From positions 1 to 46,516 of the forward strand of contig JASLKK010000014.1 of the NCBI GenBank assembly GCA_030747595.1: DNA of 46,516 nucleotides, in the 5' to 3' direction. Each line of letters opens with the position of its first letter. The first letter of the stretch is position 1. The notes under the pieces are model-generated. The model saw only the letters and a list, made by a program, of their open reading frames with translations. It was not told the DNA's origin and did not search any database. Source of the DNA: Acidimicrobiales bacterium (lineage in GTDB: Bacteria > Actinomycetota > Acidimicrobiia > Acidimicrobiales > MedAcidi-G1). Below are positions 1 through 46,516 of the stretch, piece after piece. The position numbers and the translations under genes are program-made.

Positions 1-39
1 ACGAGGAGGTCGTGGGTTCAAATCCCGCCTACCCGACCA
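1..39 (+). tRNA. 3' part of a tRNA, probably tRNA-Pro
   Basis: The window opens inside a tRNA. A T-arm is visible (stem 12-16 with 24-28, loop TTCAAAT at 17-23), followed by the 3' acceptor strand CTACCCG (29-35), discriminator A and an encoded CCA (37-39). The anticodon lies outside the window. The acceptor implies a C1:G72 pair with A73, a combination typical of bacterial tRNA-Pro, so the isotype is inferred and the tRNA itself is seen. Confidence 0.85.
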
Positions 40-91
40 GGGGGTCTCGGCAGGTTATTGAAAACGGCTCGGCAGGTTTCAACCACCCAAA

Positions 92-214
92 GTGGTCTCC
101 TTCGACTTGACCACGGTGAAGGAAGGCATCCTCGTCGACCAAGACGACAGCTACGAATGTGCCGACAACCCCGACGGCGACCACCACCAACTCAAACGAC
201 GCCGAGAATCGTGA
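92..214 (+). pseudogene. Possible gene remnant just downstream of the tRNA
   Basis: A short open frame from a GTG at 92 encodes about 40 residues ending in a charged Lys/Arg-rich tail (LKRRRES). The frame opens only after a stop at 59-61. There is no clear ribosome binding site and I recognise no family. Its composition (Asp/Glu-rich middle, basic end) looks protein-like. Its place directly after a tRNA 3' end fits the debris of an integrated element or a decayed gene. It could equally be chance. Confidence 0.2.
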
Positions 215-311
215 TGGTGACCGCATGTGGTGGTTTATGCACTGAACCGGTGGCGCTTCCGGTCCTCGATTGACCTGGTGAAACTGGGACTCCGGTTCTG
301 GGGTTGGCTGC

Positions 312-1178
312 TCAGCAGCCCCGACTGCCCGCATAGGCGAACGCAGCCCGGTCGGCGGTGGTTACCGAAGCCTTCCTATTGAGCCTGGGATACATGACCG
401 AGCCGTCATCGACGCTGTGGCCAATGCCGACTGCGTGGCCGAGTTCATGGATGAGGGTGGTCCGGATGAAGTCTCCACCTGTGTTCGTGTCGAGATCGTG
501 CTTGGTGAGGATCTCGTCGGAGAGCAGGACGATCGCCTGGAAGACGATGAGGCGGTCTACGACCTTCCGGTGCCAGACCTCGGCTGCACCGAGTTCGTGG
601 TCTTCGAGTAGGCCGGTGTCACGGTTGACCCAGATGATCTGGATGGTGTTGGGCTGGGGTGCCGGATTGTCTCCGACGGTGTGAGTTGAGTCAGTTGTCG
701 GGGTGAACTCCAGGCCGGTGAGTTCGCCAAGTTCGGTGATGGCATCCCGGGTGGCCAGGGCGGCAGCTGTGCTATCTGCCGAAGATTCGACGGTGTCGAC
801 CGTGACTCGGATCGGCGTGCAGTTGGGCCACAGGGCGGAACCGGTCTCATCGGCGAACATCGCCGTGCTCCCTGCAAGGGCGAGTCCGGAGGCTGGATCG
901 TTGTCGACCCGGTCGGCGCGGCGGGTGGTGCCAGCCCCGGTGAGGGTAAGGAGGTTGCGCACGGACACCGGAAGCTCGACTCGCCATTTCCGGTCAGCCG
1001 GGTTGTTGGCCCAGGCGTAGGCCTCGTTGTTGGCCCGGTCGTGCAACTCGTGGTCGCCCTGGTCGGGTGTCGGCGAATCTTGCGAGAGAAGCGCACCGGA
1101 AAAGGAGCTGACGAGGAGGGCGGTGGCCACCAGGCCGAGGCCAAGTCGCTTGGCGGGAAGTCGTTTACGATAACTCAT
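312..1178 (-). CDS. Secreted matrixin-like zinc metalloprotease
   Basis: A 288-residue protein with an N-terminal signal sequence: basic RKRLPAKR, then a hydrophobic run to about residue 30. Near the C terminus it carries HELGHAVGIGH (residues 244-254), the metzincin zinc site HExxHxxGxxH, followed by SVMYP (260-264), the Met-turn of the matrixin/M10 group. The middle 150 residues match no domain I know and may be a prodomain or substrate region. It is probably exported and cleaves protein or peptide outside the cell. The ATG at 1178 sits at the expected transcription start of a near-perfect promoter, so the mRNA is likely leaderless. A divergent TetR regulator lies 250 bp away. Family call is firm; substrate unknown. 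Confidence 0.85.
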   Translation of the reverse strand: MSYRKRLPAKRLGLGLVATALLVSSFSGALLSQDSPTPDQGDHELHDRANNEAYAWANNPADRKWRVELPVSVRNLLTLTGAGTTRRADRVDNDPASGLALAGSTAMFADETGSALWPNCTPIRVTVDTVESSADSTAAALATRDAITELGELTGLEFTPTTDSTHTVGDNPAPQPNTIQIIWVNRDTGLLEDHELGAAEVWHRKVVDRLIVFQAIVLLSDEILTKHDLDTNTGGDFIRTTLIHELGHAVGIGHSVDDGSVMYPRLNRKASVTTADRAAFAYAGSRGC

Positions 1179-1198
1179 ACCGTTATTATATGACGGTA
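1178..1198. promoter_or_regulatory. Inverted repeat overlapping the -10 box (candidate operator)
   Basis: TACCGT (1178-1183) and ACGGTA (1193-1198) form a perfect 6-bp inverted repeat with a 9-nt centre. It covers the -10 box and the start codon of the metalloprotease. A bound protein would block transcription. The divergent TetR gene at 1431 is the natural candidate ligand. Further CGTTAT-like copies at 1222-1228 and 1235-1240 may be weaker half-sites. Confidence 0.55.
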
Positions 1199-1212
1199 AT
1201 CATGTTTGTCAA
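1185..1212 (-). promoter_or_regulatory. Consensus sigma-70-type promoter of the metalloprotease
   Basis: On the minus strand TTGACA (1212-1207) and TATAAT (1190-1185) are both perfect and lie 16 nt apart. The predicted start falls about 7 nt downstream, at or next to the A of the ATG at 1178, implying a leaderless transcript. This is a strikingly strong promoter for a high-GC genome and suggests tight control by a repressor. Confidence 0.8.
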
Positions 1213-1299
1213 CACTATTTTCGGTTATCTTTTTCGTTATTGTTTTGCGTCTATATCCGTTGGCGTATAAGGTGTCTCCCAGAGGATGGAGGTATCCAG

Positions 1300-1428
1300 A
1301 TGGCACTAGAGCTTGTTGACCTAGCACCGGACTTTGCAGTTTCGACTACCAACGGGGCGATCCGCTTCCCCGACGGATGGGACACCCAACGCCCGTTCCT
1401 CCGCGTCGTCGCGCAGCCCCGGGGCTGA
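1300..1428 (+). CDS. Truncated peroxiredoxin-like stub (42 aa)
   Basis: ATG at 1300 follows a good purine-rich ribosome binding site (GGATGGAGGT around 1284-1293). The first 30 residues (MALELVDLAPDFAVSTTNGA) resemble the start of AhpC/TSA peroxiredoxins, which open with an x-LGDxAPDF-x-TTxG pattern. The frame ends at TGA 1426-1428 before any peroxidatic cysteine, so it cannot be a working peroxiredoxin. The stop lies 2 nt before the GTG of the TetR gene, so it may now act as a leader peptide coupling translation to the regulator. A decayed gene fused upstream of tetR is the simplest explanation. Confidence 0.5.
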   Translation: MALELVDLAPDFAVSTTNGAIRFPDGWDTQRPFLRVVAQPRG

Positions 1429-1430
1429 CC

Positions 1431-2009
1431 GTGTCCCGCCCCCGAGACCCGGAACTCGACGCCAAGATCATCGAGGCGGCAACCGAGGAGTTCCACGCCG
1501 TCGGCTATGGCTCCATGAGCCTGGGGTCGATTGCCGTCCGGGCCGGTGTCCGCCCCGGTGCCGTCTACACCCGTTTCCGGGACAAACGCGATGTGTTACG
1601 AGCCATCCTCGAACATGTCTCAACCCTTCGGGCGGAACGGATACGAAACCTCCCCGGCGACGACCCCTACGAGAACCTTCTGTACGCCACTCGCGAGACG
1701 CATACTTCGGTCTCCTGGGAACACGCCTTCACAATCCCGGCCCTGGCGCTCATGGGCACCGAGGAGGCCAACGAGGTCCGGGATCTGATCCGCGACGACA
1801 TGGCCCGTAACCGCCATATGGAACTTCTCCGCCCAGCACTCAAGCAGGCTGTTGCCGCAGGAGTCCTGCCGGACAACATGTCCGTCAACTACGCGTCAGC
1901 AATGATCCTCGGCGCCTACTTCACCTTCAGACTCGGCGTCGACTCCGAGCACTGGCCCGCCGACATGCCCGAAAAGCTCCTGCAAACTCTTGGAGCGAAG
2001 GCCCCTTAA
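1431..2009 (+). CDS. TetR-family transcriptional regulator
   Basis: 192 residues from the GTG at 1431. The N-terminal segment (residues about 7-55) has the TetR helix-turn-helix pattern: an IIEAATEEFHAVGY helix, then SLGSIAVRAGVRPGAVYTRFRDK, where the recognition helix ends in the usual YxxFxxK. The rest is an all-helical ligand and dimer domain with no recognisable ligand signature. The longer frame from 1377 overlaps the upstream stub, and the GTG start directly after its stop fits the TetR N terminus better. It probably represses the divergent metalloprotease through the inverted repeat at 1178-1198, and perhaps itself. A weak promoter (TTGCGT 1245-1250, TATAAG 1266-1271) precedes the stub. 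Confidence 0.85.
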   Translation: MSRPRDPELDAKIIEAATEEFHAVGYGSMSLGSIAVRAGVRPGAVYTRFRDKRDVLRAILEHVSTLRAERIRNLPGDDPYENLLYATRETHTSVSWEHAFTIPALALMGTEEANEVRDLIRDDMARNRHMELLRPALKQAVAAGVLPDNMSVNYASAMILGAYFTFRLGVDSEHWPADMPEKLLQTLGAKAP

Positions 2010-2139
2010 ACCTCCACCGACTACCACGACCCTGACCAAGGACGACGGTTCGACCGTGCAGGTCTCCAAGTGCCCGAACGACCACGGAAAGATCAAGTCC
2101 CCACTGTGTTGTGGCGCCGACATGGCGTGCGCTTTCTGA
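1990..2139 (+). CDS. Possible small cysteine-motif protein
   Basis: A frame overlapping the 3' end of tetR continues into the intergenic space and stops at TGA 2137-2139. Downstream of tetR it encodes a compact stretch, VQVSKCPNDHGKIKSP followed by LCCGADMACAF. The spacing Cys-x3-His...Cys-Cys-Gly-x2-Met resembles small metal-binding knuckles such as the CCGxxM element of desulfoferrodoxin-type domains. A TTG at 1990 is the nearest in-frame start; a GTG lies further in, and neither has a convincing ribosome binding site. Could be a real micro-protein translated by coupling to tetR, or a remnant. No function is assigned. Confidence 0.3.
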   Translation: MERRPLKPPPTTTTLTKDDGSTVQVSKCPNDHGKIKSPLCCGADMACAF

Positions 2140-2151
2140 ACAGACTCCTGA

Positions 2152-2172
2152 TCCGGACCTGACGGGTCCGGA
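2152..2172. terminator. Hairpin between convergent genes
   Basis: TCCGGACC (2152-2159) and GGTCCGGA (2165-2172) form a perfect 8-bp stem with a 5-nt loop, placed between the convergent tetR and methyltransferase genes. There is no T-run on either strand, so it may be a weak bidirectional terminator or an mRNA 3'-end stabiliser. Confidence 0.5.
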
Positions 2173-2184
2173 CGTTCTGACAGG

Positions 2185-2841
2185 TCAGCGAAGACGGAAT
2201 ACGGCGACCGGCGACGTCTGGTCAACGTTGGGTCCGGCACCGTAGGTGACCACCCGATGGATGGTCGGCTCGATGATGGTTCCGGCGGCCACATCAGTGG
2301 CGAACCGGGCCTCGAAGCCGTGGGCCGTGAAGTGGTCGGGGTTGATTCCGATGGCGAACAGCGCCCCTGGCCGGGCAATGCGATACAGCTCGTCGAACGC
2401 GTCGGGCCCCACATGGCCATGGGTGAACGTGCCACAACTGACAACGGCCCCGTAGGAATTGCCGACCAGGGGCAGCACGGCTGTCAGGTCGCCCACGTGG
2501 AGACTCGAGTAGACGGCCTCGCCCGACGCTGTCGACTTGGTGCCAGCCTGCTCCAACATCTCCGGCGACAAGTCGAGGCCGTCGAGTAGTGACGGGCAGC
2601 GGTGGTCGAGCCGCAACGCCTCACCGACCAGACCGGTGCCGCAACCGACATCGAGCACCGGCCCGTCGTCAGGAGTCGCCGAGGCGAGAAAGGCCCCTGC
2701 TACCCCGAGGTGGTATTGGTAGGCGTTCTCCTTGATGAACCCCGATTCGTAGCTGTCGGCCCACCGGGCGTACAGGTTTCGGTTGTCGTCCGGAGTCTCG
2801 ACCGCGTAGGCATCAGCCAGGTCGAAATCGCCGTCACCCAT
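2185..2841 (-). CDS. Class I SAM-dependent methyltransferase
   Basis: 218 residues. Motif I, VLDVGCGTG (residues 62-70), marks the S-adenosylmethionine site. It is followed by LDGLDLSPEMLEQA (motif II, acidic residue for the ribose) and a later VGDLT segment. The overall layout is the Methyltransf_11/25 Rossmann fold of small-molecule methyltransferases. The N-terminal YARWADSYESG segment resembles Williams-Beuren-type (WBSCR27-like) methyltransferases. Strong ribosome binding site GGAGGTGGAG before the ATG. The substrate cannot be read from sequence. It stands alone, convergent with tetR. Confidence 0.85.
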   Translation of the reverse strand: MGDGDFDLADAYAVETPDDNRNLYARWADSYESGFIKENAYQYHLGVAGAFLASATPDDGPVLDVGCGTGLVGEALRLDHRCPSLLDGLDLSPEMLEQAGTKSTASGEAVYSSLHVGDLTAVLPLVGNSYGAVVSCGTFTHGHVGPDAFDELYRIARPGALFAIGINPDHFTAHGFEARFATDVAAGTIIEPTIHRVVTYGAGPNVDQTSPVAVFRLR

Positions 2842-3045
2842 CTACTCCACCTCCCCCTCGAATTGATCATTGAGCCCATGGACCCCCCCACAGGAGGGAG
2901 GGTGAAAGATCTATCCGAGGGCTCGGAGTAGCACAAGGCCTCCGAGCTTTCGGAAACGCACCACTTGCCTCCCCGGAACGCGACGGAGCCGGGGCATTGG
3001 CCCCGACTCCGATTCGCGTGTTGGTTCGCCCCGAAAGGCGCCCGA

Positions 3046-3300
3046 TCAGGCAGCGAGATCCAAATCGGCGATGTCCCGGTTGGCCTCGGTGTCGGCCGCC
3101 TTGTGAACGGGCGGAACCGGACGCTGCCGGTCAGCCACCATCTGCTGTCCGAGGGACATGATCGTCCGCACGGCCCGGTCGTTGAAACCGGCGAAGTGGC
3201 CGTAGCCGGCAGCCTGGTTCAGGGCCAGAAAGAGGTCCTGCTGTGGGTGCCGGAGGTTGTGGAATGAACGGTTGCTGGAACGCAGCTTGTTGGAACGCAT
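3046..3300 (-). CDS. Hypothetical protein (84 aa)
   Basis: A frame from ATG 3300 encoding a soluble, Gln/Arg/His-rich protein with a helical middle (LFLALNQAAGYGHFAGF) and an acidic end (IADLDLAA). I recognise no family. The frame stays open upstream to about 3513, but that part is low-complexity Ser/Thr/Arg and reads like noncoding sequence, so the internal ATG is preferred. The ribosome binding site is weak. A perfect 12-bp palindrome CGACGGCCGTCG (3325-3336) lies just upstream and could be an operator. Confidence 0.4.
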   Translation of the reverse strand: MRSNKLRSSNRSFHNLRHPQQDLFLALNQAAGYGHFAGFNDRAVRTIMSLGQQMVADRQRPVPPVHKAADTEANRDIADLDLAA

Positions 3301-3534
3301 GGCTTGCTCTGTTTCACTGTGGTCCGACGGCCGTCGTCCGGATTCGGCCGGAGGGCTCGTCGAAGCTGTTGTTGTGTCTGACCTGCTCCGATGGCCCCTC
3401 CATTTGGAAGTTACCCATCGGTAGATCGCTGCATAGATTCTGGGGCATGGGTCACGCGAATCCACGGCGACTGTGGTCACAGGTGACCCCGGTCGCACCC
3501 CGTTACTGGGCAACCGACCGTGGCTATCCGACGG

Positions 3535-5052
3535 TCAGGTGCCGAGGACGATCATTCCTCCGGGCAGTGCCAGATGGTCCGAGAGTTCCTGCTCGTCGGT
3601 GGCCATCCGCCAGTCCAGGAGAGCCGCCGCGTACCCGGCCATCAACGGATGGTCGCTAAGGGGTTCGCACTCATCCGGATCACCCTCAAGGTCGAAGAAG
3701 ATCGGCGCCATCCCGGCGAAGTGCACGTACTTGCCTCGGTGGTCCCGGTGCACCGCAAGGTTGCACAGGTGACCGTCCAGTCCATCCAACTCCCTGGAAC
3801 CAGCCCACGCCCGGAAGTCGAATTCCCAATGCGCAGCGGTACGCCAGCCGTCCGGCAGACCACCGTCGGCAACCGATCCGTTGAGGAAGGGCCGCAGTGA
3901 CCGGCCCTGACACTGCCGGGGCACCTCGACACCGGCCAGGTCGAGCACCGTGGGCATCACGTCGATGTTCTCGGTGAAGTCCTTCACCACCTGGCCCGCC
4001 CCACCGATACAGGCCGTTTCGATTCCGGTGCCTCCAGGAGCGCGGACGATCAACGGGATGTAGAACGCCTGATCGTGGAACCCCAACTTTGACATGAGGC
4101 CGTGGTCCCCGAGCATCTCGCCATGGTCCGAGGTCACAACCACCACGGTTTCGTCGGTGGCCCCCAGATCGTCCAGAGCCGTGAGGAGGCGGCCCACCTG
4201 GGCGTCGACCTCGGCCATCATCCCGTAGTAGGTGGCCCGCACCTGCCGGAGGTCAAGGTCGTCACCCGGCGGCCGATAGGCACCGAAGGCGCGCGCGGCG
4301 GCCACGAACGGATGGGTATCGACTCCGCCGTCCACGAGAGGATCGGGCACTGTCGCTGGATCAACGAGATCGTGGTAAGGCGCTGGCGCCGTGAACGGTG
4401 GGTGAGGCCGGTAGATCGACGCGTGGACAAACCACGGGTCGCCGACGCCCTCCAGCCGAGCCAGTTCGTCGATCACCTCCCCGACCAGGAACGCCGTCTC
4501 GGTCTCCTCGGCGGCAAACGGTGGCGGCGGCCACGACGCCCCCCGACCCACCGGGATGGCCACGTCGTCTCGGGGGCGCAGAAACCGCTCGCGATCCGAC
4601 ACGTCGTGACCCCGGGCCTCCAGCCACCGGTACCAGGGTTCCCGATGTTCGGGTAGGTCAAGCCCCACCCGAAACCCGGGCAGCGGACCCTCGTAGTCCC
4701 CGAGCCTCGGATCCCCCGCGGGCACGGTGCGCGGGTCGACCGTGGTGTCGGTGTGGCCGAACAGCACCGGGTCGTACCCCGCGGACCGCATGGCCAGGGC
4801 CACGTTGGTGAAGCGGGCGTCCAGCGGGGTGCCGTTCAGAACCGACCGGTGCACGTGCTGGTAGGTGCCGGTAAGCAAGCTGGCCCGACTGGGTCCGCAC
4901 GGCGCTGCCTGCGCGAAGTGCGAAGCGAACCGCACCCCCTCCGCGGCAAGACGGTCCAGGTTCGGGGTGGACACCGATGGGTGGCCAGCCGCCGAAAGGC
5001 AGTCACCACGCCACTGGTCCAGGGTCACCAGCAGAACGTTTGGTCGTCGCAT
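3535..5052 (-). CDS. Sulfatase-superfamily hydrolase, phosphonate monoester hydrolase-like
   Basis: 505 residues of the alkaline phosphatase/arylsulfatase fold. The metal-site Asp is in the LLVTLDQWRGD start (D12), and the catalytic motif CGPSRASLLTG begins at Cys52. C-x-P-S-R is the site where Cys is converted to formylglycine. TSDHGEMLGDHG (around D309/H310) supplies the second metal ligands. The segments around the active site (PCGPSRASLLTG, YRPHPPF, the C-terminal KYVHFAGMAPIFFDLEGDP) match what I remember of Rhizobium/Burkholderia phosphonate monoester hydrolases better than classic arylsulfatases. There is no signal peptide, so it is probably cytoplasmic and may cleave phospho- or sulfodiesters. 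It needs a formylglycine-generating enzyme from elsewhere. Monocistronic, divergent from the EamA gene. Confidence 0.85.
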   Translation of the reverse strand: MRRPNVLLVTLDQWRGDCLSAAGHPSVSTPNLDRLAAEGVRFASHFAQAAPCGPSRASLLTGTYQHVHRSVLNGTPLDARFTNVALAMRSAGYDPVLFGHTDTTVDPRTVPAGDPRLGDYEGPLPGFRVGLDLPEHREPWYRWLEARGHDVSDRERFLRPRDDVAIPVGRGASWPPPPFAAEETETAFLVGEVIDELARLEGVGDPWFVHASIYRPHPPFTAPAPYHDLVDPATVPDPLVDGGVDTHPFVAAARAFGAYRPPGDDLDLRQVRATYYGMMAEVDAQVGRLLTALDDLGATDETVVVVTSDHGEMLGDHGLMSKLGFHDQAFYIPLIVRAPGGTGIETACIGGAGQVVKDFTENIDVMPTVLDLAGVEVPRQCQGRSLRPFLNGSVADGGLPDGWRTAAHWEFDFRAWAGSRELDGLDGHLCNLAVHRDHRGKYVHFAGMAPIFFDLEGDPDECEPLSDHPLMAGYAAALLDWRMATDEQELSDHLALPGGMIVLGT

Positions 5053-5125
5053 CGTCTCGCATACTGCCAGCCCCGCCGACTCCCGGACAGCAGGTGGCGA
5101 ACGCGACCGCCACTAACGTCCGGCG

Positions 5126-6058
5126 ATGACTAGGTCACCAACCGTGCGGTCCCTCAGGGACCGGATCCCCCGATCCGGACGACCCCTCGGCCTGCTGCTG
5201 GCCTTCACCGGGATGTTCCTGGTCTCCACCGACGCCCTATTGGTTCGGGTGGCAGAACGCGACTCTGCGGTCGACGGCTGGACTATCGCCTGCATGGTCG
5301 GCCTCTTCTCCTCGCCGGTGGCCTGGAGTCTGGCCGTCCGGAACATCGGTCGCGATTTTGGACATGAGCTGGTCCGGTGGCGACGCCCACTCCTGGCGAC
5401 CGGGCTGCTGGGCGCGGTCGGCACCACGTCATTCCTGACCGCGGTGACCCTGACTGCCACATCCAACGTGGTGGCCATTATCGCCTCGGGGCCCATTTTC
5501 GCTGCCGTCCTGGCCCGGATAGCCCTCCATGAGCGCACCTCGATGCGAACCTGGCGGGCAATTGGCCTGACCCTGATCGGCATCGTGGTGATCGTCGGAG
5601 GGTCGATGGCAAGCGGGGGCATCGCCGGCGACCTGATAGCCCTGCTAGCCATCATGGTCTTCGCCGTCAACCTCGTGCTCTGGCGTAAGTATCCCAACCT
5701 GCCCCGTACCCTGGTGGTCGCCGTCACCGCCACCTGTACCTTCCTGCTCACCGCCGTCCCGGCTGATACGAACCTTCTGGACCGTCGGGCTCTGCTAGCC
5801 ACGCTGGCCATGGGCGGGCTCTTCGGACCGATCGCCCGGCTGTGCATGTCGACGGCCACCCGCCACGCCCCACCTGCCGAGGTCAGCCTCTTCACACCCG
5901 TGGAGACGGTCGCCGCTTCGCTGTGGGTTTGGCTGTGGTTCGACGAAGTACCGGCTACCCCGACGTTCATCGGCGGCGTCATCGTGGTGGCATCTGTGTT
6001 CTACGGACTGACCGGTCCGGCCCGCGAGGTCGACCCTGAACCCCCGAGGCAAGCATGA
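5126..6058 (+). CDS. EamA/DMT-family transporter
   Basis: 310 residues with about ten hydrophobic segments in the two-EamA-repeat pattern (first repeat about 18-150, second about 165-295). It starts with an Arg-rich cytoplasmic end and opens on GLLLAFTGMFLVSTDALLVRVAE. The drug/metabolite transporter superfamily covers exporters of amino acids and small metabolites; the substrate is not deducible. It overlaps the next gene by ATGA at 6055-6058, so the two are translationally coupled. A link between a metabolite exporter and an aminoacyl-tRNA proofreading protein hints at an amino acid or analogue substrate, but this is inference. Confidence 0.85.
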   Translation: MTRSPTVRSLRDRIPRSGRPLGLLLAFTGMFLVSTDALLVRVAERDSAVDGWTIACMVGLFSSPVAWSLAVRNIGRDFGHELVRWRRPLLATGLLGAVGTTSFLTAVTLTATSNVVAIIASGPIFAAVLARIALHERTSMRTWRAIGLTLIGIVVIVGGSMASGGIAGDLIALLAIMVFAVNLVLWRKYPNLPRTLVVAVTATCTFLLTAVPADTNLLDRRALLATLAMGGLFGPIARLCMSTATRHAPPAEVSLFTPVETVAASLWVWLWFDEVPATPTFIGGVIVVASVFYGLTGPAREVDPEPPRQA

Positions 6059-6579
6059 CCCCACCCCACAACGCGTCAGATCCGGTGCTCAACCAGTTGG
6101 CAGCACTGGATATCGAACACGAGGTGATGGCGTGCGATCCCGCCCTGGCCGACACGGCCGACTTCTGTGCCGCCTACAACATCGACCCCGCAGATTCAGC
6201 CAACGCCATCCTGGTGGCCGGCAAGGCCCGCGAAGGCGAGGAAAGGCCCTTCGCCCTCTGCCTGGTGCTGGCCACACACCGCCTCGACGTCAACGGCACC
6301 GTCCGCCGGCGGCTGGGCTCCCGTAAGGCCTCGTTCGCCGGAGCCGACGAGACGGCGACCCTGACTGGCATGCAGATCGGTGGCGTCACGCCGTTCGGGC
6401 TGCCCGACGGCTGCACCGTTCCTATCTGGATCGATGCCGATGTGATGGCCCGGAACCGGGTAGTGGTCGGTGGCGGCTCGCGCGACCGCAAGCTGCTGCT
6501 TCCTCCGGTCGGGCTGCTGGCCCTTCCGGGAGCCGAGGCGGTCAACGACCTGGCACGCCTCGTCCCTCCGCAGCCCTAG
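6055..6579 (+). CDS. YbaK/ProX-type aminoacyl-tRNA deacylase
   Basis: 174 residues spanning the YbaK/aminoacyl-tRNA-synthetase-associated domain. Seen features are the lysine-containing NAILVAGK segment, a central RRRLGSRKASFA helix region, and the hallmark GGVTPFGLP loop followed by a strand (VPIWID). Family members hydrolyse mischarged tRNAs such as Cys-tRNA(Pro) or Ala-tRNA(Pro). It may instead act on another mischarged species. Starts inside the stop codon of the EamA transporter, so the two are made together. Length is usual for the family. Confidence 0.85.
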   Translation: MTPPHNASDPVLNQLAALDIEHEVMACDPALADTADFCAAYNIDPADSANAILVAGKAREGEERPFALCLVLATHRLDVNGTVRRRLGSRKASFAGADETATLTGMQIGGVTPFGLPDGCTVPIWIDADVMARNRVVVGGGSRDRKLLLPPVGLLALPGAEAVNDLARLVPPQP

Positions 6580-6638
6580 CCCGAGGTCTGATCACCGGTA
6601 GTCCGGATTAGCCCGACCGACCGGGTCGGAACGCAGTC

Positions 6639-6965
6639 TTAGGAACGCGTCAGGTGTCGGGCCAGTGCGTCACGGGCGCTGCCCGGAGGCGCCTCGTCGA
6701 CCAGGTGGCGCACGGTGTCGCCCCGCCCGAGTGCTGCCAGCAGGTCGGCGGCCATGATGTCCACGATGCACAGACTGTCCAGCCGGGTGCCTTCGGTGAG
6801 CGGGTCCGCGATCAGACCGTCGATCGCCGGGCCGGCCGCCAACTCGGCCCGAACCAACTTGATCGCCGCGGCCTCTAACTCGTCGAGCGCGTCGAGGGCC
6901 CGCATGACCTGGGTCGCCTGACCTCTTGGGAGGAGGCCTTCAGATTCCAAATCATCGGTCGACAC
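6639..6965 (-). CDS. Hypothetical helical protein (108 aa)
   Basis: GTG at 6965 opens a frame encoding an acidic, Ala/Leu-rich, mostly helical protein. A long predicted helix runs from TQVMRALDALDELEAAAIKL onward, and a second from SLCIVDIMAADLLAALG. No family recognised. Upstream extension of the frame to 7292 is the mirror of mazG and is not real. It is divergent from mazG with only 77 bp between, so the two may share a control region. The codon pattern looks coding. Confidence 0.55.
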   Translation of the reverse strand: MSTDDLESEGLLPRGQATQVMRALDALDELEAAAIKLVRAELAAGPAIDGLIADPLTEGTRLDSLCIVDIMAADLLAALGRGDTVRHLVDEAPPGSARDALARHLTRS

Positions 6966-7042
6966 CCGTTGAGTGTGGATCGAACACACGCGCGATCGGT
7001 GGATGCCCGCTGATCTGCCCGGCGACCGGTACCGTCCGCCTT

Positions 7043-7294
7043 GTGGAACTTGCCGAAGTGCAGACGCTGGTGGAAGATCTTTACGGCGAGGTCGACCGGG
7101 CTCGGGGAATCCCGGCCTCCGTGGCCTGGCTCTGCGAGGAACTCGGCGAGCTGGCTCAGGCCACCCGTAAGGGCACGACCGAGCAGCAGCTCCACGAGTT
7201 GGGCGACGTGATGGCTTGGTTGGCCAGCTTGGCCAACCAATTGGGCTTGTCGCTGGACGAGGCGATGGCCCGCTATGTGACGGACCCTCCATAG
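7043..7294 (+). CDS. MazG-like nucleotide pyrophosphohydrolase (short form)
   Basis: 83 residues from GTG 7043. It carries the all-alpha NTP pyrophosphatase signature: EELGELAQA (E-E-x-x-E) and, 20 residues later, ELGDVMAWL (E-x-x-D), the acidic set that binds magnesium. This single small domain resembles MazG-like/dCTPase-type house-cleaning enzymes that remove non-canonical or excess NTPs. An upstream in-frame ATG at 6926 would add about 39 residues overlapping the divergent gene; the shorter GTG start matches the domain edge. Substrate nucleotide unknown. Confidence 0.75.
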   Translation: MELAEVQTLVEDLYGEVDRARGIPASVAWLCEELGELAQATRKGTTEQQLHELGDVMAWLASLANQLGLSLDEAMARYVTDPP

Positions 7295-7324
7295 ACCGGC
7301 CCCGGCAATAGGCCGGAATCGGGT

Positions 7325-8422
<1,098 letters not shown>

Positions 8423-9136
8423 CTATTTGGAAACGGGTGCGAAAAGGTCTGGCATCGACTCCATGATCGGAAAGCCGCGGCCACAGGCCTGATCGACGAA
8501 GGCCCCCAGACGTTGGGCCGACAGATCCAGGTCCCCGGCTTCGACCATCTGGGAGTCGAGCACGTAGGTGAAGACCAGGGCCTGAAGGCGCGGCATGGTA
8601 ACCGTCTCGGGGTTCAGGCGGTCCAGTTGGATTCCCAGATCGGCGTAGACCCGGTTCAACAGGCCCACGTCGGCTCGGAGCTCGGCGGGCACCCGGTTGT
8701 TGGTCCACGCCAGGAGGTTCCGGGTGGCCAGCAACAGGGCGTGTTGGCTGCGTGGATCCAAGAGGCCGTCGTCGGGCAGCACCCGCTCCACCTCGAGGAT
8801 CAACTCGCCGGACTCGACGGCCAACTCAGCGCAGAAACCAGCGGCCGCCTCGGGAATCGGTCCGCCAGCCAACGAGGTGGTCGGGGCAACGCTGGTCGAC
8901 GGCGCCATCGACGTCGAGGCAGGCACGGTGGTGCTCGGAGTCACCGTCATCGGGGGGGCCTCAGTGGTCGCGGGCGCCGACGTGGTAGCCGGGGTCTCTC
9001 CGATAGTCGTAGGGGGTGGGGCTGTCAGTGTCGACCCCCCACCACACGCCGATACCACCAGACTGGTTAGCGCGATCAAGACCGGCACCACAGTTCGTAA
9101 GACGGATCTGATCACCGCCGCGCCACCTTCCGACAT
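8423..9136 (-). CDS. Lipoprotein with Thr/Pro-rich linker, paralogue of the upstream gene
   Basis: 237 residues from the ATG at 9136. It has a lipoprotein signal ending in LVVSAC (Cys31), then a roughly 60-residue Thr/Pro/Ala/Ser linker, then a soluble domain beginning near GFCAELAVESGEL. The start shares one base with the stop of the preceding lipoprotein (TGATG), so the two are coupled; an ATG 9 nt upstream is the alternative. The segment AWTNNRVPAELRADVGLLNRV resembles AWLVDEVPPDLRDDAKLVRET in the upstream lipoprotein, so the domains appear homologous. No known family. Probably anchored on the outer face of the membrane. Confidence 0.75.
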   Translation of the reverse strand: MSEGGAAVIRSVLRTVVPVLIALTSLVVSACGGGSTLTAPPPTTIGETPATTSAPATTEAPPMTVTPSTTVPASTSMAPSTSVAPTTSLAGGPIPEAAAGFCAELAVESGELILEVERVLPDDGLLDPRSQHALLLATRNLLAWTNNRVPAELRADVGLLNRVYADLGIQLDRLNPETVTMPRLQALVFTYVLDSQMVEAGDLDLSAQRLGAFVDQACGRGFPIMESMPDLFAPVSK

Positions 9137-10224
9137 CAGCCCCACATGCCGGTCAGGAACTCGAACAACATCGACGAGGAATCACCACAGGTAGCGATCG
9201 TCCAGTCACGAAGGCGTGCGGCTGCCGGGTCCACCTCGTCCATGTCTGCCTCAAGGTCCGCCGCGACACGGGCCATCATCCCCAGGAAGGCCGCCATCCG
9301 TGCCTCGTTCGCTGCGGAATCGGCCGCTAGGTCGTCCTCGGAAGCTTCAGCCAGGTCCCCGAGAGCCTCAGCCATGAGGGTCCCGATCCGGCCGGTGGTC
9401 TCCCGTACCAGTTTGGCGTCATCCCGCAGATCCGGAGGGACCTCGTCGACCAGCCAGGCAAAGACCTCGTCGGTCACCCGGAAGACGCCCACCAGTGCGA
9501 ACGGATCCGGCTCGGCCCCCGGCTCTGGTTCCATTTCCATGAGGGTGGCCATCATCAGCCCGAGGTGTTCGGCCAGACCGGCACAAACCGCCGGGGCATC
9601 GGTCGATATGTCCAACATGGCCTCGGCCGAGCATCGAATCATGTTGGCCATCACCGGGGTGTCCAACAAAAGGTCCATGGCCTCGTCGTCGTCGAGGTTC
9701 ACCACACCGGTCTCGAACCGCTCCTCCAGGTAGGGAACGAGGTCATCGGCCGTAACCCCCTTGAGCATGCACGCGGGTTCGATGGGCGGTGCATCGGGAT
9801 CGGCGGCGAGCGACTGGCCGATGCCCAGGCCCACCACGGCGACCACTAGGTCACAGTCCCGAAGGGCGGCCACCGCTAGGGACGCTTGGTCGGGACGGGG
9901 ACCATTTCGGGTTAGGGCCACTACCTCAGCCGGATCCACCTCGACCAGCAGACGGTCAGCCACGCACCCCAAGTCGGCCTCGGTGAGACCCTCGAGAATC
10001 GGTGCGGCAGCCGACACATCGGACACAAACCCGCTACGGGCGTCGTCCGATGAAACCGTGGTGGTCGACACCGACAGCATCGTGGTCGAGACCGCCTCGG
10101 TGGTCCCGGGGTCGGCATCGGCCGCGACCGTACCGCCGTGAGTGGCTCCCGAACCACAGGCCGAGATCACGAACAGCGCGCTAAACAGGAGACCGACTAG
10201 CGCCGATCGTGGATTGGTCCTCAT
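9136..10224 (-). CDS. Lipoprotein, acidic helical extracytoplasmic domain
   Basis: 362 residues from ATG 10224. The signal MRTNPRSALVGLLFSALFVISAC gives a lipobox with Cys23. A short Thr-rich linker follows, then a long acidic, Met/Ala/Asp-rich helical region with several cysteines (GCVADRL, RDCDLVV, PACMLKG, IRCSAEA, VCAGLAE, IATCGDS), which may form disulfides outside the cell. The C-terminal part is related to the next gene's domain. The open frame extends upstream to 10329 but overlaps ask, and the lipobox fixes the start. Function unknown; its placement between ask and asd is odd. Confidence 0.75.
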   Translation of the reverse strand: MRTNPRSALVGLLFSALFVISACGSGATHGGTVAADADPGTTEAVSTTMLSVSTTTVSSDDARSGFVSDVSAAAPILEGLTEADLGCVADRLLVEVDPAEVVALTRNGPRPDQASLAVAALRDCDLVVAVVGLGIGQSLAADPDAPPIEPACMLKGVTADDLVPYLEERFETGVVNLDDDEAMDLLLDTPVMANMIRCSAEAMLDISTDAPAVCAGLAEHLGLMMATLMEMEPEPGAEPDPFALVGVFRVTDEVFAWLVDEVPPDLRDDAKLVRETTGRIGTLMAEALGDLAEASEDDLAADSAANEARMAAFLGMMARVAADLEADMDEVDPAAARLRDWTIATCGDSSSMLFEFLTGMWG

Positions 10225-10303
10225 GGGAACGCCCTCAAGATCGTGTGTGCACCAGGGAAGGTGATCGCCCATTAGGTGAAGGGAGGGATCGGAGAGACGG
10301 GAC

Positions 10304-11521
10304 TTAGGCCTCAGCCAAGCCGAAGGCATCGTGGAGGGTCCTCACCGCATCCTCCACCCGCTCGCCATCGACCACACAGCTCACGCGGATGGCCGACGTC
10401 GAGATCATCTGAATGTTGACTTCGGCGGCTGCCAACGTCTCAAACATGGTGGCGGCCACGCCGGGGTTGGACCGCATACCGGCACCGACCACGCTTACTC
10501 GGGCGATCGAGTCATCCGACGTCACGCCGCCGGCCCCAACCTCGGTGGCCAGACGCTTCGTATGTTCCATGGCCCGTGCCAGATCGGCGTGGGGCACGGT
10601 GAACGAGATGTCGGTCACGCCCTGAGCGGACACGTTCTGCACAATCATGTCCACGTTCACCTCGAGGTCGGCCAGCGCACGGAACACCGTGGCTGCCACC
10701 CCGGGCTGATCGGGCACGCCGGCCAACGTCATCTTGGCCTCAGACGTGTCGTGGGTGACCGCCGAGACGATGGCCTGTTCCATTTCGGGTACCTCCTCGT
10801 CGACCCACGTCCCCTCCTGCCAGGTGAAGGCGGAACGGACGTGGAGGCGCACCCCGTGGGTGCGCGCGTATTCAACCGACCGCATGGCCGGCTTGGGACA
10901 ACCTGTCGCCGTCATCTCCAACAACTCGTCAAAGGAGATGGCGGACATGCGTCGAGCCGTGGGCACGACCCGGGGATCGGTGGTGAACACCCCGGTCACG
11001 TCGGTGTAGAGCTCACAGGCATCAGCGCCTAGGGCGTGGGCGATGGCCACTGCCGTTGTGTCGGATCCGCCACGCCCCAGAAAGGTCACGTCATTGTCGG
11101 TCGACACGCCCTGCGACCCACCGAGCACCGGCACCCGGCCGGCATCCAGCGACGCACGGACACGATCGGGCCGGACATCGACGATCTTGGCGTTCTGATG
11201 GTTGGTGTCGGTCAGGAAGCCAGCCTGGCTGCCGGTGAACGACTCGGAGTCCACCCCGATGTGGTGCAGGGCCATGCATACGAGCGCCATGGCCTTGCGT
11301 TCACCGGCCGTGATGAGCATGTCCATCTCACGGCCCGGGTGGGTAACCGACACCTCGCCGGCCAGCCGCAGCAACTCGTCGGTCTCCTTGCCCATAGCCG
11401 AGACCACGAGGACCACCTGGTCGCCACGCCGCACGGTTCGGGCAACGTGATCGGCTACCTCGCGCATGCGATCCGCATCCGCGACCGAGGTGCCTCCGAA
11501 CTTCTGGACGATGAGTGCCAC
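10304..11521 (-). CDS. lysC: Aspartate kinase
   Basis: 405 residues. It opens with VALIVQKFGGTSVAD (the KFGGTS nucleotide/aspartate site) and has GRGGSDTTAVA and LYTDVTGVFTTDPR in the kinase domain, followed by two C-terminal ACT domains (PGVAATVFRALADLEVNVDMI and PGVAATMFETLAAAEVNIQMI) that usually bind lysine or threonine. It phosphorylates aspartate in the first step of lysine, threonine and methionine synthesis. GTG 11521 is chosen because homologues start right before the KFGG segment. In this group an internal start often yields a separate ACT-only beta subunit; I did not locate one here. Divergent from the cyclophilin gene. Confidence 0.95.
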   Translation of the reverse strand: MALIVQKFGGTSVADADRMREVADHVARTVRRGDQVVLVVSAMGKETDELLRLAGEVSVTHPGREMDMLITAGERKAMALVCMALHHIGVDSESFTGSQAGFLTDTNHQNAKIVDVRPDRVRASLDAGRVPVLGGSQGVSTDNDVTFLGRGGSDTTAVAIAHALGADACELYTDVTGVFTTDPRVVPTARRMSAISFDELLEMTATGCPKPAMRSVEYARTHGVRLHVRSAFTWQEGTWVDEEVPEMEQAIVSAVTHDTSEAKMTLAGVPDQPGVAATVFRALADLEVNVDMIVQNVSAQGVTDISFTVPHADLARAMEHTKRLATEVGAGGVTSDDSIARVSVVGAGMRSNPGVAATMFETLAAAEVNIQMISTSAIRVSCVVDGERVEDAVRTLHDAFGLAEA

Positions 11522-11625
11522 GGGGCTCCACGCTACCGGCGCCCCATGCGCCGTCTGTTGCAGGTTCCTGGTGGGCACCGGTCCGATCGATCCGCTCCCG
11601 GTCTTCGTCGGTAGGGTGCCGATCC

Positions 11626-12414
11626 ATGGTCCAGAAGTCCCGACGTCCCAGCTCTCGAGGTTCTGGGCAACAGCGCTCGACCACCGTCCGGGTGGTGGCC
11701 GGCGTGCTGGCCCTGATGATGGTGGGCAGCCTGGCCTTCGTCGTCGTGGGCACCGCCGGGTCAGGGGGCGATGACCCAGTGGCCCTGCCGGTTCCTGACG
11801 ACTGCCCGGCAGACGACAAGTCCGACGCCCCGCGACTGGCGTTCACCAGTCGCCCCTCCTGGTGTCTGTCCCCCGGTGTCTCCTACACCGCGGTCTTCGA
11901 CACCACCGAGGGTGAAATCCGGGTCGCCCTTGACAAGGCCCGCACCCCGGAGACGGTTAACAACTTCGTGGTCCTGACACGGTTCGGCTACTACGACGCC
12001 ACGATGCTGTTCCGGTTCGACCCGTCGATCGACATCATCCAGGGCGGCGCACCGACCACCAATGACTGGTCCGACAGGGGCCCCGGCTACACCATCCCCG
12101 ATGAAGGCGGCGCATACTACGCCACCACTTCGGGCCAACTCTTAGGCCCGTTCACCTATCAGGCCGGCGATCTGGTGATGGCCCGCTCGGCCGGCCCAGA
12201 CAGCTCGGGCGCCCAGTTCTTCTTCGCCACCGGATCCCGGACTTCGCTGCTGGACGCCCAGGGCACCTACATCGTCTTCGGCCACGCCGATGAGGCCGGC
12301 ACGGCAGTGCTACAAGCGATGATGGGCCTCTACGAGGTGGACGAGACCTCGCAGTACGGCGGTGGCCCGAGTCGGGACGTGGTCGTCCGCTCGGTCACCA
12401 TCGAAGCCGACTGA
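11626..12414 (+). CDS. Membrane-anchored cyclophilin-type peptidyl-prolyl isomerase
   Basis: 262 residues. A basic cytoplasmic start is followed by one membrane segment (VVAGVLALMMVGSLAFVVVG, about residues 23-42), then an extracytoplasmic linker with a Cys pair, then a cyclophilin domain from about residue 85. Family marks are TVNNFVVLTRFGYYD, FRFDPSIDIIQGG (where RVIPxFMIQGG is usual), DLVMARSAGPDSSGAQFFFATG and TYIVFGHADEAG. The catalytic Arg and the SQFF-type segment are near-canonical (GAQFFFA). It probably assists folding of exported proteins. ATG 11626 is the first start giving a normal membrane anchor. Confidence 0.85.
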   Translation: MVQKSRRPSSRGSGQQRSTTVRVVAGVLALMMVGSLAFVVVGTAGSGGDDPVALPVPDDCPADDKSDAPRLAFTSRPSWCLSPGVSYTAVFDTTEGEIRVALDKARTPETVNNFVVLTRFGYYDATMLFRFDPSIDIIQGGAPTTNDWSDRGPGYTIPDEGGAYYATTSGQLLGPFTYQAGDLVMARSAGPDSSGAQFFFATGSRTSLLDAQGTYIVFGHADEAGTAVLQAMMGLYEVDETSQYGGGPSRDVVVRSVTIEAD

Positions 12415-12450
12415 CCGGTCTGACCCCACCCGACACTACGAGGCCGGATC

Positions 12451-13143
12451 GTGCCGATGCCCGGGACGCGTCCGCCCGTCGAGCCGCCTGCCAGTACCTG
12501 GACGTTCCCCCGGGCCGATACGGCTGATGAGAACGGGGTGGTCGGCGTAGGTGCCGACGTAGACCCCGGCACTCTGCTGACGGCCTACCGGTCGGGCCTG
12601 TTTCCCATGCCCGTGGAACCGGATGGCCCCATGGCCTGGTGGTCGCCCGATCCCCGGGGCGTGCTCGAGATCAACGACCTGCGGGTGTCCCGATCGCTGA
12701 GGCGTTCGCTAGGCCGCTACGAGGTGCGTGTCGACACGGCGTTTGCCGACGTGGTGGTGGCGTGCGCTGATCCGACACGCGACCGGGGCTGGATCGATGA
12801 ACGCATCGCTGGGGCCTACACCGAGCTCCACCGTCTGGGCTGGGCTCACTCGGTCGAGGCCTGGGACGACTGCGGCCTGGCCGGTGGGCTCTACGGGGTG
12901 GCGGTCGGCGGCCTATTTGCCGGCGAGTCGATGTTCCACCGACGCACCGACGCCTCCAAGGTCGCCCTACACCACCTCGTCGATCTCATGGGAACCGAAA
13001 CCCATCGCCTGATCGACGTGCAGTGGTGCACGCCGCACTTGGCACGAATGGGGGCCAGCGAGATGGACAGGGATCGCTACCTGGAGCGGCTCGCCGACCT
13101 GGTCACCGTGCCCGGCCCTTGCTGGCCGGGTGAACCGATCTAG
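12451..13143 (+). CDS. aat: Leucyl/phenylalanyl-tRNA--protein transferase
   Basis: 230 residues with the Aat signature set: GVVGVGADVDPGTLLTAYRSGLFPMP near the start, WWSPDPRGVL, then GWAHSVEAWDDCGLAGGLYGVAVGGLFAGESMF and the C-terminal LIDVQWCTPHLARMGA. The enzyme adds Leu or Phe from tRNA to N-terminal Lys/Arg of proteins, marking them for ClpS/ClpAP. The start is GTG 12451 or ATG 12457. Its stop TAG overlaps the stop of the convergent accE-like gene on a shared CTAG. Confidence 0.95.
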   Translation: MPMPGTRPPVEPPASTWTFPRADTADENGVVGVGADVDPGTLLTAYRSGLFPMPVEPDGPMAWWSPDPRGVLEINDLRVSRSLRRSLGRYEVRVDTAFADVVVACADPTRDRGWIDERIAGAYTELHRLGWAHSVEAWDDCGLAGGLYGVAVGGLFAGESMFHRRTDASKVALHHLVDLMGTETHRLIDVQWCTPHLARMGASEMDRDRYLERLADLVTVPGPCWPGEPI

Positions 13144-13361
13144 GAGCCCAGCCCGGTACGGGACCGGCGAATCGGCAAGTCGCCAGCTCGCCACCACCGA
13201 CCCGAGAAGCGCCAGACCCCAGGATCGGGCGGCGTTCGCGCATCGACACCCGACTTCGGCCACAGCGCCTCGACGGCCGCCAGGATGGCCGCCAACTCCT
13301 GAGGGGTCGCACCCTCCGCGGTAACCCGGATGCCTGACTGCGCGGACTGCTCAGATTCCAT
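13140..13361 (-). CDS. Acyl-CoA carboxylase epsilon subunit-like protein
   Basis: 73 residues, placed 24 bp downstream of the carboxylase beta gene in the same direction. The helix EGATPQELAAILAAVEAL matches the PxxEELAAxxAVL start of actinobacterial AccE/PccE epsilon subunits, and the C-terminal WRFSGRWWRAG resembles the W-x-x-S-x-R-x-x-R end. These small proteins stabilise the alpha/beta carboxylase complex and affect its substrate choice. Short and divergent, so assigned mainly by position and the helix motif. Stop codon shared with convergent aat. Confidence 0.65.
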   Translation of the reverse strand: MESEQSAQSGIRVTAEGATPQELAAILAAVEALWPKSGVDARTPPDPGVWRFSGRWWRAGDLPIRRSRTGLGS

Positions 13362-13385
13362 GACCTATTCCTCGATCGCCGCCCG

Positions 13386-14942
13386 CTAGAGGGGCACGTT
13401 TCCGTGCTTGCGGCGAGGAGACTCCTCCTGTTTGGTCACCAACATCCGGAGTCCGGCCACCAGCTTGACCCGAGTGTCGGCCGGGTCGATCACGTCGTCT
13501 ACGTAACCCCGTTCCGCGGCCACGTATGGATTGGCGAACTTCTCCGTGTACTCGTCAATGAGCTCAGCCCGGCGGGTGTCGGGGTCGGCGGCATCCTGGA
13601 GTTCCCGGCGGTGGACGATCTCCACGGCTCCCTGCGGGCCCATGACAGCCAGCTCGGCACTCGGCCAGGCCAGCGACAGGTCCGAACCCACTGACTTGGA
13701 GTCCATGACCACGTAGGCGCCGCCGTAGGCCTTGCGGGTGATGACCTGGATGCGGGGCACGGTGGCCTCGCAGTAGGCGTAGAGCAACTTGGCCCCGTGG
13801 CGAATGATTCCTCCGTACTCCTGATCGACCCCGGGGAGGAAGCCGGGTACGTCTACGAAGGTGATGATCGGCACGTTGAACGCGTCACACGTGCGAACGA
13901 ATCGGGCCGCCTTCTCTGAGGCCTCGATATCGAGCACCCCGGCGAAATGCATGGGCTGGTTTCCCACCACGCCGACGCTGCGACCGTCGAGTCGCCCGAA
14001 GCCGCACACGATGTTGCCGGCCCAGGCCGAGTGGTACTCGAGGAAGTAGCCGTCGTCGAGCACCGTCTCAATAACGGTCCGCATGTCGTAGGGGACGTTG
14101 GCGCTGTCCGGCATGAGGTCGTTCAGCTCGGGACACAGGCGGTCACCGGGGTCATCAGTCTCGACGAGCGGGGCCTCCTCGAGGTTATTGGACGGCAGTT
14201 GGGCCAGTAGGGCCTTGACCTCGTCGAGCACTTCATGTTCGTCTTCACACACGAAGGTGGCCACGCCGGACTTCGTCGAGTGACTGCCGGCACCCCCAAG
14301 TTCCTCGAGGGTGACCTCCTCGCCGGTGACCGTCTTGACCACGTCGGGACCGGTGATGAACATGTGGGACTTCTCACGGACCATGAAGATGAAGTCAGTC
14401 ATGGCCGGGCTATACACGGCTCCTCCGGCGCACGGGCCGAGGACCACGCTGATCTGCGGGATGACCCCCGAGGCCTGGACGTTTCGCCAGAAGATCCCGC
14501 CGTAACCGTCGAGGCTTACCACGCCCTCCTGGATACGGGCCCCAGCCCCGTCGTTGAGGCCGACGAACGGCGCGCCGACGCTGAGTGCCAGGTCCATGAC
14601 CTTGTGGATCTTCTCGGCGAACACCTCGCCGAGCGCCCCGCCGAACACCGTAAAATCCTGGGAGAACAGGAAGACTTTGCGGCCGTCGATGGTGCCCCAC
14701 CCGGTAATCACCCCGTCGGTGTAGGGCCGCTCCTCGATGCCGCTCTCATGCGCCCGATGGCGGGCCAGCATGTCGAGCTCGTGGAAGGACCCCGGGTCAA
14801 GCAGGTACTCGATCCGCTCGCGGGCCAACATCTTGCCCTTGTCGTGCTGGCGCTGAACGGCCCGCTCGGGGCCGGCGTGGATCGCCGACTCGCGGCGTTC
14901 GTTCAAACCGTCGAGACGTTCGGACATCGTGTGATCGGCCAT
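13386..14942 (-). CDS. pccB: Acyl-CoA carboxylase beta subunit, probably propionyl-CoA carboxylase
   Basis: 518 residues forming the two crotonase-like carboxyltransferase domains. The N-terminal half has RIEYLLDPGSFHELD, FSQDFTVFGGALGE and GAGARIQEGVVSLDGYG (oxyanion Gly-rich site). The C-terminal half has RFVRTCDAFNVPIITFVDVPGFLPGVDQE and ITRKAYGGAYVVMDSKS. It transfers the carboxyl group from carboxybiotin to acyl-CoA. The adjacent epsilon-type subunit and the epimerase 1.6 kb away favour propionyl-CoA as substrate. The alpha (biotin) subunit is not in the window. ATG 14942 is chosen over an open upstream extension that would cross the divergent LOG gene. Confidence 0.9.
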   Translation of the reverse strand: MADHTMSERLDGLNERRESAIHAGPERAVQRQHDKGKMLARERIEYLLDPGSFHELDMLARHRAHESGIEERPYTDGVITGWGTIDGRKVFLFSQDFTVFGGALGEVFAEKIHKVMDLALSVGAPFVGLNDGAGARIQEGVVSLDGYGGIFWRNVQASGVIPQISVVLGPCAGGAVYSPAMTDFIFMVREKSHMFITGPDVVKTVTGEEVTLEELGGAGSHSTKSGVATFVCEDEHEVLDEVKALLAQLPSNNLEEAPLVETDDPGDRLCPELNDLMPDSANVPYDMRTVIETVLDDGYFLEYHSAWAGNIVCGFGRLDGRSVGVVGNQPMHFAGVLDIEASEKAARFVRTCDAFNVPIITFVDVPGFLPGVDQEYGGIIRHGAKLLYAYCEATVPRIQVITRKAYGGAYVVMDSKSVGSDLSLAWPSAELAVMGPQGAVEIVHRRELQDAADPDTRRAELIDEYTEKFANPYVAAERGYVDDVIDPADTRVKLVAGLRMLVTKQEESPRRKHGNVPL

Positions 14943-15003
14943 GGTCGCCACAGGGTACAGAACGCGGTCGTCCTGTCCGAAAGCAGACCGGTACGGTCCG
15001 GTC

Positions 15004-15609
15004 ATGGCCCTCGACAATGACGCCACGACGACAACCGGTAGGCCCCCATCTGGGAGGCGAGCTCTCGGCGTTTTCTGCGGTTCCCGTTCCGGCACCGACG
15101 ACTCGGCGACCGACCTCGCCCGAGAGCTGGGTGGGGCCATGGCCGCAACCGGAATCGACCTCGTCTACGGGGGTTCGCGGATTGGGGTGATGGGTGCGTT
15201 GGCCGAGGCCGTGTTGGATGCCGGTGGCCGGATCATCGGTGTGATCCCGTCGGGCCTGTTCGGCGATGAGATGCCACATTGTCGCCTCACCGAGCGCATC
15301 GAGGTGGCGGACATGCATGAGCGAAAGCGCATCATGTACGCCCGATCCGACGCTTTCTGCTGCCTGCCCGGCGGGTACGGCACCCTCGAGGAGTTGTTCG
15401 AAGCAGCCACCTGGACCCAGCTGGGCCTCCACGATCGGCACAAGCCGGTTGCCCTGTTAGACGGAGGCGCACCCGGATCACCCGGCTACTGGTCCCTCCT
15501 CGAGGCGTTCCTGGACGCCATGGTGGATGCGGGTTACGCAAAGCCTGAGAACCGCGGCATCGTCAAGCGGGTGGAAACGGTGGCCGAGGTTCTCTCGCTG
15601 CTGGACTGA
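15004..15609 (+). CDS. LOG-family nucleoside-monophosphate phosphoribohydrolase
   Basis: 201 residues. It has the Rossmann-like start VFCGSRSG, YGGSRIGVMGALAEA, the catalytic-site helix MHERKRIMY, and the family motif PGGYGTLEE (122-130). Plant and bacterial LOG proteins remove ribose phosphate from adenine-type nucleotides (cytokinin activation in plants); many bacterial members act on AMP or an unknown nucleotide. It was long mis-annotated as lysine decarboxylase. Divergent from the carboxylase gene with 61 bp between the starts. Confidence 0.9.
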   Translation: MALDNDATTTTGRPPSGRRALGVFCGSRSGTDDSATDLARELGGAMAATGIDLVYGGSRIGVMGALAEAVLDAGGRIIGVIPSGLFGDEMPHCRLTERIEVADMHERKRIMYARSDAFCCLPGGYGTLEELFEAATWTQLGLHDRHKPVALLDGGAPGSPGYWSLLEAFLDAMVDAGYAKPENRGIVKRVETVAEVLSLLD

Positions 15610-15635
15610 GACGGGTGCTGGCCGGGCTCGACTAA

Positions 15636-15651
15636 ACCAGTTGCTACTGGT
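15636..15651. terminator. Small hairpin between convergent genes
   Basis: ACCAGT (15636-15641) and ACTGGT (15646-15651) form a perfect 6-bp stem with a TGCT loop. It lies in the short gap between the convergent LOG and 5'-nuclease genes. No T-run; at best a weak terminator. Confidence 0.3.
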
Positions 15652-16559
15652 CAGGTGCGTTCGGCGGCCAGCCGACGGGCCCGTTCGGCAACACGGGGGG
15701 CGTCGATGTGGGCGCACACCGCCTCAAGGTGGTCGGCTGGGCCGGTCCACCGGAGGTCCTCCACGTCGTCCATGACCGGGGCATCGAGGTCCAGGGTGGC
15801 CAGATGCCGGTAGAGCTCGGCGTCGTCGCGCCGCTCGACCAACGTGGCAGCCAGCTTGGCGGCGCTCCGCACCGTGACATCCCAGTCCTCGGCGTCAGCC
15901 GGGATCGATTCGAGGTGGCCGTACCGGGCCAGCACGACCGAAGAGGACTTGGCACCCCAGCCAGGAAGACCGGGGATGCCGTCAGCGGTATCGCCGACCA
16001 GGGCCAGCCAGTCGGGTATCGAGGTCGGTTCGACGCCGAACTTTTCGACGACGCCCGCCTGGTCGTAGAGGACCTCCCGTCGACGGTCCAGTTGGGCAAT
16101 GCCCGCCGCATCGTCAACCACCTGGGCGAGGTCCTTGTCCGGCGTGCAGATGTGCACGGCACTGACCCGAGGGTCGGCGCCGGCCCGTACCGCCGCGGCA
16201 CCCATCGCGTCGTCGGCCTCGTGAGCCACCATGGCGAAGACAGTGAAGCCCGCCGCCTCCAGCACAGCCTCCAATAGCGGGAACTGAGCAAACAGCTCGG
16301 GAGGCGTTCCCTCGCCCGTCTTGTAGCCGTCGAACAGGTCGTTGCGGAACGACTCGACCACCCGGTCGGTCGCCACTCCCACGTGAGTAGCGCCGTCAGC
16401 CAGCAGACCAAGCATCGATCCCAGCACCCCCCGGGTGGCCGCTACCTCGACGCCCTCGGTCGTTATGTGGGACGGCACGGCGAAGTGGTACCGGAAGAGC
16501 TCGTAGGTGCCGTCTACGAGATGGACGACCGGGATGCGGCCGGGATCGTTCACCGTCAC
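15651..16559 (-). CDS. Stand-alone 5'-3' exonuclease (PIN-like/H3TH)
   Basis: 302 residues resembling the N-terminal 5'-nuclease domain of DNA polymerase I. Acidic metal-site residues occur at VVHLVDGTYELFRYHF (D16), VGVATDRVVESFRNDLFDGYKTG, VAHEADDAMGAAA and CTPDKDLAQVVDD. The helix-three-turn-helix DNA-binding segment is ALVGDTADGIPGLPGWGAKSS. No polymerase domain is attached. Such free nucleases trim flaps or RNA primers. It begins 4 bp after the epimerase gene's stop, so the two are one transcript. Confidence 0.85.
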   Translation of the reverse strand: MTVNDPGRIPVVHLVDGTYELFRYHFAVPSHITTEGVEVAATRGVLGSMLGLLADGATHVGVATDRVVESFRNDLFDGYKTGEGTPPELFAQFPLLEAVLEAAGFTVFAMVAHEADDAMGAAAVRAGADPRVSAVHICTPDKDLAQVVDDAAGIAQLDRRREVLYDQAGVVEKFGVEPTSIPDWLALVGDTADGIPGLPGWGAKSSSVVLARYGHLESIPADAEDWDVTVRSAAKLAATLVERRDDAELYRHLATLDLDAPVMDDVEDLRWTGPADHLEAVCAHIDAPRVAERARRLAAERT

Positions 16560-16563
16560 CCCC

Positions 16564-16977
16564 CTACTCCTGAATCCCTTCCTGGACCAGTTCGATCAGG
16601 GTGCCGAACGATCCCTTGGGATGGACGAAGGCCACTGTCGTTCCTCGGGACCCCGGTCGGGGTTCAGGATCGATTGCGCGGCCGCCGGCGGCCACGATGG
16701 CAGCCAACGCCTCAGCGCAGTCGTCCACCCGGTAGCCGACATGGTGGATGCCCTCACCCCGCTTGGCCAAGAATGTGGTGATGGCCGAACCGGGTCGGGT
16801 CCCAGTGGTTAGTTGGAGATAGGACTCGCCGATCTTGAGGAGCGCTTCCTCGACACCATCAATCTCGACCACCTCCCGGTGGTGGACCTCGGCGCCGAAG
16901 GCCCGCTGGTGGTAGTCGATGGCCGCCTCAAGGTCATGAACGGCAATGGCCACATGGTCGATCTGGGTTAGCAGCAC
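16564..16977 (-). CDS. mce: Methylmalonyl-CoA epimerase
   Basis: 137 residues from GTG 16977, which has an ideal AGGAGG six bases upstream. It is a glyoxalase-fold protein with the metal ligands expected for the epimerase: IDHVAIAVHDLEAA (first His), LQLTTG (Gln-containing strand), GEGIHHVGYRVDD (second His) and FGTLIELVQ (Glu). It interconverts S- and R-methylmalonyl-CoA between propionyl-CoA carboxylase and methylmalonyl-CoA mutase. An open frame upstream to 17145 lacks homology and crosses the DnaA-box-like region, so it is rejected. Confidence 0.9.
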   Translation of the reverse strand: MLLTQIDHVAIAVHDLEAAIDYHQRAFGAEVHHREVVEIDGVEEALLKIGESYLQLTTGTRPGSAITTFLAKRGEGIHHVGYRVDDCAEALAAIVAAGGRAIDPEPRPGSRGTTVAFVHPKGSFGTLIELVQEGIQE

Positions 16978-17052
16978 GAGGTGCCTCCTGTCTGGTTCGG
17001 TTTCCGGTTCGTCCTCAGGTGCCGAGGGTCGAAACAGCAACCCCGACCGTGG

Positions 17053-17345
17053 TAATCCACAGCGCTGTACTCCGTCCTGTGGACAGGACTGTGGATAACT
17101 TCCCCCTCCCAGCGGCCGGGCCTCGGACCCTCCGATCGGCCTCAATCTGGCTGTTTTGTGACGATCTGCGGGGCATTTTGGCCTGACTTGTCACAATCTT
17201 GTCAATGTTGTAACGTAACTGCAATAGTTGGGAACCACCCCTCCACCCAACTCGGAGACGGCCCCTCGGCGTGGCAAAGGCCCCCGGGGGGGCGTTTCCG
17301 TGTCGAAGGTCGTATGCCGGCCCCGTCATCCACCAGGTGTCCACA
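17053..17345. promoter_or_regulatory. 438-bp gene-free stretch with DnaA-box-like sites
   Basis: The gap 16978-17415 holds one perfect DnaA box (TGTGGATAA, 17090-17098, i.e. TTATCCACA on the other strand) and near matches TAATCCACA (17053-17061), TGTGGACAG (17078-17086) and GTGTCCACA (17337-17345). An AT-richer patch at about 17190-17230 has repeated TTGT(C/A)A words. No dnaA or dnaN is present, so this could be a secondary DnaA-binding or regulatory region rather than the origin. A 10-bp CCCCCGGGGG palindrome lies at 17281-17290. I see no gene or RNA here. Confidence 0.35.
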
Positions 17346-17415
17346 GGGCATCCAATCGGGGATCTGATACGGCGTCGACTGGTCCAGATAGCTGGGTTCA
17401 CGACACAACACCGGC

Positions 17416-18018
17416 TCAAACCCCGTCCAGCCGACGACGACCCTCAAGCGCCCGGCCCAACGTGAGTTCGTCGGCGTACTCCAGATCGCCCCCCACTGGC
17501 AGCCCACTGGCGATCTTGGTGACCACCAAGCCCAATGGCCCCACGAGACGGGCCAGGTACATCGCGGTGGCCTCCCCTTCGATGTTCGGGTTAGTGGCCA
17601 GGATCACCTCAGCTACGCCCTCCGAGTCCAGCCTGGCCAGCAGTTCCCGGATCCGAAGCTGGTCGGGGCCGATCCCCTCGATGGGGCTGATGGCTCCGCC
17701 GAGTACGTGGTAACGACCACCGAACTCGCCCGTTCGTTCCACGGCAACGATGTCCCGAGGCTCCTCGACCACGCACAAGATCGATCCGTCGCGGCGATCG
17801 TCCGCGCACACCGGGCAGAGTTCAGCCTCAGCGATGTTGAAGCACCGATCACAAAATCGCACCCGATCCTTCATCTCGTCGATGGCCACCGTGAGTCGGG
17901 TGGTGTCCTCGACCGAGAGCTTCATCAGGTGGAAGGCCAGACGTTGAGCCGACTTGGGTCCGACGCCGGGCAGACGTCCCAACTCGTCGATCACCGCCTG
18001 GACGGCATCTGCGTACAC
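17416..18018 (-). CDS. recR: Recombination protein RecR
   Basis: 200 residues from GTG 18018. Order of parts: helix-hairpin-helix [19 protein letters not shown], a zinc finger with Cys56/Cys59/Cys68/Cys71 ([17 protein letters not shown]), a Toprim domain ([15 protein letters not shown], then [16 protein letters not shown]) and a C-terminal [22 protein letters not shown]. It acts with RecO/RecF in loading RecA at gaps. It follows dnaX directly by 19 bp, without the usual ebfC/ybaB gene between. Confidence 0.95.
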
Positions 18019-18037
18019 CTCGACGACCCCGGTCCGG

Positions 18038-19882
18038 TCAGTCCGGCTCGACCAGGGCAGCCCCCGGGAACGCCTCGGTGAGTCGTTCCACGGCCGAACC
18101 CTCAGCCGCGTCCGCATCCACAAGGGCGGACAGGTCGACCTCATCATCAGCCTGGGGGGTCCGGGCTTCAGGAGTCGCCGTCTTTCCACCGGTCGGCATC
18201 CCATCAGAAGAGCCGTCATCGACCACCAGCCGGACGGAAAGCGTCGTCTGGAACCGGTCCGCCAAAACAGCCTCCAACTCGCCACGGAGGTCCTCGCAGC
18301 GCTTCCGATGTGGCTCGTTGGGTAGCCCCATCACCGCGGTGCCGTCCTCAACCGCGATGAACCGGCCAGCGGAGAAGCGTGCCCGACCCTTACGGCTCAT
18401 CTGCTCAAGGAGGTCGCCAGCCCATGCCCCAGCAAGTTCCTCGAGGGGTGGAACAGACCCGCCGCCCACGGAGGCCACGGCGGGAGCCGCGACAGGGGCA
18501 GGTTCATCGGTGGGCGGAGGAGGGGGCGACGCGCTCGGCCGCGCCTCAGCGAGCCGAGCCCGTCCCTCAGCAGCCGGACCCGACACCGATCGCGATGCCG
18601 GCAGAGGCGGTAGAGACGGAGTTGCCGGTGGTTCTGGCGGTGCAGGTCGTCCTGGGGGTGCTGGGGGTGGAGGCGACGCAGAACCTGACGTCGGCGCTGA
18701 GGTCTCCGGCGGCAACCCACCTGTCGACTTCAGCGCCGACTCCAGGGTCGACTCGAGCCGTTCAATCCGACGAGTGAGAGCGGCGATGGTCGCGGAAGCA
18801 TCGTCTGCTCCCTGGGCCGTGGTGGGAACCGCGCCCGCGCCAGTGGCCGCGCCGGCAGTCAGACGGACAAGGGCCACCTCCAAGTCAACCCGGGGGTCCG
18901 GCGAACGGCGCATGGCCACTAGCGCCGAGCCGAGGGCTTCGAGCGAACGGGTAATGACCACCGGGGTGACCTGCTCGGCGAACGCCTCGGCGCGAACACG
19001 GTCGGCCTCGGCCAACTGCGTGGCCGGCACCCCCATCGAGACCAGGAAGGCCTCCCGGAGGGCCGCCAGCAGCGCCTCACCGGTGACCCGGGGCTCTCGC
19101 CCCCGTGCAATACCTGCGGCGAGTGCCCCGAGGGCCGCACCAGCGTCACCGGCAGCCAGCGCAGCCAGCAGGGCATCGGTGGTGCTGTCGTCGTCGGTGA
19201 CCCCGCCCGCCACCACGCGGTCCAGTGCCGACAAGGTGTCTCGCGCCGAGCCTCGCCCGGAACGCACGGCATGGGAGATACCCGCTTCGTCCACGTCGAG
19301 GCCGGCGTCGGCCACCACGTCACGGGCCAGTGCCTCGAGCTGTTCGGCCGGGAGGAGGTTCAACTCGAGGTGCTGGGAACGACTGCGGATGGTCTCGACC
19401 ACCTTGTGGGGTTCGGTGGTAGCCAGTACGAACACCACGTGGTCGGGCGGTTCCTCCAGGGTCTTGAGGAGTGCGTTCTCGGCACCCGAGGTGAGCATGT
19501 GTACCTCGTCCAGCAGGTACACCTTGGTGCGTCCCGGAGTTCCCAAAGCCACCTTGGCCAGCAGTTCGCGCATGTCATCGACCTTGTTGTTGGACGCAGC
19601 GTCCAACTCGTGGAGGTCGAACGACGTCCCGGCGTTCACAGCCTCACAAGAGGCACACGCACAACACGGCTCACCAGCCTCGGGCTGGGTGCAGTTCAGT
19701 GCCTTGGCCAGGATCCGGGCAGCTGTTGTCTTCCCAGTGCCTCGGGGCCCGCTCAGCAGATAGGCATGTAGCACCCGCTCCCCGGCCACCGCATTTCGCA
19801 GGGCGGCCACCACGTGTTCCTGGCCCCGCATCTCAGCGAACCGCTGCGGTCGATACCGGCGGTAGAGGGAGGTGTAGGCCAC
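18038..19882 (-). CDS. dnaX: DNA polymerase III subunit gamma/tau
   Basis: 614 residues. Clamp-loader AAA+ core: Walker A GPRGTGKT (45-52), a zinc module with Cys64, Cys73, Cys76 and Cys79 (plus an extra Cys74), Walker B region [10 protein letters not shown], and sensor 1 [10 protein letters not shown]. Domain III follows, then a Pro/Ala/Ser-rich linker (about 400-475) and a conserved C-terminal tau-like region ([28 protein letters not shown]). I see no slippery A-run for a programmed frameshift, so probably only the long form is made. Part of the dnaX-recR operon. Confidence 0.95.
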
Positions 19883-19967
19883 GCGCCGACCCTACAACCG
19901 GGCGGTGACGGGACACTCTGGAAGGCCGCGCTAGCTCCACACCAGGGTCAGACAGGAGGGGATTCGG

Positions 19968-20054
19968 CGGAGGGAGTGGGATTCGAACCCACGGTGACGG
20001 TGAAGCCACACACGCGTTCCAGGCGTGCCGAATCGTCCGCTCTCGCATCCCTCC
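19968..20054 (-). tRNA. tRNA-Ser (anticodon GGA)
   Basis: On the minus strand, a class II tRNA with a long variable arm. The acceptor GGAGGGA pairs with TCCCTCC; the anticodon stem is CACGC/GCGTG around loop CTGGAAC, giving anticodon GGA; the T-loop is TTCGAAT. Discriminator G. The genome does not encode a full CCA here (CCG follows). Confidence 0.95.
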
Positions 20055-20120
20055 GGGAACCGGCCGGGGCCGGGATCCGGGCGCTAAGGGTATCGTTGCC
20101 GGACACCCGTTCTGGAGTGT

Positions 20121-20222
20121 GGCGGTCGGGTCCTGTGCGATCGGAGCCTGTGAATCGAGTCAGGGCCGGAAGGCAGCAGCTCTCAGCGGAACCTCTGAGG
20201 TGCCGCAGGTCACCTGGCCGCC
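20121..20222 (+). ncRNA. ffs: Signal recognition particle 4.5S-type RNA
   Basis: The conserved SRP domain IV is plain: GTCAGGGCCGGAAGGCAGCAGC (20159 onward), with the GGAA tetraloop and the asymmetric internal loop, and the return strand GGTGCCGCAGGTC. The ends close as an 11-bp helix between GGCGGTCGGGT (20121-20131) and ACCTGGCCGCC (20212-20222). It binds Ffh for co-translational targeting of membrane proteins. Its place between a tRNA-Ser next to dnaX and tadA matches actinobacterial genomes. Ends are set from the pairing and may be off by a few bases. Confidence 0.92.
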
Positions 20223-20310
20223 ACGCTCGAGAACGGGTGTTGCCCATTTCCACAACCCGGCATTGACCACCGGTCGTCTGCCGCTAATCGTCGACCCCTA
20301 TCGTCACCAC

Positions 20311-20784
20311 ATGACCTCCACCAAGTTCGAATCCGCTGACCAGCTGCACGAGTGGATGGGCCTCGCCCTGGCCGAAGCCGAGGCGGCAGGGACCGAGGGC
20401 GAGGTGCCGATCGGTGCTGTGGTGGTGATCGACGGCGAGGTGGTGTCCCGACGACACAACAAACGTGAGGCCACAGGTGATCCGACGGCCCACGCCGAGG
20501 TCCTGGCGTTGCGGGACGCAGCGGCCCACGCCGGGACATGGCGCCTTTCCGAAGCCACTCTGGTAGTCACGATGGAACCCTGCCCGATGTGTGCCGGCGC
20601 GGCGTGGGCGGCCCGAGTCGGCCACGTGGTCTGGGGCGCAGCCAACGATGACGCCGGTGCTATGGGCAGCCTCTACAACCTCGCCGCCGACCCCCGACTG
20701 AACCACGAGCATCTGGTCACCGCCGGGGTACGGGCCGATGAGTGTTCGGCCCTGCTGGTGGACTTCTTCACCGAACGACGCTGA
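20311..20784 (+). CDS. tadA: tRNA-specific adenosine deaminase
   Basis: 157 residues with the zinc-dependent deaminase core: HAE (His61, Glu63) and PCPMC (Cys91, Cys94) in the usual order, preceded by EVPIGAVVVIDG and followed by VGHVVWGAANDDAGA. It converts A34 to inosine in tRNA-Arg(ACG), which broadens decoding. The ATG at 20311 follows the SRP RNA by 88 bp; the longer frame runs through the RNA gene and is rejected. Confidence 0.95.
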   Translation: MTSTKFESADQLHEWMGLALAEAEAAGTEGEVPIGAVVVIDGEVVSRRHNKREATGDPTAHAEVLALRDAAAHAGTWRLSEATLVVTMEPCPMCAGAAWAARVGHVVWGAANDDAGAMGSLYNLAADPRLNHEHLVTAGVRADECSALLVDFFTERR

Positions 20785-20829
20785 ACCCGCCGGTTGGCCG
20801 GCCTCCAGCGCATCAGTAGCCTCGCCGGT

Positions 20830-20919
20830 GGAAGGTTGCCAGAGCGGACGAATGGGGCGGCCTCGAAAGCCGTTGTGGCCTCCGGGTCACCGTGGGTTCA
20901 AATCCCACACCTTCCGCCA
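20830..20919 (+). tRNA. tRNA-Ser (anticodon CGA)
   Basis: Class II tRNA. The acceptor GGAAGGT (20830-20836) pairs with ACCTTCC (20909-20915); discriminator G and an encoded CCA (20917-20919). The anticodon stem GCGGC/GCCGT encloses loop CTCGAAA with anticodon CGA, reading UCG. T-loop TTCAAAT. Confidence 0.95.
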
Positions 20920-20926
20920 CCTGCAC

Positions 20927-20962
20927 GATGCCCGGGTCTCACGGCCCGGGCATCGGCTCTTT
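20927..20962 (+). terminator. Rho-independent terminator after tRNA-Ser
   Basis: GATGCCCGGG (20927-20936) and CCCGGGCATC (20945-20954) form a perfect 10-bp stem with an 8-nt loop, followed by GGCTCTTTT. It ends the tadA/tRNA-Ser transcription unit just before the convergent lipoprotein gene. Confidence 0.9.
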
Positions 20963-21010
20963 TCCCGTTCACTTTCCCGTTCACGCCGCCGGGACCGATG
21001 CCGGACCGGG

Positions 21011-22525
21011 TCAGCGGACGTTGGTGGGATCGGAAAGGGCAATCCAGATCGCTTCTTCATGGGACCACTCGGCCAAACTGAGCGTGTCGCGGGCATCAGC
21101 CTTTCCAGGACCAATCGAGTTGTAGGGCTGAGCGGTGACCGAAAATGTCCCGAGAGATTCGGCCGCTTCCCTAAATGAGTCATTGGTGAGGTCCGGACCT
21201 GCTGCCGTTGCGATGTAGCGGAACAGTTCGAAGGACTTGCAGACGTTCATGGATCCGGCCCAGTAGTTCGTCTGGCCTGGCTCAAGGAGGTTAGGGGAGA
21301 GAACCTCCAAGCCGAGAGCAGGTTCGATGATCGACATGCACTCGGCAGTGTCCGGATCCTCTGATGATTCGAACGCCCTGTTGGTCAGCAACTGGCCGGC
21401 GCTCTCGATACCTTCCGGCGGACTATCCATCCAGCTATTGGTTGAGTCACCGTTCAAGATGAGCACGGTGAACTCGTCACCCAGCCGGAACAGGTATTCC
21501 ATCGCATAGTTGGCTTCTCCAACAAACATGATCGTGGATACAGCCTCTGAGCGAGCTCGCTCAAGCAGAACCTCGAGAAAGGCAATAGTGGCCGTCTCGT
21601 CGCCGGTATTCGTGTTTGCAACACTGATCGGCACCTGCATGTCCACTTCGATCAGTGCTGCCTTGGTGTCGGCCATGATCGCTTCGTACTCGGCATTGGC
21701 GCCGAAGATCATGATCGGTCCTAGACCGTCGAGGCGCCCGGTCTCACGAAGAAGGTTGACGAATGCCCTACCCCTCCTTCCAAGACTCATGTCGTAGGAG
21801 ATCCATGGTGCAGTTGATTCCGCAAGTTGTTCGGGTGTTGGCTTACCCCCGATCAGGATCGTGTCGTAGGTCCCAGGAAAACAAAGGTTCGTGCTCTCGG
21901 CGCCAGGTCCAGCAAAGCCATTGAGGACAACGAACACCCTGTGGTCCTCGGCTAACTCGACGCACGTCGTCTCGGCCGAAACCGGACCCACCGGTAGGAA
22001 ATGGCTGTGGACTAGTTCGATCATGCGACCGTGAATGCCACCGGTGGAATTGATGTGGGCTACATAGGCGTCCACCATGTCGTCATAGTTGGCATACGGC
22101 AGCGGGATCCCGTAGGTCTCCGTGAACTTCTCGAAGTCGATCGAGGCAAACCCGACCTTGATGGTCTCGGCGGTCACACCCCGGAACGAATCGGTGAGGA
22201 CGATCGGCGCCTCAGTAGTCGTCGTGGTCGTTCCCGCCGGGGCCTCAGTGGTGGTCGTTGCGTCTAGCGGCTCATCCGGTGGATCTGTGGTTGCCGGAAC
22301 GGCCGTCGTAGTCGACGCAATCGTCGTCGTTGCGTCTAGCGGCTCATCCGGTGGATCTGTGGTCGCCGGAACGGCCGTCGTAGTCGACGCAATCGTCGTC
22401 GTTGCTCCAGCAGTGGTTGGTGCCGGTTCCGCCCCGTCAGTGCCGCCTCCACCGCAGGCCCCCGCCATCAAGGCCAATGCCACCAACACGGCGAGCGTCC
22501 AACGGTGCGGATTTCCTTTGGCCAT
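21011..22525 (-). CDS. Substrate-binding lipoprotein (Peripla_BP_6-like)
   Basis: 504 residues from ATG 22525, which has a G-rich ribosome binding site. The signal ends in LALMAGAC (Cys24). A long Thr/Pro/Asp linker (to about residue 107) contains two copies of a 24-residue unit. The rest is a type I periplasmic-binding fold like those of branched-chain amino acid and amide receptors: IKVGFASIDFEKF, a GGIHGRMIELVHSHF segment, then IMIFGANAEYEAIMADTKAALIE. No transporter genes adjoin it, so it is an orphan receptor. It could feed a permease encoded elsewhere or act as a sensor. Confidence 0.8.
   Translation of the reverse strand: MAKGNPHRWTLAVLVALALMAGACGGGGTDGAEPAPTTAGATTTIASTTTAVPATTDPPDEPLDATTTIASTTTAVPATTDPPDEPLDATTTTEAPAGTTTTTTEAPIVLTDSFRGVTAETIKVGFASIDFEKFTETYGIPLPYANYDDMVDAYVAHINSTGGIHGRMIELVHSHFLPVGPVSAETTCVELAEDHRVFVVLNGFAGPGAESTNLCFPGTYDTILIGGKPTPEQLAESTAPWISYDMSLGRRGRAFVNLLRETGRLDGLGPIMIFGANAEYEAIMADTKAALIEVDMQVPISVANTNTGDETATIAFLEVLLERARSEAVSTIMFVGEANYAMEYLFRLGDEFTVLILNGDSTNSWMDSPPEGIESAGQLLTNRAFESSEDPDTAECMSIIEPALGLEVLSPNLLEPGQTNYWAGSMNVCKSFELFRYIATAAGPDLTNDSFREAAESLGTFSVTAQPYNSIGPGKADARDTLSLAEWSHEEAIWIALSDPTNVR
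22257..22400. repeat. Two tandem 72-bp copies inside the lipoprotein linker
   Basis: Units 22257-22328 and 22329-22400 differ at a single base (T at 22292, C at 22364), so the duplication is recent or kept identical by recombination. Being 72 bp it keeps frame and adds 24 residues (ending PATTDPPDEPLD) to the surface linker. Not a CRISPR: no spacers, and it is coding. Confidence 0.95.
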
Positions 22526-22628
22526 GGTCCCCCCAGACTTGGTCCTCGTCTGCCGACGACCCACTGGGACGCCATCCATTGTCAAACCGTAGGCGCTTGG
22601 GAGTGGTGCTGCCATCCCAAGGACCCGC

Positions 22629-22823
22629 TCAGTGAACTCTCCCCGGGAGGTAGTTAGGAGAAAGGCGGGCGCGGGTGGTCTTCCTGGGGCTGAGTCCTTC
22701 CGTCGACTCGAACAGGGATCGAGCCGCCATACGCTCGGCCGTCAGGTCGTCCCATGGTTCATCATCGACACCGACCCGTCCAGCTGACTCACGCAACGCT
22801 TTCCAATCGGTCAAGGAGCACAC
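22629..22823 (-). CDS. Small hypothetical protein (64 aa) overlapping tetR end
   Basis: A GTG at 22823, 34 bases inside the 3' end of the TetR gene, opens a frame of 64 codons ending at 22629. The protein is charged with a helical middle (WDDLTAERMAARSLFESTEG) and a basic end. Third codon positions are GC-rich, as in neighbours. No family recognised. It may be translated by coupling to the regulator; otherwise it is intergenic noise between tetR and the lipoprotein gene. Confidence 0.35.
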   Translation of the reverse strand: MCSLTDWKALRESAGRVGVDDEPWDDLTAERMAARSLFESTEGLSPRKTTRARLSPNYLPGRVH

Positions 22824-23355
22824 CCACTAGATGGTCGACAGTGGTCGACGGTTCCGGCGACAAGGTCAGTCGGCCGTCGCGCACTAGTGCGGCGTACCCG
22901 GTCGTGATGGCTAGTTGCAGACGGACCCAGTGGACTCGATTCTCGGTATCAAGGCCTAGCGAGGTCAGCACGGTCTGAAGTGGTCCGCCAGCCCGTTCGA
23001 TTGACGCCACCAGTTCCGGATCGTTGCCTGGTGGGTGGACCGTGGCCTCGGACCGGCCCGGGTGCGCCAACGCGTGGTCCAACTGCGTTCGGACAATGGC
23101 CTCGACCGCGTCTCGTCCCGAGCGGCCAACTGCCGCTGTCGTGACCAGACCAGCCAACTCGTCGAGGCACAACAGTGCTAGCAGGCGACGCAGTCCAGCG
23201 GTCCCGTCTACGTGGGCGTAGAGAGACTGGCTGCGAATGCCCAGTCGATCTGCCACAGCAGAAGGTCGAACCGCTTCGAGACGACCAGCTTCGTCCAGCA
23301 TCGCCAGTGCGGCCTCGGCCACCTGTTCTGACGTGACTCCCCGGCGCGCCGCCAT
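22789..23355 (-). CDS. TetR-family regulator of the UGSC operon
   Basis: 188 residues. Helix-turn-helix at about residues 8-50: VTSEQVAEAALAMLDEAG, then RPSAVADRLGIRSQSLYAHVDGTAGL, with the typical SLYxHV recognition-helix end. The C-terminal half is like the WHG/TetR_C-type ligand domain (LLALLCLDELAGLV, GYAALVRDG). It is divergent from the selenoprotein operon with 58 bp between the starts. That gap holds a perfect 16-bp palindrome, so it most likely represses the operon and itself. The ligand is probably the substrate of the operon. Confidence 0.85.
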   Translation of the reverse strand: MAARRGVTSEQVAEAALAMLDEAGRLEAVRPSAVADRLGIRSQSLYAHVDGTAGLRRLLALLCLDELAGLVTTAAVGRSGRDAVEAIVRTQLDHALAHPGRSEATVHPPGNDPELVASIERAGGPLQTVLTSLGLDTENRVHWVRLQLAITTGYAALVRDGRLTLSPEPSTTVDHLVGVLLDRLESVA

Positions 23356-23363
23356 AGCCGTCG

Positions 23364-23393
23364 ATTCAACCCCCTGTTGCCGACTCTGTCAAC
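23364..23393 (-). promoter_or_regulatory. Promoter of the TetR gene
   Basis: TTGACA (23393-23388) and TTGAAT (23369-23364) on the minus strand, 18 nt apart, place the start 1-3 nt before the ATG at 23355, so the transcript has almost no leader. Confidence 0.5.
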
Positions 23394-23398
23394 ATCTG

Positions 23399-23414
23399 TC
23401 AGACTTGAGTCTGA
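23399..23414. promoter_or_regulatory. Perfect palindromic operator at the UGSC operon start
   Basis: TCAGACTTGAGTCTGA is a perfect inverted repeat with 7-bp arms and a 2-bp centre, a normal TetR-site size. Its last base is the A of the operon's ATG. A plus-strand promoter (TTGCCG 23377-23382, CAGACT 23400-23405, 17-nt spacer) would start transcription at the ATG, so the operator covers the -10 and start site of a leaderless mRNA. Confidence 0.65.
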
Positions 23415-24496
23415 TGAATGTAGACAGTCTAAACGACCCAACCTCCGTCCTGCTTCAAGTCGACGACGGTGCCGACCTAGTGAATGCACTAGCTGAACAC
23501 GGCTGGGGGGACGGCCTCCCCGTGATCGCCCCCACCCCCGAGCGGGTCGATGCCATGCTGGCCGGGAACCCCGGCGACGCTGTCATCGCCGTACTTCCCC
23601 CCCGCTTCGGCGAGGCCACCCGACGAACCCTGGCCATCAACGCGGTGATGGCCGGCTGCCTCCCAGCGCACCTCCCCGTCCTGGAAGCCGCCGTCAGGGC
23701 ACTGTCCCAACCCGAGCTGAACCTACGGGGGGTGAACGCGACGACCCACTGCGTGGCGCCACTGCTGATCGTCCACGGCGAAATAGCCCGCACCGCCGGC
23801 TACCACGGCGGCCTCGGAGCCTTCGGTCCCGGCAACCGGGCCAACGCCGCTACCGGTCGAGCCATGCGCTTGGTGCTCCTCCATGTGGCTGGAGCCACGC
23901 CCGGGGACGGCGACGCCTCCACTCAGGGCAGCCCAGCCAAATACGGCTACTGCGTGGCAGAAAATGTCGACGCCTCTCCGTGGCCCGCCTACCCGACAAC
24001 CATCGGCGTGGATACGGCCTCGGCGGTGACCGTGCACTGCGGTGAGGCGCCCCACAACGTGCATGACATGGAATCCGACGACCCGGCACGCATCCTCGAC
24101 AAGGTGGCCTCGGCCATGGCCACCACAGCCCAGAACAACGCCTGCATCAGCCAGGGCGAGTACCTGGTGGCGCTCTGCCCGGAGCATGCCGCCACATGTG
24201 CCGATGCCGGTTGGTCGCGTCGTGACGTGGTGTCCTACCTGTTTCAGAAGGCCCGCCTTCCGGCCGCCGAACTCAAGCGGGCATTCACCCTCCGAGCCTG
24301 GGAACCATGGATGGAACGGCTTGGCGACCACGACCCCGCTCCAATGACCGCCCACCCGGACAACATCCGGATCCTCGTGGTTGGTGGACCCGGCAAACAC
24401 AGTTCGGTGATTCCCAGTTGGGGCATGACCCAAAGCGTGACCCTGCCCATCCTTTCGAAGACCACCTGTCCAGAAGCAGGTCTCGACTCATGTTGA
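23414..24496 (+). CDS. Conserved WGDGLPV-motif protein, putative partner of the selenoprotein
   Basis: 360 residues from ATG 23414. Marked conserved-looking blocks: WGDGLPVIAPTPERV (31-45), VIAVLPPRFGEATRRTLAINAVMAGCLPAHLPV (57-89), GAFGPGNRANAATGRAMRLVL, and a Gly-rich LVVGGPGKHSSVIPSWG near the end. Ten cysteines (for example 82, 113, 180, 209, 244, 255, 262, 352, 360) could bind metal or take part in thiol/selenol chemistry. I recognise it as a conserved uncharacterised family found in environmental bacteria but know no function. There is no signal peptide. It overlaps the selenoprotein gene by 7 bp, strongly implying a two-subunit enzyme. The open frame upstream of 23414 is antisense to tetR and is rejected. 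Confidence 0.8.
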   Translation: MNVDSLNDPTSVLLQVDDGADLVNALAEHGWGDGLPVIAPTPERVDAMLAGNPGDAVIAVLPPRFGEATRRTLAINAVMAGCLPAHLPVLEAAVRALSQPELNLRGVNATTHCVAPLLIVHGEIARTAGYHGGLGAFGPGNRANAATGRAMRLVLLHVAGATPGDGDASTQGSPAKYGYCVAENVDASPWPAYPTTIGVDTASAVTVHCGEAPHNVHDMESDDPARILDKVASAMATTAQNNACISQGEYLVALCPEHAATCADAGWSRRDVVSYLFQKARLPAAELKRAFTLRAWEPWMERLGDHDPAPMTAHPDNIRILVVGGPGKHSSVIPSWGMTQSVTLPILSKTTCPEAGLDSC

Positions 24497-25023
24497 TCCA
24501 CCGGCCTGACGGCGACGTTGCCACGCCCCCAGCCCAGCGGGCTCCTTCGCCGACGGTGCTGGCCGGATGCCGTATTGGCATCCTGGACAACCGCAAGCCC
24601 AACGCCGACGTCCTGCTCGAGCAGCTAGCCAAGCGGCTCGCTGAGCGCACCGGAGCCACCGTGGTCCACACGGCAACCAAGAACGCTGCCATTCCCTGTG
24701 GGGATCAGGTTCTCGACCTACTAGCTGAGGAGGTCGACGTGATCCTCACCGGCACCGCTGATTGAGGAAGTTGTACGTCGTGGAGTGTCCACGACTCTGT
24801 GAAGCTCGAAGCAGCTGGCCGGCCCACCGTCCTGGTGGCGACTGGGGCCCTGCGGGAACTGGCTGACCAGACGGCCTACGACCTGGGCCTGGCTGACCTG
24901 CGGGTGGTCTCGGTGGCTCATCCGATCGGGGGCGTCGACCCTGACGAGATCCGGCGGCGGGCCGATGGCGTGGTCGACGAGGTACTGACGCTGCTCACCG
25001 TCACCACGGGAGGTAACCCATGA
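24490..25023 (+). CDS. UGSC-family selenoprotein (in-frame TGA at 24763 read as Sec)
   Basis: One continuous 177-residue frame from ATG 24490 to TGA 25021-25023, interrupted only by TGA at 24763-24765, codon 92. Around it the reading is VILTGTAD-U-GSCTSWSVHDSVKLE, the exact U-G-S-C motif for which this family is named. Before it is a Rossmann-like start (GCRIGILDNRKPNADVLLEQLAKRLAE); after it, homologous sequence continues at once (RPTVLVATGALRELAD, VVSVAHPIGGVDPDEIRRRAD). A hairpin 19 nt after the TGA fits a bacterial SECIS. Cys95 could form a selenenyl-sulfide with Sec92. It overlaps both neighbours by a few bases. A caller unaware of Sec would report 24490-24765 and a false second gene from GTG 24799. 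The family's function is unknown to me. The host must have SelA/B/C/D. Confidence 0.9.
24777..24795 (+). promoter_or_regulatory. Candidate bacterial SECIS hairpin
   Basis: GTCGTGGA (24777-24784) and TCCACGAC (24788-24795) pair perfectly around loop GTG (or a 7-bp stem with a 5-nt loop). The apical loop begins 19 nt after the TGA and has G at its first position, which meets the usual rules for bacterial SECIS elements (loop about 16-37 nt from UGA, G in the first two loop bases). It would bind SelB in the coding region. The stem lies within codons for conserved residues, so its strength beyond protein need is the telling point. Confidence 0.8.
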
Positions 25024-25871
25024 CCATCACCATTGACCATGGTGGCCGACGTGCACTGGTCACCGGTGCCGGTGCCGGCATCGGACGAGAGATCGCCCGC
25101 TGGCTGGCTCGCGCTGGGGCCGACGTGGCCGTCAACGACCTGGTGCCCGAGCGGGCCGAGGCCGTCGTCGCGGAGATCAACACCGAGGCCGGAACGTCAG
25201 ACGGTTCGGGTCGAGCAGTGGCTGTGCCCGCCGACTGCCGGGACGATGAGGCCGTGGAATCTCTGGTTACCGCCACCGTCGACCACCTCGGCGGACTGGA
25301 CCTCGCGGTCAACAACGTCGGAATGCTGCCCCCAGGGCGACGACCACAGCCCTTCGTGGCCAACCGGGCCGACGACTGGCGCGACATCGTCGACCAGAAC
25401 CTGGTCGTGGCTGCCCTGTGCGCCCGTGCCGAGGCCGAGGCCATGCTGCAGGCCAGCACCAACGGGTCGATCCTGTTCGTGACATCGGGTGAGACCACCC
25501 GGCCGGCGCCCTACAACGCGGTCTACGCCGCGGCGAAGGCCGCCATCAACCACTTGGTGACCACCATGGCGGTCGAGTTGGGTCCGAATGGGATCCGGGT
25601 GAATGCCATGGCCCCCGGGACCACACTCACCGAAATGGTGGCCCCCGCGTTCACCAAGGAACGAGTGACCGCTCTGGTGGCCTCGACACCTCTGCGGCGC
25701 ATGGTCGAACACGATGAGTTGGCCAGACTGGCCGTATTCCTCACCAGCGACCTGGCCCGGTGCATCACTGGACAGTTCGTGCTGGCTGATGCCGGGGCGT
25801 TCCTGTCCCGTAGCCGTCCGGCCAACGACGAGGGCTTGGTCAACCCACTGGGGGGCTCCAACGCCAGCTGA
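25020..25871 (+). CDS. SDR-family oxidoreductase (UGSC operon)
   Basis: 283 residues. Classical short-chain dehydrogenase: ALVTGAGAGIGREIA cofactor loop (TGxxxGxG), LAVNNVGM (the NNxG strand), catalytic Ser in FVTSGET, and Y-x-x-x-K in YAAAKAAINHL. Its C terminus (TGQFVLADAGAFL) is typical of NAD(P)-dependent alcohol/ketone enzymes. It starts within the stop codon of the selenoprotein (ATGA), so it is the third gene of the operon and probably acts on the same substrate or its product. Specific substrate unknown. Confidence 0.88.
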   Translation: MTITIDHGGRRALVTGAGAGIGREIARWLARAGADVAVNDLVPERAEAVVAEINTEAGTSDGSGRAVAVPADCRDDEAVESLVTATVDHLGGLDLAVNNVGMLPPGRRPQPFVANRADDWRDIVDQNLVVAALCARAEAEAMLQASTNGSILFVTSGETTRPAPYNAVYAAAKAAINHLVTTMAVELGPNGIRVNAMAPGTTLTEMVAPAFTKERVTALVASTPLRRMVEHDELARLAVFLTSDLARCITGQFVLADAGAFLSRSRPANDEGLVNPLGGSNAS

Positions 25872-25907
25872 GTTGAGAGGGGTCTTCCCAGTCCACGTGT
25901 CGGGGGA

Positions 25908-26807
25908 TCAGAGTCCCATCTGGTGGTGGGGTGGGAGGTCCCGACGGTCGATAGCGTCGGCCCGCCGGTGGAGCAGGTCGATGGTGGTATCGAGATCCCG
26001 GGCGATCACGTACTGACGTTGTGACGCGCACTCCACGACCCACCGACCCATCTCGTCAAGGTCGGCGACCTTGATCTCCCGGCCCGCCTTCTCTAGAAGA
26101 TCTTTCATCTGAGTGAAGGTCATCGATGCCCGACCGGTACCTCCCCGCACCCGTTCCAGTTCCGTCGGACGGTTCCGGTAGGAGGTAAACAGACCCGTGT
26201 CCATTAGGCCCCCTGACGGGTAGAAAACCGACGCACCGACCACTTCGGAGTCCTCGGCCAACTGGTGAGCAAGAGCCTCGGTCAGACAACTGACTGCTGC
26301 CTTGGATGAGGCGTATACCGCGGCGTTGGGAACCGGGGCAAAACCCCCGTCGCCGGACGACGTGTTCACCACGTGGCCAGGTTCACCCGACTCGAGCATC
26401 CGTCCCACAAACGACATGACGCCATTGGCCACGCCGAACACGTTCACCGAGTAGCACCAACGCCAATCGTTGGGCTCGTGAGTCCACATCCGTCCACCAC
26501 CGCCTGAACCCACGCCAGCGTTGTTGAACAGCAGGTTGCAGCGACCGTGGGTGGCGTAGACGTGGTCGGCCAGTGCGTCGGTGGACGCGTCATTGATGAC
26601 GTCGGTGACCACACCGGTGATCCGACCGGGGTGGCTGGCTGAGAGGGCGGCCACCGTCGTGTCCAGCACGTCCTGTTCGATGTCAGCCACCACCACGGTG
26701 GCACCGGCCTCCAATAGACCCCGGACGATGCCCCGCCCGATGCCATTAGCTCCACCGGTGACCACGGCGACCGAGTCAGCAACCTCCAACGGCGTCAGGC
26801 CACTCAT
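25908..26807 (-). CDS. SDR-family oxidoreductase (amidohydrolase operon)
   Basis: 299 residues. Cofactor loop VAVVTGGANGIGRGI, an acidic residue after strand 2 (VVVADIE, favouring NAD), LLFNNAGVGSGGGG, catalytic Ser in VVNTSSGDGG and Tyr/Lys in YASSKAAVSCL. The long C-terminal extension (TFTQMKDLLEKAGREIKVADLDEMGRWVVE) resembles 3-oxoacyl/cyclohexanol-type SDRs of actinobacterial catabolic clusters. It overlaps the upstream amidohydrolase by ATGA. Convergent, 36 bp apart, with the SDR of the selenoprotein operon; the two SDRs are not close copies. Confidence 0.88.
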   Translation of the reverse strand: MSGLTPLEVADSVAVVTGGANGIGRGIVRGLLEAGATVVVADIEQDVLDTTVAALSASHPGRITGVVTDVINDASTDALADHVYATHGRCNLLFNNAGVGSGGGGRMWTHEPNDWRWCYSVNVFGVANGVMSFVGRMLESGEPGHVVNTSSGDGGFAPVPNAAVYASSKAAVSCLTEALAHQLAEDSEVVGASVFYPSGGLMDTGLFTSYRNRPTELERVRGGTGRASMTFTQMKDLLEKAGREIKVADLDEMGRWVVECASQRQYVIARDLDTTIDLLHRRADAIDRRDLPPHHQMGL

Positions 26808-28123
26808 GCCACCTGCACCTGATTCTGGGGCGCCATGCCAGGGCAGCCCTTGGCGGTCTCGGGGATATTGCCGTAGGCGATGCCTGACGCCACGTGGGCC
26901 TTGGTCGGACAGTGCTGGTCGGCCAGGGCCTGCAGGGCCGCAACGTCGAACCGGTACAGCCTCGCCACATTGGTGGTCAGGATCTGCGTGGCCTCGTCAG
27001 CGGTCATCTCTCCGAATGTGAGCCGCAAGTGCTCATCGGTATTGGGATGCGAGCCCTCGATATGGGGGTAGTCCGATCCCCACATGACCTTGTCGACACC
27101 GATCTGGCGCACCACGGCGGCCTCGGTGGGTCGCAGGAAGCTGGCACCCACGTGGCACTGGCGCTGCCAGTACTCCGACGGGGTGAGCGACATCTCGGCG
27201 ACGGCCGCACCGCCAAAGATGGCCTCCGATCCGTACTTCGAGGTCTTCATCCGGTCGTAGAAGTCATCGAGACGGGCCAGGGTGTCCGGTACCCAGGCCG
27301 TCCCACTCTCGGTGTTCACCCACTGCAAGTCCGGATGGCGCTCGAACACGCCCGAGAACATCAGGTGCCATAGCGCCCGCTGGCTCCACCAGGTCACCTC
27401 CAGCATGAACATGGCCAACGAAGCCGGGAAATGGTTCCCGAAGTTAGGGGTGGCCCCACCCGAGTGATGGTTCAAGGGCATACCACACGCTTCGGCGGCA
27501 GCCCAGATAGGTCGGTAGGCCTTTGAGTAGAGCGGCTCAAACGGCGAATCAGGCGGCGTGCCAGGAAGCAGGATGCCGCCTCGCAGGCCGTTCTCTGCCG
27601 CCCACTCGATCTCGGCCACCGACCCCTCGACGTCGCCCAAGAAAATTTGACCGATACCGGCCCTCCGTTCCGGTGCCTCGGATACGAAATCCAGCAGCCA
27701 CCGGTTGTGAGCCCTCAGGCCGGCCCACCGGTGGCCGTAGTTGTCGCTGTAGGCGGGGGCCTCGAACTGACTGGCTGCCGCCGGAGCAAAGGGCGGTTGG
27801 GTGTTAGGGAACAGCACCGCGGCCACCACCCCATCGGCCTCCTGCTCGCGCAGGCGACGGTCGGAGTCGTAGTTGCGGTTTCCGTCGACAGCCGGGTCGC
27901 CGTCGACGCCCACATTCAGGGGTGACCGCTCAGCGTCCTTGAACACCTCAGCGGTCCGCCGCTCACCCTCCTCGATGCTGCGGGCCCAGTCGTCAAAGTC
28001 CTCGTGGTACCGCTTCTCGAGGTACTCCTTGTAGTCCCACAGGGCGGCACCGCAGTGGGTATCCGCCGAGATGACCACGTGGTGGTCGGACCTGTTCGGC
28101 TCCTGATTGCTCTGCTCGGACAC
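26804..28123 (-). CDS. ACMSD-like amidohydrolase family protein (1)
   Basis: 439 residues of the amidohydrolase_2 (metal-dependent TIM-barrel) type. Visible marks: VVISADTHCG near residue 20, where the D-x-H-x-G form replaces H-x-H; GLRAHNRWLLDF; MPLNHHSGGATP in the centre (His ligands); FERHPDLQWVNTESG; and VMWGSDYPHIEGSHPNT (catalytic Asp). Family members are decarboxylases (ACMSD, gamma-resorcylate) or hydrolases. Related to, but clearly distinct from, the next gene upstream, so they may form a heteromer or act in sequence. Confidence 0.85.
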   Translation of the reverse strand: MSEQSNQEPNRSDHHVVISADTHCGAALWDYKEYLEKRYHEDFDDWARSIEEGERRTAEVFKDAERSPLNVGVDGDPAVDGNRNYDSDRRLREQEADGVVAAVLFPNTQPPFAPAAASQFEAPAYSDNYGHRWAGLRAHNRWLLDFVSEAPERRAGIGQIFLGDVEGSVAEIEWAAENGLRGGILLPGTPPDSPFEPLYSKAYRPIWAAAEACGMPLNHHSGGATPNFGNHFPASLAMFMLEVTWWSQRALWHLMFSGVFERHPDLQWVNTESGTAWVPDTLARLDDFYDRMKTSKYGSEAIFGGAAVAEMSLTPSEYWQRQCHVGASFLRPTEAAVVRQIGVDKVMWGSDYPHIEGSHPNTDEHLRLTFGEMTADEATQILTTNVARLYRFDVAALQALADQHCPTKAHVASGIAYGNIPETAKGCPGMAPQNQVQVA

Positions 28124-28190
28124 TGTTCGTCCTCCGTTTCCCTACTCGCCCGGGTATCGGTACCAGGGCGCCAATCTCAGAAATCTGGTC

Positions 28191-29471
28191 TCAGCCGTAC
28201 TGCATCTCGCAGCCGTACTCGTCCAGCCACCAACGGGCGGTGCGGGTGGCGTCGGAAGCAGTGCGCACATTCGGCGACTGTCCCAGGTCTGCGGGGGTAG
28301 GACCAATCCGGTCGGCCACGGCTTGCAGGCCGGCCTCGTCGAGGCCGTAGCAGTCAACCGCGTTCAGGCCCAGTAAACGACGGGTGTCCTCGATGGTCGC
28401 ATCCTGGAAGTCGTTCCTCAGGCGGGCCCGGGTGTTGGGCCACGACCCCTCGGGGTGCGGGTAGTCGGTCCCCCACATGAGGGCATCGATACCGTTGACG
28501 TGGCGGCGACGGACCTCCTCGCGTGACATGGTCGAGGCGCCGATGAACACGTTTTCGCCGAAGTACTCCGACGGCAGGCGGGAGATCAGGCCCTTCATCC
28601 GGGAACCCATCTTCTTGATCTTGAAACTGGCACCGAAGTTCACGTCGGCCTTCCACAGCAGGTCGCCTACCCAGAAAGACCCACACTCCACCACGGCATA
28701 CCGCAGGTTCGGGAACTTGTCGAACTTCCCCGAGAAGAGGAGTTGCCAGAGGATCCGGTGGGTCCAGAACGGGACCTCGCTGATGTACATGGCCACGTTG
28801 TCGCCGTAGGCGTCGAAGTCGGCTTCCCCCGAATGTGTGTGGACCACCAGGCCGGCATCGGCGCACGCCGCCCAGAAGCGGTCGTAGTGGTCCGAGCCGT
28901 AGGGCGGGTGGCCATGCCACAGGGTCGGGACCATTACGCCGCGGATACCGGGCTTGCCGGCCAGTGCTTCGACCTCTCTGACTGCTTCGTCCACGTCGTG
29001 GACCACAGGTACCAGCGCTACGCCGGCCCGACGTACCGGGTCGGTGGCACAGAACTCCTCCAACCAGCGGTTGTGTGCGCGGGCGCCGCCGAAGGCCTGG
29101 CGGGCATCAGTTATCTGGCCGGCGGCCAGACCGGCACCGAAGGGCGGCGACTCCTGACCGGTCACCGCATCACCGTCAGCGAAGATGATCTCCCCGGCCA
29201 CCCCGTCGGCGTCCAGCACTGGATCACGCACCTCGGGGTCGTAGGCACCCTGCAGACCCCACTCGTTATCGCCCTCCCATTCGGCGATGAACTCAGCGTT
29301 AACCTCTTCAGCAATCTGGCGATGCCGGTGGCGTTCGGCTACGTAGACGTCGAACTCCTCATGCAGCGATGATTCGAGGTAGGGCCGGTACTCCTCGCAC
29401 TGCAGACCGGCATGGGTGTCCGACGAGACGACGACGTACGGCTCGCTTCCTGTGCTGACTTCCCGTTCCAT
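28191..29471 (-). CDS. ACMSD-like amidohydrolase family protein (2)
   Basis: 426 residues from ATG 29471, preceded by a GGGGGAG ribosome binding site. Same architecture as its downstream neighbour: VVVSSDTHAGLQ, RAHNRWLEEFC, GLVVHTHSGEAD, FPNLRYAVVECGSFW and LMWGTDYPHPEGSWPNT. First gene of a three-gene operon with the second amidohydrolase (67 bp gap) and an SDR. The paired arrangement is common in actinobacterial degradation clusters. Substrate unknown. Divergent from the TetR gene at 29599. Confidence 0.85.
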   Translation of the reverse strand: MEREVSTGSEPYVVVSSDTHAGLQCEEYRPYLESSLHEEFDVYVAERHRHRQIAEEVNAEFIAEWEGDNEWGLQGAYDPEVRDPVLDADGVAGEIIFADGDAVTGQESPPFGAGLAAGQITDARQAFGGARAHNRWLEEFCATDPVRRAGVALVPVVHDVDEAVREVEALAGKPGIRGVMVPTLWHGHPPYGSDHYDRFWAACADAGLVVHTHSGEADFDAYGDNVAMYISEVPFWTHRILWQLLFSGKFDKFPNLRYAVVECGSFWVGDLLWKADVNFGASFKIKKMGSRMKGLISRLPSEYFGENVFIGASTMSREEVRRRHVNGIDALMWGTDYPHPEGSWPNTRARLRNDFQDATIEDTRRLLGLNAVDCYGLDEAGLQAVADRIGPTPADLGQSPNVRTASDATRTARWWLDEYGCEMQYG

Positions 29472-29598
29472 CGTGTACTCCCCCGGGCCCTGCCCGTGCC
29501 TATGGACGACCACCCTCCTTGGACAGCGTCACATGATCTCTTGTACACTGTCGCAGAGAACACGTCCGATGGCAACCCGGGCGGACGACGGAGATCTC

Positions 29599-30300
29599 AT
29601 GGCCACCCAGCCACCTCACCAAGCAGTTCCCCAGAGTTCCGGAAGCGATGTCGGTCCGGGCCGTCGAGCCGGGTTGGATGCCGGCGAGATCCTCGACCGG
29701 GCCATTGCTCTGGTGGAGGACGAGGGCGCCAGTGCCCTGACCATGCGTCGACTGGCAGCTGAGTTGGGTGTAGCCACCACTTCTATCTACTGGCACGTCG
29801 GCAACCGGGACGACCTGGTCACCGCGCTAGTCGAACGCCACGGCGAGCGTCTGGCCCAGCAACAAATCGAGGGCGAAACGGCCCGCGACCGAGTGCAGGC
29901 CGTGGCCCGGATGATCTGGAGCAGCGCGGTCGACCACCGGGAGGTCACCCGACTAGCCGCGGCGGCCGGTGCCTCGTCACTGCACGCCCGCCAGCTGGAG
30001 TTGGCCATGGCCCGCGAACTTCAGGATGCGGGTGTGGTCGGCCCGACGGCCCGGGACGCCATGCGGGCCATCACAGCCTGCGTCGGAGGGTTCATCGTGG
30101 CCACCCTCATCGATGACCGGACGCCTTCGTCCCTGCGGAGGACGTCAGTGCTGGGGGGAGCGGAATCCACTGGCCTCGAACTGTCCACCCTCGAGGCGCT
30201 GGCCGAACCGGCCGATCTACCCTCCCTGTTCGAGGCCACCCTGCGAGCCGTCGTCGACTCGGTAGTGCCCGCCGACCTCTCAGCCAACGCCTACCTCTAG
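29599..30300 (+). CDS. TetR-family regulator of the amidohydrolase operon
   Basis: 233 residues from ATG 29599, which has GGAG nearby; an ATG at 29569 is the alternative. The N-terminal tail (about 30 residues) is disordered. Helix-turn-helix follows: LDAGEILDRAIALVEDEGASALTMRRLAAELGVATTSIYWHVGNRDDL, with the SIYWHV recognition-helix end. The C-terminal helical domain is TetR_C-like. Divergent from the amidohydrolase operon; the 127-bp gap contains a -10-like TACACT (29544-29549) and GACAG/CTGTC half-sites (29522-29526 and 29548-29552). Probably the local repressor. Confidence 0.85.
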   Translation: MATQPPHQAVPQSSGSDVGPGRRAGLDAGEILDRAIALVEDEGASALTMRRLAAELGVATTSIYWHVGNRDDLVTALVERHGERLAQQQIEGETARDRVQAVARMIWSSAVDHREVTRLAAAAGASSLHARQLELAMARELQDAGVVGPTARDAMRAITACVGGFIVATLIDDRTPSSLRRTSVLGGAESTGLELSTLEALAEPADLPSLFEATLRAVVDSVVPADLSANAYL

Positions 30301-30382
30301 GCCCACTTACAGGTCGCCCGTTTGTCGCAGAGCGACGGGATGCTGACCGCCGGGCGACCAGCCCGTTGTAGCGACCCGGCGT

Positions 30383-33196
30383 TCAGGCGTCGTAGTTGTA
30401 CGCGGTGGCCTGTGGCTTGACCGGACGGGCCATCCATAGTGGGCGCCGCAGGTTCCCTGGTCCGGGCCCGGGCCGGGTCTTGGCCAACCACTCCTCAAAG
30501 ATTCGATGTGAGGCCGCGGTGTCGACCACGACGTCACCGTAGGCGTCGCCTTCCTCAGCGGGACCCACGGTGACCCGCTGCAGCCAGCAGTGCATCCCGC
30601 TGATCGGGTCAGGCTGCACGGGGAAGGTCAGGTTCTGGTGCACGCCGGTGTCGGTCCACCAGATCAGGCCGGTGTCCGGGTCGTCGCTCTCATAGGCCTC
30701 TGCTCCATGCTCGCGCCGCAGGCGCCAGCGACCGTCGTCGTCCTGTCCGATGGACGCCTTGCCGGCCCCCCAGGATCGGGCCTCATCCTCTTCGAGGCGC
30801 CACCGGCCCATGTGGTGGCTGGCCGCCACCACTCCGGGACGAATCCCCTCGGTCCGCCACGACTGGATCACGAAGTGGCCGGTCCGCGTGGTGATTCGCA
30901 CCAGGCCGTTCTCGTCAATGCCCAGTTGTTCGGCGTCCCCCGGGTGCAACCACAGCGGGTGTCGATGGCTGATCTCATTGAGCCACTGGCTGTTGGCGGA
31001 CCGGGTGTGTATGAGCGTCGGGATCCGGAAGGTCGGCACGAGGATCCGCTCTCCGGCCGTCATGTCCAGGTCCTCCCAGTGGACCTGGCTACGGATGAAC
31101 GCAGGCATCGAATACTCGGGCCAACCCCAGTCCCGGATGGTCTCTGAGAAGAACTCCAACTTCTTGGACGGCGTCGGGAAGCCGAACTTCGCCTCCCCGT
31201 CGATGTCCACGGCCGGTGAGCCGTCTCCGATGAATGGCATGTGGCCGGTGATCTCGTCTAGCGAGTTGTGCGAGCCAGCGGTGCCTGGGCGTCGCCACAC
31301 GCCAGCTGCATCGCGTACCGCTCCGTTCAGGTCGTCCTCGGACACCTCCCGCTCGTAGACCTGCGTCTGGTCGCCTGGCAGGGCGAACGATCCCTTGCGT
31401 CGCATGTACTCCAGCGGGGTCAGACCCTCTTTGGCCGCTGCCTCGGGCAGCCCGGGGACCGAACCCTCGAACAGCATCGAGTAGTACTCGTCGAGGCTGA
31501 GCGGGGCGCCCGGATCAGTCTGGCTCTCGAACTGCTGGCGGATGCCGAGCGCCCCGTCGGGGTCGATCCGCCACGACAGGTCGATCCAGAACTCCTGCTC
31601 CTCCCACACCTCGCCCGGGTTGGCCTCATGCGTGCGCTCGAAGGTCTCGCCCTCTAGTTCGCGATGGCGACGGTTCACGGGTTGGCGGAAACCGATCCAT
31701 CGCCCGTTGTGGGTCTCAAAGCTGGATACGTCGTGGCGTTCGGACGCTATGCCCATTGGCAGCACGTAGTCGGCGAACCACGCTGACTCGTTCCATGTCG
31801 GGGTGAGCGCCACGTGGCAGCCGACGAGCTCCGGGTCGCGCAGCACCTCCATCCAGGTGAACCCGTCTGGGTTGGTCCACAGCGGGTTGTAGACCCGGGT
31901 GAAGTAGGTATCGATGCGGCCCCGACCGGCCTTCAGGAAATGGGGCAGCAGAATCGACAGCTCATGGTGGCTGAGCGGGTACTCGATCGGCCACTGCATC
32001 TCATTCCACCGGGCCTGGGGCTTGGGGTGGATCGGGGTGACGGGGATGAACTTGTTCCACCCGTTGGCGTTGGTGCCACCCTCGGTGCCGACCGATCCAG
32101 TCAGCACGTTCAGGAACTGCAGGCAGCGGGCCACCATCCAGCCACCCTCGTTGCCGGCTGACGAGGCCCTCCATGTGTGCGACGCGAACTTTCCAAGGCC
32201 GTCGCCGATGACCTTGGCCACCTCGAGGATCTGGTCCTCGTGGAGGCCGCACACCCGTGCCGCCTCGGCCGGGGTGTACTCGGCATACTGGTCGATGAGG
32301 GCCTGGCGAACGTTGGCGAAGTTGGGCTCCAGGTCAGGTCGGGCCTCGGTGAGGAAGGTCTCCCAGTTGACCCACCGCTCGAAGAAGTCGGCGTCCCAGG
32401 TGTCGTCGACCAGCAGCAGCCGGGCAATGGCCAGCAGCATGAACGCTTCGGTGCCGGGCCACGGTGACATCCAGTGGTCAGCCTTGGCCGCCGTGTTGGA
32501 GAGTCGCGGATCGACGCAGATGACCGTGGCGCCGTTCTTCTGGCCCTCGATGATCCGTTGGGCGTGCGGGTTGAAGTAGTGGCCGGCCTCGAGGTGCGAC
32601 GAGATGAGGAAGATGACCTCGGCGTTGGCGAAGTCGGCCGAAGGGCGGTCGAAGCCCATCCACGACGCGTAGCCCACCCGGGCACCGCTGGAACAGATGT
32701 TGGTGTGGCTGTTGTGGCCATCGATGCCCCAGCTGTGGAGGACCCGCTCCATGTAGCTGTCGTCGCCCATCCGACCAACGTGGTACATGATCTCGTCGTG
32801 GCGGTCCTCGCGTAATGCCGTGCCGATCCGATCACCGATCTCGTCGAGCGCCTGATCCCACGAGATCTGTTCCCAGAGGCCTTCGCCCCGATCGCCCACA
32901 CGCTTCATGGGATGCAGGATCCGCTCGGGGTCCTCGGCCTGGTTGATGGTGGCCGGACCCTTGGCGCAGTTGCGGCCGCGGCTCGCCGGATGCACGGGGT
33001 TTCCCTCGAATTTGGTGATCTTTCCGGTGTCCTTGTCCACCCATGCCAGCAATCCGCAGTTGGCCTCACAGTTGAAGCAGGTGGTCGGCACCAGACGATG
33101 GGCGCGACGCACCTTGGTGGGCCAGGCGGTCGGGTCGAGGGACTCGACGTGGTCCCACGACTCTTCGGGCGGGTAGGCGGACAGGGTCTCGGTCAT
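30383..33196 (-). CDS. Molybdopterin oxidoreductase catalytic subunit (SoeA-like)
   Basis: 937 residues from ATG 33196. An N-terminal 4Fe-4S site has Cys40, Cys43, Cys47 and Cys77 (CFNCEANC...NCAKG), then three molybdopterin domains. ICSSGARVGYASWMG (Cys168) is the likely Mo-ligand loop. There is no Tat twin-Arg signal, so the enzyme faces the cytoplasm. It pairs with a four-cluster ferredoxin/NrfD partner, as in complex iron-sulfur molybdoenzymes. Cytoplasmic sulfite dehydrogenase SoeABC fits this layout and the neighbouring taurine-type genes. Alternatives are a polysulfide/thiosulfate-type reductase or a formate-dehydrogenase relative; no Sec is present. The reading on substrate is inference. 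Confidence 0.85.
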   Translation of the reverse strand: MTETLSAYPPEESWDHVESLDPTAWPTKVRRAHRLVPTTCFNCEANCGLLAWVDKDTGKITKFEGNPVHPASRGRNCAKGPATINQAEDPERILHPMKRVGDRGEGLWEQISWDQALDEIGDRIGTALREDRHDEIMYHVGRMGDDSYMERVLHSWGIDGHNSHTNICSSGARVGYASWMGFDRPSADFANAEVIFLISSHLEAGHYFNPHAQRIIEGQKNGATVICVDPRLSNTAAKADHWMSPWPGTEAFMLLAIARLLLVDDTWDADFFERWVNWETFLTEARPDLEPNFANVRQALIDQYAEYTPAEAARVCGLHEDQILEVAKVIGDGLGKFASHTWRASSAGNEGGWMVARCLQFLNVLTGSVGTEGGTNANGWNKFIPVTPIHPKPQARWNEMQWPIEYPLSHHELSILLPHFLKAGRGRIDTYFTRVYNPLWTNPDGFTWMEVLRDPELVGCHVALTPTWNESAWFADYVLPMGIASERHDVSSFETHNGRWIGFRQPVNRRHRELEGETFERTHEANPGEVWEEQEFWIDLSWRIDPDGALGIRQQFESQTDPGAPLSLDEYYSMLFEGSVPGLPEAAAKEGLTPLEYMRRKGSFALPGDQTQVYEREVSEDDLNGAVRDAAGVWRRPGTAGSHNSLDEITGHMPFIGDGSPAVDIDGEAKFGFPTPSKKLEFFSETIRDWGWPEYSMPAFIRSQVHWEDLDMTAGERILVPTFRIPTLIHTRSANSQWLNEISHRHPLWLHPGDAEQLGIDENGLVRITTRTGHFVIQSWRTEGIRPGVVAASHHMGRWRLEEDEARSWGAGKASIGQDDDGRWRLRREHGAEAYESDDPDTGLIWWTDTGVHQNLTFPVQPDPISGMHCWLQRVTVGPAEEGDAYGDVVVDTAASHRIFEEWLAKTRPGPGPGNLRRPLWMARPVKPQATAYNYDA

Positions 33197-33229
33197 CTCA
33201 GGCTCCGGTGAGGTCAAGGGAGGCGGTAG

Positions 33230-34777
33230 CTACGAGAGGGGGACCGACTGGCCGGCCCGGACGTAGGCGTCCTCGTAGGCGAACAGGCCGTACAGCGCAG
33301 CCAGGGGAACAATGGGCTGGACTGGGCCGGTCCAGTCGAACACGAAATTGCCCAGCAAAATATCCAGACTCAGGAACAACATCGCGAACACAGTGCAGAA
33401 GAGCCACTCGCGCCACCGCTTCTTCTGGTCCCCATGACGCAGGTCAGCGAGCGCCATGGTCACGTGTCGGGAGTGGCCACCGCGGAACTCGGCGCCGACA
33501 AGGGCGGCGTTGGCCGTCAGACCAGCCAGAAACAGCCACTTGACTGATTCGTGGGACGGCACGTCGAGGAACTGATCGAACAGCGACCACGAGGCCCCAC
33601 CGGCCATGACGGCCTGGGCCAACAGGATGGGCAACAACAGGGGTTCCTGCCAGAGATCACGACCCTCGCACTGACCGAAGAGGAAGGCCGTGTAGCCCGC
33701 GGTACCCAGTGCCAGCAGCACGGTTGGCACCACGAGCACCGGGAGCACACCACCGGCATCAGCCAGGCCGGCCACCCACCACGCGGCCAGACAGACGGCG
33801 AAGGCGCCCAGCACCCACGCCCCCTTGACCAGCCACGAGGTCCAGTTGCCCTTCATCAGCAGGTACCAGAACCGCTTCGGCTGCTTGAGGTCACCGACCA
33901 GCAGGACGCCGGTCAGCACCAGGAAGACTCCGGCCACCAGCGGCGGAACCACACTGACCACCGATCGCTCGTCACCGTGGCCTAGCACCACCAACAGCGA
34001 GGCGACCAGCATCACGCCCGCCGCAATGGCCTTCGTCACCAGGTAGCCCGACACCATCGAACCCCAGACCGGCGGGTGCTGGGTGGTGTAGGCGGTTCGG
34101 GCCATGGGCTCGCCGTCGTCCCTGGTGGGCGCGACAGTCAGAGCCACCGGTGTGGGCGTGGAGTGACCGGGGGTGGTGTCGGCCCAGATCAACCCGTCGT
34201 CGGAAATGGCTGAGGCGAGCGGGTCCAACGACGAGGCGGTGGCCCCCCTGTAGATGACTTTGGGCCGGGTGTTCTGCTCCGGCGACCGCACCAGGCCCCC
34301 GTCGGCGTGCAGCCGGCTGATCTCACTGCCCGGATCGTCGAGGTCGCCCACCCGGATGGCCTGGGTGGGGCACACGATCACGCACGACGGCTCGAGGCCG
34401 TCCTCGATCCGGTGGTTACAGAAGTTGCACTTGTGGGCGGTATTGGTTTCGGGGTTGAGATAGATGGCGTCGTAAGGGCAGGCGTTCATGCATGCCTTGC
34501 AGCCAATGCAGTCGTCGTCCTGGAAGTCGACCACGCCGTTGTCGGCCCGATACAGCGCCGACGTGGGACAGATGGTCATGCACGGAGCGTCTTCGCACTG
34601 GTTGCACCGCATAACCGAGAACAGCCTGTCGGTGTCGGGGTGGGTGCCCGTCTCCACGTATTTGAGCCACGTGCGGTTCACACCCAGCGGCACGTTGTGC
34701 TCGCTCTTGCAGGCCACCGTGCAGGCATGGCAGCCGATGCAACTGCTGGAGTCGAGGACGAATCCGAGGCGAGTCAC
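33230..34777 (-). CDS. Fused four-cluster ferredoxin and NrfD-type membrane anchor (SoeB-SoeC-like)
   Basis: 515 residues from GTG 34777. The first 145 residues hold 16 cysteines in four clusters: 13/16/19/23, 58/61/66/70, 90/93/96/100 and 117/120/132/136, the DmsB/PsrB pattern. After a linker of about 100 residues come roughly eight membrane helices with the NrfD-like DLKQPKRFWYLLMKGNWTSWLVKGAWVL segment. It passes electrons between the molybdenum subunit and membrane quinone. In most genomes these are two genes; here they are one polypeptide. Its start overlaps the TetR stop (GTGA), and the catalytic gene begins 33 bp after its end. Confidence 0.85.
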   Translation of the reverse strand: MTRLGFVLDSSSCIGCHACTVACKSEHNVPLGVNRTWLKYVETGTHPDTDRLFSVMRCNQCEDAPCMTICPTSALYRADNGVVDFQDDDCIGCKACMNACPYDAIYLNPETNTAHKCNFCNHRIEDGLEPSCVIVCPTQAIRVGDLDDPGSEISRLHADGGLVRSPEQNTRPKVIYRGATASSLDPLASAISDDGLIWADTTPGHSTPTPVALTVAPTRDDGEPMARTAYTTQHPPVWGSMVSGYLVTKAIAAGVMLVASLLVVLGHGDERSVVSVVPPLVAGVFLVLTGVLLVGDLKQPKRFWYLLMKGNWTSWLVKGAWVLGAFAVCLAAWWVAGLADAGGVLPVLVVPTVLLALGTAGYTAFLFGQCEGRDLWQEPLLLPILLAQAVMAGGASWSLFDQFLDVPSHESVKWLFLAGLTANAALVGAEFRGGHSRHVTMALADLRHGDQKKRWREWLFCTVFAMLFLSLDILLGNFVFDWTGPVQPIVPLAALYGLFAYEDAYVRAGQSVPLS

Positions 34778-35349
34778 GAGGCCCCTGGGACCATCTGGTG
34801 GATACCGGCACACAACAGGTCGACCAGGCGGTCGAAGCTCTCGTCGAGGTCGACGGGATGAGGGTGGCCGTCACCGGACTCGAGGTGGGCGAAGCCGTGG
34901 AGGGCGCTTCGCATCGACCGGGCGGCGTGCACCCGGTCGACGTCGGCCAGCCCATAGGCGACCAGCGCCTGACCCAGAACGGCTACGACCCGTTCAACGG
35001 CCTCTTCCAGCTCCGCGTCACCGGCACACGGGTAGCGGTCGGTGGCTGCGTAGAGGCCCGGGTGGTCACCGACCATGGCCCGCCAGGCCCGACCCATGGC
35101 CCGAACCGCGTCGTCGCCAGCCAGACCCACGGCGGCCTCGCCGAGTCGGCTTGCCAGGATCTCACGGCCCCGGAGTCCGAGTGCCCGGACGAGGGCGTCG
35201 TAGCTGTCGATGTGCCGGTACAGGGCAGGCTGACGGACCCCGAGCAGCAAGGCCACCCGGGTGAGGGTCACGGCATCAAGGCCTTCGGAGTCGGCCAGTG
35301 CAGCCGCCGAATCCACGACCTGATCGGTGTCCAACGTCCGGCGGCTCAT
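34774..35349 (-). CDS. TetR-family regulator, first gene of the molybdoenzyme operon
   Basis: 191 residues. Helix-turn-helix at about 7-48 (LDTDQVVDSAAALADSEGLDAVTLTRVALLLGVRQPALYRHIDSYDAL) and a C-terminal WHG-like domain (GHPGLYAATDRYP, then RSMRSALHGFAHLE). Unlike the other TetR genes here it is co-directional and coupled (GTGA) to the structural genes, so it should autoregulate the operon. Upstream lies an imperfect inverted repeat at 35364-35378. Confidence 0.85.
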   Translation of the reverse strand: MSRRTLDTDQVVDSAAALADSEGLDAVTLTRVALLLGVRQPALYRHIDSYDALVRALGLRGREILASRLGEAAVGLAGDDAVRAMGRAWRAMVGDHPGLYAATDRYPCAGDAELEEAVERVVAVLGQALVAYGLADVDRVHAARSMRSALHGFAHLESGDGHPHPVDLDESFDRLVDLLCAGIHQMVPGAS

Positions 35350-35363
35350 GGTCGAACCCTAGT

Positions 35364-35378
35364 GTTAGAGACTCTCAC
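35364..35378. promoter_or_regulatory. Candidate TetR operator
   Basis: GTTAGAG-A-CTCTCAC is an inverted repeat with 7-bp arms and one mismatch. A second GTTAGAG lies at 35385-35391. Both are within 45 bp of the TetR start codon, a normal operator position. Confidence 0.45.
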
Positions 35379-35433
35379 GTGCCAGTTAGAGGGAGCCACA
35401 TTTACTGCAACACCATCTCTCTCTTCATGTTGC

Positions 35434-36231
35434 TCACCACACCACCAGCCCGGCACCAACGGTCACCAGCACGGCACCCCACATGGCCCGTGGGCCGAGG
35501 GATTCCCGGGCAATGAGCACGCCTAGGACCACCGAAACCTGACGGAGTCCGGTCACCTGCCCGGCCTGGGCCTGCTGGAAGGCCATCAGGATCAGGCCGT
35601 ACGCCCCGCCCTGCCCGACGCCCACCACCGCGGCATGGCCCAGCACCGGTCGAACCCGGTCCATGCCGGGACGCCTCACCGTCAGGACACCTACCGAACT
35701 GATGATCATGATCACCGACATGTAGCCCATGGCCCCGGTGAGATCGACAGAGCGTGCATCGATCAGGGAGTAGCCCACCGTGCACAACCCGGTCGCCGCG
35801 GCCAGCACTACAGCCCGAAGCTCTTGACGCTGTGTTCCCACCCCGGCCAGCGAGAGCAGGCCGACGACCAGGACGACCAGACCCATCGCCGTGAACGCCG
35901 ACGGGGTCTCGTCGAGGAGCAGCCAACCCCCGAGGCCGACCAGCAGAGGGGCCGTGCCGCGCGCGATCGGGTAGGCCACACTGAGGCTCCCCGCCCGGTA
36001 GGCCGAACCGAGCAGGCCCATGTACAGGCCTTGGGCCAACGACGAGGCCAGCACCCAACCCATCACCTCGCCCGGTGGGTCGACCACCGCAGCGGGCAGC
36101 AGCACGATCCCTACGAAGAGGTAGGCCAGCGCGATGACCACTTCTGGGTCACCCCCCCGATGCAGGCGGGCGTTCCAACCGGCGTGGAGGACCGTCGAGG
36201 CCAGCACGAGGAAGACGGCAGACAGCGACAC
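35434..36231 (-). CDS. DMT/EamA-family transporter at the end of the taurine-type operon
   Basis: 265 residues from GTG 36231, with GGAG upstream. About nine or ten hydrophobic helices; typical first-helix VFLVLASTVLHAGWNA and a charged NARLHRGG loop, as in the EamA exporter family. It follows pta by 32 bp in the same direction, so it is probably co-transcribed. It could export a by-product (for example sulfite or an amine) or import substrate; the sequence does not say. It is a different subtype from the exporter at 5126. Confidence 0.8.
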   Translation of the reverse strand: MSLSAVFLVLASTVLHAGWNARLHRGGDPEVVIALAYLFVGIVLLPAAVVDPPGEVMGWVLASSLAQGLYMGLLGSAYRAGSLSVAYPIARGTAPLLVGLGGWLLLDETPSAFTAMGLVVLVVGLLSLAGVGTQRQELRAVVLAAATGLCTVGYSLIDARSVDLTGAMGYMSVIMIISSVGVLTVRRPGMDRVRPVLGHAAVVGVGQGGAYGLILMAFQQAQAGQVTGLRQVSVVLGVLIARESLGPRAMWGAVLVTVGAGLVVW

Positions 36232-36263
36232 CGGTACGTCTCCTGTTCCCGTATTCCGGTCAA

Positions 36264-37205
36264 TCAGGTGCCGATAGCGCCGCTTGAGCGCGCCTGCAGC
36301 CCGGCGATGACCGCCACGTCGACGATGTCAGCCGCCGAACAGCCCCGCGACAGATCGTGCAGGATCCCGTCCAGCCCCTGGAGGAGCGGCCCATAGGCCC
36401 GGGCGCCGCCGAGGCGCTCGGTGACCTTGTAGGCGATATTGCCGCTGTCCAGGTCGGGGAACACGAAGACGTCCGCCGCGCCGGCCACCGGTGACCCAGG
36501 GGCCTTGACGGCCGCCACGGAGGGAACGATCGCCGCGTCGAACTGCAGCTCTCCGTCGACGGTCAGATCGGGCCGCCGGTCGGCGACCAGTGCCGTGGCG
36601 GCCCGCACCTTGTCCACCCGGGGATGTTCGGCACTGCCCTTCGTCGAAAAAGAGAGCATGGCCACCCGGGGTAAACCGCCCCCGGAGACTGGACCGGCCA
36701 ACCCGGTCCAGGTGTCGGCCGTCGAGGAGGCGATGGTGGCCAACTGGGACACATCGGGGTCGGGCACCACGCCGCAGTCTCCGTAGGCCACCAACCGGCC
36801 ATCGGCCAGAACCATCAGGAAGCAGCTCGAAACCATCTCCACTCCGGGGGCCACCCCCAGAACCTTGAGTCCGGCCCTTAGGACGTCGGCCGTCGACCGG
36901 GTGGCCCCGGCCACCGCGGCGTCAGCTGCTCCGGATCGCACCAGCACTGTGGCCGCCACGATCGGGTCGCTCACGTCTAGGCCTGCATCCTCGGCCCTGG
37001 CGATCGCTTCGGCCTGTTGACCGTCGCTACGGTCCACGATCGGATGGACGGGCTGCACAAGCTCTTCGTCCACCAACTGGATGGCCGCGAAGTCGGCTCG
37101 GGGGTCACCTAGATCAGCCAGCACCACCCGCGCCGGATCTGTCGCAGCCAGCTCGTACCACCCGGAAACAACCGCCGGGACGTTTGAACTCCCCGGGGAA
37201 CTCAC
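36264..37205 (-). CDS. pta: Phosphate acetyltransferase
   Basis: 313 residues from GTG 37205, a single PTA_PTB domain. Family marks: AIARAEDAGLDVSDPIVAATVLVRSGAADAAVAGATRSTADVLRAGLKVLG, then SCFLMVLADGRLVAYGDCGVVPDPD, GELQFDAAIVPSVAAVKAPGSPVAGAADVFVFPDLDSGNIAYK and ERLGGARAYGPLLQG. It interconverts acetyl phosphate and acetyl-CoA. In taurine and isethionate pathways it handles the acetyl phosphate released by Xsc. The frame is open far upstream through the permease gene, but that part is out of family. TTG 37232 is an alternative start overlapping the permease stop. Confidence 0.9.
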   Translation of the reverse strand: MSSPGSSNVPAVVSGWYELAATDPARVVLADLGDPRADFAAIQLVDEELVQPVHPIVDRSDGQQAEAIARAEDAGLDVSDPIVAATVLVRSGAADAAVAGATRSTADVLRAGLKVLGVAPGVEMVSSCFLMVLADGRLVAYGDCGVVPDPDVSQLATIASSTADTWTGLAGPVSGGGLPRVAMLSFSTKGSAEHPRVDKVRAATALVADRRPDLTVDGELQFDAAIVPSVAAVKAPGSPVAGAADVFVFPDLDSGNIAYKVTERLGGARAYGPLLQGLDGILHDLSRGCSAADIVDVAVIAGLQARSSGAIGT

Positions 37206-37228
37206 CGGGCGGGAATCTCCGGATGAGC

Positions 37229-38092
37229 TCAACCCTTGCCACGCCAAGGGATGAGGCGCCGCTCCAGGAAACGCATGGCCAGGTCCATGGCCACACCGAT
37301 GACCCCGATGACGATGATCGACACGACTACGACATCCATCCGGAAGAACTTCGAGGCAGCAAAGATCATTGCTCCGAGGCCGGTGGTCGTCCCGGTCAAC
37401 TCGGCGGCCACCAGGGTTCCCCAGCACACACCGAGGGCGACCCGCATGCCGGTGAATATGTCTGGCAGCGCGTTGGGGAGAATCACGTACCGCAGGATCT
37501 GCCACTTGTTGGCACCCAGGGAATAGGCGGCGTGGACCTTCGAGCCCCGCACGCCGAGTACCCCGGCCCGAGCCGCGATGACCATGATCCATACCGCAGC
37601 GAAGAACAAGAGGTTGACCTTGGAACCCTCGCCGATGCCGAACCACACGATGAACAGCGGCAGCAGGGCCAGAGGTGGCACAGGACGCAGCAACTCGACG
37701 ATGGGGTCGAAGATGCCCCGTAGCCGGTTGGACAGGCCCATGGCGAAACCGACGGGCACACCCACGATCACCCCGTAGACGAGACCCTTGAGGACCCGCC
37801 AGAGACTGGCCCACGTGTGGTCCCACAGGCTGACCCGGCGGTAACCGTCGGTCGCCAACTCGACGAAGGCGTCCCACGTCTGACGCATCGATGGGAACGT
37901 CCGGTCGTTGATCATCGGTTCGGTTCCGCTCTTGATCCACCACCAGATGAAGGCCACGAACAGCAGTGAGGCGACGCTCCAAAGCGGGGAACCCTTGACC
38001 TCCGAGGCATCGCCGAAGGTCACGGTCTTGCGGCCACTGGCCCCCTTGCGAACCGCTCCCGCGTGGCCGGCGAGCCTGCTGGGGATGCTCAC
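37229..38092 (-). CDS. ABC transporter permease, TauC/SsuC type
   Basis: 287 residues with six membrane helices and the BPD_transp_1 EAA loop (AAYSLGANKWQILRYVILPNALPDIFTGMRVALG). The N terminus is a soluble extension of about 35 residues. The taurine/sulfonate/nitrate permease family imports small organic anions. It overlaps the ATPase gene by ATGA. A matching periplasmic receptor (TauA) is not found nearby. Confidence 0.88.
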   Translation of the reverse strand: MSIPSRLAGHAGAVRKGASGRKTVTFGDASEVKGSPLWSVASLLFVAFIWWWIKSGTEPMINDRTFPSMRQTWDAFVELATDGYRRVSLWDHTWASLWRVLKGLVYGVIVGVPVGFAMGLSNRLRGIFDPIVELLRPVPPLALLPLFIVWFGIGEGSKVNLLFFAAVWIMVIAARAGVLGVRGSKVHAAYSLGANKWQILRYVILPNALPDIFTGMRVALGVCWGTLVAAELTGTTTGLGAMIFAASKFFRMDVVVVSIIVIGVIGVAMDLAMRFLERRLIPWRGKG

Positions 38093-38895
38093 GACACACC
38101 TCCATCGTGGCCCATGATCTGCTCCTCCATCTCCCAGATGAGCGACAGCAACTCCTCGCGCTTCTCGATGAACTCGGGCGAGGCTTTCATCTCACGGGGA
38201 TCGACGTGGAGCCCCTTGGCCGCGAACGGCAACTCGTATTCGCGCTCCACGCGACCCGGACGCGGAGCCATCACGAAGAGGCGATCACCCAGGTAGAGGG
38301 CCTCCTCCACGCTGTGGGTGACCAGAACGATCGTCTTGCCCGTCTCCTGCCAGAGCTTCAGGATGAGACTCTGCATCTTCTCCCTGGTGAGGGCATCGAG
38401 GGCACCCAACGGCTCGTCCATGAGGATGATCTCAGGATCGTTGGCGAGGCATCGGGCCAGGGCGACCCGCTGCTGCATGCCACCGGAGAGTTCGTAGACC
38501 GCCTTGTCGCCGAAGCCCTGCAGACCCACCGTGGCCAGCAGGTCCTGGACCAACTCGTTGGTCTCGGATCGCTTCTTTCGGTTCATCCGGGGTCCAAAGG
38601 CCACGTTCTGAGCCACCGACTGCCACTCAAACAGGGCGCCCTGCTGGAAGACCATGCCCCGCTCTTGGCCGGGCCCCCTGATGGGGTCGCCACCGAGGGT
38701 TACCGACCCCGACGTGGGAGCCAGGAAGCCGGCGATGATGTTGAGCAACGTCGTCTTGCCGCACCCGGAGGGCCCAAGCAGCGTCAGCAACCGCCCGGCC
38801 TCGAGGTCGAACGAGACGTCGTGCAAGGCCTGAACCGAGCCACCCTTCGGCAACTCGTAGACCATGCCCAGCCCCTCGACTGAAAGATTCTTCAC
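38089..38895 (-). CDS. ABC transporter ATPase, TauB/SsuB type
   Basis: 268 residues from GTG 38895. Walker A GPSGCGKTT (41-49), Q-loop VFQQGALFEWQSVAQNVAFG, signature LSGGMQQR (136-143) and Walker B IILMDEP. The PGQERGMVFQQ segment is typical of TauB. The roughly 40-residue C-terminal extension after the core is longer than usual. It powers the neighbouring permease. The operon position after a taurine-type aminotransferase suggests a sulfonate or amino-sulfonate substrate. Confidence 0.9.
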   Translation of the reverse strand: MKNLSVEGLGMVYELPKGGSVQALHDVSFDLEAGRLLTLLGPSGCGKTTLLNIIAGFLAPTSGSVTLGGDPIRGPGQERGMVFQQGALFEWQSVAQNVAFGPRMNRKKRSETNELVQDLLATVGLQGFGDKAVYELSGGMQQRVALARCLANDPEIILMDEPLGALDALTREKMQSLILKLWQETGKTIVLVTHSVEEALYLGDRLFVMAPRPGRVEREYELPFAAKGLHVDPREMKASPEFIEKREELLSLIWEMEEQIMGHDGGVS

Positions 38896-38946
38896 GTTTC
38901 GGTCCCCCTCAGTACCGGTGTCGTTCCCCGACCGATCCCTGTCGGT

Positions 38947-40317
38947 CTAGTCGTTGTCGCCCAGCCATGCATCGACCCGGTCGATCACCCGGTCGATCCG
39001 GGCCACCAGGTCGTCGATGATCGCACGGTCTGCGACCAGCGGTGGCGAGATGGTCAGGCCGGTGTAGCCACGATCATCGGGCCGCACCGTCATCCGCTCT
39101 TCGCGGACGAAGCCGCCCAACGCCCCGCCCCGCAGGCCGGTCTCCTGGGTGGGGCTGAGGTCGCGGTCGTCAGCCGAGTCAGCGCAAAGGTCCACGGCGT
39201 AGAAGTAGCCGGTGCCCCGAACCTCGCGGACCGACCGATGGGCACCACCCATCGCCTGCAACTGCTCGGTGAAGTAGCCCTCGTTGTCCAGCACATGCTG
39301 CAACACGCCCTCGTCACGCATGGCAGTCATGTTGGCCACGGCCACCGCAGTGGCCACCGGATGCCCACCGAACGTCGAGCCGTGCACGTACGAACCCATG
39401 GGCGAGTCGAACAGCTCCTCGACCAGCTGGCCACGGATGACCACCCCGCCGAGCGGCTGGTAGGCAGAAGTAACGCCCTTGGCGAAGGTGATCATGTCGG
39501 GCACCACGTCCAGACGCTCGCTGGCGAACCAGTGGCCGAACCGACCGAACGAGCAGATGACCTCATCGGCCACCAGCAACACGCCATACCGGTCGCAGAT
39601 GCGACGAAGCTCCTGCCAGTAGCCGTTGGGCGGCACCAGGGCACCACCACCGTTCTGAACCGGTTCGCCGATAACCATCGAGATGGTCTCGGGGCCCTCG
39701 GCCAGAATCATCTCCTCGATGGCCTGCACACAGGACAGTTCTGCGGCCGGGGTGCCGACCGGAGAGGTGCACTCACGGGTATTGGAGACATGGCGGGTGC
39801 CGTCCCACAGCATCGGCAGATACGGATCCCGGAACTTGGGGATACCGGTGACCGAAAGCGCCCCCAGCGTCGTGCCGTGGTAGGCCCAGTTACGAGAGAT
39901 GACCTTGTAGCGAGCCTCGTCTCCCCGGGCCAGGTGATAGTTGCGGGCGAACTTGATGGCCGACTCCACAGCTTCGGACCCCGAGCTCACGAAGAACGTC
40001 TCGCTCAGATCCCCAGGGGCAAAGCCGGCGATCATCTCCGCGGCCTCAATGGCTGGCGGGTGAGCGAACCCCCAGTTGGTGGAGTAGGCAAGCTTGTTCA
40101 TCTGCTTGGCCGCCGCGTTCGATAGATCGGGCCGACCGTGACCGATGTTCACGCAGAACAGACCGGCTAGGCCATCGAGGTACTCGACTCCGTCGGCGTC
40201 GTAGAGGTAGCAGCCCTCAGCTCGTTCGATGATGGGCAGGGCATCGTTCTGCCATGCCGCCTTCGGTGTGAAGTGGGGTACGAGATGCTTCTGGGCGAGT
40301 TCTCGATGGGTGCTCAT
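38947..40317 (-). CDS. Class III pyridoxal-phosphate aminotransferase, taurine/omega-amino acid:pyruvate type
   Basis: 456 residues from ATG 40317; an upstream start at 40347 is possible. PLP-site features: FFVSSGSEAVESAIKFARNYH, WAYHGTTLGALSVTG, VVLLVADEV-type strand (GVLLVADEVICSFGRFG) and the lysine in MITFAKGVTSAYQPLGG. The GLAGLFCVNIGHGRPDL start is shared with taurine:pyruvate and beta-alanine/omega-amino acid:pyruvate aminotransferases. First gene of the operon with TauB/TauC-like, pta and DMT genes, which favours taurine or a related omega-amine. Exact substrate is inferred from context. Confidence 0.85.
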   Translation of the reverse strand: MSTHRELAQKHLVPHFTPKAAWQNDALPIIERAEGCYLYDADGVEYLDGLAGLFCVNIGHGRPDLSNAAAKQMNKLAYSTNWGFAHPPAIEAAEMIAGFAPGDLSETFFVSSGSEAVESAIKFARNYHLARGDEARYKVISRNWAYHGTTLGALSVTGIPKFRDPYLPMLWDGTRHVSNTRECTSPVGTPAAELSCVQAIEEMILAEGPETISMVIGEPVQNGGGALVPPNGYWQELRRICDRYGVLLVADEVICSFGRFGHWFASERLDVVPDMITFAKGVTSAYQPLGGVVIRGQLVEELFDSPMGSYVHGSTFGGHPVATAVAVANMTAMRDEGVLQHVLDNEGYFTEQLQAMGGAHRSVREVRGTGYFYAVDLCADSADDRDLSPTQETGLRGGALGGFVREERMTVRPDDRGYTGLTISPPLVADRAIIDDLVARIDRVIDRVDAWLGDND

Positions 40318-40365
40318 GGATCCTCCGCTGGGGATGCGGTCGTACACTGCGCGGACCGGTCGTAG

Positions 40366-40400
40366 GTGACTGGCGTCACTGACGTTAGAGCCTGTAACGT
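40366..40400. promoter_or_regulatory. Two palindromes in the divergent aminotransferase/DMGDH region
   Basis: GTGAC-TGGC-GTCAC (40366-40379) and ACGTTA-GAGCCTG-TAACGT (40382-40400) are perfect inverted repeats side by side in the 176-bp gap between the divergent genes. They are plausible operators that could tie both directions to one regulator, for example the MarR protein at 42938-43459. Confidence 0.5.
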
Positions 40401-40493
40401 AATCGCTAAGTCTTCTAACAGCAAGGGCCCGGAGCGACGACCCCCCAACCGGGCGGAAACACCGGCAACCCGAGATCCCCGGAGTCCCTCCAC

Positions 40494-42941
40494 ATGGCCA
40501 AACAGATCCCCGAGCGGGCCCAGGTCGTCATCATCGGTGGTGGCATCGTGGGTGCCAGCATCGCCTACCACCTCACCGAGTTGGGTTGGACCGACGTCGT
40601 CCTACTGGAACGCAACACGCTAACCAGCGGCACCACCTGGCACGCCGCTGGCCTCGTGGGCTGCCTTCGGGCCACCCAGAACATGACCCGACTGGCCGCC
40701 TACTCCGCCGAGTTGTACGAGTCCCTCGAGCGCGACATGGGACATGCAACCGGCTTCAAGAAGGTCGGATCGCTCAGCGTCGCCGACAACCCGGAACGCA
40801 TGGAGGAGTTGGTGCGCGGTGCCGGCATGGCCAACACGTTCGACGTTGAGGTGGAAGTCATATCCGCTGACGACCTGTGCGCCCGCTATCCGCTGTTGAA
40901 CCCCGACGGCATCGTGGGAGGTGTCTGGCTACCCGGCGACGGTCAGGCCTCGCCAGTGGACACCACCATGGCCATGGCCAACGTGGCCAAGGAGAGGGGC
41001 GCCCGGATCTTCGAGGGCGTATCCGTCGAACACATCCGCACCACCGATGGCCAGGCGGTCGGCGTCGACACCGACCAGGGACCCATCGACGCCGAGCACG
41101 TGGTCACCGCGGCCGGCATGTGGTCCCACCAATTGGGCCGTGACGTGGGAGTCAACATTCCGCTGCACGCCTGTGAGCACTTCTATCTGGTGACCGAACC
41201 GATCCCCGATCTGCCCTCTGGCCTGCCGGTGCTGCGCGACACCGACAACTGCATCTACGTCAAGGAAGAGGCCGGTCGGCTCATGGTCGGGGCCTTCGAA
41301 CCAGTGGCTAAGCCGTTCGGCATGGCCGGCATTCCCACTGACCGTCCGTTCATGCAGCTAGACGAGGACTGGGACCACCTCGCCCCGGTCTATGAGGCGG
41401 CCTGTGAACGCCTTCCCGTACTCGAGAACATGGGCATCCGACTGTTCTTCAACGGCCCAGAGTCGTTTACCCCCGACGACCGCTACCTGCTCGGCGAGAC
41501 CCCTGAACTTCGCAACCACTGGGTGGCCACCGGGTTCAACTCGATAGGGATGCAGTCAGCCGGGGGTGCCGGAAAGGTACTGGCCGAGTGGATGGTCCAC
41601 GGTCGGCCACCAATGGACCTGTGGGACGTCGACGTCCGACGCATGCAACCCTTCCAGACCAACCGGCGCTATCTCCACGATCGTTCTGTGGAGGCCCTCG
41701 GCCTGCTGTACGCCATGCACTGGCCATTCCGCCAGGTCGAGACGGCCCGCGGTGTACGCCACTCGCCGTTCCACGACCGTCTGGCCGACCTCGGTGCCTG
41801 CCATGGCGAAGGCGGCGGCTGGGAACGACCCAACTGGTACGCCCCCGAGGGCGTGGAGCCGACCTACGAGTACACATTCGGTCGCCAGAACTGGTTCGAG
41901 TACTCGGCCGACGAGCATCGGGCGTGCCGAGAGGGCGCGGCGCTGTTCGACCAGACCTCGCTGGCCAAGCTGCTCGTCCAGGGACCGGACGCCTGCGCCG
42001 TGCTGAACCGGATCTCGTCGGCCGACGTGGACGTCGAACCAGGCACGTCGGTGTACACCACATGGCTGAACGACCGGGGCGGCATCGAAGCCGACCTGAC
42101 CGTCAACCGCCTCGACGACCACCGCTTCCTGGTGGTGACCGCCTTCTCTACCCAGATCAAAGACGCTGACTGGATCTCGCGCCATACCCCCGACGACGCC
42201 CGCATGACGGTCACCGACGTGACCTCCGCCTGGGCCGTCCTGGGCGTCTTCGGACCCGAGGCCCGCAACATCGTGGCGCCACTGACCGACGCCGACCTGT
42301 CCAACAAAGCCTTCCCGTTCGGCACCCTCCAGGAAATCGACCTCGGCTACGCCCGTTCCATCGCCGTGCGCCGCACCTACATGGGGGAGCTGGGTTGGGA
42401 GCTGTACGTACCCACCGAGTTCGCCCTCGGGGCCTTCGACGCACTCTGGGAATCCGGTGAACCACGGGGTCTCACGCCGGCCGGCTACCACGCCATGAAC
42501 TCACTGCGCATGGAGAAGGCCTACCGCCACTGGGGCGACGACATTGCCGAGGAGGACACCCCCCTCCACGCCGGCCTGTCGTGGGGCGTCGCATTCGACA
42601 AGCCGGGTGGCTTCATCGGCCTCGATGCCTTGATGGCCCAGCGCGAAACCGGGGTGGATCGACGCCTCGTGCAGTTCCGCCTCGACGATCCAGCGCCGCT
42701 GCTCTACCACGACGAACCCGTGTACCGCGACGGCGTCCTGGTCTCGAGGATTACCTCGGGCATGTACGGCCACACGATCGGCGGCGCCCTGGGCATGGGC
42801 TACGTGGGATGTGAGCCCGACACCCCCCGCGCCCAGGTAATCGAAGGCACCTTCGAAGTCGACGTGAACGGCACCCGAGTTCCGGCAACCGCCTCATTCC
42901 GCCCGTTCTACGACCCAGACAGCAGCCGGGTGCGCCTCTAG
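40494..42941 (+). CDS. Dimethylglycine dehydrogenase-like FAD/folate oxidoreductase
   Basis: 815 residues. N-terminal FAD-binding DAO domain (VVIIGGGIVGAS, residues 11-22) with TSGTTWHAAGLVG, where His50 is the likely covalent FAD site as in DMGDH and sarcosine dehydrogenases. An FAO_M-type middle follows, then a C-terminal GcvT folate-binding half (from about 440: NWFEYSADEHRACREGAALFDQTSLAK, YMGELGWELYVPTEFALGAFD). It would demethylate N-methylated glycines or related amines, passing the methyl as formaldehyde to tetrahydrofolate. Divergent from the aminotransferase. Its stop shares CTAG with the convergent MarR gene. Confidence 0.9.
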   Translation: MAKQIPERAQVVIIGGGIVGASIAYHLTELGWTDVVLLERNTLTSGTTWHAAGLVGCLRATQNMTRLAAYSAELYESLERDMGHATGFKKVGSLSVADNPERMEELVRGAGMANTFDVEVEVISADDLCARYPLLNPDGIVGGVWLPGDGQASPVDTTMAMANVAKERGARIFEGVSVEHIRTTDGQAVGVDTDQGPIDAEHVVTAAGMWSHQLGRDVGVNIPLHACEHFYLVTEPIPDLPSGLPVLRDTDNCIYVKEEAGRLMVGAFEPVAKPFGMAGIPTDRPFMQLDEDWDHLAPVYEAACERLPVLENMGIRLFFNGPESFTPDDRYLLGETPELRNHWVATGFNSIGMQSAGGAGKVLAEWMVHGRPPMDLWDVDVRRMQPFQTNRRYLHDRSVEALGLLYAMHWPFRQVETARGVRHSPFHDRLADLGACHGEGGGWERPNWYAPEGVEPTYEYTFGRQNWFEYSADEHRACREGAALFDQTSLAKLLVQGPDACAVLNRISSADVDVEPGTSVYTTWLNDRGGIEADLTVNRLDDHRFLVVTAFSTQIKDADWISRHTPDDARMTVTDVTSAWAVLGVFGPEARNIVAPLTDADLSNKAFPFGTLQEIDLGYARSIAVRRTYMGELGWELYVPTEFALGAFDALWESGEPRGLTPAGYHAMNSLRMEKAYRHWGDDIAEEDTPLHAGLSWGVAFDKPGGFIGLDALMAQRETGVDRRLVQFRLDDPAPLLYHDEPVYRDGVLVSRITSGMYGHTIGGALGMGYVGCEPDTPRAQVIEGTFEVDVNGTRVPATASFRPFYDPDSSRVRL

Positions 42942-43459
42942 GCCAACTCCCCAACGCCCCCACCCAACGGGGTGGCGATCAGCGTCGCCAACGCCTCGGC
43001 CAGCGCAGCGCGTTCGGTCGGGGACAGGCCTTCGTACTGAGTCTGCTCAAGCGCGTACTGGCCTTCGTAAGTCTCACGCACAGCAGTCTCACCGGACGGC
43101 GTCAGTGACACGGTCACCACCCGCCGATCGTCATCTCCGCGCGTCCGCTCCACCCGGCCGTCTCGCTCCAAGGTGTTCACCACGCTGGATACCGACGCCC
43201 TCGACAAGCCGGCCAACAGGGCGATCCGGTGAGCGGGAAGGGGTCCGCTGGACCAGAGGGTGAACAGGATCCGGAAGCCGGCAGTGGTCAAGCCCCGGGG
43301 ACGGTGCACGGTGGACTCGACGTGGCGACTGAACCGGTTAGCGGCCCGAGTGAGGACGAACGAGAGGCGGAAGAGGTCGAGGTCGACATCGGGCAGCGCA
43401 TCGGCCACCTTCTCGGTGGCCCGCTCCAGAAACGGATCAGCGCGGAGCTCGTCAGTCAC
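42938..43459 (-). CDS. MarR-family regulator
   Basis: 173 residues. Winged helix-turn-helix: LTTAGFRILFTLWSSGPLPAHRIALLAGLSRASVSSVVNTLERDGRVERTRGDDDRRVVTVSLTPSG, the classic MarR core with wing DDRR. The N-terminal helix (LDLFRLSFVLTRAANRFSRHVE) is the dimer part. Follows livG by 23 bp in the same direction, so it could be co-transcribed with the transporter, and it converges on the DMGDH-like gene. Confidence 0.9.
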   Translation of the reverse strand: MTDELRADPFLERATEKVADALPDVDLDLFRLSFVLTRAANRFSRHVESTVHRPRGLTTAGFRILFTLWSSGPLPAHRIALLAGLSRASVSSVVNTLERDGRVERTRGDDDRRVVTVSLTPSGETAVRETYEGQYALEQTQYEGLSPTERAALAEALATLIATPLGGGVGELA

Positions 43460-43482
43460 CGTTGAGTCTCCGCTGGCCCTGG

Positions 43483-44298
43483 TCAGGAGCCGGCTGCAGC
43501 CAGGCCTGCTTCGTCGCCTAGATAGGCGGCGATCACCGCAGGGTCTCGCTGCACATCAGCCGGCGAGCCCTCAGCAATCCGTTGTCCGAAGTCCAGCACC
43601 AGTACCCGGTCGGCTATGTCCATGACCAGGCCCATGTCGTGCTCCACCAGGACGATCGTGATACCGAGCTCCTCCCGGATGTCGAGGATGAACCGGGCCA
43701 TGTCCTCGGTCTCCTCCAGATTCATTCCGGCCACAGGCTCGTCCAGGAGGAGCAACTCGGGCTCCATAGCCAGTGCCCGACCCAGTTCCACGCGCTTCTG
43801 GAAGCCGTACGGCAGCAGCGCCACCGGGTGCTTACGCCACTGCTCGATCTCTAGAAAATCGATGATGTCCTCTACGGCCCGCCGGTTATCAATCTCTTCG
43901 CGCTTAGCCGGCCCGAACCACAGGGCTCCGGCCAACCACGACCGCTCCATACGAATGTGACGGCCCAGTAGGAGGTTCTCCAACACCGTCATGTGCGGGA
44001 AGAGCTCGATGTTCTGGAACGTACGGGCGATGCCCCGTTCGGCCACCCGGTCCGGGCGGCTACCCATAATCGACTCGCCCTTCCACCGGATGTCGCCCGT
44101 CTGAGGGTGGTACACCTGGCTAATGCTGTTGAAGATCGAGGTCTTGCCGGCCCCATTGGGACCGATTATGGCGAACAGCTCTCCCGTGCCTACCTGGAAG
44201 GACACGTCGGTAATGGCCTTGACGCCCTTGAACGACAGGCTGATGCCGTCAACCTCCAGAAGCGGGTCGGCCAGCCGGGATTCGGTCACGACAGCCAC
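43483..44298 (-). CDS. livG: Branched-chain amino acid-type ABC ATPase
   Basis: 271 residues. Walker A GPNGAGKT (46-53), Q-loop FQNIELFPHMTVLENLL, a LivG-style signature LLPYGFQKRVELGRAL, and Walker B LLLLDEPVAGMNLEETEDM. The C-terminal end has the family's GxP-x-DVQRDPAVIAAYLG. Overlaps livF by 13 bp. Works with LivF and LivH/LivM permeases, which are not in the window and are probably encoded to the right. Confidence 0.92.
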   Translation of the reverse strand: MAVVTESRLADPLLEVDGISLSFKGVKAITDVSFQVGTGELFAIIGPNGAGKTSIFNSISQVYHPQTGDIRWKGESIMGSRPDRVAERGIARTFQNIELFPHMTVLENLLLGRHIRMERSWLAGALWFGPAKREEIDNRRAVEDIIDFLEIEQWRKHPVALLPYGFQKRVELGRALAMEPELLLLDEPVAGMNLEETEDMARFILDIREELGITIVLVEHDMGLVMDIADRVLVLDFGQRIAEGSPADVQRDPAVIAAYLGDEAGLAAAGS

Positions 44299-45083
44299 CG
44301 CTTACGCCGCTTGTAGTGCTTCACATCGCGGAACGACTTGCGTTCACCCTCGTCTCCGTGCAGGCCCAGATAAAACTCTTTTACGTCCTCGTCCTTTAGG
44401 AGCTTGGCCGCCTCGCCATCCATGACAACCTTTCCGGTCTCCATGATGTAGCCATAGTCCGCGATCGACAGGGCCATGTTGGCGTTCTGTTCGATAAGAA
44501 GGACGCTGGTCCCAGACTGGTTGATCTCGACGATGTGGTCACGGATTTGTGCCACCAACTTGGGAGCAAGGCCTAGGGATGGTTCGTCGAGGATCAGCAA
44601 CTGCGGGTTGGACATTAGGGCTCGACCAATGGCCAGCATCTGCTGTTCACCACCCGATAGATACCCCGCCGTCGAATTACGGCGCTCGGCCAGAATGGGG
44701 AACATTGTCATCACCCGTTCGTGTGACTCGGCAATTGCCTTGCGGTCGTTACTGGTAATGCCCCCGGTCACGAGATTTTCGTCAACCGTCAATTCGGCGA
44801 ACACACGGCGACCTTCCATCACCTGCGAGATCCCCAATCGCACAATTTGTGCCGGTTCTAGACCGTCGATGCGATCACCATCAAGAGTGACGGTTCCTTT
44901 GGTGACCTTGCCCTCATGAACGTCTAACAATCCGGTGATGGCTCTGGTAGCCGTGGTCTTTCCGGCACCGTTGGCTCCCAGGAGAGCGACAATCTGCCCA
45001 TCTCGCACTTCAATTGACAGGCCGCGAAGGACGAGGATCACCTCGTTGTATACGACCTCCAAATTCGCGACTTCAAGCATCAA
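44286..45083 (-). CDS. livF: Branched-chain amino acid-type ABC ATPase
   Basis: 265 residues. Walker A LGANGAGKTT (about 34-43), Q-loop region ISQVMEGRRVFAELTVDENL, signature LSGGEQQM and Walker B LLILDEPSLGLAPKL. After the core there is a basic C-terminal tail (FRDVKHYKRRKRWLS) longer than usual LivF. The start is ATG 45083 or the next codon, 45080. Second ATPase of the high-affinity amino-acid/amide transporter. Confidence 0.92.
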   Translation of the reverse strand: MMLEVANLEVVYNEVILVLRGLSIEVRDGQIVALLGANGAGKTTATRAITGLLDVHEGKVTKGTVTLDGDRIDGLEPAQIVRLGISQVMEGRRVFAELTVDENLVTGGITSNDRKAIAESHERVMTMFPILAERRNSTAGYLSGGEQQMLAIGRALMSNPQLLILDEPSLGLAPKLVAQIRDHIVEINQSGTSVLLIEQNANMALSIADYGYIMETGKVVMDGEAAKLLKDEDVKEFYLGLHGDEGERKSFRDVKHYKRRKRWLS

Positions 45084-45122
45084 GAGCCTCTAGTGGTGAT
45101 CTTTCGATTGCCACTGTGGACT

Positions 45123-45154
45123 GAGGGGGTGGCCGGTGTGTCGGCCACCCCCTC
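45123..45154. terminator. Strong hairpin between binding protein and livF
   Basis: GAGGGGGTGGCCG (45123-45135) and CGGCCACCCCCTC (45142-45154) form a perfect 13-bp stem with loop GTGTGT. There is no T-run, so it probably lowers read-through or protects the 3' end of the binding-protein mRNA, keeping receptor levels above ATPase levels. Confidence 0.7.
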
Positions 45155-45186
45155 GTTCCATCAGTATTCGGTTCCTCTACAGGGGA

Positions 45187-46516
45187 TCAGCCAGCTGAGA
45201 AGCAGGCGCCCTCATAGACGTGATCGCGGGCCTGGTCCGACATGATCGGACCGCCACCCAGCATTACCGAACCTGTGCTTCCGCCACCGGCAACAGTGGC
45301 TTCAGCATCAAATAGGTCGGCCTGGATGTCAAAGATGTACGACTCCCTCACGATGAAGTCATTCACCTCGCCGCCGTAACCCTGGTTGGGAGCAAGGCCC
45401 TGATAGTCCACGACCGTCTCATTGGCCGCCACAATCACGCCGGCTCGGGTCATGTCCTTGTTGTTAGCTGCGGTCTCAAGGATCTGGTGCGTAGCCATGG
45501 CTTCAGTCCAACCCACTGCGTAGACATCCGAAAGAGGCTTGTCCGGGATTCGTGCCTGAAGCTCTGCCACCATCGTCTCCATGCCTGATGTACCACCGGT
45601 GTTCCACGTCGGCACATAGCTCGACTGGTAGTAGACCGCGTCGAGCGCCGGTGCCAACGGCGTGGCCAGAAGCACGTAGTTGTAGGTAGGCGAGTTACCC
45701 GACCAGATCGGCATGAACCCCTGAGCAGCGGCACCGCCGAAGATCTCGGCGAACACCCCTGGCCCCACAGTTGCCCATACCAGATTTGCCCCCGACTCAA
45801 TCAGGCCTGCAATGACAGGCGTCTGATCGGCACCAGGGATGGCCGCTCCTTCTCCGTCATAGACGACTTCAATACCAAGGGCCTCAGCAGCCATCTTGGC
45901 ACCGGTCGCGCCATCCTGCCCGTACTCACCCGGGTAGGAGATGACGGCGAGCTTGGTGTCACCCTCAACGACATTATTTGACAACCAGTCCACAGCGTTC
46001 ATCGACTCATAGCAGTAGTTGGTGTATGACTCGAAAACGTTCTGGCCAAACGCCGGATCAGGCCAACCCGAATACCACGACAACGGAATAGCTCCCAGGC
46101 CGTCTTCAACCAACGCCTCGGCGATCGCCGCCGTGTGGGGCGAGCCGGTCGACTGGCTGAGGAACACCACGCCAGAGTCCTTGTCCTTCATCGCTTCGTA
46201 GCGTTCAAGGTGGGTCGGCACGTCGTAGCCGTTATCCAGTACGACGAACTCGACCTGCTTGCCGTCAATACCACCGTGATCGTTGACCATGTCCCAGTAG
46301 GAAGTCTGGGCATCAATGATCTGGATGACCAGTGGGGCAAAAATTCCACTGAGGTCAGCAATAGCGCCGATCCGGATGGTGTCATCTGTGACCCCATAGT
46401 CGTAGAGCGTTTCAGCAGCGACCGGGGCCTCGGGGCAGACACCCTGATCGGCTGAAGCCCATCCAGTCCAACGGGCACAGTTGTCGGCCAACCACAAGGC
46501 AGCCGCATCCTCAGGC
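45187..46516 (-). CDS. ABC substrate-binding protein (branched-chain amino acid type), N terminus outside window
   Basis: The frame stays open to the right edge, so the signal peptide and first residues lie beyond it. 443 residues are visible. Type I periplasmic-binding fold of the Peripla_BP_6 group: DDTIRIGAIADLSGIFAPL, GGIDGKQVEFVVLDNGYD, then VVFLSQSTGSPHTAAIAEALVEDG and LAVISYPGEYGQDGATGAKMAAEALG. A Gly-rich hinge (AGGGSTGSVMLGGG) lies near the C terminus. Part of the livFG transport unit. Substrate could be branched-chain amino acids, amides or urea-like compounds. Confidence 0.88.
   Translation of the reverse strand, partial: PEDAAALWLADNCARWTGWASADQGVCPEAPVAAETLYDYGVTDDTIRIGAIADLSGIFAPLVIQIIDAQTSYWDMVNDHGGIDGKQVEFVVLDNGYDVPTHLERYEAMKDKDSGVVFLSQSTGSPHTAAIAEALVEDGLGAIPLSWYSGWPDPAFGQNVFESYTNYCYESMNAVDWLSNNVVEGDTKLAVISYPGEYGQDGATGAKMAAEALGIEVVYDGEGAAIPGADQTPVIAGLIESGANLVWATVGPGVFAEIFGGAAAQGFMPIWSGNSPTYNYVLLATPLAPALDAVYYQSSYVPTWNTGGTSGMETMVAELQARIPDKPLSDVYAVGWTEAMATHQILETAANNKDMTRAGVIVAANETVVDYQGLAPNQGYGGEVNDFIVRESYIFDIQADLFDAEATVAGGGSTGSVMLGGGPIMSDQARDHVYEGACFSAG

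Follow-up and report, generated by a model that had tools for sequence, protein, structure and literature searches.

The window analysed here is a stretch of 46,516 nucleotides from an Acidimicrobiales bacterium (contig JASLKK010000014.1), on whose plus strand a gene of the UGSC family runs from an ATG at 24490 to a TGA stop codon at 25021-25023 (24490..25023), with one further TGA in frame at 24763..24765. Read as the predicted selenocysteine (Sec) codon, this internal TGA gives a protein of 177 amino acids in which Sec92 is the U of the sequence D-U-G-S-C (residues 91-95). Upstream lies the gene of a 360-residue protein, here termed the partner (23414..24496, plus strand, from ATG 23414), and downstream that of an SDR-family oxidoreductase (25020..25871, plus strand). 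The stop codon of the partner gene (24494-24496) overlaps the UGSC start, and the SDR start at 25020 overlaps the UGSC stop codon (ATGA), an arrangement that suggests one translationally coupled operon of partner, UGSC and SDR genes, with coupling of the SDR to UGSC likely. A divergent gene for a TetR-like regulator (22789..23355, minus strand, PF13305) is also present. A longer partner frame, from ATG 23237, is possible as well.

A preliminary description, made from the sequence alone, had noted the single frame from ATG 24490 to TGA 25021 with one internal TGA (24763) in the context D-TGA-G-S-C, homology-like sequence on both sides of that TGA and overlapping neighbours, and each of these observations is borne out by the gene coordinates and by the family matches given below. 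Its warning that the gene could be mis-called as two points to a real risk, since translation table 11 terminates the frame at 24765.

The UGSC family itself, to which the gene belongs, is already known, having been in print since 2008 or earlier: the 2008 GOS paper names a UGSC-containing selenoprotein and tabulates 255 UGSC sequences, and a 2021 update assigns to UGSC 8.2% of selenoprotein genes. In aquatic metagenomes UGSC proteins thereby rank with the most abundant of selenoproteins; reviews, in the portions available, list the family without a function, and one of 2026 counts it among largely uncharacterised families. Hence the "new enzyme" of the preliminary description is not new as a family, and the enzyme probably consists of UGSC together with the upstream partner, which that description left unmentioned. 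What could be new are a kinship with the selenoproteins GrdB and PrdB, the near-constant presence of the partner, and the predicted fold.

Reading of the in-frame UGA

The read-through protein matches both curated models of the family, NF041046 (UGSC_fam) with 138.2 bits against a cut-off of 125 (residues 26-170) and PF24696 with 162.3 bits against a cut-off of 25 (residues 6-170). With both cut-offs exceeded and the U-G-S-C motif present, it is a member of the UGSC family, and, as both matches span the TGA, there is homology on either side of it. It is this homology that carries the case, because an open frame across the TGA is weak evidence by itself: 85 codons of such composition would lack a stop through chance alone with p about 0.13, and stop-free length was dropped as an argument.

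Among 396 genomes of the phylum, the family occurs at E <= 0.001 in 29 and over cut-off in 27. Exactly one in-frame TGA is found in 36 of the 44 over-cut-off matches and none in the other eight, two of which are fragments that start past the Sec site, while four (L021, L038, L041, L042) have a Cys codon at the Sec position, the replacement that the preliminary description had suggested looking for in homologues. An alignment of 27 UGSC proteins accordingly contains 23 with TGA at the Sec place and four with a Cys codon; the TGA sits at the U of the motif in all 23 TGA loci, inspected residue by residue, and U/C92, G93 and C95 are invariant in all 27, the Ser being variable.

The source assembly (2.46 Mb, 84 contigs, 95.9% complete) encodes the machinery for selenocysteine incorporation. 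Adjoining selB and selA genes, each over cut-off, share contig C2 with a tRNA-Sec (66.9 bits, over cut-off too); selD, likewise over cut-off, itself has one in-frame TGA, as does a second UGSC gene on contig C3. In a survey of selA that covered 26 of the 29 family-bearing genomes (G136, G196 and G271 left out), the gene passed its cut-off in 22 of 23 TGA-form genomes (the miss being G036) versus 4 of 20 family-free genomes, these being the first listed rather than a random sample (Fisher p 5e-7); it also did so in one of three genomes with Cys forms only. The two outcomes that would speak against a selenoprotein, a genome devoid of Sec machinery and homologues that end at the TGA, were both looked for, and neither was found.

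A bSECIS-type hairpin follows the UGA at a distance of 19 nt (24777..24795, plus strand), with an 8 bp stem and a 3-nt loop, GUG (24785-24787). It lies within all the published bSECIS limits, which in the available text of PMC13188914 are a loop of 3-9 nt, a stem of 4-16 bp, G in the first two loop positions, a spacing of 16-37 nt and a minimum free energy (MFE) <= -7.5 kcal/mol; its loop begins with G. Its folding energy by itself is weak evidence for a SECIS: the 35 nt past the UGA fold at -12.5 kcal/mol with a shuffle z of only -2.1, 10 of 200 shuffles folding as well (16 of 200 in another test of the energy), and the mean energy of 60-nt stretches does not differ between the 23 TGA and the four Cys loci. 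The case is carried instead by covariation and by the contrast between Sec and Cys forms, not by energy or the number of two-sided changes. In the alignment of TGA loci the covariation score is 0.130, a value that 1 of 500 shuffles attained and that lies above all slid versions. None of the eight pairs is lost in 18 of the 23 TGA loci, versus 1 of 83 Cys loci, and 96% versus 62% of pair cells are retained, a contrast tilted toward the TGA loci because the structure was derived from their sequences, and with two repeats among the 83 (L067 = L041, L069 = L042). Two of the eight pairs change on both sides among the TGA loci, which 35 of 500 shuffles also reach. One such change is seen in the gene studied here, which has Trp98 (TGG) where most relatives have Cys (TGC) with G in the pairing position, and in which a synonymous change to Val GTC restores the base pair.

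Because of the Sec machinery, the SECIS-type hairpin and the Cys homologues, the UGA is taken to be read as selenocysteine, and 24490-25023 is very probably a selenoprotein gene and not a broken one; together with the family models, these lines strongly support the assignment to UGSC-family selenoproteins made in the preliminary description. That the TGA arose by nonsense mutation of a Cys gene, or by an error in sequencing one, as Cys at this place in the related L038, L041 and L042 might suggest, is exceedingly improbable, given the covarying hairpin, the second TGA copy and the complete Sec machinery in the same genome, and in practice is refuted by the finding that 36 of the 44 family matches have exactly one such TGA.

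Sec and Cys have been exchanged repeatedly within the family. A tree of 106 UGSC proteins cannot accommodate the Sec label with fewer than six changes, four of them forced by well-supported branches, and none of 500 label shuffles gives a number as low as six. A clade of 24 Cys proteins has at its base the gene studied here and L024, the closest relative of that gene (a Sec form with 57% identity). Most Cys rows stem from a search with one Cys-containing peptide pattern, whose 79 loci are Cys forms by construction, so that the proportions of Sec and Cys in the tree mean nothing. Sec forms are found in actinobacteria; proteobacteria, too, have Cys forms and fused ones, and the Cys forms of haloarchaea are unfused. 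Cys-form loci include L080 of Sphingobium wenxiniae. Many of the organisms that bear UGSC genes are aerobes.

The partner protein and the gene neighbourhood

A partner of about 350 residues is adjacent or fused to UGSC in 106 of 110 loci, a set with two repeats (L067 = L041, L069 = L042) and with the present locus itself as L027. The partner precedes UGSC in 61 loci and follows it in 20, and in 25 the two form a single frame, UGSC first and no stop between, which we read from the sequences as probable fusions (an example is L113 of Tropicimonas isoalkanivorans); all 25 fall inside one 26-protein clade of the UGSC tree. The four unpaired loci comprise L046 and L047, with a partner but no UGSC found, and L048 and L049, which have neither and are family matches under cut-off. 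Across the genomes, the partner occurs in each of the 27 whose UGSC match exceeds the cut-off, to some extent because the partner alignment (A4) was built from loci beside UGSC, versus 3 of 369 others (Fisher p 8e-39), a rarity that does not follow from the way A4 was built; these three are G183, with four strong matches, and G192 and G351, with one weak match each.

Of the 108 loci that gave a partner match, alignment A4 takes in 103 (L027, L046, L079, L096 and L111 set aside); its 104 rows are completed by a copy from this locus that starts at Asn2 (23417), from which residues are numbered both here and in the structure model. The conserved residues are D32, G33, P35, C81, D166, K175, C179, E182 and H257; Asp32, Gly33, Pro35, Asp166, Glu182 and also Gly323 are invariant, and Cys81 and Cys179 are present in 95 and 94 of the 104 rows, respectively.

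The partner belongs to no Pfam or NCBIfam family. Its scattered weak matches, none common to more than five of 104 members, were set aside, the best being to the thioredoxin model TIGR01068 in one member (3.7e-4) and to PF20963 in two (6.3e-4); a pattern search found the W/F-C-x-x-C motif in no partner row. Comparison with the PDB by sequence gave no convincing relative, and Foldseek no match at E <= 0.001 to the AF2 model (pLDDT 92.4). Resemblances to class I fumarase and cyclic amide hydrolases (Foldseek) and to chorismate mutase-like chains (Z 6.5 over about 88 residues) are too weak to be accepted, and a relationship to GrdE was rejected on an hhalign probability of 0.2%. The 2008 GOS paper describes, in its available part, a fusion of UGSC with a domain called "Unknown_1", which may be this partner.

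The locus departs from the UGSC family at large in the SDR gene directly downstream, an arrangement that it shares, on the same strand, with few others (14 of 100 loci, this one included). The TetR-like cluster (cluster 20) is found upstream at this locus, L069 and L070, and parts of a betaine-type ABC transporter lie near L152, the locus of L024. Recurrent neighbours in the family are genes for amidohydrolase-2, CoA-transferase III, acyl-CoA dehydrogenase, enoyl-CoA hydratase and AMP-ligase, which suggests small-molecule catabolism in general and points to no single substrate. These neighbourhoods were drawn for 21 of the 23 TGA loci (L044 and L045 left out) with a simple ORF caller and clustering rather than a trained gene finder, and several contigs end within 10 kb.

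Thioredoxin or thioredoxin reductase (TrxR)-like genes lie near 9 of the 79 Cys-form loci, from varied taxa, as a raw count, and near none of the 21 Sec loci examined. They are directly downstream in L091, L092, L095 and L097, and TrxR-Trx fusions are recognised in L086 and L097 (by Pfam) and in L087 (by motifs). Four of the nine (L086, L091, L092, L097) were checked with Pfam, the others by clustering and motifs.

Relation of the Sec domain to GrdB and PrdB, and its predicted fold

Profile comparisons support a remote kinship between the UGSC Sec domain and the Sec-bearing half of GrdB and PrdB, which with GrdF and GrdH serve as selenoprotein B in the reductases of glycine, sarcosine, betaine and D-proline. 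We did not find this kinship stated in the accessible literature on the UGSC family. The protein encoded at 24490-25023 has weak NCBIfam matches to sarcosine GrdF (0.0084), PrdB (0.031) and glycine GrdB (0.084), among which is also one to an acetyltransferase model (0.025). At E <= 1, 18 of the 27 UGSC proteins match the glycine GrdB model TIGR01917 (best 1.2e-6) and 18 match GrdF (best 1.2e-5), with fewer matches to TIGR01918 (five, best 1.2e-6), GrdH (four, best 2.7e-6) and the PrdB model (four, best 0.0018); among unrelated models, the strongest matches are to PRK08931 (6 of 27, best 5.3e-5) and PRK02186 (1 of 27, 0.0016). In the reverse search the UGSC model matched two of eight PrdB-like proteins (best 2.9e-4) and, at E <= 0.01, none of nine GrdB-like ones.

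Alignment of profiles by hhalign, 106 UGSC against 17 GrdB/PrdB-like sequences (the PrdB-like alignment omitted L143 and L147), gave a probability of 94.7%, P 6.3e-8 and a score of 54.7; with the motif masked the score was still 48.9, and the motifs remained in register within one residue. Sec aligns on Sec. The best of 100 column shuffles scored 28.0, and the best of 44 unrelated neighbour clusters 37.7, against 57.2 for GrdB/PrdB with the untrimmed UGSC profile. Asp/Glu racemases (21.8) and B12-binding proteins (16.9) were rejected as relatives by profile. With the shallow alignment of 27 UGSC sequences, PrdB-like proteins scored 36.3 (probability 59%) and GrdB 32.9 (26%), and of 39 decoy clusters a Rossmann dehydrogenase reached 39.0 and CaiB 32.9; the kinship was not accepted on that alignment because the Rossmann decoy outscored PrdB, and it appears clear only with deeper profiles and the curated models. 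The protein studied here is not filed as a GrdB or PrdB, and is at most a remote relative, because it scores far under their cut-offs (11.8 bits against 602.2 for TIGR01917 and 13.7 against 300 for TIGR04483; TIGR01918 is not listed). PF07355, whose model ends at the Sec codon, is listed for none of the 27 UGSC proteins.

In the AF2 model of UGSC, computed with Cys for Sec (pLDDT 91.6), strands alternate with helices, and residue 92 immediately precedes the helix after the third strand. Foldseek matches include TIR, lumazine synthase and flavodoxin chains, with TM-scores by query length of at most 0.51 among the matches listed; VIA-align returned a designed protein (Z 11.6), a chain of the methyl-CoM reductase activation complex (11.2), two B12-type photoreceptor proteins (10.8, 10.4) and many receiver domains (up to 9.9). 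The PDB searched by sequence gave no convincing relative of UGSC, the best matches (0.0029 and 0.023) both being to the ATPase ARSA1, and, at E <= 0.1, no relative of GrdB. The predicted fold is of a common, Rossmann/flavodoxin-like kind. It leans against the thioredoxin-like fold that has been suggested in print, in the text available to us, a disagreement between model and suggestion in which absence from the match lists excludes nothing.

Proposed mechanism and comparison with known systems

We consider it somewhat better than an even chance that UGSC is the Sec subunit of a two-subunit, selenolate- or thiolate-based reductase of a small organic molecule. The accessible text of PMC3091704 sets out a proposal for PrdB in which Sec attacks a substrate held by the pyruvoyl group of the partner subunit, a C-N bond breaks, a PrdB Cys cleaves the resulting selenoether to leave a selenide-sulphide, and this is reduced by PrdC or, in glycine reductase, by TrxR, Trx and GrdA. 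By analogy, we propose that UGSC may work like PrdB, with no pyruvoyl partner, and is not PrdB itself, a wording chosen because the source genome has no GrdE-type subunit and the partner is unrelated to GrdE. The partner would bind and present the substrate; the Sec92 selenolate, or the thiolate of a Cys form, sitting at a helix N-terminus, would attack it and cleave a carbon-heteroatom bond; Cys95 would resolve the adduct, leaving a selenide-sulphide; thioredoxin or another dithiol donor could then regenerate UGSC; and the downstream SDR might carry out a carbonyl/alcohol step next to this one in the catabolic route. The redox pair of Sec92 and Cys95 envisaged in the preliminary description is plausible by this analogy, in keeping with the invariant U/C-x-x-C of all 27 proteins, the GrdB/PrdB kinship and the thioredoxin genes near some Cys forms, though such genes lie near none of the Sec loci examined.

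An unlikely alternative is a non-redox racemase, lyase or transferase, with Sec or Cys as nucleophile or acid/base and the partner as the other half of the active site, for which one may cite the Rossmann-like fold, the six Sec/Cys changes on the tree and the catabolic neighbourhoods with CoA-transferase, enoyl-CoA hydratase, acyl-CoA dehydrogenase and amidohydrolase genes; against it stand the invariant second Cys of U-x-x-C, the thioredoxin-system neighbours at some Cys loci and the want of clear profile similarity to the Asp/Glu racemase family (21.8). Less likely again is a thioredoxin-fold thiol/selenol oxidoreductase acting on protein disulphides or peroxides, the partner being a protein substrate or regulator. 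The U-x-x-C motif would fit such an enzyme, but the AF2 model, with its alternating strands and helices and Sec after the third strand, leans against it, as do structural matches of flavodoxin-like, receiver and B12-binding type; the family and profile matches go to GrdB/PrdB, and the families listed for the 27 UGSC proteins include no thioredoxin model.

Returning to the two-subunit reductase, a narrower form of it is a tentative possibility, to which we give rather less than even weight: UGSC and partner would constitute a third kind of selenolate-based C-X bond-cleaving reductase, in which Sec-domain ancestry is shared and an unclassified partner replaces the pyruvoyl subunit. Third is counted here beside the glycine/sarcosine/betaine reductases and the D-proline reductases. 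The GrdB/PrdB kinship would argue for selenolate reductase chemistry beyond the Stickland fermenters and, with the near-constant partner and the possible thioredoxin link, leads to a concrete two-protein assay of reductive cleavage.

Set beside the known systems, UGSC appears to share with GrdB, GrdF, GrdH and PrdB (TIGR01917, TIGR01918, NF040794, NF040795, TIGR04483) a homologous Sec domain in which Sec falls on Sec, and with the PrdB-like set a U-x-x-C followed by a helix that ends in Leu-Glu-x-x-G-x-P. The longer motif U-x-x-C-x-x-C, given for GrdB in the accessible part of the 2026 review, occurs in 19 of the 27 UGSC members and in 35 of 106 in the wider set; unlike those 19, the protein studied here has Trp in place of the third Cys. 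UGSC differs from GrdB in lacking the long N-terminal part, and from GrdB and PrdB systems in its distribution over actinobacteria, proteobacteria and haloarchaea and in a partner unrelated to GrdE; since, in addition, no pyruvoyl-type subunit (GrdE, PF09338) is matched in the source genome, substrate activation must differ from that of the pyruvoyl enzymes. As in the glycine reductase system (TrxR, Trx, GrdA, GrdB), Trx/TrxR-like genes lie close to some UGSC-partner genes; unlike in that system, they were seen, among the loci examined, only at those of the Cys form.

Additional copies of the partner and of UGSC

Two loci each carry an additional pair of the partner protein, which has no Pfam or NCBIfam family, and a UGSC-family protein of divergent sequence, with another pair on the same stretch (L054:4373-5988; L081). 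In the genome G183, four partner copies lie at C272:193-2079 and C272:6990-9071, two in each of two open frames of equal length, and are probably tandem fusions; no UGSC match was listed for G183 in the family search of 396 genomes. The UGSC proteins of L055, L063 and L065, records titled as Bifidobacterium breve metagenome-assembled genomes (MAGs), group with those of Actinomycetota/Actinobacteria MAG records, and these titles look mislabelled.

Other genes of the window and its genome

At 30383-34813, on the minus strand of the window, a molybdopterin oxidoreductase precedes a membrane protein in which 4Fe-4S and NrfD parts are fused. Near one another at 36264-42941 are genes for a phosphate acetyltransferase, a class III aminotransferase and a DAO plus GCV_T protein resembling dimethylglycine/sarcosine dehydrogenases, a set that possibly represents a taurine or betaine route. 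Elsewhere in the same genome, selD (L011; G000:C4:97516-98439) contains an in-frame TGA and therefore probably encodes a selenoprotein itself.

PF07355 and the Sec half of GrdB-type proteins

The Pfam GRDB model, PF07355, ends immediately before the Sec codon; searches with it overlook the Sec half of GRDB proteins. All 19 extended GRDB hits have an in-frame TGA at or just past the model end; they comprise loci L130-L149 save L139, whose match covers only the N-terminal half. In the window's own genome, G000:C4:37278-37637 matches PF07355 over the model's C-terminal part, the region present in relatives' short PrdB-like selenoproteins.
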